Source: Paraburkholderia sp. SOS3 (GTDB taxonomy: Bacteria; Pseudomonadota; Gammaproteobacteria; Burkholderiales; Burkholderiaceae). Taken from it: a stretch of 64,000 nt of DNA. The notes under the pieces are model-generated. The model saw only the letters and a program-made list of their open reading frames with translations. It did not search any database and was not told where the DNA came from. The stretch's first letter is position 1. Each line of letters opens with the position of its first letter. A program made the translations under genes and the position numbers. Location: positions 1,054,001 through 1,118,000 of the forward strand of contig NZ_CP018812.1 of the NCBI RefSeq assembly GCF_001922345.1. Direction: 5' to 3'. Positions 1 to 64,000 of the stretch are shown in pieces.

Positions 1-371
1 TCACCGAGGTGACGAGCACGGCGGCGCAGGCGCTCGCGCTTGGCCGCGGCGTCTGCCAGGACCATACGCATCTGATGCTTGCCTGCTGTCGCGCGCGCAA
101 CGTGCCGGCGCGCTACGTGAGCGGCTATATCGAGCCCGGCGAAGTCGACGATGCCGCGAGCCACGCATGGGTCGACGTCTGGCTGACGGGCGTCGGCTGG
201 GTGTCGGTCGACGTCACGCATGCGGCGTTTGCTTCGGACGTGTATTGCCGGCTTGCCGTCGCGCGTGACTACGAAGCGGCGTCGCCTGTGCGCGGGCGAC
301 GCATCGGCGGCCACGGCGAACGGCTCGACGTGTCGGTTGCCGTCAGCGCGTTCGAGCAGTCGCCGCAATAG
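1..371 (+). CDS. Transglutaminase-like domain protein, C-terminal part (5' end outside window)
   Basis: This is the C-terminal 120 or so residues of a transglutaminase-like cysteine protease or amidase; the reading frame is open to the left edge, so the start is missing. The catalytic triad can be read in order: Cys in GVCQDHTHL, His in SHAWVDVW and Asp in WVSVDVTH. The next gene, 141 bp downstream, is an Anbu peptidase. Transglutaminase-like genes are a known part of Anbu operons, together with ATP-grasp and alpha-E proteins that would lie upstream of this window. The substrate is unknown. The family call is firm; the precise role is not. Confidence 0.85.
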   Translation, partial: TEVTSTAAQALALGRGVCQDHTHLMLACCRARNVPARYVSGYIEPGEVDDAASHAWVDVWLTGVGWVSVDVTHAAFASDVYCRLAVARDYEAASPVRGRRIGGHGERLDVSVAVSAFEQSPQ

Positions 372-512
372 CAGCGATAGCGGCGATAGCATCAATCGCA
401 TCAGTCGCACGGATACGACGATCGCGACGGTCGTGGCCGGCGCGCATGGCGCCGATGGCGTTGATGGCGCTTACAATAACGGCGTCGTCCGTTTTGCCTC
501 CAGGAATTTGCC

Positions 513-1418
513 ATGACGTATTGCGTCGCACTGAGCGTCGATGAAGGAATCGTGTTTCTGTCGGACACGCGAACCAACGCCGGCGTCGACCATATCAGCA
601 CGGCGCGCAAGATGTCCGTGTTCGAGCACCCGGGCGAACGCGTGCTCGTGTTGCTCGGCGCCGGCAACCTGTCGCTCACGCAGGCGGTGCTGCGCGAATT
701 GTCCGAACCGTCCGACCCGCTCGAACCGACGCTGTGGACCGTATCGACGATGGCCGATGCAGCGGCCGTGGTCGGCCGCGCGGTACGCAACGTGCATCAG
801 CGGGATTCACAGGCGTTGCAGCAGTTCGGCGTCGAATTCAATTGCAGTTTCATTCTCGGCGGCCAGATCGCGCAGGCTGATGCCGGCAACGCCGACGAAC
901 ATGCTCCCCGTACCGTGCCGCGGCCGCGCCTTTTCATGATCTATTCGGCCGGCAATTTCATCGAAGCATCGAGTGTGAATCCGTATTTTCAGATCGGCGA
1001 ATCGAAATACGGCAAACCGATTATCGATCGTGTGCTCGTGCCGCAGACGCCGCTCGACGAAGCGGCCAAGTGCGCGCTGATTTCGATGGATTCGACCTTG
1101 CGCTCGAATCTGTCGGTGGGTTTGCCGCTCGATCTGCTTGTCTACGAGAAGGATGCACTGCGCGTCACGCGTTTCGTGACGGTCACGCAGGATAACGCCT
1201 ACTACCAGATGATTCACCGCACATGGGGCGACCGGTTGCGGCAGGTGTTCGCCGAAATCCCGGACCCGGACTGGCGGGATACGGCGGTCATTCCGCACGC
1301 CGATATCGAAAGCGAGAGCCTGCTGGTTCACGCACCTTCGGCCGTTGCTCACGATGCGCTCGACGTGCGGCCCGCTCAAACGCTGGCCCAGTCCGACAAG
1401 CCGAAAACACCGCGCTGA
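513..1418 (+). CDS. Anbu-type proteasome-like peptidase
   Basis: A 301-residue protein of the bacterial proteasome-homologue family Anbu (ancestral beta subunit), a relative of HslV and the 20S beta subunit. The N-terminus MTYCVAL puts the nucleophile threonine at position 2, as in Anbu proteins. Asp18 (SDTRTNAG) and Lys33 (ARKM) match the proteasome Asp17/Lys33 partners. The protein is likely cytoplasmic and self-assembling; its natural substrates are unknown. It carries a C-terminal tail of about 60 residues beyond the catalytic fold. The transglutaminase-like gene just upstream supports the assignment. A downstream hairpin is oriented for the opposite-strand porin, not for this gene. Confidence 0.9.
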   Translation: MTYCVALSVDEGIVFLSDTRTNAGVDHISTARKMSVFEHPGERVLVLLGAGNLSLTQAVLRELSEPSDPLEPTLWTVSTMADAAAVVGRAVRNVHQRDSQALQQFGVEFNCSFILGGQIAQADAGNADEHAPRTVPRPRLFMIYSAGNFIEASSVNPYFQIGESKYGKPIIDRVLVPQTPLDEAAKCALISMDSTLRSNLSVGLPLDLLVYEKDALRVTRFVTVTQDNAYYQMIHRTWGDRLRQVFAEIPDPDWRDTAVIPHADIESESLLVHAPSAVAHDALDVRPAQTLAQSDKPKTPR

Positions 1419-1470
1419 ACGACCCCTGGCGGCCGAACATCGAACAACCGCACACAACAACGCACACAAG

Positions 1471-1506
1471 AAAAAAGCCAGCCTCGGCTTGCACCTTCGG
1501 CTGGCT
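1471..1506 (-). terminator. Rho-independent terminator of the porin gene
   Basis: A perfect 8-bp stem, AGCCAGCC (1476-1483) with GGCTGGCT (1499-1506), is followed on the minus strand by a run of six T residues (A run at 1471-1476). It lies about 50 bp past the porin stop codon. On the plus strand no T-run follows, so it serves the porin side. Confidence 0.8.
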
Positions 1507-1553
1507 TCGAACTGCAGCGTAGAGCTTCACGCTGCGCAGTTTTGTTGTTGCTT

Positions 1554-2759
1554 TTAGAACTTGTGACGGATACCGATGCTGACCATTTCCTGCGTGTTCG
1601 AGCCAGCCTGGAAGCCGTACGAACCGATCGAAGCCTTCGCGTCGGTCGTCGTCGCCGCGTCGACGCGTTGCGTGCCGCTCGCGTGCTGGTATGCGCCCAT
1701 CAGGTAGACGTCGGTACGCTTCGACAGCGAGTAGTCGGCACCGGCCGAAACCTGGTGGTAGTTCGACGACGTATCGCCCGCACCGTGCGTCCAGGTGTAG
1801 CCGAGGCCCAGCAGCAGGGCCGGCGACAGCTGGTAGCCCGCGTAAGCGCCTGCGACGTGGTACTTCTCCTGATTGCTGAACGCCGAGAATGCGTCCGGCT
1901 TGTACTGTGCGAAGCTGTAACGCGCATTGAACGTGAACGGACCGACCACGTACTGGGCAGCCGCCGACGTGATGCTGATCGACTTCGCCGATGCGTAGGC
2001 GCTGTTGATCGTCGAGCCGTCGAACGTAGCGTCCGACGTTGCGCCCGTGCTCCAGCCCGGCGCCGTGCCGAGCGGGTTGGCAGCCGTCGGCAGTGCGCCG
2101 CCGCGAGCGGCGAAGCCATTCGCGTTGTCCATGCGGAAGTAGCCCGCGGCAACGTTAAGCGGACCCATGCCGTACGTTGCGGCACCGCCCCACGACTGGC
2201 CCGAACCGGTCGTGCCGGCCACGCCGCCGAACGCGTACATGCCTTCGAACTGGAAGCCGCCCCAGACCGGCGACACATACTTGAACGAGTTGTTCGTACG
2301 CGAACTGTTGTCGTTGTTGTCGACGTCGCCCGGCGTGGCGAACATGCTGCCCCAGAAGTTGTCGGCCGTGATCGGCTGGATCATGTCGACGAGCGGGTCG
2401 TACTGACGACCCACCGTCAGCGTGCCGTACTGGTCCTGCGTCAGACCGACGTACGCCTGACGGCCGAACAGGCGACCGCCCTGGCCGGCCTTGCCGTTGT
2501 TCGGATCGAAGCCGCTTTCCAGCTGGAAGATCGCCTTGAGGCCGCCGCCGAGGTCTTCGGTACCTTTCAGACCCCAACGATTACCTTGGATGTTTCCTGA
2601 CTGCAGGTGATAGAGGTTGTCATTCGCCGGGTTCGCGTGGTGTACCCACTGGAACGCATCGTCGAGGACGCCATACAAGGTCACGCTGCTCTGGGCGTGC
2701 GCCGCGCTGGTAGCACCGAGCAGAGCCAGCGAGAGGGTAGACAGTGCGATTCGTTTCAT
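1554..2759 (-). CDS. Gram-negative general porin (OmpC-like, Burkholderia type)
   Basis: Outer-membrane trimeric beta-barrel porin for small hydrophilic solutes, 401 residues. The first 23 or so residues (MKRIALSTLSLALLG..AHAQ) form a signal peptide, and the mature protein starts QSSVTLYGVLDD, the typical start of Burkholderia porins. The C-terminus ends in Phe (IGIRHKF), the signal recognised by the BAM complex. I chose the ATG at 2759 because GGAG lies 8 bp upstream; a GTG four codons earlier would spoil the signal peptide. The gene is monocistronic with its own terminator. Solute preference cannot be told from the sequence. Confidence 0.95.
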   Translation of the reverse strand: MKRIALSTLSLALLGATSAAHAQSSVTLYGVLDDAFQWVHHANPANDNLYHLQSGNIQGNRWGLKGTEDLGGGLKAIFQLESGFDPNNGKAGQGGRLFGRQAYVGLTQDQYGTLTVGRQYDPLVDMIQPITADNFWGSMFATPGDVDNNDNSSRTNNSFKYVSPVWGGFQFEGMYAFGGVAGTTGSGQSWGGAATYGMGPLNVAAGYFRMDNANGFAARGGALPTAANPLGTAPGWSTGATSDATFDGSTINSAYASAKSISITSAAAQYVVGPFTFNARYSFAQYKPDAFSAFSNQEKYHVAGAYAGYQLSPALLLGLGYTWTHGAGDTSSNYHQVSAGADYSLSKRTDVYLMGAYQHASGTQRVDAATTTDAKASIGSYGFQAGSNTQEMVSIGIRHKF

Positions 2760-3138
2760 CCAAATCTCCACGCAGATGATTGTTTAGTTGTTGCGAAACG
2801 GAGAATAACGCAGGGGGTCCATGCACAAGAAACGAAAAAAATAAAGGTGTATCGAAAATGTGACAGGTAGGCGAAACCCTTGTCTCACAAGCCTAAACGT
2901 GATTATTGCAATAAAAGCAATGTTCTATCGTCCATCCAGCATTATTGTTGATTTGGTGTGATATATCGTCCTGGAATTGTGTAAGTGGCTGTTTGTCGAT
3001 GGCTTTTTGTAATGTAGTTGTCTGTGCGGAATCGTTGGTTCAGGCGCGGAGTAAACCTGCTAACGGTCCGCTTTCAGTGCGAGCGGATGGACAAGCCGTG
3101 CGGAAATGTGGTCCGGCGCGGGGGCGGCCGTGGCTGAT
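2760..3138. other. Intergenic region upstream of the porin
   Basis: 379 bp with no credible gene, more AT-rich than its surroundings. It must hold the porin promoter, but I found no -35/-10 pair with good spacing that I would name. A short open frame on the plus strand (about 2945-3142) has no ribosome binding site and no recognisable protein features. Confidence 0.6.
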
Positions 3139-4572
3139 CTAGCGGTTGCCGCCGTTGCGGCCGGCCACTGCGGCGACGATGATCGCCGTGCCCGCCGCGA
3201 CCAGCACCGAGCTCCACGGGTGTCGTCGCACGTAGCGGTCGGCCGCCGCCGCGGTGCGTCCCGCCTGGACGAGCGTCACGGCCGCGGCCTGGGTCGCGCG
3301 CGTTTCGGCGTGCACGACCGAGCGGCACACGCGGACGGCTTTGCCGATTGCGCCGGGCTTATCGCCGGGAGTCTGTTCGATGCCGCTGCCCGTAACGGGT
3401 GCCGCGGCGATTGCTCTCGTGGATGTCGCTGTGAAGGCTCCGGCCGTTCCGGTCGCGGTTCCCGCGGCAGATTCAGCGGCGGTTCGAGCGTATCCATCCA
3501 CGCTCGCGGCTTTCGTCGCAGCCGGCGCTTGCGCCGCGTTCAGCGTTTCCGGCGCTGCTTGCGCGCGATCCTGCGATTTGCCGCGCAGCGCCGCGCTGCG
3601 GCGCGTGGCATCGACGCCGGCTGTCGGCGCGGCGAGTACCGATGCGATCATCGCGCGACTGCCCGGCGGCGTCGCGTGCAGAAATGCCCATGCGCCGCGC
3701 GGGTCGTGAAGCCGGCCGCGTGCCGCGGCGAACTCCGCGCCGAGCAGCAGCACGAGTGCCGAGAAGTACAGCCACATCAGCAGCACCGCAAGGGAACCTG
3801 CCGCGCCGAACGAATTGGCCGTTCCCGCGTGCGCGAGATACAGCGCAAACAGCTTCTTGCCCGCCGAGAACAGCACAGCCGCGACAAAGCCGCCGACCAG
3901 CGAATCGCGCCAGCGCACGGGCGCATCGGGGAGAAACTTCAGCAATCCCGCAAAGGCCAGCGACAGCACGAGCAGCCCCACGGCCAGTTGCAGCAGGTTG
4001 CCGATCACGACATAGGGTGAATCGCCCCACAGCCAGTTGCCGACAAACGTAATGCCCGCATCGAGCACGAGCGACACGATGAGCAGGAAGGCGACGCCGA
4101 GCACGAGGCTGAACGAAATCAGACGCACACGCACGAGCGCGATGACGCTCGACGCACGCGGGCCGGTCGAGGGCCACACGATATTGAGCGCGCTATTGAG
4201 CGACGAAAATGTTGCGGATGCACCGATCGCAAGCAACACGAACGAAATGATCGCAGCGGTGCCGCCTGCGCCGCCGCTGCGATGCGCGTTCTGCACGATG
4301 GTCGTGATCGCGGCTGCGGCGTCGTTGCCGAGCACGGTATGCACCTGGCGGTAGAGCTCGCCGCGCGCGGCTTCGCCGCCGAGAAACCAGCCCGCCACCG
4401 CGATCACCATGACGAGGGTCGGCGCGAGCGAGAAAGCTGCGTAGAAGGCGATGCTCGCGGCCAGTGCCGGACACCGGTTTTCGATGAACTGCCGCAATGC
4501 GCCGACGGCCCATGACGCCTGCAACCGGGCGGCTTTTTCGATCTTTTGCGCGGAAAGAGATTCGAGTTCCAT
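3139..4572 (-). CDS. YihY/BrkB family inner-membrane protein with C-terminal DUF883-like anchor
   Basis: A 477-residue membrane protein of the YihY/virulence factor BrkB family (once wrongly called RNase BN). Residues about 25-290 hold the family's six membrane spans, with characteristic stretches such as PALAASIAFYAAFSLAP and PDAPVRWRDSLVGG. After an Ala/Thr-rich spacer (about 300-440) the protein ends with a segment resembling the C-terminal membrane anchor of ElaB/YqjD/DUF883 proteins: YVRRHPWSSVLVAAG followed by a hydrophobic stretch and GRNGG. The function of the family is unsettled; transport or envelope roles have been proposed. AGGAAGAA precedes the ATG. The long C-terminal extension is unusual for the family. 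Confidence 0.85.
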   Translation of the reverse strand: MELESLSAQKIEKAARLQASWAVGALRQFIENRCPALAASIAFYAAFSLAPTLVMVIAVAGWFLGGEAARGELYRQVHTVLGNDAAAAITTIVQNAHRSGGAGGTAAIISFVLLAIGASATFSSLNSALNIVWPSTGPRASSVIALVRVRLISFSLVLGVAFLLIVSLVLDAGITFVGNWLWGDSPYVVIGNLLQLAVGLLVLSLAFAGLLKFLPDAPVRWRDSLVGGFVAAVLFSAGKKLFALYLAHAGTANSFGAAGSLAVLLMWLYFSALVLLLGAEFAAARGRLHDPRGAWAFLHATPPGSRAMIASVLAAPTAGVDATRRSAALRGKSQDRAQAAPETLNAAQAPAATKAASVDGYARTAAESAAGTATGTAGAFTATSTRAIAAAPVTGSGIEQTPGDKPGAIGKAVRVCRSVVHAETRATQAAAVTLVQAGRTAAAADRYVRRHPWSSVLVAAGTAIIVAAVAGRNGGNR

Positions 4573-4774
4573 GGCGATTCTTCCTGTCCGGGGATGACAC
4601 GGGAACTGCTCGGCGACTCAGGAGACCGTCGACTGACGGCGCGCTGCCCACTGCGCCGGTAGCGGTGCAATCCGTATGCCTGTTGTTGCGGTGCGGGACT
4701 CGCTCGGGTTAGCCGGGGTTCGCCGGGTTCGCTGTCTGCCAGCTTAACCGCGTTTTCCCGCATATTTGCCGAAG

Positions 4775-4802
4775 CTGACAGGCCGTGATAACGACTTATA
4801 CT
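4775..4802 (+). promoter_or_regulatory. Sigma70-type promoter of the formate dehydrogenase operon
   Basis: CTGACA (4775-4780) and TATACT (4797-4802) are separated by 16 bp. The predicted transcript start near 4809 gives a leader of about 28 nt before the fdnG start. It sits between divergent yihY and fdnG. No FNR or NarL site was identified by eye. Confidence 0.5.
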
Positions 4803-4836
4803 TTTTATTACCCCACCACCGAACGCGAGGGCTTCC

Positions 4837-7800
4837 ATGCTACAGATGTCCCGGCGTCAGTTCCTGAAGGTGAGTGCAACCACACTCGCGGGGTCGAGCC
4901 TGGCTTTGCTCGGCTACTCGCCCGACGTTGCGCTTGCCGAAGTGCGGCAATACAAACTGTCGCGTACCACGGAAACCCGCAACACATGTCCTTATTGCTC
5001 GGTCGGCTGCGGCATTCTGATGTACGGTCTCGGCGACGGTGCGAAGAACGCGACCGCAAGCATCATTCATATCGAAGGCGACCCCGACCATCCGGTCAAT
5101 CGCGGCACGCTGTGCCCGAAGGGGGCGAGCCTGATCGACTTCATTCATAGCGAGAGCCGGTTACTCGTACCCGAGTACAGGCCGCCCGGCGGCAAGGACT
5201 GGCAACCGATCTCGTGGAACGACGCGCTCGAGCGCATCGCGAAGCTGATGAAGGACGATCGCGATGCGAATTTCATCGAGACCACCGCGGACGGCAAAAA
5301 GGTCAACCGCTGGCTCACCACCGGCATGCTGGCCGCGTCGGCGAGCAGCAACGAGGTCGGCTATCTGACGCACAAGGTGATCCGCGCGACCGGGATGCTC
5401 GCATTCGATAACCAGGCGCGTGTCTGACACGGCCCGACGGTGGCAGGTCTTGCCCCGACGTTTGGCCGCGGCGCGATGACGAACCATTGGGTCGACATCA
5501 AGAATGCCGACGTGATTCTGGTGATGGGCGGCGACTCGGCCGAGGCGCACCCGTGCGGTTTCAAATGGGTCACCGAGGCGAAAGCGCATCGCCGCGCGAA
5601 GCTGATCGTCGTCGATCCGCGTTTTAACCGCACTGCATCGGTCGCGGATTTTTACGCGCCGATCCGGACCGGCACGGATATCGCGTTCCTCGGCGGCGTG
5701 ATCAATTACCTGTTGGCGAACGACAAGATCCAGCACGAATACGTGAAGAACTATACGGACTTCACGTTCCTCGTGCGCGAAGATTTCGCGTTCGACGACG
5801 GCATTTATTCAGGTTACGACGCGCAGAACCACAAATACGCGGACAAGACCTCGTGGAATTACGAACTCGGCGACGACGGCTTCGTGAAAATCGACGAGAC
5901 ACTGCAGAATCCCCGTTGCGTGTACAACCTGATGAAACAGCACTATTCGCGCTACACGCCCGAGATGGTCGAAAAGGTATGCGGCACGCCGAAGGACAAG
6001 TTCCTCAAGGTTTGCGAAATGCTCGCGACCACCGCGACGCCGAACCGTGCCGGCACGATTCTCTATGCGCTCGGCTGGACGCAGCACTCGATCGGCTCGC
6101 AGATGATCCGCTGCGGCGCGATGGTGCAATTGCTGCTGGGCAACATCGGCATTGCGGGCGGTGGCATGAATGCGTTGCGCGGCCACTCGAATATTCAGGG
6201 CCTAACCGACCTCGGTCTGATGTCGAATCTGCTGACCGGCTATATGACCCTGCCGAACGAGGGCGAACAGGATTTCGAGGGATATATCAAGAAACGCGCG
6301 GCGCAACCGTTGCGGCCCAACCAGTTGAGCTACTGGAAGAACTACCGCGCGTTCTTCGTCAGCATGATGAAGTCGTGGTACGGCGACGCGGCAAGCGCCG
6401 ACAATAACTGGGGCTATGACTATCTGCCGAAGCTCGACAAACCGTACGACATGCTGCAGATCTACGAGCTGATGGCACAAGGCAAGGTGAACGGCTATCT
6501 CGCGCAGGGCTTCAACCCGCTTGCATCGGCGCCGAACAAGGCGAAGATGACTGCGGCGTTCTCGAAGCTCAAATGGCTCGTGATCATGGATCCGCTTGCC
6601 ACCGAGACGTCCGAGTTCTGGAAGAACTACGGCGAATATAACAACGTTGATTCATCGCAAATCCAGACCGAGGTGTTCCGCCTGCCTACCACCTGCTTTG
6701 CCGAGGAACGCGGCTCGCTCGTCAGTTCGTCACGCGTGCTGCAATGGCACTGGCAGGGCGCGCAGGGGCCGGGCGAAGCAAAGAGCGATCTTGAGATCAT
6801 GTCGGGCATTTTCCTGCGGATGCGCGCCGCTTATCAGAAAAACGGCGGCAAGTATCCCGATCCGCTGCTGAAGATCAACTGGCCGTATGCGCACCCCGAC
6901 AGCCCGACGCCGGAAGAGATCGCGATGGAGTTCAGCGGCAAGGCGCTCGCGGATGTGACCGATCCGAACGATCCGTCGAAGGTGCTGGCCAAGGCCGGCG
7001 ACCAGCTATCGAGCTTTGCGCAACTGCGGGACGACGGCACGACAGCGAGCGGCTGCTGGATTTTCTGCGGCTCGTGGACGCAGGCCGGCAACCAGATGGG
7101 CAGGCGCGACAATTCGGATCCGACCGGCATCGGCCAGACGCTCGGTTGGGCATGGGCGTGGCCCGTGAATCGCCGTGTGCTGTACAACCGCGCCTCGTGC
7201 GATCTGAACGGCAAACCGTTCGACCCGTCGCGCAGGCTTATTTCGTGGAACGGCAAGGCGTGGACCGGCGCCGATATTCCCGACTTCAAGGCGGACGAGA
7301 ATCCGGACGCCGGCATGGGTCCGTTCATCATGAACCCGGAGGGCGTCGCACGTTTCTTCGCGCGCGATGCGATGAACGAAGGACCGTTCCCCGAGCACTA
7401 CGAGCCGTTTGAAACGCCGCTCGGCTACAACCCGTTTCACCCGCACAATCCGCTTGCGACGAATAACCCCGGTGCGCGGGTATTCCCTGACGATCGCGCG
7501 GCATTCGGCAAAGCGTCGGCGTTCCCGCATGTGGCGACCACCTATCGCATCACTGAGCATTTCCACTTCTGGACCAAGCACGCGCGCCTCAACGCGATTA
7601 CTCAGCCGCAGCAGTTTGTCGAGATCGGCGAAGACCTCGCCAACGAGCTCGGTGTCGTGGCGGGCGATCGCGTGCGGGTGTCGAGCAACCGCGGCTATAT
7701 CGTCGCGGTAGCGGTCGTGACGAAGCGGATCAAGCCGTTGACGGTCGACGGCAAGAAGATCCAGACCGTCGGCATTCCGCTGCACTGGGGGTTCAAAGGC

Positions 7801-7908
7801 CTGACCAAGCCCGGCTATCTGACGAACACGCTGACGCCATTCGTCGGCGACGGTAATACCCAGACGCCGGAGTTCAAGTCGTTCCTCGTGAAAGTCGAGA
7901 AGGCATAG
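4837..7908 (+). CDS. fdnG: Formate dehydrogenase (FdnG/FdoG type), selenocysteine-containing catalytic subunit
   Basis: Catalytic molybdenum/tungsten bis-MGD subunit of a membrane-bound, periplasm-facing formate dehydrogenase: formate to CO2, with electrons to the FeS subunit. The protein is 1023 residues (E. coli FdnG/FdoG are close to 1015). A Tat signal (SRRQFLK at residues 5-11) leads; a [4Fe-4S] site is formed by Cys51, Cys54, Cys58 and Cys93. The codon at 5425-5427 is TGA and lies exactly where these enzymes carry selenocysteine ([14 protein letters not shown]), giving Sec197. The reading frame continues uninterrupted to 7908 and a SECIS hairpin follows, so this is one gene, not two. 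The alternative start at 4846 would give an equally good Tat signal. fdnH follows after 8 bp. Confidence 0.97.
5428..5468 (+). promoter_or_regulatory. Bacterial SECIS element inside fdnG
   Basis: Directly after the Sec TGA the RNA can fold into the bacterial SECIS shape. The upper stem GGCA/TGCC (5442-5445 with 5451-5454) is capped by the loop GGTCT (5446-5450). An unpaired U at 5441 is followed by the pairs GG/CC (5439-5440 with 5455-5456). The basal stem is CGGCC/GGCCG (5430-5434 with 5464-5468). The bulged U and the GGUCU loop are the determinants that E. coli SelB recognises. Confidence 0.9.
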
Positions 7909-7916
7909 GGGGCGCC

Positions 7917-8879
7917 ATGGCACTGCAATCACTCGATATCAGACGCCAGTCGGCTACCACCGTGCAGCCGACGTCGGTGCGCGAACCGGCTACCGGCAGC
8001 GTCGCGAAGCTGATCGACGTTACGAAGTGCATCGGCTGCAAGGCGTGTCAGACCGCATGTATGGAATGGAACGACTTACGCGATGAAATCGGCATCAACA
8101 CGGGCGTCTACGACAATCCGCGCGACCTCACCGAACATTCGTGGACGGTGATGCGCTTTGCCGAATACGAAAATCCGAACGGCAATCTCGAATGGCTGAT
8201 CCGCAAGGACGGCTGCATGCATTGCGAGGATCCAGGTTGTTTGAAAGCGTGTCCGTCGCCGGGCGCGATCGTGCAGTACACGAACGGCATCGTCGATTTT
8301 CATCAGGAGAACTGCATCGGCTGCGGTTATTGCATTGCCGGGTGTCCGTTCAATATTCCGCGAATCTCGAAGGCGGATCATCGCGTCTACAAATGCACGC
8401 TCTGTTCGGATCGCGTCGCGGTAGGCCAGGAGCCCGCTTGCGTGAAAACGTGCCCGACCGGTGCGATCGTGTTCGGCACCAAGGTCGACATGATCGCGCA
8501 TGCGCAGGAACGCATCGTCGACCTCAAGGAGCGCGGCTTCGAGCATGCGGGCTTGTACGACCCGGCTGGCGTAAGCGGTACGCATGTGATGTATGTGCTG
8601 CACCATGCGGACCAGCCGTCGCTGTATCACGGTTTGCCCGACAACCCGGCGATCAGCCCGATGGTGCGCGTCTGGAAGGGCATTGCCAAGCCGCTTGCGC
8701 TGGCAGGCATCGCGCTGACCGCGCTTGCTGGCTTTTTCCACTACACGCGCGTCGGTCCCAACGAAGTGAGCGAAGACGACGAAGTCGCGGCACGCGACGA
8801 GGCCCGCAGAATTCGCGAGCGGCGCAGCGCGCAAACCGTCGACAGGCCGGAAGGCAAAACCGAGGAGCCGACGAAATGA
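7917..8879 (+). CDS. fdnH: Formate dehydrogenase iron-sulfur (beta) subunit
   Basis: Electron-transfer subunit of the formate dehydrogenase, 320 residues. It contains four ferredoxin-type Cys clusters, beginning [31 protein letters not shown] and CTLCSDRV...CVKTC. These carry electrons from the catalytic subunit to the cytochrome b subunit. A single membrane span near residues 258-278 ([18 protein letters not shown]) anchors it, as in E. coli FdnH. The Arg/Glu-rich tail faces the cytoplasm. It begins 8 bp after fdnG and overlaps the start of fdnI by 4 bp, so the three subunits are translationally linked. Confidence 0.96.
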
Positions 8880-9502
8880 AAGAACACGATCCGAACCTGA
8901 TCGTGCGCTATACGGCGAACGAGCGCACGAATCACTGGATTACCGCCATAACGTTCGTGCTGCTCGCGCTATCCGGTCTCGCGATGTTTCATCCGGCCAT
9001 GTTCTGGCTGTCCGCGCTGTTCGGAGGCGGCCAGTGGACGCGCATTCTGCATCCGTTCGTCGGGCTCGTGATGTTCGTGTCGTTCCTGATTCTCGCGCTG
9101 CGATTCTGGCGTCACAACTATCTCGACGACAACGACTGGCAATGGATACGTCAAATGGACGACGTAATCGCCAATCGCGAGGAAAAACTGCCGGAAGTCG
9201 GGCGCTACAACGCCGGGCAGAAGCTGCTGTTCTTCGTGATGGTGGCGTGCGTCGTACTGCTGCTGCTGAGCGGCATCGTGATCTGGCGCGCGTATTTTTC
9301 GTTTTATTTTCCGATCGGATTCGTCAGGGCGGCGGCGCTCGTGCATGCGATCGCGGCGTTCGTGCTGATCGTCGGCATCATCGTGCATATCTATGCGGCG
9401 CTATGGGTCAAGGGCTCGGTCGGCGCGATGGTGCGCGGCACGGTCACGCTCGGTTGGGCCAGAAAACATCATCCGCGCTGGTTCCGCGAGAGCGTCAAAT
9501 AG
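8876..9502 (+). CDS. fdnI: Formate dehydrogenase cytochrome b556 (gamma) subunit
   Basis: Membrane di-heme subunit that passes electrons from formate to the quinone pool; 208 residues and four predicted spans. Likely heme-ligand histidines lie in the helices, including His20 (RTNHW), His59 (RILHPF) and the paired histidines in LVHAIAAF and IVHIYAAL. The ATG is embedded in an ATGA overlap with fdnH and has GAGGAG 8 bp upstream; the same frame is open further upstream but that part is only a shadow of fdnH. Length and topology match E. coli FdnI/FdoI. Confidence 0.95.
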
Positions 9503-9659
9503 CATGCGCCGACGCTTGCCTGCATGCGTGTGGGCGGCGATTCGCGCAGGCCGCGGGTTTTGCGCTTGCCGATCGGCGAAACCGACGCCAGAATCGGAAA
9601 TGGCATGCACGCGTTAGCGTGTGCCAATCCCCACATGACGCGCAACCGGAGCCACGCAA

Positions 9660-10592
9660 TTGGTGCAGCGCATACTCGAGCCGGGGCAGATCGAATCGCT
9701 CGATCCGTCCGCCATCCCGCGCATCCGTCTGCCCGAACGGGCATCGTTCTTTTCCACCCGCGCGGCGCGCCTGCGCACGCTGGCGAACGGTAATCCGATC
9801 GGCGGCTATTTGCGGCTGATGGCGTCGCTTGCCGATGCGCAACAACAGGTGCTCGCAAAGTTCGAGGCGGCGATGCCGGACGCCGACGCAATTGCGCGGG
9901 CACAGCAATCCTCGATGCCTCTCTTGCCGGCGGTTACGCCGCAACGCGACCCCGCATGGCGCGACGTGTTGCAGCGCGTGCTCGATCGCATCGAGGCCGC
10001 GGGCGCGGTGTCGCCCGTGCTCGGCAAAGTGCTCGACGGGCTGCGTCTGGCGAGCGCCGCGCAGCTCGATGCGCAAGCGGATGCGATTGCGTCGCAGCGC
10101 TTCAACGAAGTCGATCGGGCTACCGCGCCGTTCATCGTGGCTGCGCTGCAGGTCGTATGGTGTGATCTCGCGAGCCGGCTCGACATGCGCGACATTCCTT
10201 ATCTCGACACGCCGGGCGCGTGCCCGGTCTGCGGTGCGCAACCGGTTGCAAGCGTCGTTCGCATCGGCGGTCCGTACCAGGGTTATCGCTATCTGCAATG
10301 CGGATTGTGCGGCACCGAAACGCATATGGTTCGCGTGAAATGCTCGCATTGCGATTCGACGAAAGGCATTGCGTACCACGGCGTCGAAGGCGGCAACGAG
10401 GCGTGGAAAGCCGAATCGTGCGACGAATGCCATACGTACCGGAAGATTGGATACCTCGAAAAGGATGTCGATATCGAGCCGCTTGCGGATGATCTCGCGA
10501 GCCTCACGCTCGATCTGTTGATGAACGAAGCGGGTTATCGGCGCAGTGCGCCGAACCCGCTGCTGTGGCCTGAAGCAACCTCGGACCGTTAA
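9660..10592 (+). CDS. fdhE: Formate dehydrogenase accessory protein FdhE
   Basis: A 310-residue cytoplasmic protein needed for activity of membrane formate dehydrogenases. The C-terminal half holds four CxxC-type pairs of a rubredoxin-like fold: CPVCG, CGLCG, CSHC and CDECH. The start is not ATG: TTG at 9660 or GTG at 9663 fit, with GGAG at 9648-9651; an upstream ATG is out of frame. It lies 157 bp after fdnI and 13 bp before selA, which fits one transcription unit for the enzyme and the selenocysteine machinery. Confidence 0.95.
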
Positions 10593-10605
10593 GCGGGAGG
10601 CACGC

Positions 10606-12084
10606 GTGAGCGATGCGGCGACGAGTGAGCGGCGGCGCGCGCAACTGGCGCGCTTGCCTGCAGTCGAGCGGGTGATGTCGGCGCACGCGGTGCAGTCGTT
10701 GAGCGACGCATATGGGCGCACGCAGGTCCTCGATGCAGTGCGTGCGGCGCTCGATACGTTGCGGGCCGAGTTGCTTGCGCAAGCGTCGGCGAACACCGAT
10801 GCAACGGCTGCGACGGATGCGAACCAATTCGACGGCACCGGTGTTTCGTGCGAGGAACGAATCGTCGCGCACGCGAGCCGCATGCTCGAAGCACGCGCGC
10901 GCAGCCGTCTGCGCGCCGTATTCAATTTCACTGGCACGGTTCTGCATACGAATCTCGGACGCGCCTTGTTGCCCGATGAAGCAGTGCGCGTGGTCGTCGG
11001 CGCGCTGACGCGGCCCGCCAATCTCGAATTCGATCTCGCTACCGGTGCGCGCGGCGACCGCGACGATCTGATCGACGATCTGATCTGCGAACTGACAGGC
11101 GCCGAAGCGGCAACCGTCGTCAACAACAACGCGGCCGCTGTTTTGCTGACCCTGTCGGCGCTTGCACCGAAGCAGGAAGTGGTTGTCTCGCGCGGCGAAC
11201 TCGTCGAAATAGGCGGCTCGTTTCGAATTCCCGACATCATGTCGCGTGCCGGCGCGCGGCTGCGCGAAGTCGGGACGACCAACCGTACGCATGCAAAAGA
11301 TTACGAAGAGGCGATTAACGCGCGCACCGCGTTGCTGATGAAAGTGCATTGCAGCAACTATGCAATCAGCGGTTTTACGAAGAGCGTCGATATCGGCGAA
11401 CTTGCGCACATTGCCCATCGTCACGCGCTGCCCGTTGTGTACGATCTCGGAAGCGGAACGCTGATCGATCTCGCGCAATGGGGCCTGCCTGTCGAGCCGA
11501 CCGTACGCGGCACGATCGACGCGGGCGCCGATCTCGTCACGTTCAGCGGCGACAAGCTGCTCGGCGGTCCGCAGGCGGGTTTGATCGTCGGGCGCGAAGC
11601 ATTGATTCGCAAGATCAAAAAGCATCCGCTAAAGCGCGCGCTGCGCGTGGGCAAGCTTACGCTGGCGGCGCTCGAACCGGTGCTGCAGTTGTATCGTGCG
11701 CCCGAATTGCTCGCACAAAGGCTGACGACGTTGCGTCTTCTGACGCGTTCCGCGTCCGATATACACGCGGCGGCGCTGCGGGTGCAGCCCGCTTTGCAGC
11801 TCGCGCTCGGCGAACGTTACGCAGCCGCGGTCGAGCCGATGTTCAGCCAGATCGGCAGCGGCGCATTGCCGGTCGATCAGTTGCCGAGCTATGGAATTGC
11901 CATGCGCGTTGCCGGCGCCAAGCGCGGCGGGCGCGCGCTGATGCAGCTGGAAAAGGCGTTGCGCGAATTGCCGCGCCCGGTGCTCGGCCGCATCGCCGAC
12001 GATACCTTGCGTCTCGATCTGCGTTGCCTCGAGGCTGCGGACGAGGCAACGTTTATCGCGCAATGCGCGGAGCTGCGCCTATGA
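10606..12084 (+). CDS. selA: L-seryl-tRNA(Sec) selenium transferase
   Basis: PLP-dependent enzyme that converts seryl-tRNA(Sec) to selenocysteyl-tRNA(Sec) using selenophosphate; the family works as a homodecamer. The protein has 492 residues. The PLP lysine is Lys317 in [11 protein letters not shown]; the N-terminal [17 protein letters not shown] stretch is typical. The GTG start at 10606 has GGGAGG five bases upstream. It overlaps selB by 4 bp (ATGA). selD, also required for selenoprotein synthesis, is not in the window. Confidence 0.97.
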
Positions 12085-14006
12085 TCGTCGGCACCGCGGG
12101 TCATATCGACCACGGCAAAACGACGCTCGTGCGTGCGCTGACTGGCGTCGACACCGACCGCCTGAAAGAAGAGAAAGCGCGCGGCATTTCGATCGAACTC
12201 GGCTACGCGTATACACCGCTCGCCAACGGCGAGGTGCTTGGCGTGATCGACGTGCCGGGTCACGAAAAGCTTGTGCATACGATGGCGGCGGGTGCATGCG
12301 GCATCGACGTTGCGTTGCTCGTGATTGCGGCCGACGACGGCGTGATGCCGCAAACGCGCGAGCATCTGGCGATTCTGGAATTGCTAGGCGTGACACGAGG
12401 CGCCGTCGTGTTGACGAAGGTCGATCGCGTCGATGCGGCACGGCTTGCACAAGTGCGCGATGAGATCGGCGTGTGGCTTACATCGACCGGATTTGCTGCG
12501 GCGCCGGTTTTCGAAACGAATGCGACTGTTGACGGCGATGCCGGTGTTGGCGAACTCAAGGGCTGGCTTCGCGATGTTGCGGCGCCTGTTCTGCGCGAGC
12601 GTCGCGATGATGCGCTATTCCGTCTGGCAATCGATCGCGTGTTTACGCTTGCCGGCCACGGAACGATCGTGACGGGAACGGTTTTCGCGGGGCGTGTGAC
12701 GGCGGGAGAAACGTTGATGCTTGCTCCGGCGCTCAGGCCGGTTCGCGTGCGCAGCATCCATGCGCAGAATCGCGCGGCGGACAGCGCTTACGCGGGACAA
12801 CGTTGCGCGCTCAACCTTGCCGGTATCGACAAGGATGCGATTGGGCGCGGCGACTGGATTGTCGATGCGGGCCTGGCAACGCCATCGGAGCGGCTCGATG
12901 TCGAGTTGACGCTGCTCGAAGAGGCGGGCGTTACCTTGCAACACTGGACGCCGTTGCACGTTCATCTCGGCACGACACATCGTGTCGCGCATGTCGCTTT
13001 GCTCGATGGCGATACGCTGACGGCCGGCGAAAAGGCGCGTGCGCAACTCGTGTTCGATACGCCGCTTTGCGCGCTGCCCGGCGATCGTTTTATTGTGCGC
13101 AACGCGCAGGCGACGCGCACGGTCGGCGGCGGGCGTGTGCTCGATCCGTTCGGTCCCGCACGCAAGCGTAGAACCGCCGAACGACGCGCCTCGCTCGATG
13201 CCTTGCAGATTTGGCTGGACGAGCGGCGCATCGAGGCGCTGCTCGATCACGCGCCACGGGGAATGCAGCGCTCGACGCTCGTGTGTTTGACGGGGGTGCC
13301 GCACAACGCGCTGCAGTTGCCGCGTGACGTGATCGACATTGCGCTACACGGTAAAGCGGCTGATGACGGGTTCCTCGTGCTGAGGCGTCACTGGGACGCA
13401 ATGAGCGAGCGGGTCACCAGCGCATTGCAGACCTTTCACGCGCGGTTTCCGGATGAGCAAGGGCCGGATTCGGCGCGTCTGCGGCGCATCGCAGCGCCGT
13501 TGCTAGCCGATGCGCTGTGGCGGGCGTTAATCGATGCGCTTGTTTCCGAAGGCCTTGTTTCGAGGAGCGGGCCATGGCTGCATCTGCCCGAGCATTCGGT
13601 GTCGCTCGACAAACAGGAGGAAGCGCTTAGGCTAGTGCTGTTGCCTTTAATCATGGAAGGGCGCTTCGATCCGCCCTGGGTGCGGGAGCTGGCTGCAACC
13701 GTGCATCGAGATGAAGACGACGTACGTGCGCTGTTGCGCAAGCTTGCGCGGCAGGGCGACGTGTATCAGGTGGTACGCGATCTTTTTTACCATCGCGATG
13801 CGATGCGCGAACTTGCGCGCGTCGTTGCGCAACTGGCGGCGGAGCATGGCGGGGCGCTTTCAGCAGCGGCGTTTCGCGATGGAACGGGGCTTGGACGTAA
13901 ACGGGCGATTCAGGTGTTGGAGTTTTTCGACCGTGTCGGGTATACGCGATTTCAGCGCGATGTTCATTTATTGCGTGTGGACAGCAGATTAAGCGAGACG
14001 TTGTAG
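12081..14006 (+). CDS. selB: Selenocysteine-specific elongation factor
   Basis: GTPase that brings Sec-tRNA(Sec) to the ribosome at SECIS-marked UGA codons; 641 residues. G1 is GHIDHGKT (residues 7-14), G3 is DVPGHEKL and G4 is TKVD. Domains II and III follow, then the winged-helix domains at the C-terminus that bind the SECIS RNA. The ATG sits in an ATGA overlap with selA; the frame is open far upstream but only as a shadow of selA. The tRNA-Sec gene starts 17 bp after the stop. Confidence 0.97.
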
Positions 14007-14023
14007 GGCGACGGGTTGTCAAC

Positions 14024-14116
14024 GGAAGGCATACGCATCGGGTGGTGCGGCCGGGCTTCAAACCCGGTAGGGGGTGTCAGACACTCTCTGGCAGGTTCGA
14101 CTCCTGCTGCCTTCCG
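14024..14116 (+). tRNA. selC: tRNA-Sec (anticodon TCA)
   Basis: A tRNA of about 93 nt with the marks of selenocysteine tRNA. It has an 8-bp acceptor stem (GGAAGGCA at 14024-14031 with TGCCTTCC at 14108-14115) and discriminator G116. The anticodon loop CTTCAAA places TCA at 14058-14060. The variable arm is long (about 14070-14090), and the T arm is GCAGG-TTCGACT-CCTGC. The bases after the discriminator are CCG, so the final A of CCA is not encoded. It lies right after selB, so the gene set for selenocysteine incorporation is contiguous. Confidence 0.95.
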
Positions 14117-14195
14117 CCGTTTGACGAACTGACGATGCCTCCGGCAACAACCACCACCACTGCGCTTCACCCAGATGAATTCACTTTCATACGCA

Positions 14196-15254
14196 CTACG
14201 CGATTCGCTGCATATAAGGCGGCAATTCAGGTTCCGGCAACACCGCCATCACTTTCAGACGTTGCAGCGTGCGCTTTTGCCCGGCGCGCAGATGCTCCGC
14301 GAGTAACTGCACGGCAGCAGGCACGTCGCCGCGCGACAGCTGCTCGAGCACCGCACGGTGCTCGAGCAGCATGCCGCGATCCGGATGCAACCCGAAGGCT
14401 TCATAAAACGCGTGATTGACCGTCAACGGCAAATGCGCGCGGCCGATCGTTTCGAGCAGTTTGCGGTTCGGCGCGTAGTGCAGGAAATCGGCATGCAACG
14501 TCATCTCGAGCCGATACAGCGCGGCGGCATGGACGGAATCGGGATCGGCAATCGCCTGATCGAGCTCCGCGAGCGCCGCCCGTATGTGCTCGGCCGGCAC
14601 CGCGCGCGCCGCGGCACTTAACGCGGCGGGTTCGAGCAGCACGCGCAGTTCATAGTCTTCGGCGACTGCACGCGCCGTCAATGGCCCGCACAGCCAGTGC
14701 GAATACGCGGACTTCTCGACCAGCCCGAGATCGCGCAAACGGCTCAACGCTTCGCGCACCGTGCCGCGGCTTACGCCGAAGCTCTGCGCCGCATGGCTTT
14801 CGTCGATGCGGAAATGACCGAACACGATGCCGAGCGAAATGGCCGCTTCGAGCTGCTCGTAAATGCGCTCGCTGTGCGAGCGCGTATCGAGCGGCTGCGG
14901 CGGCTCGGCAAACCCGAGTGCAGCCTCGGATAAAGGCATACGCACCGGCGCCGCTGCGCTACCGTCGGGCCGCGCCGCAAGATAGCCGCGCCCGTCGAAG
15001 GTATGAAGCAGGCCGCCCGCGTGCAGCATCTCGAAAGCCTTGCGCACTGGTTCGCGGCTGGTGCCGAAGATACGTGCCACCGGTCCCTCGAGCAGCACGA
15101 GACCCGGCGTGATGCGCCCGTGGGCAATCGCGCTTTTCAGCTGATCGTGAATCAGCCGGTAGCGCAACCGCGCATCGCTGCCGGCGAGACTCTGCTGCGC
15201 GCGGCCGGCCGCCGCGGCTTTGGCTACAGGTGTGGCGCTTGCGCGTCTTGTCAT
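14196..15254 (-). CDS. GntR-family regulator with two winged-helix domains and an FCD domain
   Basis: A 352-residue transcription regulator. Residues 30-95 and 127-190 each look like a complete GntR winged helix: REPVRKAFEMLHAGGLL in the first, RGTVREALSRLRDLGLV in the second. Residues about 195-325 form an FCD-type all-helical effector domain with the usual scattered His/Asp metal or ligand residues. Most FadR-subfamily regulators have one winged helix, so this is a domain duplication. It is the last gene of the minus-strand cluster running down from 21.8 kb, 18 bp after the binding-protein gene, and probably controls that cluster. The ligand is unknown. Confidence 0.85.
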   Translation of the reverse strand: MTRRASATPVAKAAAAGRAQQSLAGSDARLRYRLIHDQLKSAIAHGRITPGLVLLEGPVARIFGTSREPVRKAFEMLHAGGLLHTFDGRGYLAARPDGSAAAPVRMPLSEAALGFAEPPQPLDTRSHSERIYEQLEAAISLGIVFGHFRIDESHAAQSFGVSRGTVREALSRLRDLGLVEKSAYSHWLCGPLTARAVAEDYELRVLLEPAALSAAARAVPAEHIRAALAELDQAIADPDSVHAAALYRLEMTLHADFLHYAPNRKLLETIGRAHLPLTVNHAFYEAFGLHPDRGMLLEHRAVLEQLSRGDVPAAVQLLAEHLRAGQKRTLQRLKVMAVLPEPELPPYMQRIA

Positions 15255-15272
15255 CGTCTTGGCACGGTGCGC

Positions 15273-16562
15273 TCAGGACCGCATGAATTCGGTCCAGCGG
15301 CGCACCAGGTAGTTATGCTCGTCCATCACCGAATTCCACACCGCAATCCGGCTCATGCGCGACGTGTAGCTGCCGCCGTCGCGTTGCTGCCCAACGTGCA
15401 CCAGATGCTTGCGTGTGGGTCCCGGCAATTCCGCCGAAGCGGGCGCACCATCGTACCAGTACGCCCATTCTCCGTCGCTGAGGAAACCACGGGTGCGCTC
15501 CGGGTTCGCGATGTAATATCCCTGCCGCGCCATCGTCGCGCCGGCCCAGCCGTCCGTCCACCAGTTCAGATATGCGTATGCCGCATCCAGTACGCGGCCA
15601 TGCGCGAGCCGCGAGATCGACATGCCGCCGAACCATGCGCGATAGCCTTCCTTCGGGCAGGCCAGCCGGAAACGCAAGCCCGCGCGCTCCAGTTCGACGG
15701 TCGCCGGCGACCAGATGCTCTGAATGACCACGCGCTGCGCGATGGCCAGTTGCGCAGCATCGGCGAAACTCGACCAGAAGCCGGCGAAATGGCCGCGTCG
15801 TTTGAATTCGATCAACGTGCTGATCAGCGCGTCGATTTCCTCGATGCTCAGGTTGCCGATGTTGGCGAAGCTCATCAAACCACTGGCCTGCACGGCGAGC
15901 GCCGCATCGATCGCGCCGATCGCCGGGTCCGCCTGCAATGCGACACGGCCGGCCAGTTGCGGTGCGAGCAGCCATGCCCAGCTTTCTTCGCCGGCCAGCA
16001 GCGTGTCGGGCAATTCGTCGGGCAGATAGACGAAGCTATCGGCGTTATGCGTGAGCGGCAGCATGCTGATCGATCCGCTCGGCGCGCTACCCAGCGAACC
16101 ATCTGGCTGCACATACAGGCGCTCTGCCGGCACGCTGCCTGCGCTCACGCCGGCGCCGCCGTCGATATGGCCGGTGCGCGGCAGTGCGTTGATCTCGTCC
16201 CAGCGCGCGATCCGCCGCAGCTCGATCGGCTGCAGCGCGCGCGCCGGCCACAGGCAATCGATGCTGTGAATCCACTGGTCGTAGAGGTCGTAGCGCTCGG
16301 GCCGCATCACGCCGTCGCGCTGCACGTCGGAGCCGTCCGCGACGATAAAGCGCAAGCGGATGCCCAGATCGTGCTCGGCCTGCTTGCGGATGTGCTCCTG
16401 CAAGGTGACCGAGGTGCCGAGAACGCGCAATTCGATCTTCGAGCGATGCACGGCGGGCGCCTGCGGCCCGCTTGCAGGGCGCCCGTCGGCGCGCTGGCTG
16501 GAACGCGTGGAATTCAATGGACGGATTCGGCTGATTGTAGATGTCGGCAAAAGCGCTGCCAT
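15273..16562 (-). CDS. Periplasmic-binding-protein-like (PotD/type 2 fold) protein without signal peptide
   Basis: Up to 429 residues of an extracellular solute-binding protein fold related to polyamine/iron-type ABC binding proteins (LRVLGTSVTLQEHIRKQAE near the start; NWWTDGWAGATMARQGYY towards the end). No signal peptide or lipobox can be seen, and no permease or ATPase gene is nearby. The protein may therefore act in the cytoplasm as a sensor or carrier rather than in transport. The ATG at 16562 gives a 49-bp overlap with the CobW gene; a GTG at codon 38 (just before HRSKIELRVLG) may be the true start. Function unknown. Confidence 0.65.
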   Translation of the reverse strand: MAALLPTSTISRIRPLNSTRSSQRADGRPASGPQAPAVHRSKIELRVLGTSVTLQEHIRKQAEHDLGIRLRFIVADGSDVQRDGVMRPERYDLYDQWIHSIDCLWPARALQPIELRRIARWDEINALPRTGHIDGGAGVSAGSVPAERLYVQPDGSLGSAPSGSISMLPLTHNADSFVYLPDELPDTLLAGEESWAWLLAPQLAGRVALQADPAIGAIDAALAVQASGLMSFANIGNLSIEEIDALISTLIEFKRRGHFAGFWSSFADAAQLAIAQRVVIQSIWSPATVELERAGLRFRLACPKEGYRAWFGGMSISRLAHGRVLDAAYAYLNWWTDGWAGATMARQGYYIANPERTRGFLSDGEWAYWYDGAPASAELPGPTRKHLVHVGQQRDGGSYTSRMSRIAVWNSVMDEHNYLVRRWTEFMRS

Positions 16563-17608
16563 GAAGCGGCCACCGCGGCACGCGACACGCCGCTGGTGAT
16601 AAACACGAGACGGGCCGTGCGATTCGCATCGGGCCAGTCGTCCAGATGCAGCACTGGATGAACCAGATGATGCACCGCATGCACGACTACCGGCTGCGGC
16701 GTACCGGCCACCGCCAGCAGGCCCTTTACGCGCAGGATGTTATCACCGTGGCGGTTCAGCAGGAGCGTGAACCAGAGCGTGAACACCGGCCACTCGACGG
16801 GCTCGTCGAACGCGATGCAGAACGATTCGATGCGGTCGAGATGATGGGCGTCGGCGGGCAGCGGTACGGCAAGCGGGCCGGCGTGTGCGGTGCGCAGCGG
16901 CACGAGCGAGTGCGTGCGCGCCTGTCCGGCCTCGAATCTGCGCGCCGCGTTGCCCGCGCGCGTGGCGATCGCGCCGAGATCCGGCACTGCCTGCGACGCG
17001 GCGAACAGGCACGCCGCATCGTCGCTGGCGCTGCGCCGCATGATCTGCGCGGCGGGGTTGATCCGTTGAAGTTGCGCGCGCAACGGCTCCAGTGTCGCCT
17101 CGTCGGCGAGGTCCGCCTTGCTGATCACGATACGATCGGCCGCACTGACCTGCGCCAGCCATTCGGGGTGCCGCATGCGCTGATAGTCGGCCTGCACGGC
17201 GTCGACCACCGTCACCGTCGCGTTTAGCACGTAGTGAGGCGCAACCAGCGGGTCGGCCAGCAGCGTCGCGACGATCGGCGCCGGTGTGGCGAGGCCGGTG
17301 GTTTCCAGCACCACGCGGGAAAACGGCGGCAGTTCGCCGCGCGCGCGCCGCGAGAATAGCGACGCAAGCGCCTCTTTCAGATCCGAACGGATCGCGCAGC
17401 ACACACAGCCGTTCTCGAGCAGCACGGTCTGCGCATCGATGGCGCCGAGCAGTAAATGATCGAGCCCGACCTCGCCGAACTCGTTGACGAGCACCGCCGT
17501 GTCGCGTGCGGCCGCGCCATGCAGCACATCGGCCAGCAAGGTCGATTTGCCGCTGCCCAGAAAGCCGGTGACGATCGTCACCGGAATCACGTCGTACGCG
17601 AGGCTCAT
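16514..17608 (-). CDS. CobW/COG0523-family GTP-binding protein (metallochaperone-like)
   Basis: A 364-residue G3E GTPase of the COG0523 group, whose members move metals (Zn, Co) to client enzymes. Walker A is GFLGSGKSTLL; the family metal motif CxCC is GCVCC; the G4-like motif is SKADLADE. A CobW C-terminal domain occupies about residues 240-340. The ATG is in an ATGA overlap with the upstream small Cys protein, so the two are translationally coupled. Its location in a cluster with hydrolases suggests a metal-dependent enzyme here as client, which is inference. Confidence 0.88.
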   Translation of the reverse strand: MSLAYDVIPVTIVTGFLGSGKSTLLADVLHGAAARDTAVLVNEFGEVGLDHLLLGAIDAQTVLLENGCVCCAIRSDLKEALASLFSRRARGELPPFSRVVLETTGLATPAPIVATLLADPLVAPHYVLNATVTVVDAVQADYQRMRHPEWLAQVSAADRIVISKADLADEATLEPLRAQLQRINPAAQIMRRSASDDAACLFAASQAVPDLGAIATRAGNAARRFEAGQARTHSLVPLRTAHAGPLAVPLPADAHHLDRIESFCIAFDEPVEWPVFTLWFTLLLNRHGDNILRVKGLLAVAGTPQPVVVHAVHHLVHPVLHLDDWPDANRTARLVFITSGVSRAAVAASWQRFCRHLQSAESVH

Positions 17609-17928
17609 CAGTGTTCCTGCACTGCGGCGCTGCTCGCGCCGTCTTCGTCGGCGAACAGCGTCAACGGATCGAGCGGCCGGCCTAGCATTTTTTCCGCCGT
17701 CTGCCATACCCGCATCAGGTCGCCGGCCAACTCGCTCGCGCCAGTCGGCGACGACAGCACGAACGACTGACCGTGGAAATCGTCGAGCCGCAAGCGGAAG
17801 GGCGCCAGCACGCGGTTCGCATGCGCGACTTGCACGAGGCGCTGCCGACGCGCATTGACGTCCGCGCCGGGTGCCACTGTATTGGACCAATGCCGCCCGC
17901 CGCCGAGCAAACCGCACATGCCGCACAT
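17608..17928 (-). CDS. Small conserved protein with N-terminal MCGMCG motif, coupled to CobW GTPase
   Basis: A 106-residue protein that begins MCGMCGLLGGGRHW, a Cys-rich tip that could bind metal. I chose the ATG at 17928 because GGAGG lies six bases upstream; an ATG five codons earlier has no such site. The rest is polar, without membrane segments (HANRVLAPFRLRLDDFHGQ, then WQTAEKMLGRPLDPLTLF). The stop overlaps the CobW start (ATGA), so the two products are likely made together. I recognise the N-terminal pattern as recurring beside COG0523 GTPases, but no function is known to me. Confidence 0.7.
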   Translation of the reverse strand: MCGMCGLLGGGRHWSNTVAPGADVNARRQRLVQVAHANRVLAPFRLRLDDFHGQSFVLSSPTGASELAGDLMRVWQTAEKMLGRPLDPLTLFADEDGASSAAVQEH

Positions 17929-17943
17929 ACTGCACCTCCGCAT

Positions 17944-18702
17944 TCAGGGCATCACGTCGCCCGAGTTCGGTCCGAGCGTTTGCCCGACGAACAGGTTGCC
18001 GCCCGGATCGGACGCGAGCAGCAGCGCCGTCGGCGCCACCTCTTCAGCCAGACCGAAACGGCGCAACGGGAGTTCCGCCGATTTCGCTGCTTTCCACGCG
18101 GCGCTGATGCCGTCGACGAGGGGCGTTTCGATCGGGCCGGGCGCAATCGCGTTGATCAGCACGTTATGCGGCGCGGTCTCGAGTGCCAGCGACTTGGTAA
18201 AGCCAATCACGCCCGCTTTCGCCGCCGAGTAGTGGCACAGCTCCGCACCACCCTTGATGCCGAGTTGCGAGGCGATATTGATCACCCGGCCCCAACGCTG
18301 CGCGATCATCGTCGGCAGCGCGCGGCGCGTGCACAGAAACACGCTGCGCAGATCCACTCGCATCATTTCGTCCCACATCCCGGTGGTCAGTTCCGTGCAG
18401 CGCGCCTGGGTCAGCATGCCCGCGTTGTTGACCAGCACGTCGATGCCGCCGAATGCTTCGATGCAGCGCGCGACGATCGAATTCGCACCCGCTTCTTCGC
18501 CGACGTCGGCGGCGACGGTCTCGACCACCGCGCCGCGCGCGCGGCACGCATCGGCCTGCTGCGCGAGGCGACCGGCATTCAGATCGGCGAGCACGAGGCG
18601 CGCGCCCGCCGCTGCATACGCCAGCGCAATCGCCGCGCCGATGCCGCTGGCGGCGCCTGTCACGACCGCACGGCGGCCATCGAGCGAAAACGGTGAAGTC
18701 AT
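17944..18702 (-). CDS. SDR-family NAD(P)-dependent oxidoreductase
   Basis: A 252-residue classical short-chain dehydrogenase. The cofactor motif TGAASGIGAA is near residue 16, NNAG occurs in NVLVNNAGML-like context, and the catalytic Tyr-Lys pair is in YSAAKAG. The glycine spacing and the acidic residue after beta-2 (LADLN) favour NAD. It is the second of two adjacent SDR genes in this operon; the stop lies immediately before the Cys-protein gene. Substrate unknown. Confidence 0.9.
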   Translation of the reverse strand: MTSPFSLDGRRAVVTGAASGIGAAIALAYAAAGARLVLADLNAGRLAQQADACRARGAVVETVAADVGEEAGANSIVARCIEAFGGIDVLVNNAGMLTQARCTELTTGMWDEMMRVDLRSVFLCTRRALPTMIAQRWGRVINIASQLGIKGGAELCHYSAAKAGVIGFTKSLALETAPHNVLINAIAPGPIETPLVDGISAAWKAAKSAELPLRRFGLAEEVAPTALLLASDPGGNLFVGQTLGPNSGDVMP

Positions 18703-18742
18703 TTTGTCGTTCCTGTCATCTATTCGCGTACGCGCCTGCCAG

Positions 18743-19498
18743 TCAGCTTGGCCACCGTACGGTCAATCCGCCATCGGCGATGATCGACTGGCCGGTGATA
18801 TAAGACGCGTCGTCGCTGGTCAAAAAGCGGATCAGCGCGGCGATTTCGTCGGGGCGTCCGACGCGTTTGAGCGGAATGCCGCGCGCCGCATCGCGCAGGC
18901 CTTGCGGGCCGAGCGAATTGACCGCATCGAGCGACTGCGGCGTTTCGATCAGCCCCGGAATCACCGCATTGCAGCGGATATTGCGCGGCGCGAGTTCCAT
19001 CGCCACAGCCCGGCACAAGCCGGGCACGCCCGCTTTCGCGGCCGAATAATGCACGTGGTTTTCCCAGCCGTACACGCCCCCCGCAATCGACGACACGGCG
19101 ACCATCGCGCCACCGTCGGCCATCAGGCGCGCGGCCGAGCGAAACGTGCGCATCACGCCGGACAGATCGACGTCGAGCATCTCGTGCCATTGTTCGTCGC
19201 GCATTTCGGTGAGCGGCGCGGCGCGCAGCAGGCCGGCATTGGCCACCGCATAGTCGATGCGGCCGAAGCGCTCGATTGCCGTCTGCGCAAAGGCATCGAC
19301 CTGCGCCGCCGACGCGACGTCGACCGGTTGCATCGCGCATTGGCCGCCCGCCTCACGCACGGCACGTTCGGTGCTGGCGGGATCGTGCGGGTCGCCCGGG
19401 AAAAATCCGCCCACTACTGCAACACCGCTCTTCGCATACGCAACGGCCAGTGCCTGGCCGATGCCGCTGGCCGCGCCGGTCACGATGGCTACTTTCAT
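18743..19498 (-). CDS. SDR-family NAD(P)-dependent oxidoreductase
   Basis: A 251-residue classical short-chain dehydrogenase with TGAASGIGQA at the N-terminus, ANAG in YAVANAGLL, and the catalytic YSAAKAG. The C-terminal SYITGQSIIADGGLTV stretch is typical. It lies 40 bp before the next SDR and 23 bp after the MFS gene on the same strand. The two SDRs are clearly different proteins and not a recent duplication. They may act on successive alcohol steps of the same pathway, which is inference. Confidence 0.9.
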   Translation of the reverse strand: MKVAIVTGAASGIGQALAVAYAKSGVAVVGGFFPGDPHDPASTERAVREAGGQCAMQPVDVASAAQVDAFAQTAIERFGRIDYAVANAGLLRAAPLTEMRDEQWHEMLDVDLSGVMRTFRSAARLMADGGAMVAVSSIAGGVYGWENHVHYSAAKAGVPGLCRAVAMELAPRNIRCNAVIPGLIETPQSLDAVNSLGPQGLRDAARGIPLKRVGRPDEIAALIRFLTSDDASYITGQSIIADGGLTVRWPS

Positions 19499-19521
19499 GG
19501 CTCAACCACTCCTCGAAATTG

Positions 19522-20859
19522 TCATTTAACCGCGGCAGGATCGACATGCTTTGCGAAAAAGATCAACACGCCCGACAGAAAGCACGGCAACGCACCGAAC
19601 CACAGCGCGGCATGCATCCAGTCGCTGCCGCTGTTCAACATCGAGGTCACGCCGATGCCGGCCAGAATCGCGCCGACCGGCCCCATCGCATGCACGATCG
19701 AGCTGCCAGTGCCGCGAATCGCGGTCGGATAGCTCTCGCCGATGAAGAACAGCGCGGCAGAGTAAGGCCCGATCAGAAAGAACAGGCCGAGGCTGTACAG
19801 CGCAACCACCACACCCTCGGTGCCCGGTCCGTACAGCATTGCCGCAAACGCCACGCCGCCGAGCATCCAGCCGAGTGCGAGCGTATTGCGGCGCCCGATC
19901 TTGTCGCCAATCCAGCCGTGGCACAGATAGCCGCAATAGCCGATCACGTTGGACAGCACCAGAATCAGCAGCGAATTTTCGAACGACACGTTGTGCACCC
20001 GCGTGAGCACCGTGGTGCCGAGCACGCTGAACACCTGGATGGCTGACCAGTTCAGCAGAATGCCGCCGCCGAGCACCAGCGTCGCGCGCAATGCGCTGCC
20101 GCGAAACGCTTCGCCGAGGCCTGCGCGGCTATGCTCTTCGTAATCGACGCGGTGCTCGCCGGCCAGCGACCGTGCTTCGCTGTGCTGGCCCGCTTCGCGC
20201 AATTCCTTGATGCGCTTGTGGAGCAGAAATTGCGGGCTTTCCTTCAGACGCCGCGTCATGAAGAAGATCACGATCGCGGGGAACGTCGCGAAGATAAAGC
20301 AGCCCTGCCAGCCGATGCGCGGCAACAGCAGCGCGGTGAGGCCTGAGGCGATCAGCGCGCCGATCGGCCAGCCGCCCTGCACGAGGCTATAGATAAAGCC
20401 CTTGTTGCGGTTCAGCTTCGGATCGTTGGCCGCGGAATAGAGTTCGTTCAGGTAAGTCGCATTGACGGTTTCTTCCGCGTACCCGAGCCCGGATAGCGAG
20501 CGGATCAGTACCAGCGGCCACTGGCCGAGCGCACCGCCGGCCACTGTCAGACCGGAACACACGGCAGCGCCCGCTACCGTCCACAACAGCCCGGCGCGGC
20601 GGCCGAGCCGGTCGAGCAATGGCCCGATCGCAAACGCGATCACCGCTGTGCCGATCGCGACGAAGGTGGCGATCTCGGCCTGCGCGGCCGCATCCCAGTT
20701 GTAGCGCTTGCCGATTTCCGGCAGCAGCGTGCCGAACAGAATGAAGTCATAGACGGCGAATACCCACGCGAAGAAGGCGACGATGGTCGCGCGCTTCACG
20801 TCGGCCGGCAGAATTTTTTCAAGCTTGAGGCCAGAGGCGGACAGCGGATTCTCTTGCAT
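19522..20859 (-). CDS. MFS transporter
   Basis: A 445-residue inner-membrane carrier with 12 predicted spans, of the sugar-porter/aromatic-acid type of the major facilitator superfamily. The loop 2-3 signature reads GPLLDRLGRRAG and the matching loop in the second half reads GWIGDKIGRRNT. It lies inside the minus-strand cluster between the deacetylase-family gene and the SDR genes and is probably the uptake system for that pathway. Substrate unknown. Confidence 0.9.
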   Translation of the reverse strand: MQENPLSASGLKLEKILPADVKRATIVAFFAWVFAVYDFILFGTLLPEIGKRYNWDAAAQAEIATFVAIGTAVIAFAIGPLLDRLGRRAGLLWTVAGAAVCSGLTVAGGALGQWPLVLIRSLSGLGYAEETVNATYLNELYSAANDPKLNRNKGFIYSLVQGGWPIGALIASGLTALLLPRIGWQGCFIFATFPAIVIFFMTRRLKESPQFLLHKRIKELREAGQHSEARSLAGEHRVDYEEHSRAGLGEAFRGSALRATLVLGGGILLNWSAIQVFSVLGTTVLTRVHNVSFENSLLILVLSNVIGYCGYLCHGWIGDKIGRRNTLALGWMLGGVAFAAMLYGPGTEGVVVALYSLGLFFLIGPYSAALFFIGESYPTAIRGTGSSIVHAMGPVGAILAGIGVTSMLNSGSDWMHAALWFGALPCFLSGVLIFFAKHVDPAAVK

Positions 20860-20938
20860 CGTTGCGCTCCTTCACGGGGCAGACGGAGGGTGACTTCAAC
20901 AGCGGCGGACCAGCTAGAGCTGAAAACCGGGCAAAGAA

Positions 20939-21820
20939 CTACGCAGCGCGCGGATGACGGCGCAGGAAGTCGTCGGCGATTTCGTCGCAGGTACAAAAGC
21001 GCACGCCTTCATGGCCGCGGAAATGCGCGATGAGGCGCTCGAGCATCATCAATACCTGTGGACGGCCTGACACATCGGGGTGAATCGTTATCGGGAACAC
21101 CGCGTAGTCGTGCTCGCGGTACACCCAGTCGAACTGGTCGCGCCACATCTGCTCGATGTCGCGCGGATTGACGAAGCCGTGGCTGTTGGGGGATTTCTTG
21201 ATGAACATCATCGGCGGCAGATCGTCGAGGTACCAGTTCGCCGGAATTTCGACGAGGCCCGTTTCCTTGCCGCGCGTGAGCGGTTTCATCCAGGTATCGG
21301 GATGCTTGCTGTAGTCGATCTTCGTCCAGGCATCACCGACGCGCACGTAGTACGGGTGGAAGTCGTTGTGCATCAGGCTGTGGTCGTACTTGATGCCGCG
21401 CGCCACCAGCAGCTCGTTGGTGACGGTGCTGAATTCCCACCACGGTGCGACGTATCCGGTCGGGCGGCGGCCCGACAGCTGTGTGACCAGTTCGATGCTG
21501 CGATCGAGCACCGCCTCTTCCTGCTCGCGCGTCATCGCGATCGGATTTTCGTGGCTGTAACCGTGAATGCCGATTTCGTGACCTGCGTCCGCGACGGCTT
21601 TCATCTGCGTGGGGAAGGTTTCGATCGAGTGGCCTGGAATGAACCACGTGGTGCGAATCTTTTCGCGCTCGAACAGCTTCAGCAGACGCATCGAGCCGAC
21701 TTCGCCGGCGAACAGGCCGCGCGAGATGTCGTCGGGCGAGTCTTCGCCTCCATATGAGCCGAGCCATCCCGCGACTGCGTCGACGTCGATGCCGAAGGCA
21801 ACCAGAATCTCTTTAGCCAT
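20939..21820 (-). CDS. Polysaccharide deacetylase (NodB)-family hydrolase, HpPgdA/PuuE-like
   Basis: A 293-residue protein with the NodB homology fold of carbohydrate esterase 4 and cyclic-imide/allantoinase-like hydrolases. Asp residues lie in [11 protein letters not shown], the metal His pair in HGYSHENP, and a further motif in APWWEF. There is no signal peptide, so it is cytoplasmic and probably not a cell-wall enzyme; the N-terminal pattern resembles H. pylori HP0310 and relatives. The ATG at 21820 has AAGGAG in front. It is the first gene of the minus-strand cluster that ends with the double GntR. The real substrate is unknown; amide or imide hydrolysis is likely. Confidence 0.85.
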
Positions 21821-22338
21821 ACGTGTCTCTCCTTGGGTAAGACCTGTGTGGTGCTGCGTGCAACCGCGCATGCACCAACACGGCGCCGCGCGTCGCAGTG
21901 CACCTGGCGCGTATAAATGAATTTCGTTGACAACATACGTTTACACTGGACATGTCAAAAACATGCGCATATAAGGGTTTTCCTGTAGCGAACACAAAAA
22001 TGAAATGGTTCGAGACGAACGCGCCTCGCAAGCGCGCCGAAATCGGGATGCGTGGCACTGCTTTGCATCACTGAGCGATTTGGGGAATCCCGGACCGAGC
22101 GGCCGGGCCTGTTGCAGAAAGAAGCGGTGGTGCAGCGCCGACGCGGCGCTTCGTCAGGCTTGCAATCGGAATGCAGCGGGATTGCAGGGGGATTGCTTGC
22201 ACGAGTGTGCGAACCACGCGTCGTTGCACAGCACGCGACGAGCTCGCGCAACGTATCGGGCTATCGGGCAGTGCAGGCAGTGCCGGTACACCTGCAGTGA
22301 TGCGGGTAGGGCGGTCCGCCTCCGCTAGATCACGACCA
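21821..22338. other. Intergenic region, promoter side of the 21.8-14.2 kb cluster
   Basis: 518 bp with no credible gene. Close to the deacetylase start it is AT-rich and holds the perfect palindrome GACATGTC (21949-21956) and the near-palindrome GTTGACAAC (about 21926-21934). Both are possible operator halves for the cluster's GntR regulator. On the minus strand TTGACA (21958-21953) is followed after 15 bp by TATGTT, a weak promoter candidate. The part from 22020 to 22338 shows nothing recognisable. Confidence 0.4.
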
Positions 22339-23355
22339 TTACATCGCGAGGATTTCCCTCACTGCCTGATCGATAAACTTGACGTCGGTAGCATTGGCCG
22401 CGGGGCCACCGGCAAAATGCCCCCAAACCGACTCGATAGGCCGCAGCTCTGCATTGGGCATCTTCGAGACTTCATATGCGCTGTCCTCCGGCGGGAAATA
22501 CAGATCCGTGCGTCCGGGCATCACAATGGCCTTGGCCGTGATGCTGCCCAACGCCCGATCGAAATCCCCCATATATCGCGGATTCGCAGAAATATCGGCG
22601 TTCTGCCAGCTCCACATCATCGACAAGATATTGTTCGCGTCCTTCTTCAGGAAATCGCCTTCCCAGAAGTGGGTAATGAAGTCCTCGAGTGAGCCATATC
22701 CCATTGCTTCGATGTCAAGCCGGTGACGCAGAAATGCCTGCGAAAACCCCCAGCCCGCGAATACACGCGCAGCCGCTCGCATTCCACGCGTCGGCGGTGC
22801 GTCGTAAAAACCGTTCTTGAACTCCGGGTCCAGCATCAACGGCGCCTTCAGCCCCTCGATAAACACAAAGTTGTGCCGCGAGCACCGCGCCGACCCGCAA
22901 AGCGGCAGAATCCGTTGCACCATATCGGGATACATCGCGGCCCAATGGTAGACCTGCATCGCACCCATCGACCAGCCGACGACGAGCCTCAGCGACTCGA
23001 TGCCGAATTTCCCGGTCACAAGGCGGTGCTGCATCGCGACGTTGTCGTATAGCGTGACATGAGGAAAGCGGCCGCGATCATAAGGTGGCGGATTGTTGCT
23101 CGGCGAACTTGATACACCGTTGCCAAACATATTCGGCACAATAATGAAGTATTCCTTTGGATCGAGGCCCATGTGCTCGCCGATCAGCCACTCGTTTTCT
23201 GCGTGAGTGCCGCTATAAAAAGTCGGATAGACGATCGCATTGTCGCGTGCCGCGTTCAGCCGGCCATACGTCTTGTAGCCAAGCTGCATGTCAGGCAGCG
23301 TCGCGCCGGACTGTAGCGTGACGCGGCCAAGATTGAAAGTTTCGAAGTCCGTCAT
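22339..23355 (-). CDS. MetX-family alpha/beta-fold hydrolase or acyltransferase
   Basis: A 338-residue alpha/beta-hydrolase protein of the homoserine O-acetyltransferase (MetX) family. The nucleophile elbow is GWSMGAMQ, the Asp lies in PGRTDLYFP and the His in VWGHFAGG. Classical MetX proteins have GGSMGG, so this is a divergent branch that more likely hydrolyses an amide or ester in this catabolic cluster than makes methionine. The ATG at 23355 is 13 bp downstream of the ABC transporter gene on the same strand. Confidence 0.85.
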   Translation of the reverse strand: MTDFETFNLGRVTLQSGATLPDMQLGYKTYGRLNAARDNAIVYPTFYSGTHAENEWLIGEHMGLDPKEYFIIVPNMFGNGVSSSPSNNPPPYDRGRFPHVTLYDNVAMQHRLVTGKFGIESLRLVVGWSMGAMQVYHWAAMYPDMVQRILPLCGSARCSRHNFVFIEGLKAPLMLDPEFKNGFYDAPPTRGMRAAARVFAGWGFSQAFLRHRLDIEAMGYGSLEDFITHFWEGDFLKKDANNILSMMWSWQNADISANPRYMGDFDRALGSITAKAIVMPGRTDLYFPPEDSAYEVSKMPNAELRPIESVWGHFAGGPAANATDVKFIDQAVREILAM

Positions 23356-23368
23356 TTGAGCCTCATCC

Positions 23369-25072
23369 CTAGGTGGCGACGACGTTGAGGAATTTTCGCG
23401 TACGTTCGTGAGTCGGGTTGCCAATGACTTGCTGTGGCGTGCCTTGCTCGATCACTTCGCCGCCGTCCATGAAGACGACACGGTCGGCAACGTCGCGGGC
23501 AAAGCGGATTTCGTGCGTGACCACCACCATCGTCATGCCGGCATGAGCGAGCCCGCGCATCACGCCAAGCACTTCACCGACGAGCTCCGGATCGAGTGCT
23601 GAAGTAGGTTCGTCGAAGAGCATCAACTTCGGCTTGATCGCGAGTGCGCGCGCAATCGCCACGCGCTGCTGCTGTCCGCCGGATAACCGATGCGGCATGG
23701 AGTCCGCATGCGCGGCGAGTCCCACGCTCTTCAACAGATCGCGGCCGAGCGCTTCCGCCTCGGCACGCGGCACATCGTAGACCTGCCGTTGTGCTTCGAC
23801 GATATTGTCCAGCGCACTCAAATGATTGAAGAGATTGAAATGCTGGAACACCATCCCCACACGCGCTTCGGCCCGCGCCCGTGCGAGGTTGTGCACGGGC
23901 CGAACAGCGCCACTGCCGCCCGCTACTTCGCGATAGCCGACATACTGCGAATCGACCTTGATCGTGCCCCAGTCAAGCGGTTCGAGATGGTTGATGAGCT
24001 TGAGCAGCGTGCTTTTGCCGGAGCCGCTCGGGCCGAGAATCACGACCACTTCGCCATGCGCAATCGACAGGTCGACGCCGCGTAAAATCTCCCGTTTGGC
24101 ATACGATTTCCAGACGTTCCTGCACGCGACAAACGGTTCATCGGGATGTCGCGGCGTGCGGCTGTCGGCCGGCAGCAGTGTGCTAATCCATTCGTGATCG
24201 TTCGCCTCCGGCGTTTTGACGGTGCGCGACGAACCGGTTGCAGCATCGGGGGGCTTCGCGTCAGGTGTCGATGCGCGCAGTCCAAGCCATGTGAACGCGA
24301 GTTTCCGGTCGCGCTCGTGATCGAAGATGCCTTCAAGCCATACCTGAAGCAGTGAGATTGCACTCGTCAGGAACAGATAGATGACCGCCGCCGCGCCGAA
24401 CACCGTAAAGAACTTGAAGTTCTGCCCGACAATCTGTTGCGAACGAAACGTGAGCTCGTTGACGAAGATCACGGATGCGATCGACGTCAGCTTCAACATG
24501 CCGATGGTGTCGTTGGCCAGACCCGGAATGACCGCGCGCATCGATTGCGGCAGGATAATGCGGCGCAGCGTCAGCAACGGTCCCATGCCGAGTGCGGCAG
24601 CCGCGGTCGACTGCGAACGGTTCACCGACAGGATCCCGGCACGGAACAGTTCGGCGCTGAACGCCGCCTCGTTCAACGCAAAGCCGATCACTGCAGTCGT
24701 GAATTCGTCGAAGCGCAGACCGATCAGCGGCAACGCGTCGAAGATAAACACGAGTTGCAGCAGTTGCGGTGTGCCGCGCACAAACCAGATATAACCCCAG
24801 GCCGCCGAATTCAGCGCCTTGAACCGCGACAATCGCATCAGCGCGAGGCCGAGGCCGAGCACCAGCCCGATCGACATCGCTATCAACGTGATCTTCACCG
24901 CGATCCATGCGCCGCCGAGCAGAAAAGGCGAACCGACATAACCACCGAGTTCCTTGAAACCGTCGAATACCTGAATCCCGTCGAGACTGGCGGCGATGGC
25001 CGGCTGCCATGCAAGCATGGCGATCGTGCCGAGAATGCCGACGAACGTGTGTTGGATACGTAATGCCTTCAT
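23369..25072 (-). CDS. Polar amino-acid ABC transporter, permease and ATPase fused in one protein
   Basis: A 567-residue fusion. Residues about 1-250 are a HisM/GlnP-type permease with the EAA-like loop (AALGMGPLLTLRRIILPQSMR). After a linker of about 60 residues comes a HisP/GlnQ-type ATPase with Walker A GPSGSGKST, signature LSGGQQQR, Walker B LMLFDEPTSALD and the switch His in VVVTHE. Such a protein would pair two copies, giving two permeases and two ATPases. The partner binding protein is encoded just upstream. The start at 25072 was preferred; in-frame codons upstream are possible. It probably imports an amino-acid-like nitrogen compound. Confidence 0.9.
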   Translation of the reverse strand: MKALRIQHTFVGILGTIAMLAWQPAIAASLDGIQVFDGFKELGGYVGSPFLLGGAWIAVKITLIAMSIGLVLGLGLALMRLSRFKALNSAAWGYIWFVRGTPQLLQLVFIFDALPLIGLRFDEFTTAVIGFALNEAAFSAELFRAGILSVNRSQSTAAAALGMGPLLTLRRIILPQSMRAVIPGLANDTIGMLKLTSIASVIFVNELTFRSQQIVGQNFKFFTVFGAAAVIYLFLTSAISLLQVWLEGIFDHERDRKLAFTWLGLRASTPDAKPPDAATGSSRTVKTPEANDHEWISTLLPADSRTPRHPDEPFVACRNVWKSYAKREILRGVDLSIAHGEVVVILGPSGSGKSTLLKLINHLEPLDWGTIKVDSQYVGYREVAGGSGAVRPVHNLARARAEARVGMVFQHFNLFNHLSALDNIVEAQRQVYDVPRAEAEALGRDLLKSVGLAAHADSMPHRLSGGQQQRVAIARALAIKPKLMLFDEPTSALDPELVGEVLGVMRGLAHAGMTMVVVTHEIRFARDVADRVVFMDGGEVIEQGTPQQVIGNPTHERTRKFLNVVAT

Positions 25073-25131
25073 GTCCAAACCTGATCCATGACGCCGGCCG
25101 GAGAACGACGTCGTGTGCCGCGTGGGCAACG

Positions 25132-25989
25132 TTATTGAGTAAGCAGCGTGGTCGGCATCTCCAGCGACGGATCGACGCCGTACTTCTGGAAAGTCTTTTT
25201 CTGCGTCTGATTCGCCTGCATGATCTTGAGTCCATCGGATACGGCAGCGATCATGTCGGCATTGCCTTTCTTCACGCCCACGCCGATCTTCATGCCGCTC
25301 GTCACCATGAAGCCGCGCATGTAGAGCTGAGGATTCTGTTTTGCCAGACCGTCGACGAGCGCCAGGTCGTACATCATGACGTCGGCTCGATGGCTTGCGA
25401 CGAGGCGCGCGCCCGACGCGATATCGGCCGACGTCATGATCGTCACGTCAGGTTTGTTTTCGGCCTTGCATTTGGCGGCTTGCGCTTGTGCCATCGTCAG
25501 CTCGACTGTGCCGATGCCGGCTGTGACCGTGAGGCCGCACAGTTTGGAGATGTCATCGATCTTCTTGGGATTGCCCGCTGCCACCAGGCCGCCCGTGCCG
25601 GCCTGCATATACGTGACGAAGCTCGTCTCCTTCGCGCGTTCCGGTGTGTAGTACAGCAAGTCCCACATCACGTCGATCTGTCCAGCTCGAAGCGCAGGCA
25701 GCAAACCCGGCCAGCCGGCAGTGAAGAATTCCGTCTTCACGCCGGCGCAGTCGAACACGGCTCGGGCCATGTCCGCATCGGCGCCGATGATTTTGTTGAA
25801 GTCCTTGCTGTCACGAAATGCATACGGCGGCGACTCCGGGTCCACGCCGATCTTGATGGTCTTGCCCGCAAGCGACGGATATTTCTGAGCCACCTTGGAC
25901 GGTTCGCACGATTGCGCGAATGCGCCTTGAGCGAGGAGGAGGCCGGTGAGCGCACATAACAGCAGCTTGAAAATCTTTGGCATGAACAT
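25132..25989 (-). CDS. Family 3 amino-acid ABC transporter substrate-binding protein
   Basis: A 285-residue periplasmic binding protein. Signal peptide MFMPKIFKLLLCALTGLLLA..AFAQ, then the family 3 pattern KIGVDPESPPYAF and a DVMWDLLYYTPERA segment that lines the binding cleft in relatives. Cys residues (SCEPS, FDCAG, LCGL, KCKA) could form disulfides. The ATG at 25989 has GGAA seven bases upstream. It supplies the fused permease-ATPase gene 59 bp downstream. The ligand is unknown. Confidence 0.92.
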   Translation of the reverse strand: MFMPKIFKLLLCALTGLLLAQGAFAQSCEPSKVAQKYPSLAGKTIKIGVDPESPPYAFRDSKDFNKIIGADADMARAVFDCAGVKTEFFTAGWPGLLPALRAGQIDVMWDLLYYTPERAKETSFVTYMQAGTGGLVAAGNPKKIDDISKLCGLTVTAGIGTVELTMAQAQAAKCKAENKPDVTIMTSADIASGARLVASHRADVMMYDLALVDGLAKQNPQLYMRGFMVTSGMKIGVGVKKGNADMIAAVSDGLKIMQANQTQKKTFQKYGVDPSLEMPTTLLTQ

Positions 25990-26059
25990 GGCGATTCCTT
26001 TCGAGGCTGAATGAATTGAACGAGGAAGAGGCGGTAGCACGAAGCGGAGACGCAGCGGT

Positions 26060-26962
26060 CTAGCGGCCAAGAAAGTCCATATGGCTTGCAATCGAACCGG
26101 GCGTGGTGATGCAGATCCGGCCTTCGTTGCGCGCACGGGCAATATGCTCGAGCGCCCTGCGCAAGTGACACAGGCGATGCGGTTGCCCCATCAGGTAGGC
26201 ATGCAAGGCAATGCCCATCACGAGAGGTTGGCGGGCGGATTGCCGCAGCATTTCCTCGAAGTGGTCGATGACCAGATCGGCGAACGACTTTGCGTCCATT
26301 TGACGCGCGAGAATCATGGGGATGTCGTTGACCTCCTCCGGATACGGAATGGCCCACAGCGGCTGACCGTTGCGCGTGAGCAAGCGCGTGGGCTGATCGT
26401 CATGGCACCAGTTGAGCGTGTACTGGTAGCCGGCTTCAGCCACGAGATCGCTCGTGACATGACTCTCCGAGAGCCACGGTGACAACCAGCCAGCCGGCTG
26501 CTGTGCACTCTCGGTTGCGATCCGCTGGCGGCATGCCACGATTAGTGCGCGTTCGTCGTCTTCGGACAACGTACCTTGCCGTTCCGAGTTCGTATGGCCA
26601 TGCGCGACCAGTTCATCGCCGCGCTGAGCGAACGCGGCGACGAGTTCAGGGCAGTGATCGTAGAGCGCCGTATTGATGATGGCCGCGGCTGGTAGCGCCA
26701 GTTCATCGAAGAGATCAAGACAGCGCCATGCGCCGACACGCAGCGCGTACTCACGCCACGCGTGATTGAGCACGTCGGGTTCGGGCATCACCGGACCGAT
26801 CGTCGGGCCCAGTCCCTCGCCAAACGAAAAGTGCTCGATGTTGAAGCCGATATAGACCGCTAGCCGGGATCCGTCAGGCCAGCGATAGACCGGGCGGTCG
26901 TTGATCGGCGAATATCGAAAGCGCCCGTGGCCGGGTACCGCGCGGTGTGCGGGAGAGTCCAT
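26060..26962 (-). CDS. Polysaccharide deacetylase-family hydrolase (PuuE-like)
   Basis: A 300-residue cytoplasmic protein of the PuuE (metal-independent allantoinase)/cyclic-imide branch of the NodB superfamily. Telling features are the N-terminal RYSPINDRPVYRWPDGSRLAVYIGFNIEHF, HGHTNSERQ in place of the HxxxH metal pair, and the segment GWLSPWLSES. Loss of the second metal His matches the PuuE type, which works without the usual metal pair. It likely cleaves a cyclic or linear amide of the compound imported by the neighbouring ABC system. It is paralogous to, but distant from, the protein at 20939-21820. Confidence 0.85.
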   Translation of the reverse strand: MDSPAHRAVPGHGRFRYSPINDRPVYRWPDGSRLAVYIGFNIEHFSFGEGLGPTIGPVMPEPDVLNHAWREYALRVGAWRCLDLFDELALPAAAIINTALYDHCPELVAAFAQRGDELVAHGHTNSERQGTLSEDDERALIVACRQRIATESAQQPAGWLSPWLSESHVTSDLVAEAGYQYTLNWCHDDQPTRLLTRNGQPLWAIPYPEEVNDIPMILARQMDAKSFADLVIDHFEEMLRQSARQPLVMGIALHAYLMGQPHRLCHLRRALEHIARARNEGRICITTPGSIASHMDFLGR

Positions 26963-27089
26963 GGTCCAGTCAAGTCCTGTCGAACGGCGCGTGCGCCTGT
27001 GTTCAAGTCAGAACCATGGTAAGGAAATCAAAATAGCGGCATCGGACTTGCAGCGAACAAACTCTTGTCCGCATGCGCATTGAATCTGG

Positions 27090-29483
27090 TCACTCGCGAC
27101 TCGAGTTCTTGAAAAGTGCCTTACGGATAATGGCGTGCACACCCCAGTTGCCATCCACGACCTGCGTCACACCGAAATCGATCGCGACCGAGATAAGGGA
27201 GATCGCTTCGTCTTCTGAAAGTCCCTTGGTGGTCATCAGAAAGCGCCGCGTCTTGATGAACGCGTCGCGCATCGCAAGATCAAGCGTGGACTTTTCGTAC
27301 ACAGCGCTTTGCGCGCTGGTGCCGAACTCGGCCAGATAGTTTGGATGACTGAAACCGTGAAGAACCCATTCCTCGGCGGTTTCGACTAATGGATATGTAA
27401 GGTCCGAAAACTCCTGTTTGCCAAGCGTCTCTTTCTTGTGAAGCACCAGCTGGAAGTCGCCGGTGAGGGAACACTCGATTGCGGTGCCGCACAATTCCGA
27501 GTCTCCTTGCGATGCATGCGGGTCCCCAATGGAGAGCAGCGCGCCGGCTACCCCTACGGGCAAGAACACGCTTGCACCGCGCGTGACGCGCCAGTTGTCG
27601 AGATTGCCGCCGAACGCGGACGGCGGAATCGAATCGATCAGACCATCCTGTTGCGGAGCGACGGTGACTACGCCAAAGTGTGGACGCACCGGAATCTGGA
27701 CGTCTTTCAGGATGTCGTGGTTCTCGACGACGGTCGAATGATCGACGGGCACGCCGGGATAGTCGATCGTCGGATGCATCACGCCAAAAGGATCGCGCTG
27801 AGGTGTCCAGCGGAAGTTATAGACGGCGCGCGCACAGGCGCGTTCGCCTGCGGTGGCGTCGGTGTCGAGCTCATAGATGGTGACGACCTCGCGCGGTTTC
27901 GGCTCGGTCAACAGTTCGCGATAGTGGAAACCCCACCAGGCAGCGGCATTGCTGCCGAACGCGCGGCCAGCGAACTTGGGATTGGCGCAACGGCGCGGGT
28001 GAATGTCGAGGATGCGGATTTCCAGCACGTCGCCGGGTTCGGCACCGCGCACGGCGATGGGTCCCGTACAGATGTGCACGCCGAAGCCTTCTCCTGCGCC
28101 GCGTCCGTAGATGGACGCGTCCATCGGGCCCGCTCCGCGCCGGTTCACATTCTTGCGGTTGGCGGTCCAGTGGAACACGCTTTCGGCGCCAGGGTCACCC
28201 TGCACCATACGCTCCCAATCGTCAGCCGCGTGCTGCGTGAGCGTTTCGATCGTCACCTTGTCGCCGCTGTCGACTTCGAGCACCGGCTTGAGATCGTGGC
28301 TGAAGTAGCCCCAGTGAATCGTATTGGCCGTTGCGCGCAGAAGATGATGGCGCGGCTTGCCGGACGTGCGCGGCGGTGGGGCGGAGGATGCGTCAGGCGG
28401 CTCAACGAAGCCGGCCCCGGCCATGTCTGCGACTTGATGAACTGCATCCTGCGCGGCGAGTTGCGCGTGCGCGAGCAAGCTCCCGGCGTTGACCGGTAAT
28501 CCGCGCGAAATTCGCTGCACGAGATGGCGCGCCAGTTCAAGCCCTCCTTCGTGCCGGAAAGTGCGCGGCGACGCGCCATATTGTTCACGAAACGCGCGGC
28601 TGAAATACGCGGAATCGTTGAAACCCCAGCGAAAGCAGACGTCGGCAATCGAAACCTTTTCATACAGCGGATTGGCCAGATCCGCGCGGCAGCGCTCCAG
28701 TCTGCGTGAGCGCAGGTAAGTAGAGAAGTTCTGCCCAACCGTCTCAAACAGCTTTTGCAGATAGCGCGGCGAGACGCGTTCTTCTTTTGCTATCGATGCC
28801 AGTCCGAGATCGGGGTTAGCGAGACTGCTCTCGATGGTCCGGCATACGCGCGAAAAGAGCGAGGCCTGAGAGGGCGTGAGGCCACTGAAGCCACTGTTCT
28901 TGTGGTGACCGGCGAGACTCGCGATCAGAAACTCCGCAAGCGCGAGTTCGAGAGGCCGCAAGTCATCGAGTGACAACGTCTCCATGCTTTCAGCGATCGA
29001 GCGCAAAAAGCCCGAGAACACATGACCGATGCCGGCCTCGCCTGGCAAACGGCCTGCATGGAGCGAGAACGGCGTTAGAAGGCGTGCGTTGATGGCAGAG
29101 CGGGGCACGCGAATCGCGAATGCGCGGAAGTCCGAAGTGAAGGACAGATGAGCTTCCTCGCGCGACGACGCATAGACAATATCGCCGATAGCAACTTGCG
29201 TACGCACGCCGTTGGCGACGAGTGTCGCGCCACCGTCCAGATGCAGCACGATGGCGAGTGTGTCGGCGCCGTCGACCTTGAACTCGATGGTTTGCGCAAA
29301 CGCGGCCAGCACGATCAGCTCAAAGTCGTTGTTCGACTTGCGCGAGCTGATGGTTCCATGCAAGTGCTGCGCGCTTGCCTGACGTGCGCCGCAGCGCAGG
29401 CCAACCGCTTCGAGCGCCTCGCTCCATGCTCGCATGCGATCCACTTCGGCGTACGACTCGGTAGTGAAACGCAGTAACTCCAA
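27090..29483 (-). CDS. Fusion of AraC-type transcription regulator and acetamidase/formamidase
   Basis: One uninterrupted 797-residue reading frame. Residues 1-190 resemble the ligand-binding half of AraC regulators of the AraC-binding-like type. Residues 211-311 are a full AraC HTH pair (GLASIAKEERVSPRYLQKLFE and VSIADVCFRWGFNDSAYFSRAF). A 60-residue linker follows, and residues about 378-797 are a complete FmdA/AmdA acetamidase/formamidase with GDVLEIRILDIHP, PHFGVVTVAP and GDPHASQGDSELCG. The enzyme half would hydrolyse formamide or a related amide to acid plus ammonia. The start is probably TTG at 29483 with GGGAG six bases upstream. The fusion suggests a regulator that senses through, or is linked to, its own enzyme; a frameshift artefact is unlikely because the frame is continuous. 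Confidence 0.92.
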   Translation of the reverse strand: MELLRFTTESYAEVDRMRAWSEALEAVGLRCGARQASAQHLHGTISSRKSNNDFELIVLAAFAQTIEFKVDGADTLAIVLHLDGGATLVANGVRTQVAIGDIVYASSREEAHLSFTSDFRAFAIRVPRSAINARLLTPFSLHAGRLPGEAGIGHVFSGFLRSIAESMETLSLDDLRPLELALAEFLIASLAGHHKNSGFSGLTPSQASLFSRVCRTIESSLANPDLGLASIAKEERVSPRYLQKLFETVGQNFSTYLRSRRLERCRADLANPLYEKVSIADVCFRWGFNDSAYFSRAFREQYGASPRTFRHEGGLELARHLVQRISRGLPVNAGSLLAHAQLAAQDAVHQVADMAGAGFVEPPDASSAPPPRTSGKPRHHLLRATANTIHWGYFSHDLKPVLEVDSGDKVTIETLTQHAADDWERMVQGDPGAESVFHWTANRKNVNRRGAGPMDASIYGRGAGEGFGVHICTGPIAVRGAEPGDVLEIRILDIHPRRCANPKFAGRAFGSNAAAWWGFHYRELLTEPKPREVVTIYELDTDATAGERACARAVYNFRWTPQRDPFGVMHPTIDYPGVPVDHSTVVENHDILKDVQIPVRPHFGVVTVAPQQDGLIDSIPPSAFGGNLDNWRVTRGASVFLPVGVAGALLSIGDPHASQGDSELCGTAIECSLTGDFQLVLHKKETLGKQEFSDLTYPLVETAEEWVLHGFSHPNYLAEFGTSAQSAVYEKSTLDLAMRDAFIKTRRFLMTTKGLSEDEAISLISVAIDFGVTQVVDGNWGVHAIIRKALFKNSSRE

Positions 29484-29793
29484 CGTGGGCTCCCTGACCC
29501 TGACGAACGTCAGCCGAACGACTGAAAAGCAATGTCCGCGCCATCGAGGAACACGTCATGGTCGCCGCCTCGTGTCCGACAGGACAGGGCGACCCGTTGC
29601 CGCGCGGCACCTGCTCGTGCGTAAACGCACTGCGGCAGTGCACGGCGCGCACGCTTTATGCACGATGCGTTTTCTTCGGAGGAGATATGTTTCGTGGGCA
29701 TATTGCAGTGAGTGCGTTGACAGTGCGGGTCGCAACGCAACCTGCGCTATCATGCAGCCCGCCACGCGACGTCGGTCCACACGCTAAAACAAC
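29484..29793. other. Divergent intergenic region between the AraC-formamidase and TauE genes
   Basis: 310 bp with no credible gene. It must hold two divergent promoters. I could not pick out a convincing -35/-10 pair or operator by eye; short open frames here have no ribosome binding site. Confidence 0.5.
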
Positions 29794-30588
29794 ATGTTCG
29801 ACTTCCATCTCTCAGGGGGCCTGCTCTACCCCCATCTGCAGGCATTCGATACGCTCGCGCTGATCGGTATTGCGCTCGCGCTGGTACTGGGCGGCATGGT
29901 CAAAGGCATCACGGGGATCGGTGTGCCGCTTGTCGCAATGCCGATCCTCGTGCATTTTCTGCCGGTTCAGCAGGCCGTGCTGCTGCTGTCGATGCCGATC
30001 ATTCTCGGCAATATTCCACAGGCGCTCGAAGGCGGCGAATTGCTGCAGACGGTCCGGAAAATTTCGGCGCCGCTGATTGGCACAGTGATCGGCAATGTGG
30101 CCGGTGTGTCGTTACTGATCCGGCTCGAGCCGCATGACGCGCTGGCGATGTCCGGGGCGACGCTGATTGTCGCGGCGGGCCTGATGCTCGCTGCACCGAA
30201 ACTCAAACTCGCGCCGCCGCTGGTCAAACCGGTGGGATTCGCGCTGGGCTTTGGCGCCGCGCTGATGGAAAGCATCGCGTCGGTGCCTGGCCCGCTGCTC
30301 GCGATGTATCTGATTGCCACGGGAGCGACTGGCCGTGCGTTCACGAAACAGATCGCGATCATCCTCGTCGTATCGATCGTCACGTTGGTCACCACTTTTA
30401 GCAGCGGCGCACGCGCGAACGGTTTCGATCTGCTGATTTCCGCAGCCGCAAGTGTCCCCGCGATCGCGGGCATGCTGGTGATCCGGCCGTTGCGCGACCG
30501 GCTGCATCCGCTCGCATTTCGCGCGGTGGTGCTCGTGTGTGTACTTGCGGCAGCCGTGCAGATGATTGTGAAGTCGGGCGTGCTGTAA
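29794..30588 (+). CDS. TauE/SafE-family membrane transporter
   Basis: A 264-residue integral membrane protein of the sulfite exporter TauE/SafE (anion permease) family, with about eight predicted spans. The family signature appears twice: GGMVKGITGIGVPLVAMPIL near the N-terminus and GFALGFGAALMESIASVPGPLLAMYL in the middle. Members carry sulfonates, sulfite or small organic anions. It stands divergent to the AraC-formamidase gene and may handle a product of that cluster, which is only inference from position. Confidence 0.88.
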   Translation: MFDFHLSGGLLYPHLQAFDTLALIGIALALVLGGMVKGITGIGVPLVAMPILVHFLPVQQAVLLLSMPIILGNIPQALEGGELLQTVRKISAPLIGTVIGNVAGVSLLIRLEPHDALAMSGATLIVAAGLMLAAPKLKLAPPLVKPVGFALGFGAALMESIASVPGPLLAMYLIATGATGRAFTKQIAIILVVSIVTLVTTFSSGARANGFDLLISAAASVPAIAGMLVIRPLRDRLHPLAFRAVVLVCVLAAAVQMIVKSGVL

Positions 30589-30739
30589 AGCATCCGTCGC
30601 GCGCGGTGGAGAGGCGGTCACGGCCACCCGTATCGCATTGACGGCACGCCCTTCAGGTCGCTGTCGGAGATCTGGTTCACGACCCCGTCGCGGACGTTGG
30701 GCGAGGCAGACGGGGCAGGTTTGCTCACTGTGCATCAGG

Positions 30740-31441
30740 TCAAGTTCGCTTTGCTTCAGCATCCGGTGCCGTGCGGAAAAAACCGCGCACCGCGGCAAGA
30801 TAGGTATCGAGCGACGGTCCCAGATGCTTCCGACATAGCTCGACGAGCGCTTCGCGCTCGCCGTTCCTGATGGCGACGACCATCGCAGCATGCTCGTCAC
30901 GTGCGAGCGACAGGTGCGTATCGCTAGCCGAGGTGTAGAAACGTGCGCCGTGCACTTTCTGCGCTGAGTTGCGGATCATCTCGGCGAGATAGGGATTCCC
31001 GCAGGCCGAGAACAGATGGTTGTGGAACTCCATGTTTGCGTGGAACGCAGCGCGGTAGTCTTTCGCGTCAACGGCGCGCGCATGCGCCTGCTGGATTCTC
31101 GCCAGTTCTTCGACGAAACCGGTCGTGCCCGGCAGCGGAATCTGCTCGGCAGCCAGGACCTCGAGTACCTCGCGCACCGAGTAAATCTGCTGCACCTCGA
31201 TCGGACTTAGCACGCGTACCGACGCGCCTTTATTTGGCACGTGCTCGACCAACCCCATTCGCTCGAGTTCGAAAATCGCCTCGCGCACGACGTGCTTCTT
31301 GCAGTCGAATTCCGCCGCCAGCTTGTCCTCGACGATCCGTTCGCGCGGCAATAACCACCCGAGGACGATCTGCTCCTCGAGTGCCTCGACGATCTGCCTG
31401 ACTTGATGTGTCGAGTGTTTGCGCGTGCCTGTGTCGGTCAT
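30740..31441 (-). CDS. GntR/FadR-family regulator of the adjacent sugar cluster
   Basis: A 233-residue regulator with one winged helix (residues about 10-75, including VVREAIFELERMGLVEHVPNKG) and an FCD effector domain (about 80-215; HANMEFHNHLFSACGN gives the usual His-rich metal site). It is divergent from the SDR/ABC/dehydratase operon. Its promoter is overlapped by an inverted repeat at 31529-31552, fitting control of both directions. The ATG at 31441 was preferred to a TTG 22 codons earlier, which would lie at the -10 box. Confidence 0.88.
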   Translation of the reverse strand: MTDTGTRKHSTHQVRQIVEALEEQIVLGWLLPRERIVEDKLAAEFDCKKHVVREAIFELERMGLVEHVPNKGASVRVLSPIEVQQIYSVREVLEVLAAEQIPLPGTTGFVEELARIQQAHARAVDAKDYRAAFHANMEFHNHLFSACGNPYLAEMIRNSAQKVHGARFYTSASDTHLSLARDEHAAMVVAIRNGEREALVELCRKHLGPSLDTYLAAVRGFFRTAPDAEAKRT

Positions 31442-31506
31442 GAATGTCTTGTGAGAGCGATGAAATGCGCCGATTTTAGTCGGCCCCTTGTCGTCCTGCC
31501 AGTCCA

Positions 31507-31534
31507 ATCATATCGTCAAAAAAATCATTGACAA
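31507..31534 (-). promoter_or_regulatory. Promoter of the GntR gene at 30740-31441
   Basis: On the minus strand TTGTCA (31534-31529) and TATGAT (31512-31507) are separated by 16 bp. The start of transcription would be near 31500, giving a 60-nt leader. The -35 box lies inside the inverted repeat at 31529-31552, so binding there would repress this promoter. Confidence 0.55.
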
Positions 31535-31552
31535 TCCGTTTGATGATCGTCA
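31529..31552. promoter_or_regulatory. Inverted repeat, likely GntR operator
   Basis: TGACAATC (31529-31536), an 8-bp spacer, then GATCGTCA (31545-31552). Seven of eight positions are complementary between the arms. It covers the -35 box of the gntR promoter and lies 62 bp before the first gene of the sugar operon. Assignment to the GntR protein is inference from position. Confidence 0.5.
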
Positions 31553-31613
31553 CAGTGCGTACCCATCAGACATATCAAGAAGCTACAAACAGCTAAATCT
31601 GGAGGAGAGCAGC

Positions 31614-32372
31614 GTGAAGAAGAGGCTCCAAGGCAAGCGGATCGTCATCACCGGAGCGGTCGACAATATCGGCAAGGCGGCGGTCGCCGCGTTCGTCGAG
31701 GAAGGCGCGAAAGTGGTGATCGGCGACATCGACGCCGCGCGCGGCGAGAAAGTCGCTGCGGAATTCGGCCCGAACGTCAGATTTATCCGGGTCGATGTCA
31801 CCGACGACGCCAGCGTCAGACAACTGATCGACGACGGAGCTCACTGGCTGGGCGGGCTGGACGTGCTCGCACAGAACGCAGGCGCGATGACCTCCGGCGC
31901 GATCACCGAGCTCGATCCGTCGACCTTCGACAGGCTCTTCGCCGTCAACGTGCGCGGCCTTTTCCTCGGGGCCAAGTACGCCGTGCCGCATCTGCGGCGT
32001 GCGGGCGGCGGCTCGATCATCAACACCGCTTCGCTCGCCGGCAAGCGCGGCCAGCCCGGTCTGACGGTCTATTCGGCATCGAAGGGCGCGGTCATTGCAT
32101 TCGGCACGACGCTCGCGCTCGAACTCGCGCAAGACCGCATCCGCGTAAATACGATCTGCCCGGGCTGGATCGATACGACGTTCAACGATCCGATTGTCGG
32201 CTACATGGGCGGCCGCGGCGTGCAGGACGAAAAAGTCGCTGCGGCAGTTCCGCTTGGCCGTCAGGGACTGCCGTCGGAGGTCGCGCCGCTCTTCGTGTTC
32301 CTCGCGTCGGATGAATCGTCGTACGTCAATGCACAGGCGCTGCTTGTCGACGGCGGCACTTTCAACGCCTGA
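31614..32372 (+). CDS. SDR-family dehydrogenase, probably sugar or sugar-alcohol 1-dehydrogenase
   Basis: A 252-residue short-chain dehydrogenase. The cofactor motif is TGAVDNIGKAA, the acidic residue GDID after strand 2 favours NAD, and the catalytic pair is in YSASKGA. I chose the GTG at 31614 because GGAGGAG lies just upstream. It is the first gene of a likely operon with a ribose-type importer, a lactonase-like amidohydrolase and a sugar-acid dehydratase. Its probable job is oxidation of an aldose to its lactone. The exact sugar cannot be told. Confidence 0.85.
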   Translation: MKKRLQGKRIVITGAVDNIGKAAVAAFVEEGAKVVIGDIDAARGEKVAAEFGPNVRFIRVDVTDDASVRQLIDDGAHWLGGLDVLAQNAGAMTSGAITELDPSTFDRLFAVNVRGLFLGAKYAVPHLRRAGGGSIINTASLAGKRGQPGLTVYSASKGAVIAFGTTLALELAQDRIRVNTICPGWIDTTFNDPIVGYMGGRGVQDEKVAAAVPLGRQGLPSEVAPLFVFLASDESSYVNAQALLVDGGTFNA

Positions 32373-32463
32373 ATCTGCTTCTTCGCCCCCGAACGCGGCT
32401 GCTGCCGCGCTCACTCCAATAATCACATCGACCAATCCTCATCAGAGGAATCAGGAGACATTC

Positions 32464-33420
32464 ATGGTTCGCAATCTGTCGCTCGTCGCGCTGTCAGCGG
32501 TGCTGTGCGCGGCGTCGATCACGCACGCGTCGGCCGCCGAAAAAAAGCAGTTGTATTTCGTCGCCAACGGCCCGGTCGATTTCTGGAAACTCGCCGAAGC
32601 CGGCATGAAGAAGGCGCAAGCCGAACTGCCGGGCTATACGATGGAAATGAAGTATCCGGAACAGGCGTCGGCGGCAGTGCAGAACCGGCTGCTCGACGAT
32701 CTCGTTGCGAACGGCGCTTCGGGCATCATCCTCAGCGCAGTCGACCCGAAAACCCAGACGACCGAACTCGACAAGGTCGCGGGCCAAAGCCTGCTCGTCA
32801 CCACCGACAGCGATGCGCCCGACAGCAAGCGCGCGTTCTATCTCGGCTCGAGCAACCTGCAGGCAGGCCACCAGGCCGCGGACATCCTGAAGAAGGCGAT
32901 GCCCAAAGGCGGCGTCTGCGTCGCATTCGCCGCCACGCCCGGATCGGACAACGCGGTGCAGCGTCTGCAGGGCATGCGCGAAGGCCTGCAAGGCACGAAC
33001 ATCAAGATCGACAGCATTCGCTCGGACGAGATGGATCAGGCGCGCGCGCAGCGCAACGTCGCCGACATTCTCGCCGCGCGCAGCGACGTGAATTGCATGA
33101 TCGGCGTGTTCGCGTACAACACGCCGCAGATCTATCTCGCGCTTCAGCAGGCCGGCAAGGTGGGCAAGGTGACGGTGGTCGGCTTCGACAACGATCAGGG
33201 CACGCTTGTCGGGATCAAGGCGGGCGCGGTCGCGGGCACAGTCGTGCAGCAGCCGTTCCAGTGGGGCTATCTCGGCATGAAGTACATGGCCAGGTACCTG
33301 CAAGGCGACAAGTCGTTCATCCCCGCGAATCACGAGATCATCGTGCCGACGCAGATCATCGACAAGTCGAACGTCGACGGATTCATGGCGCAGGTCAAGA
33401 CCTGGCTCGGCAAGAAGTGA
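32464..33420 (+). CDS. Sugar ABC transporter substrate-binding protein (RbsB type)
   Basis: A 318-residue periplasmic binding protein of the LacI-like sugar-binding family (ribose/galactose group). Signal peptide MVRNLSLVALSAVLCAASI..ASA; mature part begins EKKQLYFVANGPVDFWKLAEAG. The typical sub-domain contacts NGASGIILSAVDP and VVGFDNDQGTLVGIKAG are visible. It is followed after 31 bp by the ATPase and then the permease, giving a complete importer. Confidence 0.93.
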   Translation: MVRNLSLVALSAVLCAASITHASAAEKKQLYFVANGPVDFWKLAEAGMKKAQAELPGYTMEMKYPEQASAAVQNRLLDDLVANGASGIILSAVDPKTQTTELDKVAGQSLLVTTDSDAPDSKRAFYLGSSNLQAGHQAADILKKAMPKGGVCVAFAATPGSDNAVQRLQGMREGLQGTNIKIDSIRSDEMDQARAQRNVADILAARSDVNCMIGVFAYNTPQIYLALQQAGKVGKVTVVGFDNDQGTLVGIKAGAVAGTVVQQPFQWGYLGMKYMARYLQGDKSFIPANHEIIVPTQIIDKSNVDGFMAQVKTWLGKK

Positions 33421-33451
33421 CACTGGGCACCGCTGACTCCCGGAGCCGCAT

Positions 33452-34957
33452 ATGAATGCCCCGCTGCTTTCGCTCTCGAGCATCACGAAGGACTATGGCT
33501 CGGTACGCGCGCTGAAAGGCGTGTCGTTTTCCATCGACGCGGGCGAAGTGGTCGGGCTGATCGGCGAGAACGGTGCGGGCAAATCGACGCTCATGAAAGT
33601 ACTTGGCGGTGTGATCGAGCCGACCTCGGGTTCGATCGCGATCGAGGGGCGCGAGCACGGTGCGCTTACCGTTCAGCAGTCGCTCGGCGCCGGTATCGCG
33701 TTCGTGCATCAGGAACTGAACCTGTTCGAGAACCTCGATGTCGCCGCAAACGTCTTCATCGGCCGCGAGCCGCGTCGTGGCGGACTGCTGAAGCTGGTCG
33801 ACAACCGCGCGCTGCACGCGCGCGTGAAGCCGCTGCTGCAGCGGCTCGGCTGCGATTTTCACGCGGACACGCCGGTCGCGGAACTGTCGATAGCGCAATG
33901 CCAGATGCTCGAAATCGTGAAGGCGCTGTCGCTCGACGCAAAGCTCATCATCATGGACGAGCCCACTTCGAGCCTGACGACCGCCGAGACGAACCGTCTG
34001 CTAGGCGTTGTAGACGGTCTGAAGCAGAGCGGTGTGGCGATCATCTTTATTACGCATCGGCTAAGCGAGATCGAGCGTTGCGCGGACCGTGTGATCGGTT
34101 TGCGCGATGGCTCGATGGTCGGCTCGCTCACGCGCGAGGAGATCGGCCGTGACGCGATGATCAGGCTGATGATCGGCCGCAGCCTGAAAACGCTCTATGA
34201 ACCGCCGGCGTCGCCGCCGGGCCAAGCCGTACTGGAGCTCGACGGATTTGCCACGCAAACGTGGCGAGCGAGCGAGGTGACGCTTGGACTGCGCGGTGGC
34301 GAGATCCTCGGCATGGCGGGGTTGATTGGCGCGGGCCGTACGGAACTCGCACGCGCGATCTTCGGAATCGACAAGCCGGAGCGCGGCTCGATGCGACTGG
34401 ACGGCGAGCCGCTCGCGATCGGCGCGCCGCGCGACGCAATCGTGCGCGGCATCTTTCTCGTACCGGAAGATCGCAAGCGATCGGGGCTGGTGCTCGACGA
34501 TTCGATCGCGCAAAACGTATCGCTTGCGAGCCTCGATGCGGTGTCGCGAGGCGGATTGATCGACGTGAAGGCCGAGCGGCGCCTTGCCGAGGAGCAACGG
34601 CGCGCGCTGCGCATCAAGACGCCTGACGTCGATACGCCGGCCGCGTCGCTGTCGGGCGGCAATCAGCAGAAAGTGGTGCTGGCCAAGTGGCTGTGCATGC
34701 GCCCGCGTGTCGTGATCTTCGACGAACCGACCCGCGGCGTCGACGCCGGCGCGAAAAGCGAAATCTATGCGCTGATGCGCGAGCTCGCCGACCGCGGCGT
34801 TGCGATCCTGATGATTTCGAGCGACATGGAAGAAGTCATCGGCGTCAGCGACCGGGTCGCGGTCATGCACGAAGGCGCGATCAGGGGCATTCTCGATCGC
34901 GACCAGTTGAGCGAGGCGAACATCATGCATCTCGCGATCGGCAACGTTCTACATTGA
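33452..34957 (+). CDS. Sugar ABC transporter ATPase (RbsA type, two ATPase domains)
   Basis: A 501-residue protein with two fused nucleotide-binding domains. The first has Walker A GENGAGKST, a degenerate signature (ELSIAQCQ) and Walker B LIIMDEPTSSL. The second has an altered Walker A region (GLIGAGRTE), signature LSGGNQQK and Walker B VVIFDEPTRGVD. This asymmetry is normal for the RbsA/MglA family. It energises uptake with the adjacent binding protein and permease. Confidence 0.95.
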   Translation: MNAPLLSLSSITKDYGSVRALKGVSFSIDAGEVVGLIGENGAGKSTLMKVLGGVIEPTSGSIAIEGREHGALTVQQSLGAGIAFVHQELNLFENLDVAANVFIGREPRRGGLLKLVDNRALHARVKPLLQRLGCDFHADTPVAELSIAQCQMLEIVKALSLDAKLIIMDEPTSSLTTAETNRLLGVVDGLKQSGVAIIFITHRLSEIERCADRVIGLRDGSMVGSLTREEIGRDAMIRLMIGRSLKTLYEPPASPPGQAVLELDGFATQTWRASEVTLGLRGGEILGMAGLIGAGRTELARAIFGIDKPERGSMRLDGEPLAIGAPRDAIVRGIFLVPEDRKRSGLVLDDSIAQNVSLASLDAVSRGGLIDVKAERRLAEEQRRALRIKTPDVDTPAASLSGGNQQKVVLAKWLCMRPRVVIFDEPTRGVDAGAKSEIYALMRELADRGVAILMISSDMEEVIGVSDRVAVMHEGAIRGILDRDQLSEANIMHLAIGNVLH

Positions 34958-34975
34958 AGCGAAAGGCGCACCGTT

Positions 34976-35965
34976 ATGCTGAAAAAAGATCTGGGCCTGC
35001 TCGTGGTGATCCTCATAGTGGGCGCCGTGGTCGCCGCGATCAATCCGCGTTTCATTTCACCCGCGAACCTGTCGAACACGGCAAATCTGATCGGGCTGTT
35101 CGGTCTGTTCTCGATCGGCGAGGGGTTTGTCATCATTACCGGCGGTATCGACCTGTCGATCGGCGCGGTCTTCGCGCTGCTCGGGGTAATCTACATCACA
35201 CTGCTTTCGTCGGTCGGCATGAACTGGCTTGCAGCAACCGGTCTCATGCTGGCGGCAGGCGTCGCGATGGGACTCGTGCACGGCCTGCTCGTTACACGCC
35301 TCAAAATGCAGCCGTTCGTCGTTACCTTGTGCGGACTGCTCATCTATCGCGGCGTCGCGCGCTACTACACCGACGACGGCAACGCGGGATTCGACTTCGG
35401 GCAGACCTTCCCGACGCTCGAGTGGCTCACCACCGGCCACGTCGCGGGCGTGCCGAACAGTTTCATCGCGTTCGTGATAGTCGCGATCGTGATGGGCGTC
35501 GTGCTGCACAAGTCCGTGTTCGGACGACATCTTTTCGCGGTCGGCAAGAACGAGGAAGCGGCGCGCTATTCCGGCATCAACACCCGTTTCGTGATCATAT
35601 CCGCGTACGTGATCTGTTCGGTGCTCGCGGCTATCTCGTCGGTGTATTTCGCGATGTACACGCGTTCGGTCGCGCCTGCTTCGCACGGAACGTTCTATGA
35701 GCTGTACGGTATCGCGGCCGCGGTGCTCGGCGGCTGCTCGCTGCGCGGCGGCGAAGGATCGGTATTCGGCATTGCGTTGGGTGCCGTGTTGCTGCAAGTG
35801 CTGCAAAACCTCGTCAATCTGCTCGGCATTCCGTCATCGCTCAACTTCGCGGTGATGGGTACCGTGATCGTGATCGGCGTGCTGTTCGACGGACAGTTGC
35901 AGGCGCTGCGCAAACGTCGCGCGGCGAGCATCGCTCACGCACAGCGCGTCGTCGCAACGAAATAG
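34976..35965 (+). CDS. Sugar ABC transporter permease (RbsC type)
   Basis: A 329-residue inner-membrane protein with about 9-10 spans of the ribose-type permease family. Typical motifs are GEGFVIITGGIDLSIGAVFAL, PFVVTLCGLLIYRG and the cytoplasmic coupling loop GRHLFAVGKNEEAARYSGI. It lies 18 bp after the ATPase gene and completes the importer. Its C-terminus is basic and cytoplasmic. Confidence 0.95.
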   Translation: MLKKDLGLLVVILIVGAVVAAINPRFISPANLSNTANLIGLFGLFSIGEGFVIITGGIDLSIGAVFALLGVIYITLLSSVGMNWLAATGLMLAAGVAMGLVHGLLVTRLKMQPFVVTLCGLLIYRGVARYYTDDGNAGFDFGQTFPTLEWLTTGHVAGVPNSFIAFVIVAIVMGVVLHKSVFGRHLFAVGKNEEAARYSGINTRFVIISAYVICSVLAAISSVYFAMYTRSVAPASHGTFYELYGIAAAVLGGCSLRGGEGSVFGIALGAVLLQVLQNLVNLLGIPSSLNFAVMGTVIVIGVLFDGQLQALRKRRAASIAHAQRVVATK

Positions 35966-35989
35966 CGGACCATTGCCGCGAGAGCCATC

Positions 35990-36886
35990 ATGTCACACCC
36001 TGCGAACCACGACGCGCCGCTCTGCGCGCCACCGCCGCCGGCGCAAACACGCTCTGGCGAGTTTGCAATGCCCGCTTATGCGGTCGATGCGCACGCCCAT
36101 GTGATTGGTATGCCGCCGCGCCATCCATGGATGCCGGACCGCGCCTATACGCCGTACGAGGCTAGCGCACAAGCGTACCTGCGCATGCTCGACGAGGTCG
36201 GCTGCGCGTTCGGCGTGCTCGTGCAGGTCAGCGTACATGGCCAGGACAATACGCTGATGCTCGACACGTTGCGCGCGCATCGCGACCGGCTGCGCGGTGT
36301 CGTCGTGCCGTCGTTGTCGCTTCCCGACGCACGGTATCAGGCCATGAACGACGCGGGCACGGTCGGCATGCGTATCAATGCCATGCATGCAGGCGGCGGC
36401 ATTTCATTCGACCAGCTCGACGAATACGACGCGCTGGCATGCGACTGGGGCTGGCATCTGCAAATGCTCGTCGATGCGCGTCAGCTGGTCGAACTCGCGC
36501 CACGGCTGTCGAAACTTCGCTCGACGCTCGTGATCGATCATATGGGACACGTGCCTGCGGCAAGCGGCGTGCAAACACCGGGTTTCACCACGCTCGTCGA
36601 CATGGTGCGCGACGGCGCGTGGGTCAAGCTATCGGGTGCCTATCGCATGAGCGAAGCGGAGCCGCCATATCGCGATACGGCCGCTTTCGCGCAACGGCTC
36701 GTCGACGCCGCGCGCGAGCGCTGCGTGTGGGGCTCGGACTGGCCGCATGTCGCGCATTGGCGCACGATGCCCACCGTCGCGCAGTTGCTCGATACGCTTG
36801 CGCTGTGGGTGCCCGACGCTCCGACTCGCGACGCGATCCTCACGACCAACGCGCATGCGCTCTATGGTTTTTCGCCGCGCGGCTGA
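35990..36886 (+). CDS. Amidohydrolase-family (amidohydrolase_2) protein, probable sugar lactonase
   Basis: A 298-residue TIM-barrel metal hydrolase of the amidohydrolase_2 group that includes 2-pyrone-4,6-dicarboxylate lactonase and L-fucono/rhamnono lactonases. The N-terminal metal motif is VDAHAHV, a later His is in LVIDHMGH, and the C-terminal signature is VWGSDWPH. It may start at 35990 or at the ATG at 36068, right before the metal motif. Placed between importer and dehydratase, it most likely opens the sugar lactone to the aldonic acid. Confidence 0.85.
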   Translation: MSHPANHDAPLCAPPPPAQTRSGEFAMPAYAVDAHAHVIGMPPRHPWMPDRAYTPYEASAQAYLRMLDEVGCAFGVLVQVSVHGQDNTLMLDTLRAHRDRLRGVVVPSLSLPDARYQAMNDAGTVGMRINAMHAGGGISFDQLDEYDALACDWGWHLQMLVDARQLVELAPRLSKLRSTLVIDHMGHVPAASGVQTPGFTTLVDMVRDGAWVKLSGAYRMSEAEPPYRDTAAFAQRLVDAARERCVWGSDWPHVAHWRTMPTVAQLLDTLALWVPDAPTRDAILTTNAHALYGFSPRG

Positions 36887-36925
36887 GCGGCACGATTATT
36901 CGAACTTCACTGCAATCACATACTC

Positions 36926-38704
36926 ATGGCTGACACCAGGAAGCAGGAACGCGAGGCCGACGCGGCCGCCAATGCGACGTCGAATGACAAGACGGGCTTG
37001 CGCCGTGGGCTGACGAACTACGGCGATAACGGCTTTTCTCTTTTCCTGCGCAAGGCCTTCATCAAGGGCGCAGGGTTCACCGACGGCGCGCTGGATCGCC
37101 CCGTCGTGGGCATCGTCAACACGGGCAGCGCCTACAACCCGTGCCATGGCAACGCGCCGCAACTGATCGAGGCCGTCAAACGCGGCGTGATGCTGGCGGG
37201 CGGCCTGCCGATGGACTTTCCCACGATCTCGATCCACGAAAGCTTCTCCGCGCCGACGAGCATGTACTTGCGCAACCTCATGTCGATGGACACCGAGGAA
37301 ATGCTCCGCGCGCAACCGATGGACGCAGTCGTGCTGATCGGCGGCTGCGACAAGACGGTCCCCGCGCAGTTGATGGGCGCTGCATCGGCCGGGCTGCCAG
37401 CGATCCAGTTGATCACGGGTTCGATGCTGACGGGCTCGCATCGCAGCGAACGGGTCGGTGCATGCACCGATTGCCGGCGTTATTGGGGGCGCTTTCGCGC
37501 CGAGGAAATCGACGCTGACGAGATCGATGACGTGAACAATCAGCTTGTGGCAAGCGTCGGCACGTGCTCGGTGATGGGTACCGCAAGTACCATGGCATGC
37601 ATTGCCGAGGCGCTCGGCATGACGGTGCCCGGCGGTGCGTCGCCGCCCGCCGTGACGGCCGACCGCATGCGGATTGCGGAACGCACGGGCGAACAGGCGG
37701 TGCGTATAGCGCGCGAACGTCTGACCATCGACAGGATCCTGACGCCCGAGGCGTTCGAGAATGCGATGCGCGTGCTGCTTGCGATCGGCGGCTCGACGAA
37801 CGGCATTATCCATCTCGCGGCCATCGCGGGGCGCTGCGGACTCGAGATCGACATGAAGGCGCTCGACAGAATGGGCCGCGAAACGCCAGTGCTTGTCGAT
37901 CTGAAACCTTCCGGCCAGCACTATATGGAAGATTTCCATCACGCAGGCGGTATGGCGACCTTGCTTCGCGAACTGAAGCCCTTGCTCAATCTGAATGCAC
38001 TCACCGTGACGGGGCGCACGCTCGGGGAAGAAATCGGGCGCGCAGGCGAGGGGTTTGCGCAGGACGTCGTCAAGCCGTTCGATCAGCCGATCTATCCGCA
38101 AGGCGGCATCGCCGTACTCGAGGGCAATCTGGCGCCTGGCGGCGCGATCATCAAGCAATCCGCGGCCGATCCGGCTTTGATGGAACACACGGGGCGCGCC
38201 GTTGTCTTCGAGAACGCCGAGGATATGGCCAATCGCATCGACCGCGACGATCTCGATGTCACCGCCGACGACATCCTCGTGCTGAAGAATATCGGCCCGA
38301 AAGGCGCACCGGGTATGCCTGAGGCCGGCTACATTCCGATTCCGCGCAAGCTGGCGCGAGCGGGAGTAAAAGACATCGTGCGCATTTCGGATGGCCGCAT
38401 GAGCGGCACGGCGTTCGGCACCATCGTTCTGCACGTGACGCCTGAAGCGGCGGTGGGCGGCCCGCTGGCCTATGTGAAGACGGGAGATCGCATCCGGCTA
38501 AGCGTCGCGGAACGCAAGCTCGAATGGATGGTGTCCGAGGCGGAACTCGCCGAGCGCATGCGCGCCGTGCCGGTCGTGGCACCTACCGCCGGACGCGGTT
38601 ATCGCAAGCTGTTCCTCGAAACGGTCACGCAGGCGGATCAGGGTGTGGATTTCGATTTCCTTCGGGCGGAAGAGGTGAAAGCGAAAATACCGCGGTCGTC
38701 TTGA
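36926..38704 (+). CDS. IlvD/EDD-family sugar-acid dehydratase
   Basis: A 592-residue FeS-dependent dehydratase. Cys residues expected to hold the cluster are seen in YNPCHGN, GGCDKTVPAQ and GTCSVMGTASTMA. The family signatures SDGRMSGTAFGT and GGSTNGIIH are present. Context (SDR, lactonase, sugar importer) points to an aldonate dehydratase such as arabinonate, xylonate or fuconate type rather than dihydroxy-acid dehydratase IlvD. The next expected enzyme, an aldolase or 2-keto-3-deoxy-acid dehydratase, is not in this operon. Confidence 0.92.
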   Translation: MADTRKQEREADAAANATSNDKTGLRRGLTNYGDNGFSLFLRKAFIKGAGFTDGALDRPVVGIVNTGSAYNPCHGNAPQLIEAVKRGVMLAGGLPMDFPTISIHESFSAPTSMYLRNLMSMDTEEMLRAQPMDAVVLIGGCDKTVPAQLMGAASAGLPAIQLITGSMLTGSHRSERVGACTDCRRYWGRFRAEEIDADEIDDVNNQLVASVGTCSVMGTASTMACIAEALGMTVPGGASPPAVTADRMRIAERTGEQAVRIARERLTIDRILTPEAFENAMRVLLAIGGSTNGIIHLAAIAGRCGLEIDMKALDRMGRETPVLVDLKPSGQHYMEDFHHAGGMATLLRELKPLLNLNALTVTGRTLGEEIGRAGEGFAQDVVKPFDQPIYPQGGIAVLEGNLAPGGAIIKQSAADPALMEHTGRAVVFENAEDMANRIDRDDLDVTADDILVLKNIGPKGAPGMPEAGYIPIPRKLARAGVKDIVRISDGRMSGTAFGTIVLHVTPEAAVGGPLAYVKTGDRIRLSVAERKLEWMVSEAELAERMRAVPVVAPTAGRGYRKLFLETVTQADQGVDFDFLRAEEVKAKIPRSS

Positions 38705-38789
38705 TAAAAACTGCCTAAAACCCGCCTAGGCCCGCCTGAGCGCCGTTTAGCTGGGAGTCCGGGAGTCCGCCAAATTTCTATGATCCGTT

Positions 38790-38811
38790 AGCCGCGAACT
38801 CGACCGCGGCT
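38790..38811. repeat. Inverted repeat between convergent genes, possible terminator
   Basis: AGCCGCG (38790-38796) and CGCGGCT (38805-38811) with an 8-base loop form a 7-bp GC stem between the convergent dehydratase and CreA genes. No good T-run follows on either strand, so the terminator role is tentative. Confidence 0.3.
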
Positions 38812-38821
38812 GTTGGATTCC

Positions 38822-39301
38822 CTACTCCCCACTCTGGGCCGTCCGACCCTGCAGCCGAATCACGTCGATACGGCCTGGCATATCTCCAGCCAGTTCGCTC
38901 TCCGAATAACTGAAATACAGCACGGTTAGCCGTTTCGGGTCCAGGATCCGGAACACGTGAAGCTCCCTGAAGACGGGATCCATCGATTCGTCGAAAACCT
39001 GCGCCTGTTGAGGGATGTTTTTTGACACACTGATCTTCCCAACCTGATGACAGGAGACCTCGGCGCCAGGTATGCGCCCAGGCTGGGCGTTACCTCCGAA
39101 GGAGTTTTCGTCATGTGTTCTGGAGACGTAGCAGGTTACGCCCTTCAAAAGGGGATCGTCGAAGGCAGAGATTCCGATTTGCCCGCCATAGCGTTGTGAG
39201 TGCGTCGCGATTCTCGCGACTTCTTCACTGTGACCCGGGAGGGATACCAACAGGGCGAGCGCAGCTGCCACACTGCGACGAAAAACAAGGCAACGACTCA
39301 T
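38822..39301 (-). CDS. creA: CreA-family periplasmic protein
   Basis: A 159-residue exported protein of the CreA family, whose molecular role is unknown. The signal peptide runs to about residue 25 (SRCLVFRRSVAAALALLVS...GHSEE). The family pattern is visible in SAFDDPLLKGVTCYVSRTHDE and SCHQVGKISV, with paired cysteines that probably form a disulfide. The ATG at 39301 has AAGGAGAA nearby, while the longer reading frame has none. No cre partners are next to it. Confidence 0.85.
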   Translation of the reverse strand: MSRCLVFRRSVAAALALLVSLPGHSEEVARIATHSQRYGGQIGISAFDDPLLKGVTCYVSRTHDENSFGGNAQPGRIPGAEVSCHQVGKISVSKNIPQQAQVFDESMDPVFRELHVFRILDPKRLTVLYFSYSESELAGDMPGRIDVIRLQGRTAQSGE

Positions 39302-39376
39302 GACAATTCTCCTTGGGCGTTGCACCCGAAATGTTGTCGTCGCTCGTTCCTGCCGCAAACAGCGGCGCTTTCGTGC

Positions 39377-39856
39377 TCAGTAGCGATGCTCGTAATCGAA
39401 CCGGATATTGGTCGGCTTCGGCTGATCTTTTTGCGTGATGGCCAGAGCGACGTGGTAAATGCCACTCCATGGCATCTCGAAGTCATTGCCGTACGTGACG
39501 TCGTTGCCGGCTTTGTCGACATCGAGGTGCTTCCGGATGGGCCTGGCGTGAAAATGCGTTTCGTAGCCGCGGGGGCCCTTGACGCTCGCGATCACGCTCG
39601 CATCGCTCACGCGTTTGCCCGTGGCGGTATCGAAAATCGCGACCGTCAGGTGATAGGCATTGGGACGCGTCCCGCCGGCATTGCTTGCAGCTGTCGGGTC
39701 GGCCTCGGCGGCCTTGCTGGCGGGGACCACGCCGTAGTGAACAGTAAGGCCGTGCGCGGTGACTTTACGGGAGAGATCGTCTGCATGGGCGACAAGGCAT
39801 GCGCTAACGAGAAACGCCGTAAAGATCGCGCCGATCATTTGAACTCGGATCCGCAT
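39377..39856 (-). CDS. Small periplasmic protein of unknown function, possibly YtkA-like Ig fold
   Basis: A 159-residue exported protein. Signal peptide MRIRVQMIGAIFTAFLVSACLVAHA. The rest is rich in beta-prone stretches and ends RFDYEHRY. The order of features (AYHLTVAIFDTATGKRV, then SDASVIASV, then MPWSGIYHVALAI) resembles the YtkA/FixH-type immunoglobulin-like domain, but that is a weak match by eye. The ATG at 39856 has GGAGAA upstream. It lies 75 bp before creA on the same strand. Confidence 0.7.
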   Translation of the reverse strand: MRIRVQMIGAIFTAFLVSACLVAHADDLSRKVTAHGLTVHYGVVPASKAAEADPTAASNAGGTRPNAYHLTVAIFDTATGKRVSDASVIASVKGPRGYETHFHARPIRKHLDVDKAGNDVTYGNDFEMPWSGIYHVALAITQKDQPKPTNIRFDYEHRY

Positions 39857-40034
39857 ATGAACTTCTCCGCTGCTGATGACGAGGCTTGAATGCCCCACTG
39901 TCGAGGGCTGCACGGAGATATGTTCGGGCCTTACGGGCATGGCGCGTTGATTCAGATCAATCAATGACTGCGCACGACTGAACTGCGACTTCGAGGTCTC
40001 CTCGACGCACCGGGCAGCGCACACTGGCGCTTGT

Positions 40035-41399
40035 TCAATCGCTCGCGCCGCCGGCGGCGAGCGGTACGCGGCGCGCGGCATCATCGTCGGTGCCGAGGTG
40101 GCAGCCGGCCGTTTCGGGTGCCACGAGTAGCGTGACGAACGTGATCGTCGACACCAGCATCAGCCACAGCGAAATCGGCCAGGGCTCGCCACCCGACCAG
40201 GCGAGCCCCGCGGTCGCAATCAGCGGCGACGGTCCGCCAGCGACGATAGCCACCAGCTGAGCGCCGATCGACATGCCCGAGTAACGCACCTGTGGCTCGA
40301 ACAGCTCGGCGAAATACGCTGCTTGCGGCGCATACATCGCTGCCCAGCCTATGGCCAGCGCGAGCACCAGGGCAAGCGCGACCATCATCGGTTCTCCGGT
40401 GCGCAGCAGTAGGAAGAACGGAAACGCGAACACCAAAGTAAACAGGCTGCCACCGATGAATATCGGGCGCCGGCCGAAGCGGTCAGTCAACAGGCCGAAC
40501 AAAGGAATTGTCACGGTGGTGGCGAGCGCGCCTAACACGACCGCGCCGAGTATCACGCCACGCGGCACGTGAAGATACTGCGTCGCATACGAGAGGCTGA
40601 ATACGCTGAAAATGAAGAACGATCCGTTTTCGGCAAAGCGCGCACCGATTGCAATCAGGATGCGCTTTTTCTTGCGCCGGAAAACTTCGACCACCGGAAA
40701 ACGCGCAACCTGCTTCTTTCTTTCGATCGCCGCGAATACCGGCGTCTCTTCCACCGCGATCCGGATGAACAGGCCGACAGCCACTAGCACGATGCTCAGA
40801 ACAAACGGCACGCGCCAGCCCCAGCTTTCGAACTCGCTTCCCGACAGCGCGGCCACCAGCGTGATCACGCCGGTCGACAGCAACAGTCCGACCGGCACAC
40901 CCATTTGCGGCCACGCGCTATGCCAGCCACGGCGATGCGCCGGCGCATGCTCGACTACCATCAGCACAGCGCCGCCCCATTCTCCACCCAGCGCGATACC
41001 TTGCACGAGGCGCAACAACGTGAGCAGCACAGGCGCCCAGATGCCGATGGTTGCGTATGTGGGCAACAAACCGACAAGGCAGGTCGATAGACCCATGATG
41101 CCGAGTGTGGCCACCAGCACCGTCTTTCTACCGAGGCGATCGCCGAAGTGCCCGAAGATGATGCCGCCTACAGGACGCGCGACGAAGCCCACCGCGAAGG
41201 TACCGAAGCTCGCCATGGTTGCCGCGAACGGACTGGTGTTTGGGAAAAACAGATGTCCGAACACCAGCGCGGCCGCGGTGCCGTAGATGAAGAAGTCGTA
41301 CCATTCAATCACGCTGCCGATCAGACTCGACAGACGTGCACGCCTGAGCGTAGTGGAGGGCAGCCGGATGCTGCCGAGCGATTCACCGTGGACATCCAT
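40035..41399 (-). CDS. MHS-family MFS transporter, probable haloacid permease
   Basis: A 454-residue inner-membrane carrier of the metabolite:H+ symporter branch of the MFS. The N-terminal IGSVIEWYDFFIYGTAAALVFG and loop motif FGHFGDRLGRKTVL are typical. It lies 79 bp after a DehI-type dehalogenase gene on the same strand. Known haloacid permeases such as Deh4p of Burkholderia belong to this family and sit beside dehalogenase genes, so uptake of halogenated carboxylates is the best guess. The ATG at 41399 has GGAG upstream. Confidence 0.9.
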   Translation of the reverse strand: MDVHGESLGSIRLPSTTLRRARLSSLIGSVIEWYDFFIYGTAAALVFGHLFFPNTSPFAATMASFGTFAVGFVARPVGGIIFGHFGDRLGRKTVLVATLGIMGLSTCLVGLLPTYATIGIWAPVLLTLLRLVQGIALGGEWGGAVLMVVEHAPAHRRGWHSAWPQMGVPVGLLLSTGVITLVAALSGSEFESWGWRVPFVLSIVLVAVGLFIRIAVEETPVFAAIERKKQVARFPVVEVFRRKKKRILIAIGARFAENGSFFIFSVFSLSYATQYLHVPRGVILGAVVLGALATTVTIPLFGLLTDRFGRRPIFIGGSLFTLVFAFPFFLLLRTGEPMMVALALVLALAIGWAAMYAPQAAYFAELFEPQVRYSGMSIGAQLVAIVAGGPSPLIATAGLAWSGGEPWPISLWLMLVSTITFVTLLVAPETAGCHLGTDDDAARRVPLAAGGASD

Positions 41400-41478
41400 T
41401 GCGCGCTCCTTCATGCGGATGCACCGCTTGTCGGGCCGGCACGCGCATACCGCCGCGCGACACCGGCGCCGTACGGGC

Positions 41479-42384
41479 CTAGACCGGGAACTTGTTTTCC
41501 GTTGCGTCCTGAGCACCGCCGAACGCCTGTTTCAGGCGAATCACCGCAATCGTGATGTCGGCGATGAAGCGGTTGTACATGAACAGCAGGCCGGTCAAGC
41601 CCGCGATCTGCTCCGCCGTGAGTTGTTCGGTCATATCGCGCCACGCAACTCCGCCTGGCTTCGCGAAGTCGCGAATGTGCTCGCGGGCGATCTTGCGGAT
41701 TCGCCATGAAGTGTTGTCATATTCGGCGCTCAATGCGACAGGTTTGAGCGCATCCTCATAGGCGATTTCGAGGTAGTCGGGCCATGCAGCAAGTACCCGG
41801 TAATCGCTCGCTGGCCCGTGATGCAGCGATGCATCGCGGATGTCCCGCAACACACGTTGCACCCGCTCGCCCGCACCGTCCGGGTCGATCAGATGGAATT
41901 TCTCGACCCCTTCGGGCAATCCGTACGGCAGCAACTGCGCGTCCGTGCCGCTCAACTGCTTGTCGGATCGACCGCCGGCGTCCCGTTCATGCCATGCCTC
42001 GTTCCATGCGCTAATCAGAATCAGATACTTCGGATTCCCATAGTTCAGGGCATCGAGCGCTGCCTTCAGCTTGTCGATATCCTGCATGCTCCAGCCGTTC
42101 TTCAACAGCTTCGGCGTGGGGTCGGGCGGCGCGTCGCCGGGAATGATTGACGCCTCGCGAACCTTGTCGGCCCCCAGCTCCGCATACCGGGTCGAGATCT
42201 GCGGCTTGAGCGCCTCCCATGCAGCCGGGACGAAATGTTGGAACTGCGACATGACGCGGATACCGAATGCAACCCATGGTACCCGCAACGTGTTGTGAAT
42301 ATCTTCATACACTTCGGCAAGTTTGCCGCTCGCCTGATGGTGATCGACTTGTGGAAACTTTTGCAGAACCGGCCGCTGCGACAT
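41479..42384 (-). CDS. dehI: Group I 2-haloacid dehalogenase (DehI family)
   Basis: A 301-residue member of the DehI family, which hydrolyses 2-haloalkanoic acids with inversion and accepts D- and L-forms. Conserved blocks match DehI: TLRVPWVAFG (Trp37), ALNYGNPKYL (Asn114 region), LHHGPASDYR with the presumed catalytic Asp194, and LTGLLFMYNRFIADITIAVI near the end. The overall length is that of DehI (296). Ala192 and Ser193 before Asp194 resemble the D,L-type rather than the D-specific enzymes. A strong site GAGGAGG precedes the ATG. The gene forms an operon with the MHS transporter and has a TetR-type operator at its promoter. Confidence 0.88.
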   Translation of the reverse strand: MSQRPVLQKFPQVDHHQASGKLAEVYEDIHNTLRVPWVAFGIRVMSQFQHFVPAAWEALKPQISTRYAELGADKVREASIIPGDAPPDPTPKLLKNGWSMQDIDKLKAALDALNYGNPKYLILISAWNEAWHERDAGGRSDKQLSGTDAQLLPYGLPEGVEKFHLIDPDGAGERVQRVLRDIRDASLHHGPASDYRVLAAWPDYLEIAYEDALKPVALSAEYDNTSWRIRKIAREHIRDFAKPGGVAWRDMTEQLTAEQIAGLTGLLFMYNRFIADITIAVIRLKQAFGGAQDATENKFPV

Positions 42385-42410
42385 ACAAACCTCCTCGTCA
42401 GTAGGTCTCG

Positions 42411-42444
42411 CTCAATTACGAGACTTATCGGTATCGTAATTGAG
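42411..42444. promoter_or_regulatory. Perfect inverted repeat overlapping the dehI promoter, TetR-type operator
   Basis: CTCAATTACGA (42411-42421), 12 bases, then TCGTAATTGAG (42434-42444): an 11-bp perfect palindrome. It spans the -10 box and predicted transcript start of dehI, so binding would block transcription. The TetR gene lies divergently about 360 bp away and is the obvious candidate repressor. Confidence 0.7.
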
Positions 42445-42460
42445 CGCGCGCGAATTTCAA
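42433..42460 (-). promoter_or_regulatory. Promoter of dehI
   Basis: On the minus strand TTGAAA (42460-42455) and TACGAT (42438-42433) are 16 bp apart. Transcription would start near 42426, about 42 nt before the dehI ATG. Confidence 0.6.
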
Positions 42461-42805
42461 GGCAATGTTGTGCGTCGACGATGGAGGAGCACGCCCGCAA
42501 TGCAGCACGCCGGGTCGATACAAAGGATATCGAAGCGATGTTGATTTGCCGCGCAAAAGCTTGTCGAAGCGGCTGCTCGGCCTGTTGCTGTCCGTCAGTT
42601 TTCGCGCTGCTGCAGCGCGACGCCTCTGCGCGCGGAACATTAACGCCGAACCACCTGGGACTTTCCCGCATCGGCTGTCTCTGCTTGGCCGGGTCGACAG
42701 CCCAGCAGTGCTAAGCTGATGCATGAAAGGCGCGCGGGCAGCGGCTATGCATAAGGCGGCCGCGCGCTGGCGAACAGACATCGTCTATTGGACACATTGA
42801 CCACC

Positions 42806-43420
42806 ATGGCACACGGAACTGCATCTGCGCTGGAACAGGACGCCCCGCGCGCGGGCCGGCCGCGCAATCCCGAAACGGAGAAGCAGATCGTGCGCGCGGC
42901 GGCGCAGATTCTGTGCGATGAGGGCTACGACGGCTTGACGATGGAAAAAGTCGCGGCGCGTGCGAACGTCAGCAAGATGACCGTGTACCGCCGCTGGAAG
43001 TCGCGCGCCGATCTGATCGCCGCCGTGCTCGATGAAGCGAACCTCGCATGGCCGATGCCGAACCCGCAGTCCAGCAGCCTCGCCGATGATCTCAGCATTC
43101 TGTATCGCAACTGGGTAAATGGCATGAAAGGAGCGGGCCGCGTGATTCCCGCGCTGATCGCCGAGGCGGTGCAGAATCCGGATCTCGCCACCCTGCTGCA
43201 CGAGCGCTTCATTCTGCCGCGACGGTTACTGGCGGTCGCAATCGTCGAACATGCAATCCGGCGCGGTGAAATACCGGCCGGCGCCGACGCGCAAACCGCC
43301 ATCGACATGTTCATGGGACGCATGTGGTACCGGCAACTCGTGACAGGGGCGAGCATTCGCGTGGCCGACGAGCAGAAAGTCGTCACGTTGCTGCTCAACG
43401 GCTTGCGCAACAGCGGCTAG
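42806..43420 (+). CDS. TetR-family transcriptional regulator
   Basis: A 204-residue regulator with the TetR N-terminal HTH (about residues 25-75; ARANVSKMTVYRRWKSRADLIAAV). The C-terminal part resembles the TetR_C_16/AcrR-like ligand-binding helices. It is divergent from the dehalogenase operon, whose promoter carries a TetR-type palindrome. It is therefore likely to repress dehI until a halogenated acid or its product is present. The ATG at 42806 has a weak ribosome site. Confidence 0.85.
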   Translation: MAHGTASALEQDAPRAGRPRNPETEKQIVRAAAQILCDEGYDGLTMEKVAARANVSKMTVYRRWKSRADLIAAVLDEANLAWPMPNPQSSSLADDLSILYRNWVNGMKGAGRVIPALIAEAVQNPDLATLLHERFILPRRLLAVAIVEHAIRRGEIPAGADAQTAIDMFMGRMWYRQLVTGASIRVADEQKVVTLLLNGLRNSG

Positions 43421-43551
43421 TGCCGCGCGACTGCAGCGGTGGGGTGGCACCGCATTCGTCAATGCCCGCTCGATGACGAGCTGCAGATCGACGTCAGCGA
43501 TGCTCTTAAACCCGGCAGTCCGGTAACCCGGGGCGCGCGGAATGCGTTTCC

Positions 43552-44466
43552 CTATCGCATGCAGTAGCGTGAGCCACGGAAAAACTGTATCGAAAAATCG
43601 ATGAACTGGCGTACCCGGACCTGTTGTCTCGTCCGCCCTGAATAAACGATCGACACCCCGTTTGCAAAGCTGGCGGGCGGCATATGAGACGGCAGTACAC
43701 GTACTAACGTGCCGTGGTGCAGTTCGTCGCTAACCATGTCCAAGGGGAGGAGGGCGATGCCCATTCCCTGCACCGCTGCAATGCGGGCGGACGAGTAACT
43801 GGGCACTCTTAGCACGCTGCGCAGCGGTTCGATACGGAACATGTCGCTACCGTCGGTCAGGTCCCATGCGCGTTGCGTCCGGTCCGCCACCATCAACAGG
43901 CGATGAACGGCAAGCGACGCCGGCGTGGTCGGAATGCCGTGGTTGGCTAAATAGTCGCGAGACGCGGTGAGTCCTTCGTCGAACGTCAACAGCGTACGCG
44001 ATATCTGTGACGAAGCAGGCTGATAACGCCTGTCGGTGAAGCTGACATCAAAGCGGTCAGCCCGGAAGTCGTCGGACGAATAATGGGAGCGTACATCGAA
44101 AGTCACCGGTGCCTCGGTTGCGTGATAAGCCGCGAGCAGATCGCATACGTGCGACGAGGCGGATGCGGCGGATACACCGATGCGCAGTACGCCCTGCTTC
44201 GCTCTGCTATTCCGGATCACTTTTGCGTCCATGTCATCGAGCATTCGGACCAGTTTCCGGCAATCGTCGAGATACTGTTCTCCGATATCGGTCAACGAGA
44301 CCGAACGGGTAGACCGGTTGAGCAGGCGGACATTAAGATGCGCTTCAAGCATATTGACGCTGCGAGTGACCGCCGCGGCCGACATGCCCAGTTCCTTCGC
44401 GGCTGTCGAAAACCCTTTCAATTCGACTACGCGTATGAACACGCGCATTCCCAATAGCTGATCCAT
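43552..44466 (-). CDS. LysR-family transcriptional regulator
   Basis: A 304-residue LysR regulator with an N-terminal winged HTH (FSTAAKELGMSAAAVTRSVNMLEAHL) and a LysR substrate-binding domain from about residue 85. I chose the ATG at 44466 (AGG nine bases upstream); an ATG 13 codons earlier is possible. No target gene lies divergently within 500 bp, so its regulon is unclear. Confidence 0.88.
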   Translation of the reverse strand: MDQLLGMRVFIRVVELKGFSTAAKELGMSAAAVTRSVNMLEAHLNVRLLNRSTRSVSLTDIGEQYLDDCRKLVRMLDDMDAKVIRNSRAKQGVLRIGVSAASASSHVCDLLAAYHATEAPVTFDVRSHYSSDDFRADRFDVSFTDRRYQPASSQISRTLLTFDEGLTASRDYLANHGIPTTPASLAVHRLLMVADRTQRAWDLTDGSDMFRIEPLRSVLRVPSYSSARIAAVQGMGIALLPLDMVSDELHHGTLVRVLPSHMPPASFANGVSIVYSGRTRQQVRVRQFIDFSIQFFRGSRYCMR

Positions 44467-44966
44467 TTGAGTAGCCTGAATCGCCGACTTCACATCGAAC
44501 GACATTGATTTGGATAAAGGGATGCGCCGGTCAACGCCCGCACGGTTGTGGACTTCCGGTTAGGGCGACGGCCAGGCGATCTCTGTAGTTCAATATCGTT
44601 AGTTCGGATGGGCGCGTTGTCCGGTTACATCGAACAGAAAGAATTGCGACGGTTCAGGCGTTGTCGCCACGGCCTCGGTCTTCCGGTTGGGACAGTCTCG
44701 AAGGGCTTCGCTCGTTGCGAGCGGTACTTGCCACATTACTGGGCCTCAGACGGGCGGTGCGACGGTGCGACGATGCGCGCGGTCGCTGCGGCGTTTCTAG
44801 CGTTGGGACGATTGCTTGGACCCGACGCGCTCGATGAGCGTACACGCTCAGATGCGAGATGCCTCGTCAGCACTCAGGCCGTTTCGGTTTATCGTGCGAG
44901 CCTGATTTTGTTTGCCCGGGTTCGAATGAGCGACAACTCCATATCGCCGTGGCCGCGCCCGGGCCG
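44467..44966. other. Intergenic stretch without recognisable gene
   Basis: 500 bp between LysR and the Tyr/Pro-rich lipoprotein gene. A 145-codon open frame on the plus strand (44548-44985) has no ribosome binding site and no recognisable features, so I do not call it. Nothing else is seen. Confidence 0.5.
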
Positions 44967-45344
44967 TCACCATCGCCCCCAGTAGCCGAAGCGGAACGAC
45001 ACCGATGGCCCCCACCACCCCGGCCAGCCATACCATGGGTAGGGCGCGTAGTAGGCAGGAGCATAGTAGGGAGGGTAGGCGGGCGCGACGTAGACCGGCA
45101 CCGGATAAACGTACGCGGCGGCGCCCTGCGACGCCGGCGGGATGTTCTGCGCGTCGGCGCCGTTGGCGAGGCCGGAGCCTGGGACGGGCACCTCGCGCTG
45201 CGTAGCGTAGGCCGGCACGGCGGGATAGTAGCCGTACGGGTAATACCCGTAAGGATAGTAGCCAGGGCCGACGTAGTAGCAGCCGTACAGCGCAAGTAGT
45301 GCGGCAGCGCTAACTGCGCGCACCGCCGCCGCGGAGGGTCCCAT
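44967..45344 (-). CDS. Small Tyr/Pro/Gly-rich lipoprotein
   Basis: A 125-residue exported protein. An N-terminal hydrophobic stretch ends in a lipobox-like LYGC, giving a likely lipidated Cys near residue 22. The mature part is dominated by Tyr, Pro, Gly and Trp: the block YYPYGYYPYGYYP repeats a YPYGY unit, and the C-terminal half repeats APAYYAPYP before GWPGWWGPS. The ATG at 45344 has AGGAA upstream. Function unknown; such sequences often coat or link surface structures. It is followed by the cold-shock gene 45 bp upstream on the same strand. Confidence 0.75.
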   Translation of the reverse strand: MGPSAAAVRAVSAAALLALYGCYYVGPGYYPYGYYPYGYYPAVPAYATQREVPVPGSGLANGADAQNIPPASQGAAAYVYPVPVYVAPAYPPYYAPAYYAPYPWYGWPGWWGPSVSFRFGYWGRW

Positions 45345-45388
45345 GACATGTTCCTGATAGCCGCGATACCTGGCGGCTTCTTTCAAGC

Positions 45389-45592
45389 TTAGCCTGGCCG
45401 AATGTTGGCTGCCTGCTTTCCCTTCGGACCTTGCTTGATGTCAAATGTCACCTTCTGATTTTCCTGCAATGATTTGAAGCCTCGAGACTGGATCTCGGAG
45501 AAGTGTGCAAAGAGATCTTCACCGGCGTCGTCCGGCGTGATGAAGCCTAAGCCCTTTGCATCGTTGAACCATTTCACGGCGCCAGTTGCCAA
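45389..45592 (-). CDS. Cold-shock protein (CspA family)
   Basis: A 67-residue single-strand nucleic-acid-binding protein. RNP1 is KGLGFIT and RNP2-like DLFAHFS. It begins [14 protein letters not shown], as in CspA/CspD-type proteins of Burkholderia. It probably acts as an RNA chaperone. Its gene is on the minus strand, just before the lipoprotein gene. Confidence 0.95.
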
Positions 45593-45663
45593 TCTTTCCC
45601 CTGATTCAAAGCGGGCAGGTCGTTACCTGCGGTTGATAAATGTGATCGTGCTTCGCGCCGAAC

Positions 45664-45951
45664 TCACGGGGCAACAGCAGTCACGTCCGACGCTACGCCT
45701 GCCGCCTGCAGGGATGGGGCGGCAGATCCAGAAAGCAGTGATGCGGCGGCATCGAGGCTTGCTTCCTTCGACCGGGCGAGCTCGCGCATGGCCGCATGCA
45801 GCGCTGGCCAGGGCGCCAGCCATTTCGTCCTGTAGATACAGGCGCCATAGGCATTGCTGATACGCAGATCCTGCGTGTCGGGATAATAGTTCAGGGTGAC
45901 GGCGACGCCGTCGATGACGCACGTTGCGATGCAGGGTTTGGAACTCAACAC
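45664..45951 (-). CDS. Small hypothetical protein
   Basis: About 95 residues from a GTG at 45951 (GGAG five bases upstream) or a TTG one codon later. It has a Cys pair (KPCIATCVIDG), beta-prone NYYPDTQDLRISNAYG and an Ala-rich tail. I do not recognise it. An overlapping frame makes the exact start uncertain. Confidence 0.45.
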   Translation of the reverse strand: MLSSKPCIATCVIDGVAVTLNYYPDTQDLRISNAYGACIYRTKWLAPWPALHAAMRELARSKEASLDAAASLLSGSAAPSLQAAGVASDVTAVAP

Positions 45952-46175
45952 AGGGACTCCGGTAACTCGAAAAAATGCCGCGCAACTCAAGCATTTCGCG
46001 TGCCCGGCCCTCACGTGCGCCGCCGTACGACTCGCTGTAAGTATCTCGGCCCGATGAGAGACTTACGTTGTCGGAAAATGCAGGCTTCCATGTAACCGTG
46101 CCTATAGCACCGAAGACCGCGGCACAAAACTCCCGCTACCGGTACGCTATCCAACCATTCACCAGGAGAATCGGA

Positions 46176-47651
46176 ATGAAAACCTACAGCCATTTCATCG
46201 ATGGTCAATACGTCGAGCCAGCCGACGGGGAATGGATGGACACCGTCAATCCATACACGGGCGAGGCCTGGGCGCGCATTCCCAAAGGCAGCGCGAAAGA
46301 CGTGGATCGCGCGGTACAGGCGGCGAAGCGGGCGATGTCGTCGGGGCCTTATGCCGCGATGAGCGCATCCGAGCGCGGCAAGATGATGCTGCGCCTCGCC
46401 GATCTGGTCGCCGCGAACGCGCAGCGTCTCGCGGAAATCGAGGTGCGCGACAACGGCAAGCTGCTGTCGGAGATGCGCGGTCAGCTGAACTACCACCCCG
46501 AATGGTGGCGCTACTTCGGCGGCATCGCCGACAAGCTCGAAGGCGCCGTCGTGCCGATCGACAAGCCCGATCACTTCGCGTTCACGACGCATGAACCGGT
46601 GGGCGTGGTGGGCGCGCTGACCGCGTGGAATTCGCCGCTGCTGTTCATCGCGTGGAAGTGCGCACCGGCGATTGCGGCCGGTTGTTCAGTGGTGGTGAAG
46701 CCTTCGGAGTTTACGTCGGCCTCGACGCTGGAATTCGCGGCCCTGACCAAAGAAGCGGGTTTTCCCGACGGTGTGTTCAACGTGGTGGCCGGACTGGGAC
46801 CCACGGTCGGTGCAGCGCTGGTCGAGCATCCGGATGTCGCCAAGATTACGTTCACGGGCTCGGATGCGACGGGCGCGGCGATCTATGCGCAGGCCGCCAA
46901 AACCATGAAGCGCGTTACGCTGGAGCTCGGGGGCAAATCGCCGAATATCGTGTTCGACGATGCGGATCTCGACAAGGCCGCGAGCGGTGCGATTTCCGGT
47001 ATTTTCGCGGCGACGGGGCAGACCTGTATCGCCGGCTCGCGGCTGCTCGTGCAGAACTCCATCAAGGATGCGTTTACGAAGCGTCTCGTCGAACTGGGCG
47101 GGTCGGCCAGAAAGGGCGATCCGATGGACCCGCAGACGAATATCGGGCCGGTCACGACGCCGGCGCAGTACCGGAAGGTGCTCGACTATATCGGCATTGC
47201 GAAGGCCGAAGGCGCGCACTGCGTGCTCGGCGGCGCGGCGGCAAGCGGACTGCCCGGCGGCCAGTTCGTCGAGCCGACCATTTTTGTCGATGTGACGCCG
47301 GCCATGCGGATTGCGCGTGAAGAAGTGTTCGGTCCCGTGCTGTCGATCATCGGGTTCGACGACGAGGACGAAGCGATTCGCCTCGCCAACGACACGATCT
47401 ATGGGCTTGCTGCAGGGGTGTGGACGGAAAACATCGGACGGGCAATGCGAATGTCGAAGGCCCTGAAAGCGGGCACGGTGTGGGTGAACACGTATCGCGC
47501 GGTCAGTTACATGATGCCGTTCGGCGGCATGAAGCATTCGGGCATCGGCCGCGAAAGCGGCATCGAGGCTGTCCGGCATTACCTCGAAACCAAGAGCACG
47601 TGGATTTCCTACGCGCAAGGCGTGCCGTCGAATCCGTTTGTCATGCGCTGA
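46176..47651 (+). CDS. Aldehyde dehydrogenase, NAD(P)-dependent
   Basis: A 491-residue enzyme of the ALDH superfamily, oxidising an aldehyde to its acid. The conserved Glu lies in ELGGKSPNIV, the catalytic Cys in GQTCIAGSR, and the cofactor-binding FTGS turn near residue 230. AGGAG lies a few bases before the ATG at 46176; codons in frame upstream have no such site. It resembles hydroxy-aldehyde and betaine-aldehyde-type enzymes, but the substrate cannot be told. It has no obvious operon partner here. Confidence 0.93.
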   Translation: MKTYSHFIDGQYVEPADGEWMDTVNPYTGEAWARIPKGSAKDVDRAVQAAKRAMSSGPYAAMSASERGKMMLRLADLVAANAQRLAEIEVRDNGKLLSEMRGQLNYHPEWWRYFGGIADKLEGAVVPIDKPDHFAFTTHEPVGVVGALTAWNSPLLFIAWKCAPAIAAGCSVVVKPSEFTSASTLEFAALTKEAGFPDGVFNVVAGLGPTVGAALVEHPDVAKITFTGSDATGAAIYAQAAKTMKRVTLELGGKSPNIVFDDADLDKAASGAISGIFAATGQTCIAGSRLLVQNSIKDAFTKRLVELGGSARKGDPMDPQTNIGPVTTPAQYRKVLDYIGIAKAEGAHCVLGGAAASGLPGGQFVEPTIFVDVTPAMRIAREEVFGPVLSIIGFDDEDEAIRLANDTIYGLAAGVWTENIGRAMRMSKALKAGTVWVNTYRAVSYMMPFGGMKHSGIGRESGIEAVRHYLETKSTWISYAQGVPSNPFVMR

Positions 47652-47724
47652 TGCCTTGCAGCGTCGCACGGCGACATTGCTACAGCGATAAAGGGCCTGC
47701 TGCGTCGCGCCGCGGTGCGACGCT

Positions 47725-48387
47725 TCATTCCGACGTGCGCGCCGGCCCATGCACCCGCTCGGCGTAGGGGACATACATTTGTAGGGCCTGTTGCTCGAAA
47801 GGCGACACGGATGCTTCCGGAGCGCTTTCGAGCTTCGCGCATGTGATCATGCCTTTCGCCAACAGGAGATCATCCTGCGAGAAGTGACTGCGTGCCGCCT
47901 CGTGCATCCGTTCCCATTCGGCGGCGGTTACATGTTGCTCGATCGCCGGGAAGGCTCTCGATTCTTCTAACGACATATGATCGAGCAGCGCCGGGATCAA
48001 CTGCCTGATCGCTTGCGACAAAGCCGAACGGTGTTGTGAGCCGGCACCGCTGCGCCAGCTTTGCAACTCATCGTTTATGCGAGCGACGATTGTCGCGATG
48101 TCCGAGTGATGGTTCTCCATCAAAAGCGAAATCTCAGCCGTTTCGGCGGAACCGCGGTCCTTCAGCCTGGGCCACAAGAACTCGTCTTCGAGTGTGTGAT
48201 GCGCATGCAAAATGGCGCACAGGAAATGGATATGACCCGCTACCACGTCGGTCCGCGGCCGGTCGTCGGGCAGAACGCCGTCGACCAGCGCCGGAGCACG
48301 ACGAAACTCGCGCCTGAACATGGCATGGACGTCGAGCATCGTTCGGGTATCGGCATAAGGCCCTTCAGGCGTCGTTTCTCTGCTCAT
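47725..48387 (-). CDS. Hemerythrin HHE-domain protein
   Basis: A 220-residue four-helix-bundle protein with a hemerythrin HHE cation-binding pattern: HAHHTLEDEFLWPRL, MENHHSDIATIV and LLDHMSLEESRAFP. These His and Glu residues would hold a di-iron centre for O2, NO or metal sensing. It has no signal peptide. No partner domain is fused. The role is unknown; HHE proteins often protect or sense oxidants. Confidence 0.88.
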   Translation of the reverse strand: MSRETTPEGPYADTRTMLDVHAMFRREFRRAPALVDGVLPDDRPRTDVVAGHIHFLCAILHAHHTLEDEFLWPRLKDRGSAETAEISLLMENHHSDIATIVARINDELQSWRSGAGSQHRSALSQAIRQLIPALLDHMSLEESRAFPAIEQHVTAAEWERMHEAARSHFSQDDLLLAKGMITCAKLESAPEASVSPFEQQALQMYVPYAERVHGPARTSE

Positions 48388-48752
48388 GGTTCAACTCGGT
48401 TCCAAGAGTGCGCGTGCAGGCACTCGCAAAGGTGCGCGGATGCGATTCATACGGGGCAAGCGCGTCGCGGGAGAGCGGCCCCGGCTCGAAGCTTATGCGA
48501 GCGACGCGCGCACGCGGATCGGAAGCTTCGTTCGACGACCGTGCGTTTCGCATCGAGGCTGTGTGGGACCGCCTGCGGTAGCGCTCCAACGAACGCGATC
48601 CGACGTGGTGCGGTGACAGGTGGCAACGGATGCGCCTGAAGCTGCAACAATGAATCTCGCCGCGCATGCTCATCAACGAGCGCATGCAGGTCTACACTGC
48701 GTCATCGCATGCGTACAGATGGATACGCAGCACGTTTCCTGGAGAGACAGTC
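48388..48752. other. Intergenic stretch without recognisable gene
   Basis: 365 bp between the hemerythrin gene and the small exported protein. No credible gene, RNA or repeat was recognised; short open frames lack ribosome sites. Confidence 0.5.
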
Positions 48753-49013
48753 GTGAAAATCGCAAAGTTCATCGTCGCAAGCCTCATGGCCATTCCGCCC
48801 GCGTTTGCGTTTGCACAGTCGACGCCGCCTTCGATCAACGACGATCTGAGGGCAAGCATGGCGCAAGAGAAGATGACCTATCACTACGCCGATCGCGTCG
48901 ACCAGACACAAGCTCAAATAAACGATGCGAAGCGGGCTGGCCTGCTGCCGCATCGGATGGCCGAAGTGAACATGGGCCGTTATTCCCTGTCGGTCGTCCG
49001 TCCTTCATTCTGA
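48753..49013 (+). CDS. Small exported protein of unknown function
   Basis: An 86-residue protein with a signal peptide (VKIAKFIVASLMAIPPAFAFA then QSTPPS). The mature part of about 62 residues is polar and ends ...YSLSVVRPSF. The GTG at 48753 has GGAGAG eight bases upstream. I do not recognise it; it looks like other short periplasmic proteins common in Burkholderia, but not clearly DUF4148. Confidence 0.6.
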   Translation: MKIAKFIVASLMAIPPAFAFAQSTPPSINDDLRASMAQEKMTYHYADRVDQTQAQINDAKRAGLLPHRMAEVNMGRYSLSVVRPSF

Positions 49014-49030
49014 TCGACCCTCGGGTCGCT

Positions 49031-49774
49031 TCAAGTCTGTCCCGAACGCACATCGACGAGCCGGTCGCGGATAGCGCGCCAGATGCGCGGCACGACCCGC
49101 AGGCCGGCGGTCATGCCGGGATCGTAGTAATGCACGATCAATGTGCGGCGTTCGCCTCGCTCGACATGAAGGTTCGCGTGCCGCGTGACAAAGCCGTTGA
49201 ACGCGTAGACGTTGCCCGGCACGCACGCGATGCGGTCGCAGCGTTGCCGCGAGAGATCGCGGCGCGTCTGTGCACGGCGCATCGCGAGCGGCAAGCGCCG
49301 CAGCGCGATCATCCAGGCCTTCGCCATCACGTTGGTCGCGGCCGATAGTTGCTGGCGCTGCCGGCGATAGACGATCAGATCGCCGTTCTCCGCGGCGTCG
49401 TGCGCTGAACGCAGCGGAATCAGCAGCGTCAGGATATGTGAATCGAAGTGCCGCAGATGGCTCTGGGCGGGCAGCGTCCGGTTTATGCAACGCAATACAC
49501 AAAGCGATTCTCCATCGACTTTTAGCCCCTTCTGTGCGGCCCAGCGCTGCGAGTCGACGCGGGCCTGCTGTTCGACGCGCAGGAATTCGCCGTGCTGCCG
49601 GAGCAGTTCGACGACGCGCGCGGTCGTCTGCGTCGCGCGCCGGCCGTCGGCCGGTTGCCACGTGTCGCGCGTTTCGTCGATGGTCGCGTTGATCTCGTCG
49701 AGCACGGTCTGCGGCACCACGTTCTCGTACAGGCGCACGCGAGGCGGTGCGATATCCGTGTCGTCCTCAAGCAT
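49031..49774 (-). CDS. Putative 2-oxoglutarate/Fe(II) oxygenase-like protein
   Basis: A 247-residue protein without signal peptide. The middle and end show the order expected for a jelly-roll Fe(II)/2OG enzyme: LRHFDSHILTLLIPLR (His-x-Asp), ENGDLIVY, then GNVYAFNGFVTRHANLHVERGERRTLIVHYYDP, which could give the distal His and the 2OG-binding Arg. I infer the fold from motif order, not from a recognised family. The ATG at 49774 has GGAG upstream. It lies at the edge of the polysaccharide locus, so a sugar or precursor could be the substrate. Confidence 0.55.
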   Translation of the reverse strand: MLEDDTDIAPPRVRLYENVVPQTVLDEINATIDETRDTWQPADGRRATQTTARVVELLRQHGEFLRVEQQARVDSQRWAAQKGLKVDGESLCVLRCINRTLPAQSHLRHFDSHILTLLIPLRSAHDAAENGDLIVYRRQRQQLSAATNVMAKAWMIALRRLPLAMRRAQTRRDLSRQRCDRIACVPGNVYAFNGFVTRHANLHVERGERRTLIVHYYDPGMTAGLRVVPRIWRAIRDRLVDVRSGQT

Positions 49775-50023
49775 CTGTGGAGACTCCGGCAAGCACTGCC
49801 TCGCAAGGCGCTGTGGATCCGCACGATAGCCGTCGCGCGGGCGGCCAGGCGGTTGTCGGATCCGGGTAGCAGGAGGGGAGCGAAGTTCGAAGCAAAATCT
49901 TTCGGTAACCGGTCGGGAATGCGTCCTTGTCACCTTAAGTCATGCAATGGCGGCCGATTAGACAAAACATATCTTTGATCCGCCACATTTCACCGCATAG
50001 GGCAATGCATGCGGGCGCCGCTG

Positions 50024-50497
50024 TTATGCAATCACCCTCGTCAGGAAATACGCGCGACTGTTCTCATGAACCGATTCGTCGAGCGCGATATCCTCTGCGC
50101 TCGCCCAGCGATAATCGGAATGCTGATCGAGCGGCAGATGGGACAGCCGCTGGGGTACGCGGAAGCGATAGCCGAGCACGACGTAATGGGTCGATATGCC
50201 TTCCTTGCCGCTGAAATTGTCGTCGTAAAAGTGCTCGTAGACGCCCATCAGTTCGGCATCGGAGCGATCCGCGCGATGCAAGCCCAGTTCTTCGAGCATG
50301 AGGCGCGTGAACGCATCGTCGAGACGTTCGTTCTTGCGCACGCGGCCGCCGGGGACGAACCATACGCCTTGCGCGGGACGATTGACGCGCCGCCCGAGCA
50401 GATAGCGGTCCTGGCCGTCATGCAGAATCAGGTCCAGCGCGATCAGCGGCGTGTTCGAGACGACACTCAGAAATTCCGTATTGCCAAGCTTTGCCAT
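50024..50497 (-). CDS. gmm: GDP-mannose mannosyl hydrolase (Nudix)
   Basis: A 157-residue Nudix-family enzyme. The diverged Nudix box GGRVRKNERLDDAFTRLMLEELG matches Gmm/WcaH of the colanic acid cluster, which hydrolyses GDP-mannose to GDP and mannose. It may keep the GDP-mannose/GDP-fucose pool balanced for the fucose genes at 52-54 kb. It is convergent with nothing and lies 21 bp after the glycosyltransferase gene on the same strand. Confidence 0.88.
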   Translation of the reverse strand: MAKLGNTEFLSVVSNTPLIALDLILHDGQDRYLLGRRVNRPAQGVWFVPGGRVRKNERLDDAFTRLMLEELGLHRADRSDAELMGVYEHFYDDNFSGKEGISTHYVVLGYRFRVPQRLSHLPLDQHSDYRWASAEDIALDESVHENSRAYFLTRVIA

Positions 50498-50518
50498 AGG
50501 GGCTCCTCAAGCACTCAA

Positions 50519-51799
50519 TCAGAGGTCGCGCTCACGCAGCCCGAGCGGGCTTTCCGCCGTTTCGACGTCGACGCAGCGCGCGCGCAGGGTCGACTCGAAT
50601 TCGCCGAGCACGCTGTCGCGCGAGAGCGCGGCGAGCGCATAGTCGCGGCCCGCACGGCCGAGGCGTTCGCGACGCACCGGATCGGCCGCGAGCGCCACGA
50701 TCGATGCAACGAGCGGCTCGAGCGCTTCGGGCGGCACAACGACGCCGCGCGGCGCAACCGTGTCGAACAGTTCAGTACCCTCATGCGCCATTGCGATCAC
50801 AGGACGGCCGCTTGCAAGCATGCCGGTCAGCTTCGACGGCATCACGAGATCGGCCGCGTCGGCGCGCTGCGGCAGCAGATGGATGTCGGCGAAATTGAGC
50901 AGCTCGTTGAGCTTGTCCATCGGCTGCAACGGAATGAAGCGCGTGTTCGGCAGATCGCCGCATACGGCCATCAGCGTGTCTCTCGCCGGCCCCTGGCCGC
51001 AAAACACGAAGACGATATCGCGGCGTTCGGCGAGCGCAACCGCAGCAGCCCCAAGCACTTCGAGTCCTTGCTTCGCGCCCATGTTGCCCGAGTAGAGCAC
51101 GACGTTCGCAGCGTCGGGAATCTCGAGCTCGGCCCGCAGCGGAATCTTTGCACCGGCCTCTGGGTCGAGCGGATGGATGGCCGACGTATCGACCCAGTTC
51201 GCGAAGTGAACGACCTTGTTGCGCGGCACGCCCTTATGCAATGCATGCTCGATCATCTTGGCCGAGATCGTCGAGACGGTGTCGAAGCGACGCAGCAGAT
51301 TGCGTTCGATCGCGAGCGCCATGCGCTTGCGCCAGTCGCCTTTGAGCACGCCTAGTTTGAACGCCGCATCGACCTCGTAGTCCTGGACATGCAGCCATGC
51401 ATGCGCACCGCTCAGTCGCGCGACGAGCCAGCCGGCCGGTGCGTTAAGCAGGCTCGGCGCGATGCTGAGCACGGCATTCGGCCGCCAGAAGACATGGCGC
51501 AGCAGCACGGGAAAGCTCGAGAGCGCGAAGCTCGCAAGATGCACGAGGCGGCGCGCACCCTTGGGTTTGGCCGGCACCCAGAGCGGAGCGCGCCAGATAT
51601 GCACGCCTTCGCTGCGCTCTTTGGCATAGCGAATCGATGAGAAACCGGGTGCTATTCGCCAGGCGGGATAGTAGGGCGGTGCGCAGACCACGCGCACATC
51701 GTGGCCGGCGGCGGCGAGCGACGCGGCCATGTCGGCGGTATAGCGACCAATCCCGGTGAGCTCCGGTGCGTAGTTGATGCCGTAGACGAGAATCTTCAT
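50519..51799 (-). CDS. wcaI: WcaI-family glycosyltransferase (GT4 fold)
   Basis: A 426-residue GT-B glycosyltransferase. The start MKILVYGINYAPELTGIGRYT is that of the colanic acid WcaI group. Acceptor contacts lie in the N-terminal half, and the nucleotide-sugar end has GNMGAKQGLEVL and SKLTGMLASGRPVIAM. It is cytoplasmic or membrane-attached and adds a sugar to a lipid-linked exopolysaccharide unit. gmm follows it; gmd is divergent. Confidence 0.9.
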   Translation of the reverse strand: MKILVYGINYAPELTGIGRYTADMAASLAAAGHDVRVVCAPPYYPAWRIAPGFSSIRYAKERSEGVHIWRAPLWVPAKPKGARRLVHLASFALSSFPVLLRHVFWRPNAVLSIAPSLLNAPAGWLVARLSGAHAWLHVQDYEVDAAFKLGVLKGDWRKRMALAIERNLLRRFDTVSTISAKMIEHALHKGVPRNKVVHFANWVDTSAIHPLDPEAGAKIPLRAELEIPDAANVVLYSGNMGAKQGLEVLGAAAVALAERRDIVFVFCGQGPARDTLMAVCGDLPNTRFIPLQPMDKLNELLNFADIHLLPQRADAADLVMPSKLTGMLASGRPVIAMAHEGTELFDTVAPRGVVVPPEALEPLVASIVALAADPVRRERLGRAGRDYALAALSRDSVLGEFESTLRARCVDVETAESPLGLRERDL

Positions 51800-51863
51800 C
51801 GGGCCTCACGATGTGTCGACGCAAGACGCATTGCGTGTGGAGCGCATCTTGCCCGCACTGCAC

Positions 51864-51900
51864 CATCGGGACCCGCCAGGATATCGCCGTGCGCCGCCAA
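51864..51900. repeat. 37-bp element shared with 56439-56475 (copy 1)
   Basis: This stretch matches 56439-56475 at 35 of 37 positions; its centre reads CGCCAGGATATCGCCGTGCG in part. Both copies lie 50-65 bp upstream of a minus-strand exopolysaccharide gene and point the same way. It may be a shared regulatory site or a remnant of a duplication. Confidence 0.7.
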
Positions 51901-51913
51901 TCGTGAAGCCCGC

Positions 51914-51944
51914 CGTGAAGCCCGCTTAGGCGGGCAGCTTCACG
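51914..51944 (+). repeat. Hairpin in the gmd leader, with tandem 12-bp repeat
   Basis: CGTGAAGC (51914-51921) pairs with GCTTCACG (51937-51944), and CCGC/GCGG extends the stem after a small bulge. The left arm is part of a tandem repeat, since CGTGAAGCCCGC occurs at 51902-51913 and again at 51914-51925. No T-run follows. It lies 115 bp before gmd and may be a leader structure. Confidence 0.45.
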
Positions 51945-52058
51945 ACGCCAAACTACCGTTGCTATCCGCCAAAAAAATTAATGCACTTGCGTTGTGTTTC
52001 GTCGAGGCGCTTTACTGCTGCTACGCATCCCCCTTTATTCATTTGCGAGATTTCCTCC

Positions 52059-53171
52059 ATGTCGAAAACCGCGTTGATCACGGGTATCACGGGCCAGGAT
52101 GGTTCTTACCTGGCAGAATTCCTTCTGGCCAAGGGTTATACCGTTCACGGCATCAAGCGGCGCACTTCGCTGTTCAATACCGAGCGCATCGACCATCTCT
52201 ACCATGCTCCGCAGGACAAGGATCGCCGTTTCATCCTGCATCATGGCGACATGACGGATTCGTCGAACCTGATCCGCATCATCCAGGCGGTGCAGCCCGA
52301 CGAGATCTATAACCTCGCGGCCCAGAGCCATGTGGCGGTGTCGTTCGAAGAACCGGAATACACGGGCAATGCCGATGGCCTCGGCACGCTGCGTATTCTC
52401 GAAGCGATCCGCCTGCACGGGCTGACGCGCAAGACGCGCTTCTATCAGGCGTCGACGTCCGAACTCTACGGCAAGGTCCAGGAAATTCCGCAGAAGGAAA
52501 CCACGCCGTTCTATCCGCGCAGCCCGTATGCAGTCGCGAAGATGTACGCGTACTGGATGACGGTCAACTATCGCGAAGCCTATGGCATGTATGCATGCAA
52601 CGGCATCCTGTTCAATCACGAATCGCCGCTGCGCGGCGAGACCTTCGTGACGCGCAAGATCACGCGTGCGCTCGCCCGCATCTCGCTGGGCCTGCAAGAC
52701 CGTCTGTATCTGGGCAATCTCGATTCGCTGCGCGACTGGGGCCACGCGCGCGACTACGTCGAGATGCAATGGATGATGCTTCAGCAGGACAAGCCCGAAG
52801 ATTTCGTGATCGCGACCGGCAAGCAGCATAGCGTGCGCGAATTCGTCGACCTCGCGGCGCGCCATGTCGGCATCGAGATCCGCTGGGAAGGCAAGGGCGA
52901 CGACGAACGCGGCATCGTGTCGGACGTCACGCTCGATCCGCGCGTGAAGGTCGGCGACGTCATCGTCGAAGTCGATCCGCGCTACTACCGGCCGACCGAG
53001 GTCGAGACGCTGCTCGGCGATCCGACCAAGGCGAAGGAAAAGCTCGGCTGGGAGCCGCGCACCAGCTTCGAACAGCTCGTGCGCGAGATGATGGTCAGCG
53101 ACCTGACCGAAGCCCGCAAAGACTCGCTCGTGCATCAGCACGGCTTCCCGGTCTACGAACGCCAGGAGTAA
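52059..53171 (+). CDS. gmd: GDP-mannose 4,6-dehydratase
   Basis: A 370-residue SDR-type enzyme that converts GDP-D-mannose to GDP-4-keto-6-deoxy-D-mannose, first step to GDP-L-fucose. NAD(P) motif [12 protein letters not shown] near residue 9 and the catalytic pair in [10 protein letters not shown]. The long C-terminal half with [18 protein letters not shown] is typical. fcl follows after 4 bp, giving the GDP-L-fucose pathway. Confidence 0.96.
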
Positions 53172-53175
53172 GGAC

Positions 53176-54153
53176 GTGATCATTGCCAAACGCAAGCGCG
53201 TATTCGTCGCGGGGCACCGCGGCATGGTCGGCTCGGCAATCGTGCGGCGGCTCGAGGCCGACGGCAACGTCGACGTGGTCAAGCGTAGCTCGAAGGAGCT
53301 CGATCTGACCAACCAGTCGGCCGTGCGCGATTTCTTCAGTTCCCAGCGCATCGACGTCGTGTATCTCGCCGCGGCGCGCGTCGGCGGCATCCATGCGAAC
53401 GATACGTATCCGGGCCAGTTCATCTACCGCAACCTGATGATCGAATCGAATGTGATTCACCAGGCCGCGCAGACGGGCATCGAACATCTGTTGTTCCTCG
53501 GTTCCTCGTGCATCTATCCGAAGCACGCGCCCCAGCCGATCGTCGAAGACGCGCTCCTGACCGGTCCGCTCGAGGAAACCAACGAGCCGTACGCGCTCGC
53601 GAAGATTGCGGGCATCAAGCTCTGCGAGTCGTATAACCGCCAGTACAAGGTTGATTACCGCAGCCTGATGCCGACCAATCTCTACGGCCCCGGCGACAAC
53701 TATCACCCCGTGAACAGCCACGTGATTCCCGCGCTGATCCGCCGCTTCCACGAGGCGAAGGAAAGCGGCGCGCCGAGCACGGTGCTCTGGGGCACGGGAC
53801 AGGTGCGCCGCGAGTTCCTGCATGTCGACGATCTCGCATCGGCCTGCGTGCTGACCATGAACGTGCCGAAGGGCGTCTACTACTCGGTCGCTTCGCCGCG
53901 CTGTTCGCATCTGAACGTCGGCTCGTCGACCGACGTGACCGTGCTCGAGATTGCGCAGATGGTCGCGCGTGTGGTCGGCTACACGGGCCGCATCGAGCAC
54001 GACCTGACGAAGCCGGACGGTACGCCGCGCAAGCTCATGAGCAGCGAAAAGCTGGCCTCGCTGGGCTGGGAGCCACGCATCGGTCTCGAAGAGGGACTGC
54101 GCGGCGCGTACGAGGACTTTCTCGAGTCCGAGGCGCTCGCTGTCGCGCAATGA
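53176..54153 (+). CDS. fcl: GDP-L-fucose synthase
   Basis: A 325-residue epimerase/reductase (WcaG) that turns GDP-4-keto-6-deoxymannose into GDP-L-fucose with NADPH. The motif [11 protein letters not shown] binds the cofactor and YALAKIAG carries the catalytic Tyr and Lys. GTG start at 53176 with GGAG upstream. Its stop overlaps the start of wcaF (ATGA). Confidence 0.96.
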
Positions 54154-54860
54154 GGCAGCGGGTACAGGCGATGGAAAGCCGCGGCGAGGTGTCTCATGGG
54201 CACGTGCAAGGTCACGCATTTCGCAGCCCGCCGTCGCCGGTACAACCGATGCAGCCCATACCGCATCCGTCGGCGGATGCCGATGTCGAGGCGGCCTCGG
54301 TACCGGGCCGCTATCTGAACCTTGCGCTGTTCAAGGTGCCGGCCGGCTTTCGCGGCCGGCCGGGCTGGTACGTGCAGCTATGGTGGGTCGTGCAGGCGCT
54401 GCTGTTCCGGCCGTCGCCGCAAATCGCCTACGGCTGGCGGCGCATGCTGCTGCGTTGCTTCGGCGCGCGCGTCGGCGTCGGCGCAATCATCCGGCCGACC
54501 GTGCAAGTCACGTATCCGTGGAAGGTCACGATCGGCGATCACGCCTGGATCGGCGACGACGTCACGCTGTATTCGCTCGGCCCGATCGACATCGGCGCGC
54601 ATTCGGTCGTCTCGCAGAAGTCGTATATCTGCGCCGGCGATCACGACTACGAGAGCGTCGATTTCGCGATTCGCGGACGGCCCGTGCGGATCGGCACGCA
54701 GGTCTGGATCGCCTCCGATGTGTTCGTCGCGCCCGGCGTGACGATCGATGACGGCGTTGTCGTCGGCGCACGCAGCACCGTGGTGCGCTCGCTGGAAAAA
54801 GGATTCGTGTACGTGGGCAACCCGGCGCGTGCGGTGAAGCCGCGCAAACCGAGCGTGTGA
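54150..54860 (+). CDS. wcaF: WcaF-type hexapeptide-repeat acetyltransferase
   Basis: A 236-residue protein whose last 150 residues are a left-handed beta-helix with hexapeptide repeats ([46 protein letters not shown]). It resembles colanic acid acetyltransferase WcaF, which O-acetylates a sugar (fucose in colanic acid). The first 45 residues are polar and not conserved by eye; the true start may be later. Overlaps fcl by 4 bp. Confidence 0.88.
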
Positions 54861-55177
54861 CATTCCTCGCGCGCGACGCGGCGTTGCTCGTCGTGTCGCG
54901 CTCACTCGTTTCCGGTATCGCGCTTCTTTTTCGTGGTCCATGCACGATCCGACTGCGGCGCGCGAGTGTCTCATCTCCCAACCACGCTACCCGTCGCGAC
55001 GATCCTATAGCTTCCCGTTGCATTCGCCTCATGCCGGCTAGCGCTTAGCGCGTATGCCAGCCATCTATCCATCATCGTAAATGCCAGCTCGCCGAGGCGG
55101 GCGATGATCGCTGGCGCGCCCGCGGGCACGCTGCTGCTGATCGATCCACTTTCCTTTGAAGAAGATCCAAAAGCCTA
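54861..55177. other. Intergenic stretch between convergent genes, nothing recognised
   Basis: 317 bp after wcaF, before the terminator of the opposite acyltransferase gene. No gene or repeat seen; no good terminator for wcaF was found. Confidence 0.5.
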
Positions 55178-55207
55178 AGGCCCTCTGCACCCGAGTGCAA
55201 AGGGCCT
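55178..55207 (-). terminator. Rho-independent terminator of the acyltransferase gene
   Basis: A 13-position stem with one mismatch: AGGCCCTCTGCAC (55178-55190) pairs with GTGCAAAGGGCCT (55195-55207), loop CCGA. On the minus strand a T-rich stretch (TTAGGCTTTT) follows. It lies 39 bp past the acyltransferase stop. Confidence 0.8.
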
Positions 55208-55245
55208 CCGTTATCTTCGACAACGATGCAAAACTTTGCGCTTGC

Positions 55246-56385
55246 CTAGGACGTCGCTCTCGTCACATCCTCGATAGCAGCCGCCTTCCGCTCGGCCGGG
55301 AACAACGCATTGCGAATCTTGAGGAAAGGAAACTCGATGGCTCGCGTCGTCACGTAGCCCAGAGCGATGGCGATGACAAACTGCGCCGTCATGATGGCCG
55401 CCCAGGCGGGGATCGCCGGCACATGCAGCGCGGTAGCCTTGCGAATCAGCATGTCCGCCGGCGCGAGCGCCAACGAATGCCACAGGTAAATGCCGTAGGA
55501 GTACACGCCGATCCACGCAATCAGCCGATAAAGCATCATCTCGCGTATGGGCCGCGAATACTCCACCGTCAACACGATCAATGCGCAGAATCCGATTGCC
55601 TGAATCGTATATCCGATGCTCCGGTCGAGCGGCACGTTGCGCGTGCCGAATACGAGCCACAGCACGAGGCCGAGCACCGCGGCGATCAGAAGACCCTTGC
55701 GGCCGGCGATCGCGCGATACGCCGCCGGCTTCATCCAGTACAGCGCCGCGAGCATCACGCCGAACAGCAGACTGTCGATGCGATATTGCGTGTAGAAGGC
55801 CGTCTCGTCGATCAGACCGTCGTGCACAGCGACGCATCGGGCGATCAGCACCGCCACGCAGATCGAGCCGAGCACCACGAGCATCGTATCGATGCGCGCC
55901 CGAAAACGTGCGAGCACGATCAGCAGCAGCGGCAGGAACAGGTAGAAATGCTCCTCGACGGCAAGACTCCATGTCTGCGCGATCGACGAGCCGAAGTAGT
56001 TCTGCGTGTGCGTCAGGTTCTGCACGAGGAAGGTGTCGAGCGGATGCCGTCCCGCAGTCACATGAAACAGAATCAGCACGTAATACGCGGGCCAGATCTT
56101 GAAGATGCGCCGCACGATAAAGCGCGTTGCGTCGATGCGCCCTTCCTGGGCGTACTGCTTGAGCAGCAAGCCACCGACCAGAAAGCCCGACAGCGTGAAG
56201 AACAGATTCACGCCTTCCAGTCCGAAGCTCTTCAGCGGATACTCGATCGCGGCAACCACCGCGCTGCCGGTCGGAAAAGAGTGAAAGTGAGTCCCCATCA
56301 CCGCGATGATTGCGATTCCCCGAATAAAGTCGAGTTCGATCGATCGCTTGCCTCCGGGAATGCGTGTCGCGCCGAACAGGCTCAT
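55246..56385 (-). CDS. Membrane acyltransferase (acyltransferase 3 family)
   Basis: A 379-residue inner-membrane protein with about ten spans, of the OatA/NodX/ExoZ acyltransferase 3 family that O-acylates sugars. The family Arg-Gly start is LDFIRGIAIIAVMGTHF, with the catalytic-site His in it; FFTLSGFLVGGLLL and TWSLAVEEHFYLFLP are the further signatures. Start at 56385 with GGGGGAA upstream. It probably adds acetyl or another acyl group to the exopolysaccharide. Confidence 0.92.
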   Translation of the reverse strand: MSLFGATRIPGGKRSIELDFIRGIAIIAVMGTHFHSFPTGSAVVAAIEYPLKSFGLEGVNLFFTLSGFLVGGLLLKQYAQEGRIDATRFIVRRIFKIWPAYYVLILFHVTAGRHPLDTFLVQNLTHTQNYFGSSIAQTWSLAVEEHFYLFLPLLLIVLARFRARIDTMLVVLGSICVAVLIARCVAVHDGLIDETAFYTQYRIDSLLFGVMLAALYWMKPAAYRAIAGRKGLLIAAVLGLVLWLVFGTRNVPLDRSIGYTIQAIGFCALIVLTVEYSRPIREMMLYRLIAWIGVYSYGIYLWHSLALAPADMLIRKATALHVPAIPAWAAIMTAQFVIAIALGYVTTRAIEFPFLKIRNALFPAERKAAAIEDVTRATS

Positions 56386-56438
56386 GGTTCCCCCTACAAG
56401 ATCGCACTGAGTATGAACGGCATCCCGCCTGCGCACAT

Positions 56439-56475
56439 CATCGCGACCCGCCAGGATATCGCCGTGCGTCGCCAA
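56439..56475. repeat. 37-bp element shared with 51864-51900 (copy 2)
   Basis: See the first copy: 35 of 37 positions agree. It lies 53 bp before the acyltransferase ATG in the same orientation as copy 1 relative to wcaI. Confidence 0.7.
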
Positions 56476-56524
56476 GTGCAGGTCGGGTTTTCGAACGATG
56501 TCACCCGTGAACGGCGAACGCGGT

Positions 56525-57094
56525 TCATTGTTTGTCCGCTGCGCCAAACCTGTAATTGTCGGTCGGCGGGACGTCGGTGGGCGACTTGTAGAGCGAATCG
56601 GCATTGCGCCCTATCTGGTCGGCACCGTAGGCGTAGTCGTAAAAGCTGTGCGGCGCCGAGCCGGCGGATGCGCCGCTGGCGGCCGTCAGCTTCAACTTCG
56701 GTGCTTTGCCGCCAGACGATCCGGAACTCGAACCCGACGCACCCGCGTGGCCGCCCGCCATGCCGCCGAGGCCTTGCGAACCTCCGCCGCCAGCGGATCC
56801 CATCATCGAGCCTGCCGAACTGCGTTGCCCGAATCCGCCCGAGATGCCGCCGAATCCGCCGCCCGACGAGCCGGGCATGCGGCCGATTCCGCTCCCCTGC
56901 GACGACGCACCGATGCCGCCCGAGGAGCCCATGCGCAGCGACGAGGTCATGCCGCCTCTGCGGTTCTGATTGCCGTTCATCGCTTGCGCAAGCGCAGTTG
57001 CGGGCGCGAGCGACATCAGGGCGACGCTTACCGTGCAGGCGAAACAGAGACCCGATAGCGCAGCCAGCCTGGTTCGGCGAGTCATCTCTTTCAT
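56525..57094 (-). CDS. Gly/Ser/Met-rich exported protein
   Basis: A 189-residue protein. A signal peptide of about 37 residues (RLAALSGLCFACTVSVALM..ALAQA) is followed by a low-complexity region (about 40-130) of Gly, Ser and Met with units such as GSSGG, GFGGISGGFG and MMGSAGGGG. The C-terminal 60 residues are of ordinary composition (SFYDYAYGADQIGRNADSLYK). Position between the acyltransferase and glycosyltransferase genes suggests a matrix or surface role; no family recognised. Confidence 0.75.
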   Translation of the reverse strand: MKEMTRRTRLAALSGLCFACTVSVALMSLAPATALAQAMNGNQNRRGGMTSSLRMGSSGGIGASSQGSGIGRMPGSSGGGFGGISGGFGQRSSAGSMMGSAGGGGSQGLGGMAGGHAGASGSSSGSSGGKAPKLKLTAASGASAGSAPHSFYDYAYGADQIGRNADSLYKSPTDVPPTDNYRFGAADKQ

Positions 57095-57098
57095 GGCG

Positions 57099-58352
57099 CT
57101 AGCGCTTGCTCGAAGCGGACGCGAGATTCACGCTGCCGACCAGCTGGCGCGCGGCGGTCTCGATCCGGAAATGACGCTCGTAGCAGGCGAGCGCGGTATC
57201 GCGCATGGCCTCGCGCGAGGCGGCGGTCGTCTCGCGCGCCCAGCGCCGCAGCGCATCGGCCACGCTGTCGCGCGTGTCGTCGCACACCCAGCCGCCGCCG
57301 GAGGCCTCGATTTCGCGCCAGATGTTGACCTTGTTCGTGATGATCACCGGCGTGCGCGAGGCCAGCGCCTCGACGACCGCGATACCGAAATTTTCCTGGT
57401 GCGACGGCAGCACGAACACTTCGGCCGTGCGCAATGCGCTCCATTTGATCTCGCCGGCGAGCATGCCGGTCCAGACGATGCGCCGAGCGATACCGCGCGC
57501 GGTGGCCACGCCCTTGAGCCGCTCGAGCAAGGCGGGCTCGGCTGGGCCCGCGATCACGAGGCACAGCTCGCTATCGAGCGCCGCGATATCGGCGAAGGCA
57601 TCGATCAGCAGATCGCATCCTTTCTTCTCGTGGATGCGCGAGAGGAACAGCAGCACGCGCTTGTTCCGGACCTCGGGGAACGCGTTGCGAAACGTCTCTG
57701 CCGGAACGTCGCCGCCATCGGGCACCGAGTCGATGCCGAAGCCGTTGACCGCGAGCCGGTGCCGTGCCGTCAGAAACGGCCGGCGCGCGAGCTCGAGCTC
57801 GGTTTCGCAAGTGAACAGCACGCGCTCGGCGCGATTGAACACCCACCGTTCGAGCAAGGCCCAGTAGATCCGCTTCTTCAGATGCTTTTTCGGGTACGTG
57901 TGCTGAAACCAGGGGTCGAGCATGCCGTGCGGGAACACGAATAGCGGCGTGCGCGAGCCGATCACGCCGGACCACGCGGCGACGCTGTGAAATTGCCAGA
58001 TGCCGTGCACCACGAATGCATCGAAGCGCGCGCGGTTCGCGCGCAGCCAGCGCACGAGCGGCATACTCAAGCCGTAGAAGCCGCGGCCCGGCCCGACGCG
58101 ATGCACGGGCGCATCGACGCGCTCGAAAGCGGGGCCGTCGGGCGCATCGAGCGTCACGACTTCGCTTGCGCAGCCGAATGGCGTCATATGCCTTACCAGC
58201 TGCACGACCGCTTCGGCGACGCCGCCCATGCGCGGGTCCAGCGACGGCAGGATATGCAGCACACGCAGCGCGTGGCGGCTCGTCGACGACACCGTTGCGG
58301 TCGGCGGCGTGGATGGCAGCTGGTCGGCCGCTGGGGATTCGACTCGATTCAC
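57099..58352 (-). CDS. Glycosyltransferase family 4
   Basis: A 417-residue GT-B glycosyltransferase. The acceptor half starts RVLHILPSLDPRMGGVAEAV; the nucleotide-sugar half has FLSRIHEKKGCDLLIDAF and the E-x7-E motif in PSHQENFGIAVVEALAS. Start is GTG at 58352 in a GTGA overlap with the preceding gene, AAGGAG upstream. The same frame is open far upstream by chance because of high GC; that part is not coding. Confidence 0.92.
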   Translation of the reverse strand: MNRVESPAADQLPSTPPTATVSSTSRHALRVLHILPSLDPRMGGVAEAVVQLVRHMTPFGCASEVVTLDAPDGPAFERVDAPVHRVGPGRGFYGLSMPLVRWLRANRARFDAFVVHGIWQFHSVAAWSGVIGSRTPLFVFPHGMLDPWFQHTYPKKHLKKRIYWALLERWVFNRAERVLFTCETELELARRPFLTARHRLAVNGFGIDSVPDGGDVPAETFRNAFPEVRNKRVLLFLSRIHEKKGCDLLIDAFADIAALDSELCLVIAGPAEPALLERLKGVATARGIARRIVWTGMLAGEIKWSALRTAEVFVLPSHQENFGIAVVEALASRTPVIITNKVNIWREIEASGGGWVCDDTRDSVADALRRWARETTAASREAMRDTALACYERHFRIETAARQLVGSVNLASASSKR

Positions 58353-59482
58353 AGGTAGAACTCCTTGGGCCGCGGCGCGTCGCCGATCCGATGCCGGACG
58401 ATCTGTTCGAAGTACGAGGCGCCGGCGCGCGCGGTCAATCGTTCGCGCGCCCATTTCACGCGAATCCGGCGCGAGCCCATCGACAGCGCGCCGCTGCGTT
58501 CGAGGTCGGCAATCGCCGCGGCGATCGCGCGACTGTCGCCCGGTCGCACGACGCGGCCGTTGCGCGGAAGGTCGAGCAGGATCGACGCACCCGCGCAGCG
58601 CGAGGCGACGACTGCTGCGCCTGCCATCAAGGCCTCGCTGACGACCGCGCCCCAGCCGTCGTCCTTGCTGATCGACGGCAGCACGAGCACATCGAATTCG
58701 CGCATGCGGCGCTGAACCTCTTCGATTGGCAGCACGCCGCAGAACTCGGCGTCGACGCCGGACTCGCGCGCTTGCGCGACGAGACGCTCGCGCAACTCGC
58801 CGTCGCCGATCAGCGTGAGCCGCGCGCGAGGGGCGAGCTCGCGCATCGCCGGCAGCAGGAACTGCACGCCTTTCTTTTCGATCAGCCGGCCGACGTAGGC
58901 GATGCGCAATTGCGCGGCGCTCGTGCGCGGCGCATCGATTTCCGCGGGCGGCGGCAGGAAGTACGCGAACGGAAACACGCGCTCGCGCCGGTAACCGACC
59001 GAACGGAACCAAGGCGGACCATGCCGGCCGATCGCGAGTACGAACTGCACCTGGCGGCGTAGCGCGGCTTCGGTCATCCACGATTGAACGTAGCGGACCA
59101 CGCCCGCGAGGCCCGCGTTGTCGCGCGGCTCCGACATGATCGCGAACGCACGCCGCTCGCGCCGCACGATCTCGAGCGCGGTCGTCAGCGTGCTGAACCA
59201 GCGGATTCCAGAGAACACGTGCAGGCACCACTCGCCGCCGCGTTGCACGAGCGCGGCGATCTCCTGAGCGGACGGCGCGACCACGGTCGGCGGCAACGCC
59301 GCCGAACCGTCGCCCCAGCCGAGTGCCTGACGCGCCTCGGGTACGCCTTCGTGCGCGACGCAGCTCACTTCGACGCCTGGGCCGAAGCGTTCGGCGACCG
59401 CATTGATGAACGCCGACTTGTGCGGCGACACACACGGTTCCCAGAAAACGATGCGCGAATAGAGTGGCGATGGCGTGTTCAT
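58349..59482 (-). CDS. Glycosyltransferase family 4
   Basis: A 377-residue GT-B enzyme. IAYVGRLIEKKGVQFLLPA marks the donor-binding half and GWGAVVSEALMAGAAVVAS the E-x7-E-like motif. It overlaps the next glycosyltransferase by 4 bp and the 36-codon ORF before it by 4 bp, so translation is coupled along the locus. Sugar specificity is unknown. Confidence 0.92.
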   Translation of the reverse strand: MNTPSPLYSRIVFWEPCVSPHKSAFINAVAERFGPGVEVSCVAHEGVPEARQALGWGDGSAALPPTVVAPSAQEIAALVQRGGEWCLHVFSGIRWFSTLTTALEIVRRERRAFAIMSEPRDNAGLAGVVRYVQSWMTEAALRRQVQFVLAIGRHGPPWFRSVGYRRERVFPFAYFLPPPAEIDAPRTSAAQLRIAYVGRLIEKKGVQFLLPAMRELAPRARLTLIGDGELRERLVAQARESGVDAEFCGVLPIEEVQRRMREFDVLVLPSISKDDGWGAVVSEALMAGAAVVASRCAGASILLDLPRNGRVVRPGDSRAIAAAIADLERSGALSMGSRRIRVKWARERLTARAGASYFEQIVRHRIGDAPRPKEFYL

Positions 59483-59589
59483 GTCAGTACGCGCCTGGCA
59501 ATGGCGGGGCAGCCGGCGAGCAGCGTGTCGGCCGGCAGGATCGCGAGGTTGGCCGCAAGGTTGCGCAGCGCGCAGAGGATGCGTTTCAT
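59479..59589 (-). CDS. 36-residue small ORF coupled to both neighbours
   Basis: ATG at 59589 overlaps the stop of the upstream glycosyltransferase as ATGA, and its own TGA (59481-59479) overlaps the ATG of the next glycosyltransferase as ATGA. The peptide starts MKRILCALRNLAANLAIL and ends AIARRVLT, with a hydrophobic middle and two Cys. The arrangement fits translational coupling. It could be a real small protein, a coupling leader, or the shrunken remnant of a gene. No family recognised. Confidence 0.55.
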   Translation of the reverse strand: MKRILCALRNLAANLAILPADTLLAGCPAIARRVLT

Positions 59590-60782
59590 CGTGGGCTCAG
59601 TTCCGGAGTAACGCCGAGGAATTCGACGAGACGCCGTCCGACCGACCGGCGGCTGCATCGCTCGACGATCCTGCGTTGTCCGGCCGCGGCGATCGCGGCA
59701 TACCGCTCGGGATCGGCGGCGATCGCGGCGAGCAGATTCGCGAGCGTGGCGGCCTGGGCATCGGGCAGGATCGCCGCAGTGTCGCGGTCGAACAGTAGCG
59801 GGATATCGCTGACGTCGGTGGTCAGCACCAGCAGCCCATGGCTCGCGAATTCGATGACCTTCGACGGAAACGTCGTCGCATTGAGCTCGCTGTCCGGCAG
59901 CTTCAGCGAGAGGCCGACGTCGGCACGCGCAAGAATCTGCTTGTACTCGTCGGGACCGGTGTCCTGACGCACGTCGAGCGTGAAGCCGGTTGGTGCGAGT
60001 TCGCGCGCGAGCGCGGCCAGCTTGTCGCCGCCGCCGAAACCGGTGACAACGAAACGCGTGCGCACGCCGAGTTCGGGGCGCTCGCGCGCGAGAGTGCGCA
60101 AGGCCGCGATGAACAGATCCAGGCCGGTGTCTGGGTTGATCGAGCCGCCATAGAGGAAGGTGACGCTCGAGCCAAATGCCGTGCGCCGCGGCCCGAAGTC
60201 CGGCGATACGCCGTTCACCACGCACGCATCGTCGACCTTCATCATGTCGGCAAGCGTTTGCGAGACGACGATCGCGCGCGGGCTGCAGACGCGCGACATC
60301 AAACGCAGGCTGAAGCGGTTCATATAGCCGCGCAGGTTCTTTTCGTCGGTGCGCGGACCGTCCTCGAGATCCATCACGATCCGGTCCCGGCCGAGCCGCC
60401 AGCGCAGGACGGCCGCCACGGGCACGTATTCGGGGAAGTAGTTGTAGAACACCACGCCGTCGCCGCCGCGTATGTGGCGCATCGCAAAGGCAAGGTAGAC
60501 GAGCGCCGCGAACACGCGGTTCAGCCCGCGCACGCTGATCGCTGGCAGATACGCGCAGGCGAGCTGCTGGTCGCGGCAGACGAAGCCGCCGAAGTATCGC
60601 CGTTTCGGGCTTGCGGTGACGATCGGGGAACTGACGATCAGCGACGCGCCGGTCTGGCTGCGTACTCCGGCGGCCATGCCCATGACCTTGTTGGAGGCAG
60701 CGTTGACGGGAAAGGTCGTGCCGTTGTGCCGGTTGTAGCGGGGCAGGACGATCGGCGCGAAAAAGAATTGGCGTGGCTTCAT
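59586..60782 (-). CDS. Glycosyltransferase (GT4-like)
   Basis: A 398-residue GT-B fold protein. FLYGGSINPDTGLDLFIAAL is a donor-half signature; LPDSELNATTFPSKVIEFASHGLLVLTT holds the typical nucleotide-sugar contacts. ATGA overlap with the polymerase gene before it and with the small ORF after it. Acceptor and donor are unknown. Confidence 0.88.
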   Translation of the reverse strand: MKPRQFFFAPIVLPRYNRHNGTTFPVNAASNKVMGMAAGVRSQTGASLIVSSPIVTASPKRRYFGGFVCRDQQLACAYLPAISVRGLNRVFAALVYLAFAMRHIRGGDGVVFYNYFPEYVPVAAVLRWRLGRDRIVMDLEDGPRTDEKNLRGYMNRFSLRLMSRVCSPRAIVVSQTLADMMKVDDACVVNGVSPDFGPRRTAFGSSVTFLYGGSINPDTGLDLFIAALRTLARERPELGVRTRFVVTGFGGGDKLAALARELAPTGFTLDVRQDTGPDEYKQILARADVGLSLKLPDSELNATTFPSKVIEFASHGLLVLTTDVSDIPLLFDRDTAAILPDAQAATLANLLAAIAADPERYAAIAAAGQRRIVERCSRRSVGRRLVEFLGVTPELSPR

Positions 60783-62044
60783 GAGTTCTGAACCGAAGGG
60801 GTGGGCACGGCGTGCCGGTTGCCGACGTCGTACAGACGCGGCTCTGTCAGACGGGTCAGCGCATGGAGATCCGTCGTCGCGCGCACCTGGCGTGCAACGT
60901 GTACCGCGAAAATCACCATGACGAGCTTGTCGAAGTCCGCCGTTACGCCGCTCTGGCAAAACAGCAGCAGCAGGAACAGCGCGCAGATGCCGCCGCCCGC
61001 CACGCGCAGCAGCATGCCGATCACGGCGAAGCCGAGCCAGCCATACTCGAATAGCATGTTGAACACGCCGTTCTGAAACGGCACGTCCTCGAAGCGCTGA
61101 ATCATGCGCAGACGGACGAAGTATTCGAGCGACGTCGTCTCCGGCACGCCGAACGGTACCTTGAACAACACGTGGCCGAGTATTTCAAACGGCTGGAATA
61201 TGCGCAGACCCGTCGATACGTCGTTGCCCGACAGAATTCGTTCGATCCGGCTAGGCTCGGCCGCGAACACCGGCAACGCGAGCGCTGCCAGCCCGAGCGC
61301 CGCGAGGCAGATCATCACGCTCTTGTTGATGTGGCGGTGGTAGAACGCCCCCATGACGGCGAGATTCGCGACGAGCCCGAACATCGTCTGCGAGATCAGG
61401 CAGGCGACCAGCGCCAGGACGTTCGCGGCGAGCCGCGGGCGGCCGCGCAGCAGATGCAGGCACAGGAAGTTCAGGAACAGGCTCACGCCGCCGAGATACG
61501 ACGGCTCCGAGAAAGTCGCCGTCGAGCGGATTTTGAAATCGAGGCCGTGTTCGGCCGCGTGCTGGGCCCACGTGGCCGCAAGCGCGTTGTCGTTGCTGTT
61601 CACGAAGAAGCGCGTCGGCACGAACAGCGCAATGCCTTTGCGAGTCGCGATCGATTGCAGCAGCGCGAGGCCGGTCAGCGCGAGCAGCATCAGCAACGGC
61701 CACCAGCCGTTGAACTTGGCGATGTTGTGGCGCGGCTGACCGTTGAGCCCCCAGGCGAGCAGCAGCATGCCGACGGCCAGCCGTGCTTCGCGCGGCATGT
61801 TGGGCATTTCAGGCAGGTAGATCGTGTTCCAGAGCAGGCTCAGCGACGTGGCGATCACGAGGATGCCGGTGGTCAGCGGCGTGATGCGCATGCGCGTGTT
61901 CAATGCGAGCGCGACGAAAAGGAGCGCGGAGACCGACGCGAAATAGTTGATCCCGTACTGGATCGCGGGCACGAGCAGAATCAGCCCGTGCGCAAACGGA
62001 TTGGCGCGGAAGTCCGCACGCATGCGCGCGATCAGGTGTTTCAT
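60779..62044 (-). CDS. Polysaccharide polymerase-like (Wzy-type) membrane protein
   Basis: A 421-residue inner-membrane protein with about 10-12 spans and a larger loop (around residues 135-190, with STATFSEPSYLGG). Such proteins have little sequence conservation; topology and place between glycosyltransferases and a flippase suggest the Wzy polymerase of a Wzx/Wzy pathway. GGAGG precedes the ATG at 62044. Confidence 0.75.
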   Translation of the reverse strand: MKHLIARMRADFRANPFAHGLILLVPAIQYGINYFASVSALLFVALALNTRMRITPLTTGILVIATSLSLLWNTIYLPEMPNMPREARLAVGMLLLAWGLNGQPRHNIAKFNGWWPLLMLLALTGLALLQSIATRKGIALFVPTRFFVNSNDNALAATWAQHAAEHGLDFKIRSTATFSEPSYLGGVSLFLNFLCLHLLRGRPRLAANVLALVACLISQTMFGLVANLAVMGAFYHRHINKSVMICLAALGLAALALPVFAAEPSRIERILSGNDVSTGLRIFQPFEILGHVLFKVPFGVPETTSLEYFVRLRMIQRFEDVPFQNGVFNMLFEYGWLGFAVIGMLLRVAGGGICALFLLLLFCQSGVTADFDKLVMVIFAVHVARQVRATTDLHALTRLTEPRLYDVGNRHAVPTPSVQNS

Positions 62045-62078
62045 GAGGCGCCTCCCGCCGGGCAATGCATGGCAGCGT

Positions 62079-63035
62079 TCATGCGGTGACCTCGACGGTC
62101 TCGACATGCCGCATGCCGAGCAGCCGGCCGTACAGCGCCTTGCCGCCGCGAGCGCCGAGCAGGCCGATCGCGAGCCAGAACGCGGTGCGCTTCGAACCGC
62201 GGTCGGCGATCAGCGCGCGCACGAAGAAGTCGACCGAGGCGAGATAGCTCGAGCCGAGCCGCGCCTTGCCGTTCGCGATCAGCGCATCGACCTGGACGCG
62301 CCGCCGGAACGCCGCGAAGTCGGTGTGCGTGTTCATTTCGGCGCCCCACTTTTCTTCGATCGCGGCGAGGCCGGCCATGCGCCGCTGCAGGTTCACGCTC
62401 GTGCGGTCGCCGCCGTGCTGGATGAAGGTCACGAGCGCGTCGTCGACGTAGCCGAAATTGCCGAACGAGAGGCAGCGCAGCCACATGTCGAAATCCTGGA
62501 AGCTCGGCAGCGTTTCGTCGAACAGGCCCGCCTCGACGAGCACGGCCTTCCTGACCAGCACAAGGCTCGTCGAGGTCGGGCATTCGCCGCCGAGCGCCTG
62601 CGTGCGCGTGAGCACCGGCGCGCTCGGGCGGCAGCGCCGCGCGTGATTGAACTCGACGTCGACGTCGATGTAGTGGCATAGCGCGGCGACGTACGGCGTG
62701 CGCTCGAGCAGCGCGACCTGCTCGCGGATCTTGCCGGGCATCCAGAGGTCGTCGTCGTCGAGAAACGCGATGCACTCGCCGCGCGCGCGCAGGATGCCCG
62801 TATTGCGCGCGCCGCACGCGCCTTTGGTGCGCGCATTGGCAATCACGATCACGTTCTCGCCGAGGCCGGCGAGCGCGTCGCGGACCGCCTGCTGCTCGGC
62901 GGGCTCGGTGTTGTCGTCGACCACGATGACCTCGAGCGCCGGATAGTCCTGCGCGAGCACGGTTTCGACTGCGCGACGGACCATCTTCGCGCGGCGGTAG
63001 GTCGGGATGACCGCGGTGACCAGGGGCGTGTTCAT
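62079..63035 (-). CDS. Glycosyltransferase family 2
   Basis: A 318-residue GT-A enzyme. VTAVIPTYRRAKMVRRAVET starts the nucleotide-binding half, VIVVDDNTE follows, and FLDDDDLW is the metal-binding DxD motif. It transfers a sugar from a nucleotide donor; the specificity is unknown. Start ATG at 63035, 17 bp after the flippase gene. Confidence 0.93.
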   Translation of the reverse strand: MNTPLVTAVIPTYRRAKMVRRAVETVLAQDYPALEVIVVDDNTEPAEQQAVRDALAGLGENVIVIANARTKGACGARNTGILRARGECIAFLDDDDLWMPGKIREQVALLERTPYVAALCHYIDVDVEFNHARRCRPSAPVLTRTQALGGECPTSTSLVLVRKAVLVEAGLFDETLPSFQDFDMWLRCLSFGNFGYVDDALVTFIQHGGDRTSVNLQRRMAGLAAIEEKWGAEMNTHTDFAAFRRRVQVDALIANGKARLGSSYLASVDFFVRALIADRGSKRTAFWLAIGLLGARGGKALYGRLLGMRHVETVEVTA

Positions 63036-63052
63036 CGATAGCTCCTCACGGT

Positions 63053-64000
63053 TCAGGCGAAGCGCAGCACGCGGCGCAGCGCGAACATCTGTTCAGGGTT
63101 GAAACGGTTGACGTGCCAGAGGCCGTAGGCAGCGCCGACGAGGCCCGCCACGATCAGGCGCGCGAGCGCCGGCCAGTCGAGCGAGCCGATCGCGCGGCTC
63201 GCGAGCATCGCAAACAGACACACGCCGACGCCGAGCACGACTTGCCAGCGCAGCGCGCGATAGAGCGCGCTGAACGGCATCTCGAGCAGGCGCGCCGTCA
63301 CGCCGAGGTGAATCGGCGCGCTCGTCAGCGTGGCGACGAGATATCCGGCGGCGATGCCTTGCACACCCCAGTGCGCGCCGACGAGCCAGCAGGCGATATG
63401 CAGTACCGCGACGCAGAAGTTCAGGATCAGCAGCCAGTCCGTGCGGCCTTTGACCATGAATACGGCGGGCGCCGTGCTCAACACCGACTGCACGAACCCG
63501 ACCGGCGCGAGCCAGACGAGCAGCGTCGCGACGCCAGCCCATTTGGGGCCGAGCGCGACCGCGATAAACGGCTCGCGCAGCGCGACGAGGCCACCCATCA
63601 GCGGCGCCGTGATCAGCGCGACGAACGACACGCTTTGCAGATAGCTCTCGCGCTGCTTGTCGGGGTCGGTCTGATGCGCGCTCAACACCGGGTAGAGCGC
63701 CTTGGACGCGACGAAAGCGATGCTCTGCAGCGGATAGAGCATGATCTTGAACGCGAGCGAGTAGGGGCCGAGCGCGATCGCGCCGAGCACCTTGCCGACG
63801 ATCATCGAATCGGCATTGCGGTTCAGGTAGATCACGAGGTTCGACAGCGTGAGATTCGACGAGAAGCCGAAGATGTTGCGGACTTCCTTGCCGTCCCAGT
63901 GCAGCGTCGGGCGCCACGAGGAGGCGAGATACATCTGCGCCGACGACATGGTCGAAGTCACGAGCGCCTGTACGACGAGACTCGTGAGCCCGAGACCGAA
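63053..64000 (-). CDS. Wzx-type polysaccharide flippase, C-terminal part (5' end outside window)
   Basis: The visible 315 residues form the C-terminal part of a multi-span flippase of the MVF/RfbX-PST family that moves lipid-linked repeat units across the inner membrane. NLVIYLNRNADSMIVGKVLGAIALGPYSLAFKI is the family signature. The frame is open to the right edge (it reads FGLGLTSLVVQAL before the first in-window start codon), so the gene continues beyond 64000. Confidence 0.9.
   Translation of the reverse strand, partial: FGLGLTSLVVQALVTSTMSSAQMYLASSWRPTLHWDGKEVRNIFGFSSNLTLSNLVIYLNRNADSMIVGKVLGAIALGPYSLAFKIMLYPLQSIAFVASKALYPVLSAHQTDPDKQRESYLQSVSFVALITAPLMGGLVALREPFIAVALGPKWAGVATLLVWLAPVGFVQSVLSTAPAVFMVKGRTDWLLILNFCVAVLHIACWLVGAHWGVQGIAAGYLVATLTSAPIHLGVTARLLEMPFSALYRALRWQVVLGVGVCLFAMLASRAIGSLDWPALARLIVAGLVGAAYGLWHVNRFNPEQMFALRRVLRFA

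What the first reader, a model, noticed from the sequence alone, without database searches (positions are those of the whole stretch)
27090..29483. One polypeptide combining an AraC regulator with an acetamidase/formamidase
A continuous 797-codon frame carries a complete AraC ligand-like half and HTH pair, then a complete FmdA/AmdA enzyme domain. A DNA-binding regulator fused to the amide hydrolase could couple substrate hydrolysis directly to transcription control. The divergent TauE and the nearby deacetylase-family and ABC genes are candidate targets.
Basis: partly seen in the sequence, partly recalled or inferred. Interest (0 to 1): 0.8.

Follow-up and report, generated by a model that had tools for sequence, protein, structure and literature searches.

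The report
AraC activator fused to an amidase
A soil bacterium makes one protein that is both a gene switch and an intact-looking amide-cutting enzyme; the same fusion is kept by many distant relatives next to amide-uptake genes, so it probably lets the cell tune those genes directly to the compound they handle.

Summary
Window 27090-29483 (-) is one 797-codon frame (TTG start): AraC_binding_2, AraC HTH pair, a low-confidence linker and a complete acetamidase/formamidase-family domain. It is no local accident: near-full-length fusions occur in Beta-, Alpha- and Gammaproteobacteria. The fused enzyme halves form one clade, so one origin is likely; unfused AraC relatives nest inside the fused clade, implying later loss of the enzyme half. 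Family-wide motif residues are kept, except one Asp that is Asn in 36 of 107 fusion rows, not in the window. Most likely the protein activates a nitrogen-scavenging operon and uses the enzyme half as substrate sensor or inducer-destroying brake; that coupling is inferred. Databases already annotate the fusion; my searches found no paper on it. New variant of a known kind.

The parts
27090..29483 (-). AraC-FmdA_AmdA fusion gene, 797 codons, TTG start
28869..29483 (-). FeaR-like AraC_binding_2 region, residues 1-205
   Evidence: Pfam 73-189; dN/dS about 0.17-0.28 against the nearest orthologs
28551..28793 (-). AraC-type double helix-turn-helix, residues 231-311
   Evidence: HTH_18 74.5 bits
27090..28355 (-). 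Enzyme half, residues 377-797, with GGNxD (625-629) and GDxHxxQGDxE (653-663)
   Evidence: PDB 3b9t match; motif counts
29528..29544 (-). sigma54-type promoter ATGGCGCGGACATTGCT, 61 bases upstream of the start codon
29654..29721 (-). Decayed 3' remnant of the short standalone amidase that stands here in orthologs; ends approximate
   Evidence: alignment to ortholog upstream regions; blastn pieces over remnant and intergenic region with E 3e-7 to 2e-17 in L009, L021, L023, L025, L036
27044..27067 (-). Operator-like element CAAGAGTTTGTTCGC-TG-CAAGTCC between fusion and deacetylase
   Evidence: scores only -2.9 on the full 29-column model; supported by box 1, exact geometry to the -10 and identity of box 1 in 8 orthologs
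27016..27021 (-). -10 like TACCAT, 46 bases from the start of box 1, as in other loci
26060..26962 (-). Polysaccharide-deacetylase fold gene, weakly PuuE-like; first gene behind the element
25132..26142 (-). Family 3 solute-binding protein of an ABC transporter
   Evidence: cluster present in 42 of 87 fusion loci
23369..25129 (-). ABC permease and ATPase on one polypeptide
   Evidence: a cluster gene of 450 aa or more within 5 genes in 44 of 87 fusion loci
22339..23424 (-). alpha/beta hydrolase, end of the probable operon
   Evidence: cluster in 9 of 87 loci

Best explanation
The protein is an AraC/FeaR-type transcription activator that carries a second, enzyme-derived module. Step 1 (sequence evidence): its gene is read from a sigma54-type promoter, so it is probably made under nitrogen limitation. 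Step 2 (comparative evidence): its HTH half binds an operator-like element, CAAG-N3-TTGTGCGC-N7-CAAG, placed about 46 bases upstream of a -10 box, and switches on uptake and amide-hydrolysis genes; in the window this is deacetylase-SBP-permease/ATPase-hydrolase. It is a trigger-enzyme-like arrangement on one polypeptide.
For: One frame with both halves. The halves co-vary: Mantel r 0.73, 0 of 2000 permutations as high, 23 fusions. The 23 fused enzyme halves are one side of a branch, 100/99 support. Both halves under purifying selection: against the nearest orthologs enzyme dN about 0.03-0.04 with dS 0.6-0.8, HTH dN about 0.05, AraC_N dN about 0.1. Family-wide polar residues kept: N627, D629, D654, H656, D661, E663, E670 in 107 of 107 fusion rows, Q659 in 106. 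Of 87 fusion loci 50 hold a gene of the ABC cluster (44 with one of 450 aa or more within 5 genes), 42 the SBP, 70 another acetamidase-family gene, 78 one of these. Operator model trained on 20 loci: 32 of 61 held-out loci score 12 or more, 13 of 18 alphaproteobacterial; 3 of 305 Markov shuffles and 0 of 17 (shorter) control loci do. TANNNT lies 45-47 bases from the start of box 1 in 33 of 44 held-out hits (28 of 33 loci); other triplets of offsets give 0-3. Of 75 sites listed, training loci included, the gene behind is SBP 24, standalone amidase 12, LigB 9, TauD 6, MFS 4, TonB 3; none in 8, unclustered in 4. sigma54 match of 11 or more of 13 in 37 of 102 fusion upstreams against 11 of 1154 other genes.
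Against: No binding, activity or expression was measured. The window's own site scores only -2.9 on the full 29-column model and was accepted on box 1 plus the -10 distance (15 hits as good in 200 shuffled windows); the best full-model scores in the window are 4.1 at 49768 (+), unrelated, and 2.1 at 27089 (-), in the same intergenic region, all under the threshold of 12. 29 of 61 held-out loci score under 12; those under 10 include the Cupriavidus and Pandoraea loci. Unfused AraC descendants exist and one, L177, has two operator-like sites, so the enzyme half looks dispensable for regulation there. D777 is N in 36 of 107 fusion rows. The fused enzyme half is less conserved than the standalone partner of the same loci in 103 of 120 locus pairs. 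Close relatives inflate the counts for sigma54, operator and residues; a few genes are counted twice.
Confidence: 0.6

Rival explanations
1. The fused half is simply a working cytoplasmic amidase tethered to its regulator for co-expression; no allosteric or feedback coupling.
For: Motif residues intact; the window lost the neighbouring short amidase, leaving the fused half the only acetamidase-family domain of its locus; linker with pLDDT below 50 at 321-340 and 353-374, 8 to 85 residues long in 109 fusions.
Against: 70 of 87 fusion loci already hold a separate acetamidase-family gene nearby, so one more copy at regulator dosage seems pointless; D777N in a third of fusion rows.
Confidence: 0.2
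2. The enzyme half is a catalytically dead ligand-binding sensor, as in BzdR, whose shikimate-kinase-like domain lost activity.
For: D777 to N in 36 of 107 and P642 to R, K or T in 40 of 107 fusion rows; less constrained than the standalone partner; BzdR precedent (PMC3602430, abstract and passages).
Against: 71 of 107 rows, the window among them, keep D777, and the GGNxD and GDxHxxQGDxE polar residues are kept in all 107 but for one Q659 change. A binding site kept this close to the family consensus is unusual for a dead enzyme.
Confidence: 0.15
3. The enzyme half is an evolutionary passenger; regulation is by the AraC half alone.
For: Enzyme half apparently lost in a lineage of unfused regulators that keep a short amidase beside them.
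Against: The enzyme half is the most conserved part of the protein: median identity 0.87 against 0.58 for AraC_N and 0.74 for HTH over 32-33 comparisons. Only one clade of losses was seen.
Confidence: 0.05

Closest known systems
PdeL (YahA) of E. coli, a trigger phosphodiesterase
   Same: HTH DNA-binding domain and an active enzyme on one polypeptide; binding and breakdown of the substrate interfere with activation (PMC5052742, passages)
   Different: LuxR-type HTH and EAL domain acting on a second messenger; here AraC/FeaR-type HTH with its own AraC_N domain and a metabolic amidase fold
Ada of E. coli
   Same: AraC-type HTH joined to an enzyme domain in one regulator (weak hit NF011964, 22 bits; function recalled)
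   Different: Ada is a suicide DNA methyltransferase activated by its own methylation; no catabolic operon (recalled)
BzdR of Azoarcus
   Same: Catabolic regulator whose effector domain is an enzyme fold joined to a DNA-binding domain (PMC3602430, abstract and passages)
   Different: XRE-type HTH; the enzyme fold lost its activity, here the family motif is kept
Tat-type acetamidase/formamidase-like proteins, PDB 3b9t
   Same: Enzyme half aligns over residues 371-792 at about 62% identity
   Different: 3b9t is named a twin-arginine signal protein; the fusion begins with the AraC part and is expected in the cytoplasm. No measured activity of 3b9t came up in my calls
FeaR, AraC-family activator
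   Same: AraC half matches the FeaR model over residues 15-311 (121 bits)
   Different: Below FeaR's 199-bit cut-off; the 303-position FeaR model has no enzyme half

Membership tests
AraC/XylS regulators | double HTH domain above curated cut-off | tested here: met
   HTH_18 74.5 bits against 33.6
AraC/XylS regulators | sequence-specific DNA binding and activation | not testable with these tools
   only a conserved operator-like element was found
FeaR equivalog | score above the NCBIfam cut-off | tested here: not met
   121.4 bits against 199
FmdA_AmdA (PF03069) | Pfam match above gathering score | tested here: met
   104.8 bits against 27
FmdA_AmdA (PF03069) | polar residues invariant in the 114 unfused rows examined | tested here: met
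   window keeps N627, D629, D654, H656, Q659, D661, E663, E670, D777
formamidase FmdA equivalog (NF045496) | score above the NCBIfam cut-off | tested here: not met
   64 bits against 500
formamidase FmdA equivalog (NF045496) | hydrolysis of formamide | not testable with these tools
   no assay
trigger enzymes | DNA-binding domain and an enzyme with intact motif in one protein | tested here: met
trigger enzymes | enzymatic activity | not testable with these tools
   no assay
trigger enzymes | substrate-dependent control of transcription | not testable with these tools
   inferred only
sigma54 promoters | GG and GC at -24/-12 spacing with consensus TGGCAC-N5-TTGC (consensus recalled) | tested here: met
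   window 11 of 13 scored positions; conserved in orthologs; use by sigma54 not tested

The most novel reading that the evidence does not exclude
A self-resetting activator: a catalytically active amidase half destroys the inducer that keeps its own AraC half on, making a one-protein pulse generator for amide scavenging that is kept across three proteobacterial classes and wired to nitrogen status through sigma54, with one lineage reverting to an ordinary AraC regulator by shedding the enzyme.
Probability: 0.3. Interest if true: 0.8.

Novelty: new variant of a known kind. Interest (0 to 1): 0.6.

Why it matters
It would be an AraC-type trigger enzyme with a candidate operator, a promoter class and natural unfused controls all in hand. 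That makes an old question directly testable: what a catabolic enzyme gains by being fused to the regulator of its own pathway, and why the fusion can be undone. It also warns that automatic names ('acetamidase/formamidase family protein', 'AraC family transcriptional regulator') each hide half of the protein.

Tried and rejected
TauE as target: no operator-like score in 29484-29793 and no TauE homolog among called neighbours of the other fusion loci. Two separate proteins: only 29 of 109 fusions have an in-frame Met in the linker, so a conserved internal ATG start is unlikely; GTG and TTG starts were not examined. Chance or assembly fusion: rejected by 79 of 80 loci by matched range and by whole genomes: 36 of 249 in the family sample, the window's own counted, 8 of 398 in the phylum sample, 2 of 250 in the order sample; so patchy, not universal. 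Seven of the 36 matches and one of the 8 list one stop inside the matched stretch; for the two of these that I read as ORFs (L105, L133) the frame is open through both halves, the other six were not checked. An inverted repeat GTGCG...CGCAC upstream of some orthologs (seen) was not pursued. A 486-aa neighbour without Pfam match turned out to resemble 5-nitroanthranilate aminohydrolase. A first enzyme tree that held two very distant, long rows needed two changes for the fusion label; those rows were left out. In one search two reference ORFs were wrongly chosen; one search repeats the count with the right ones, but the P642 breakdown is taken, whose fusion rows are the same 107. Literature: searches gave no paper on this fusion; the library holds open-licence PubMed Central papers only. 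PMC10781810, PMC3602430, PMC5052742 and PMC5748707 were seen as passages only (the last had no hit for the terms asked).

Full report
What is there. Window 27090-29483 on the minus strand is one open frame of 797 codons starting with TTG. Pfam finds AraC_binding_2, HTH_18 and FmdA_AmdA, each above its cut-off. The predicted structure (mean pLDDT 79.6, pTM 0.56) has AraC and enzyme parts joined by a linker with pLDDT below 50 at 321-340 and 353-374. The best solved match is 3b9t for the enzyme half; the best full-length AraC-like match is CuxR, 5nla. Loops at 451-467, 517-520 and 657-665, the last within the conserved motif, are also below 50, so the model says nothing on catalysis.

How widespread. 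A protein search gave 3123 relatives below E 1e-3 among the 7996 candidates scored; the 120 listed all carry both an AraC-type HTH and PF03069 in the precomputed Pfam column, and JGI names many 'acetamidase/formamidase/AraC-like DNA-binding protein'. The best 80 of 435 genome loci include Burkholderiaceae, Comamonadaceae, Thiomonas, Sphingomonadales, Parvibaculum, Alteromonadaceae, Nevskia and Pseudoxanthomonas; 79 of 80 match over a range of at least 95% of the query. In a plasmid collection 16 of 1695 matching records cover 80% or more, including Rhizobium, Sinorhizobium and Novosphingobium at 45-53% identity. The host genome has a second fusion at G000:C2:420616-423036 beside a 413-aa standalone enzyme.

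Origin and loss. In a tree of 40 enzyme rows the 23 fused halves are one side of a branch (100/99, and in 100% of 200 bootstrap trees), apart from Tat-type, 413-aa and short standalone forms; an earlier tree that held two very distant long rows needed two changes. In a tree of 45 AraC rows, seven unfused regulators sit inside the fused group (98/90); holding all fusions together is rejected with p-AU 0.024. The simplest reading is one fusion and at least one later loss of the enzyme half. Four of these regulators (L121-L123, L177) come from genomes with no full-length match in the same searches, which scored only the best few candidates per genome; each stands next to a short amidase, L121-L123 with Rieske and LigB genes near, L177 with a Rieske gene. 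Three others stand in loci that also hold a fusion (L088, L091, L094).

Constraint. Over 31-33 comparisons with near fusions (a few of them copies of one gene, one the broken copy), median amino-acid identity to the window is 0.87 for the enzyme half, 0.74 for HTH, 0.58 for AraC_N and 0.53 for the linker. Against that, the standalone 413-aa type partner is more conserved than the fused half in 103 of 120 locus pairs (medians 0.84 and 0.74). Polar residues invariant in 114 unfused rows are kept in 106 or 107 of 107 fusion rows, except D777 (71 of 107; N in 36). The window's gene and the host's second fusion are each in those 107 rows twice. The window keeps all of these residues. The N777 fusions are mostly in Cupriavidus, Pandoraea and sphingomonad loci, and 28 of the 36 have a short-type amidase in the stretch read. 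Which residues are catalytic I could not test; no structure paper came up.

Neighbours. Of 87 loci with a gene hitting both halves (L070 broken, L084 cut), 50 hold a gene of the ABC cluster (single-linkage, so some may be other ABC ATPases; 44 have one of 450 aa or more within 5 genes), 42 a family 3 binding protein, 70 another acetamidase-family gene and 78 at least one of these; the 413-aa gene of L018 was missed by my gene caller, so 70 is a lower bound. Other recurrent partners are RidA (19 loci), LigB, Rieske, luciferase-like (RutA-like), isochorismatase (RutB-like), MFS and TauD genes; several smaller clusters were not annotated. One Caballeronia locus also holds nitrile hydratase genes. 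The theme is uptake and breakdown of amides or N-containing rings; the exact substrate is unknown.

The window locus. The close orthologs aligned have a short amidase just upstream of the fusion (L009, L021-L025, L032, L036, L061). In the window only a 3' scrap of it remains, about 29654-29721, and TauE follows. No short-type amidase was among the acetamidase-family hits of the host genome.

Two cis elements. First, a sigma54-type site (window 29528-29544) is conserved while its surroundings drift: 37 of 102 fusion upstreams match 11 or more of 13 consensus positions, against 11 of 1154 other genes and 17 of 2040 shuffles. Many of these loci are close kin, but the sites occur in Paraburkholderia, Caballeronia, Variovorax, Ramlibacter and Thiomonas loci and in an unnamed family (f48) that shares only the phylum with the window. 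65 of the 102 do not reach this match. Second, aligning SBP upstream regions of nine Burkholderiaceae-type loci showed a conserved block, and its first box stands between fusion and deacetylase in the window and, identical, in 8 orthologs. A 29-column model from 20 loci scored 12 or more in 32 of 61 held-out loci (13 of 18 alpha-, 14 of 31 beta-, 3 of 5 gammaproteobacterial, 2 of 7 unclassed), in 3 of 305 Markov shuffles and in 0 of 17 control loci, which are shorter. A TANNNT lies 45-47 bases from the start of box 1 in 33 of 44 held-out hits, in 28 of 33 loci; other triplets of offsets between 33 and 59 give 0 to 3. This fits an activator site ending near the -35 region (inference). The genes behind the sites are mostly binding proteins, standalone amidases, LigB, TauD, MFS and TonB genes. 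For the window the full model scores only -2.9, because the second box is shifted; box 1 plus the exact 46-base distance to TACCAT is the only such hit in 64 kb at the threshold used, and 200 shuffled windows gave 15 as good. The window site is therefore probable, not shown.

Mechanism. Shown by sequence: one polypeptide, intact motif, shared operator-like element, sigma54-type promoter. Inferred: made under nitrogen limitation, binds the element, activates the uptake operon. Inferred with less support: the enzyme half senses or removes the inducer. PdeL of E. coli, an HTH-enzyme fusion in which substrate binding and degradation interfere with activation, shows that such a device can work (PMC5052742, passages). 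BzdR shows the other route, an enzyme fold turned pure sensor (PMC3602430, passages).

Verdict. The fusion is genuine, old and conserved, known to annotation pipelines but not, in the open library I searched, described in print. It is a new variant of a known kind.

Noticed in passing
29654-29721: Scrap of a lost short amidase gene directly upstream of the fusion; orthologs have the whole gene.
   Followed up: yes
23369-25129: ABC permease and ATPase are themselves fused in one polypeptide; such a fused form recurs beside AraC-FmdA fusions in other genera.
   Followed up: partly
L121-L123, L177: Unfused AraC regulators that fall inside the fused clade and stand beside a short amidase: natural enzyme-less controls.
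   Followed up: yes
L070:1606-3809 and L125: A broken second fusion copy in Burkholderia turbans LMG 29316, still followed by deacetylase, SBP, ABC and hydrolase ORFs.
   Followed up: no
L086:8417-9877 and related genes in 11 other loci: Gene upstream of sphingomonad fusions without Pfam match, related to 5-nitroanthranilate aminohydrolase (PDB 5k8p, 265 bits).
   Followed up: partly
L010:1278-3022: Nitrile hydratase genes a few kilobases from a Caballeronia fusion, hinting at a nitrile-to-amide route.
   Followed up: no
32194-36883: Separate cluster of periplasmic binding protein, ABC ATPase, permease and amidohydrolase; not linked to the fusion by any evidence here.
   Followed up: no
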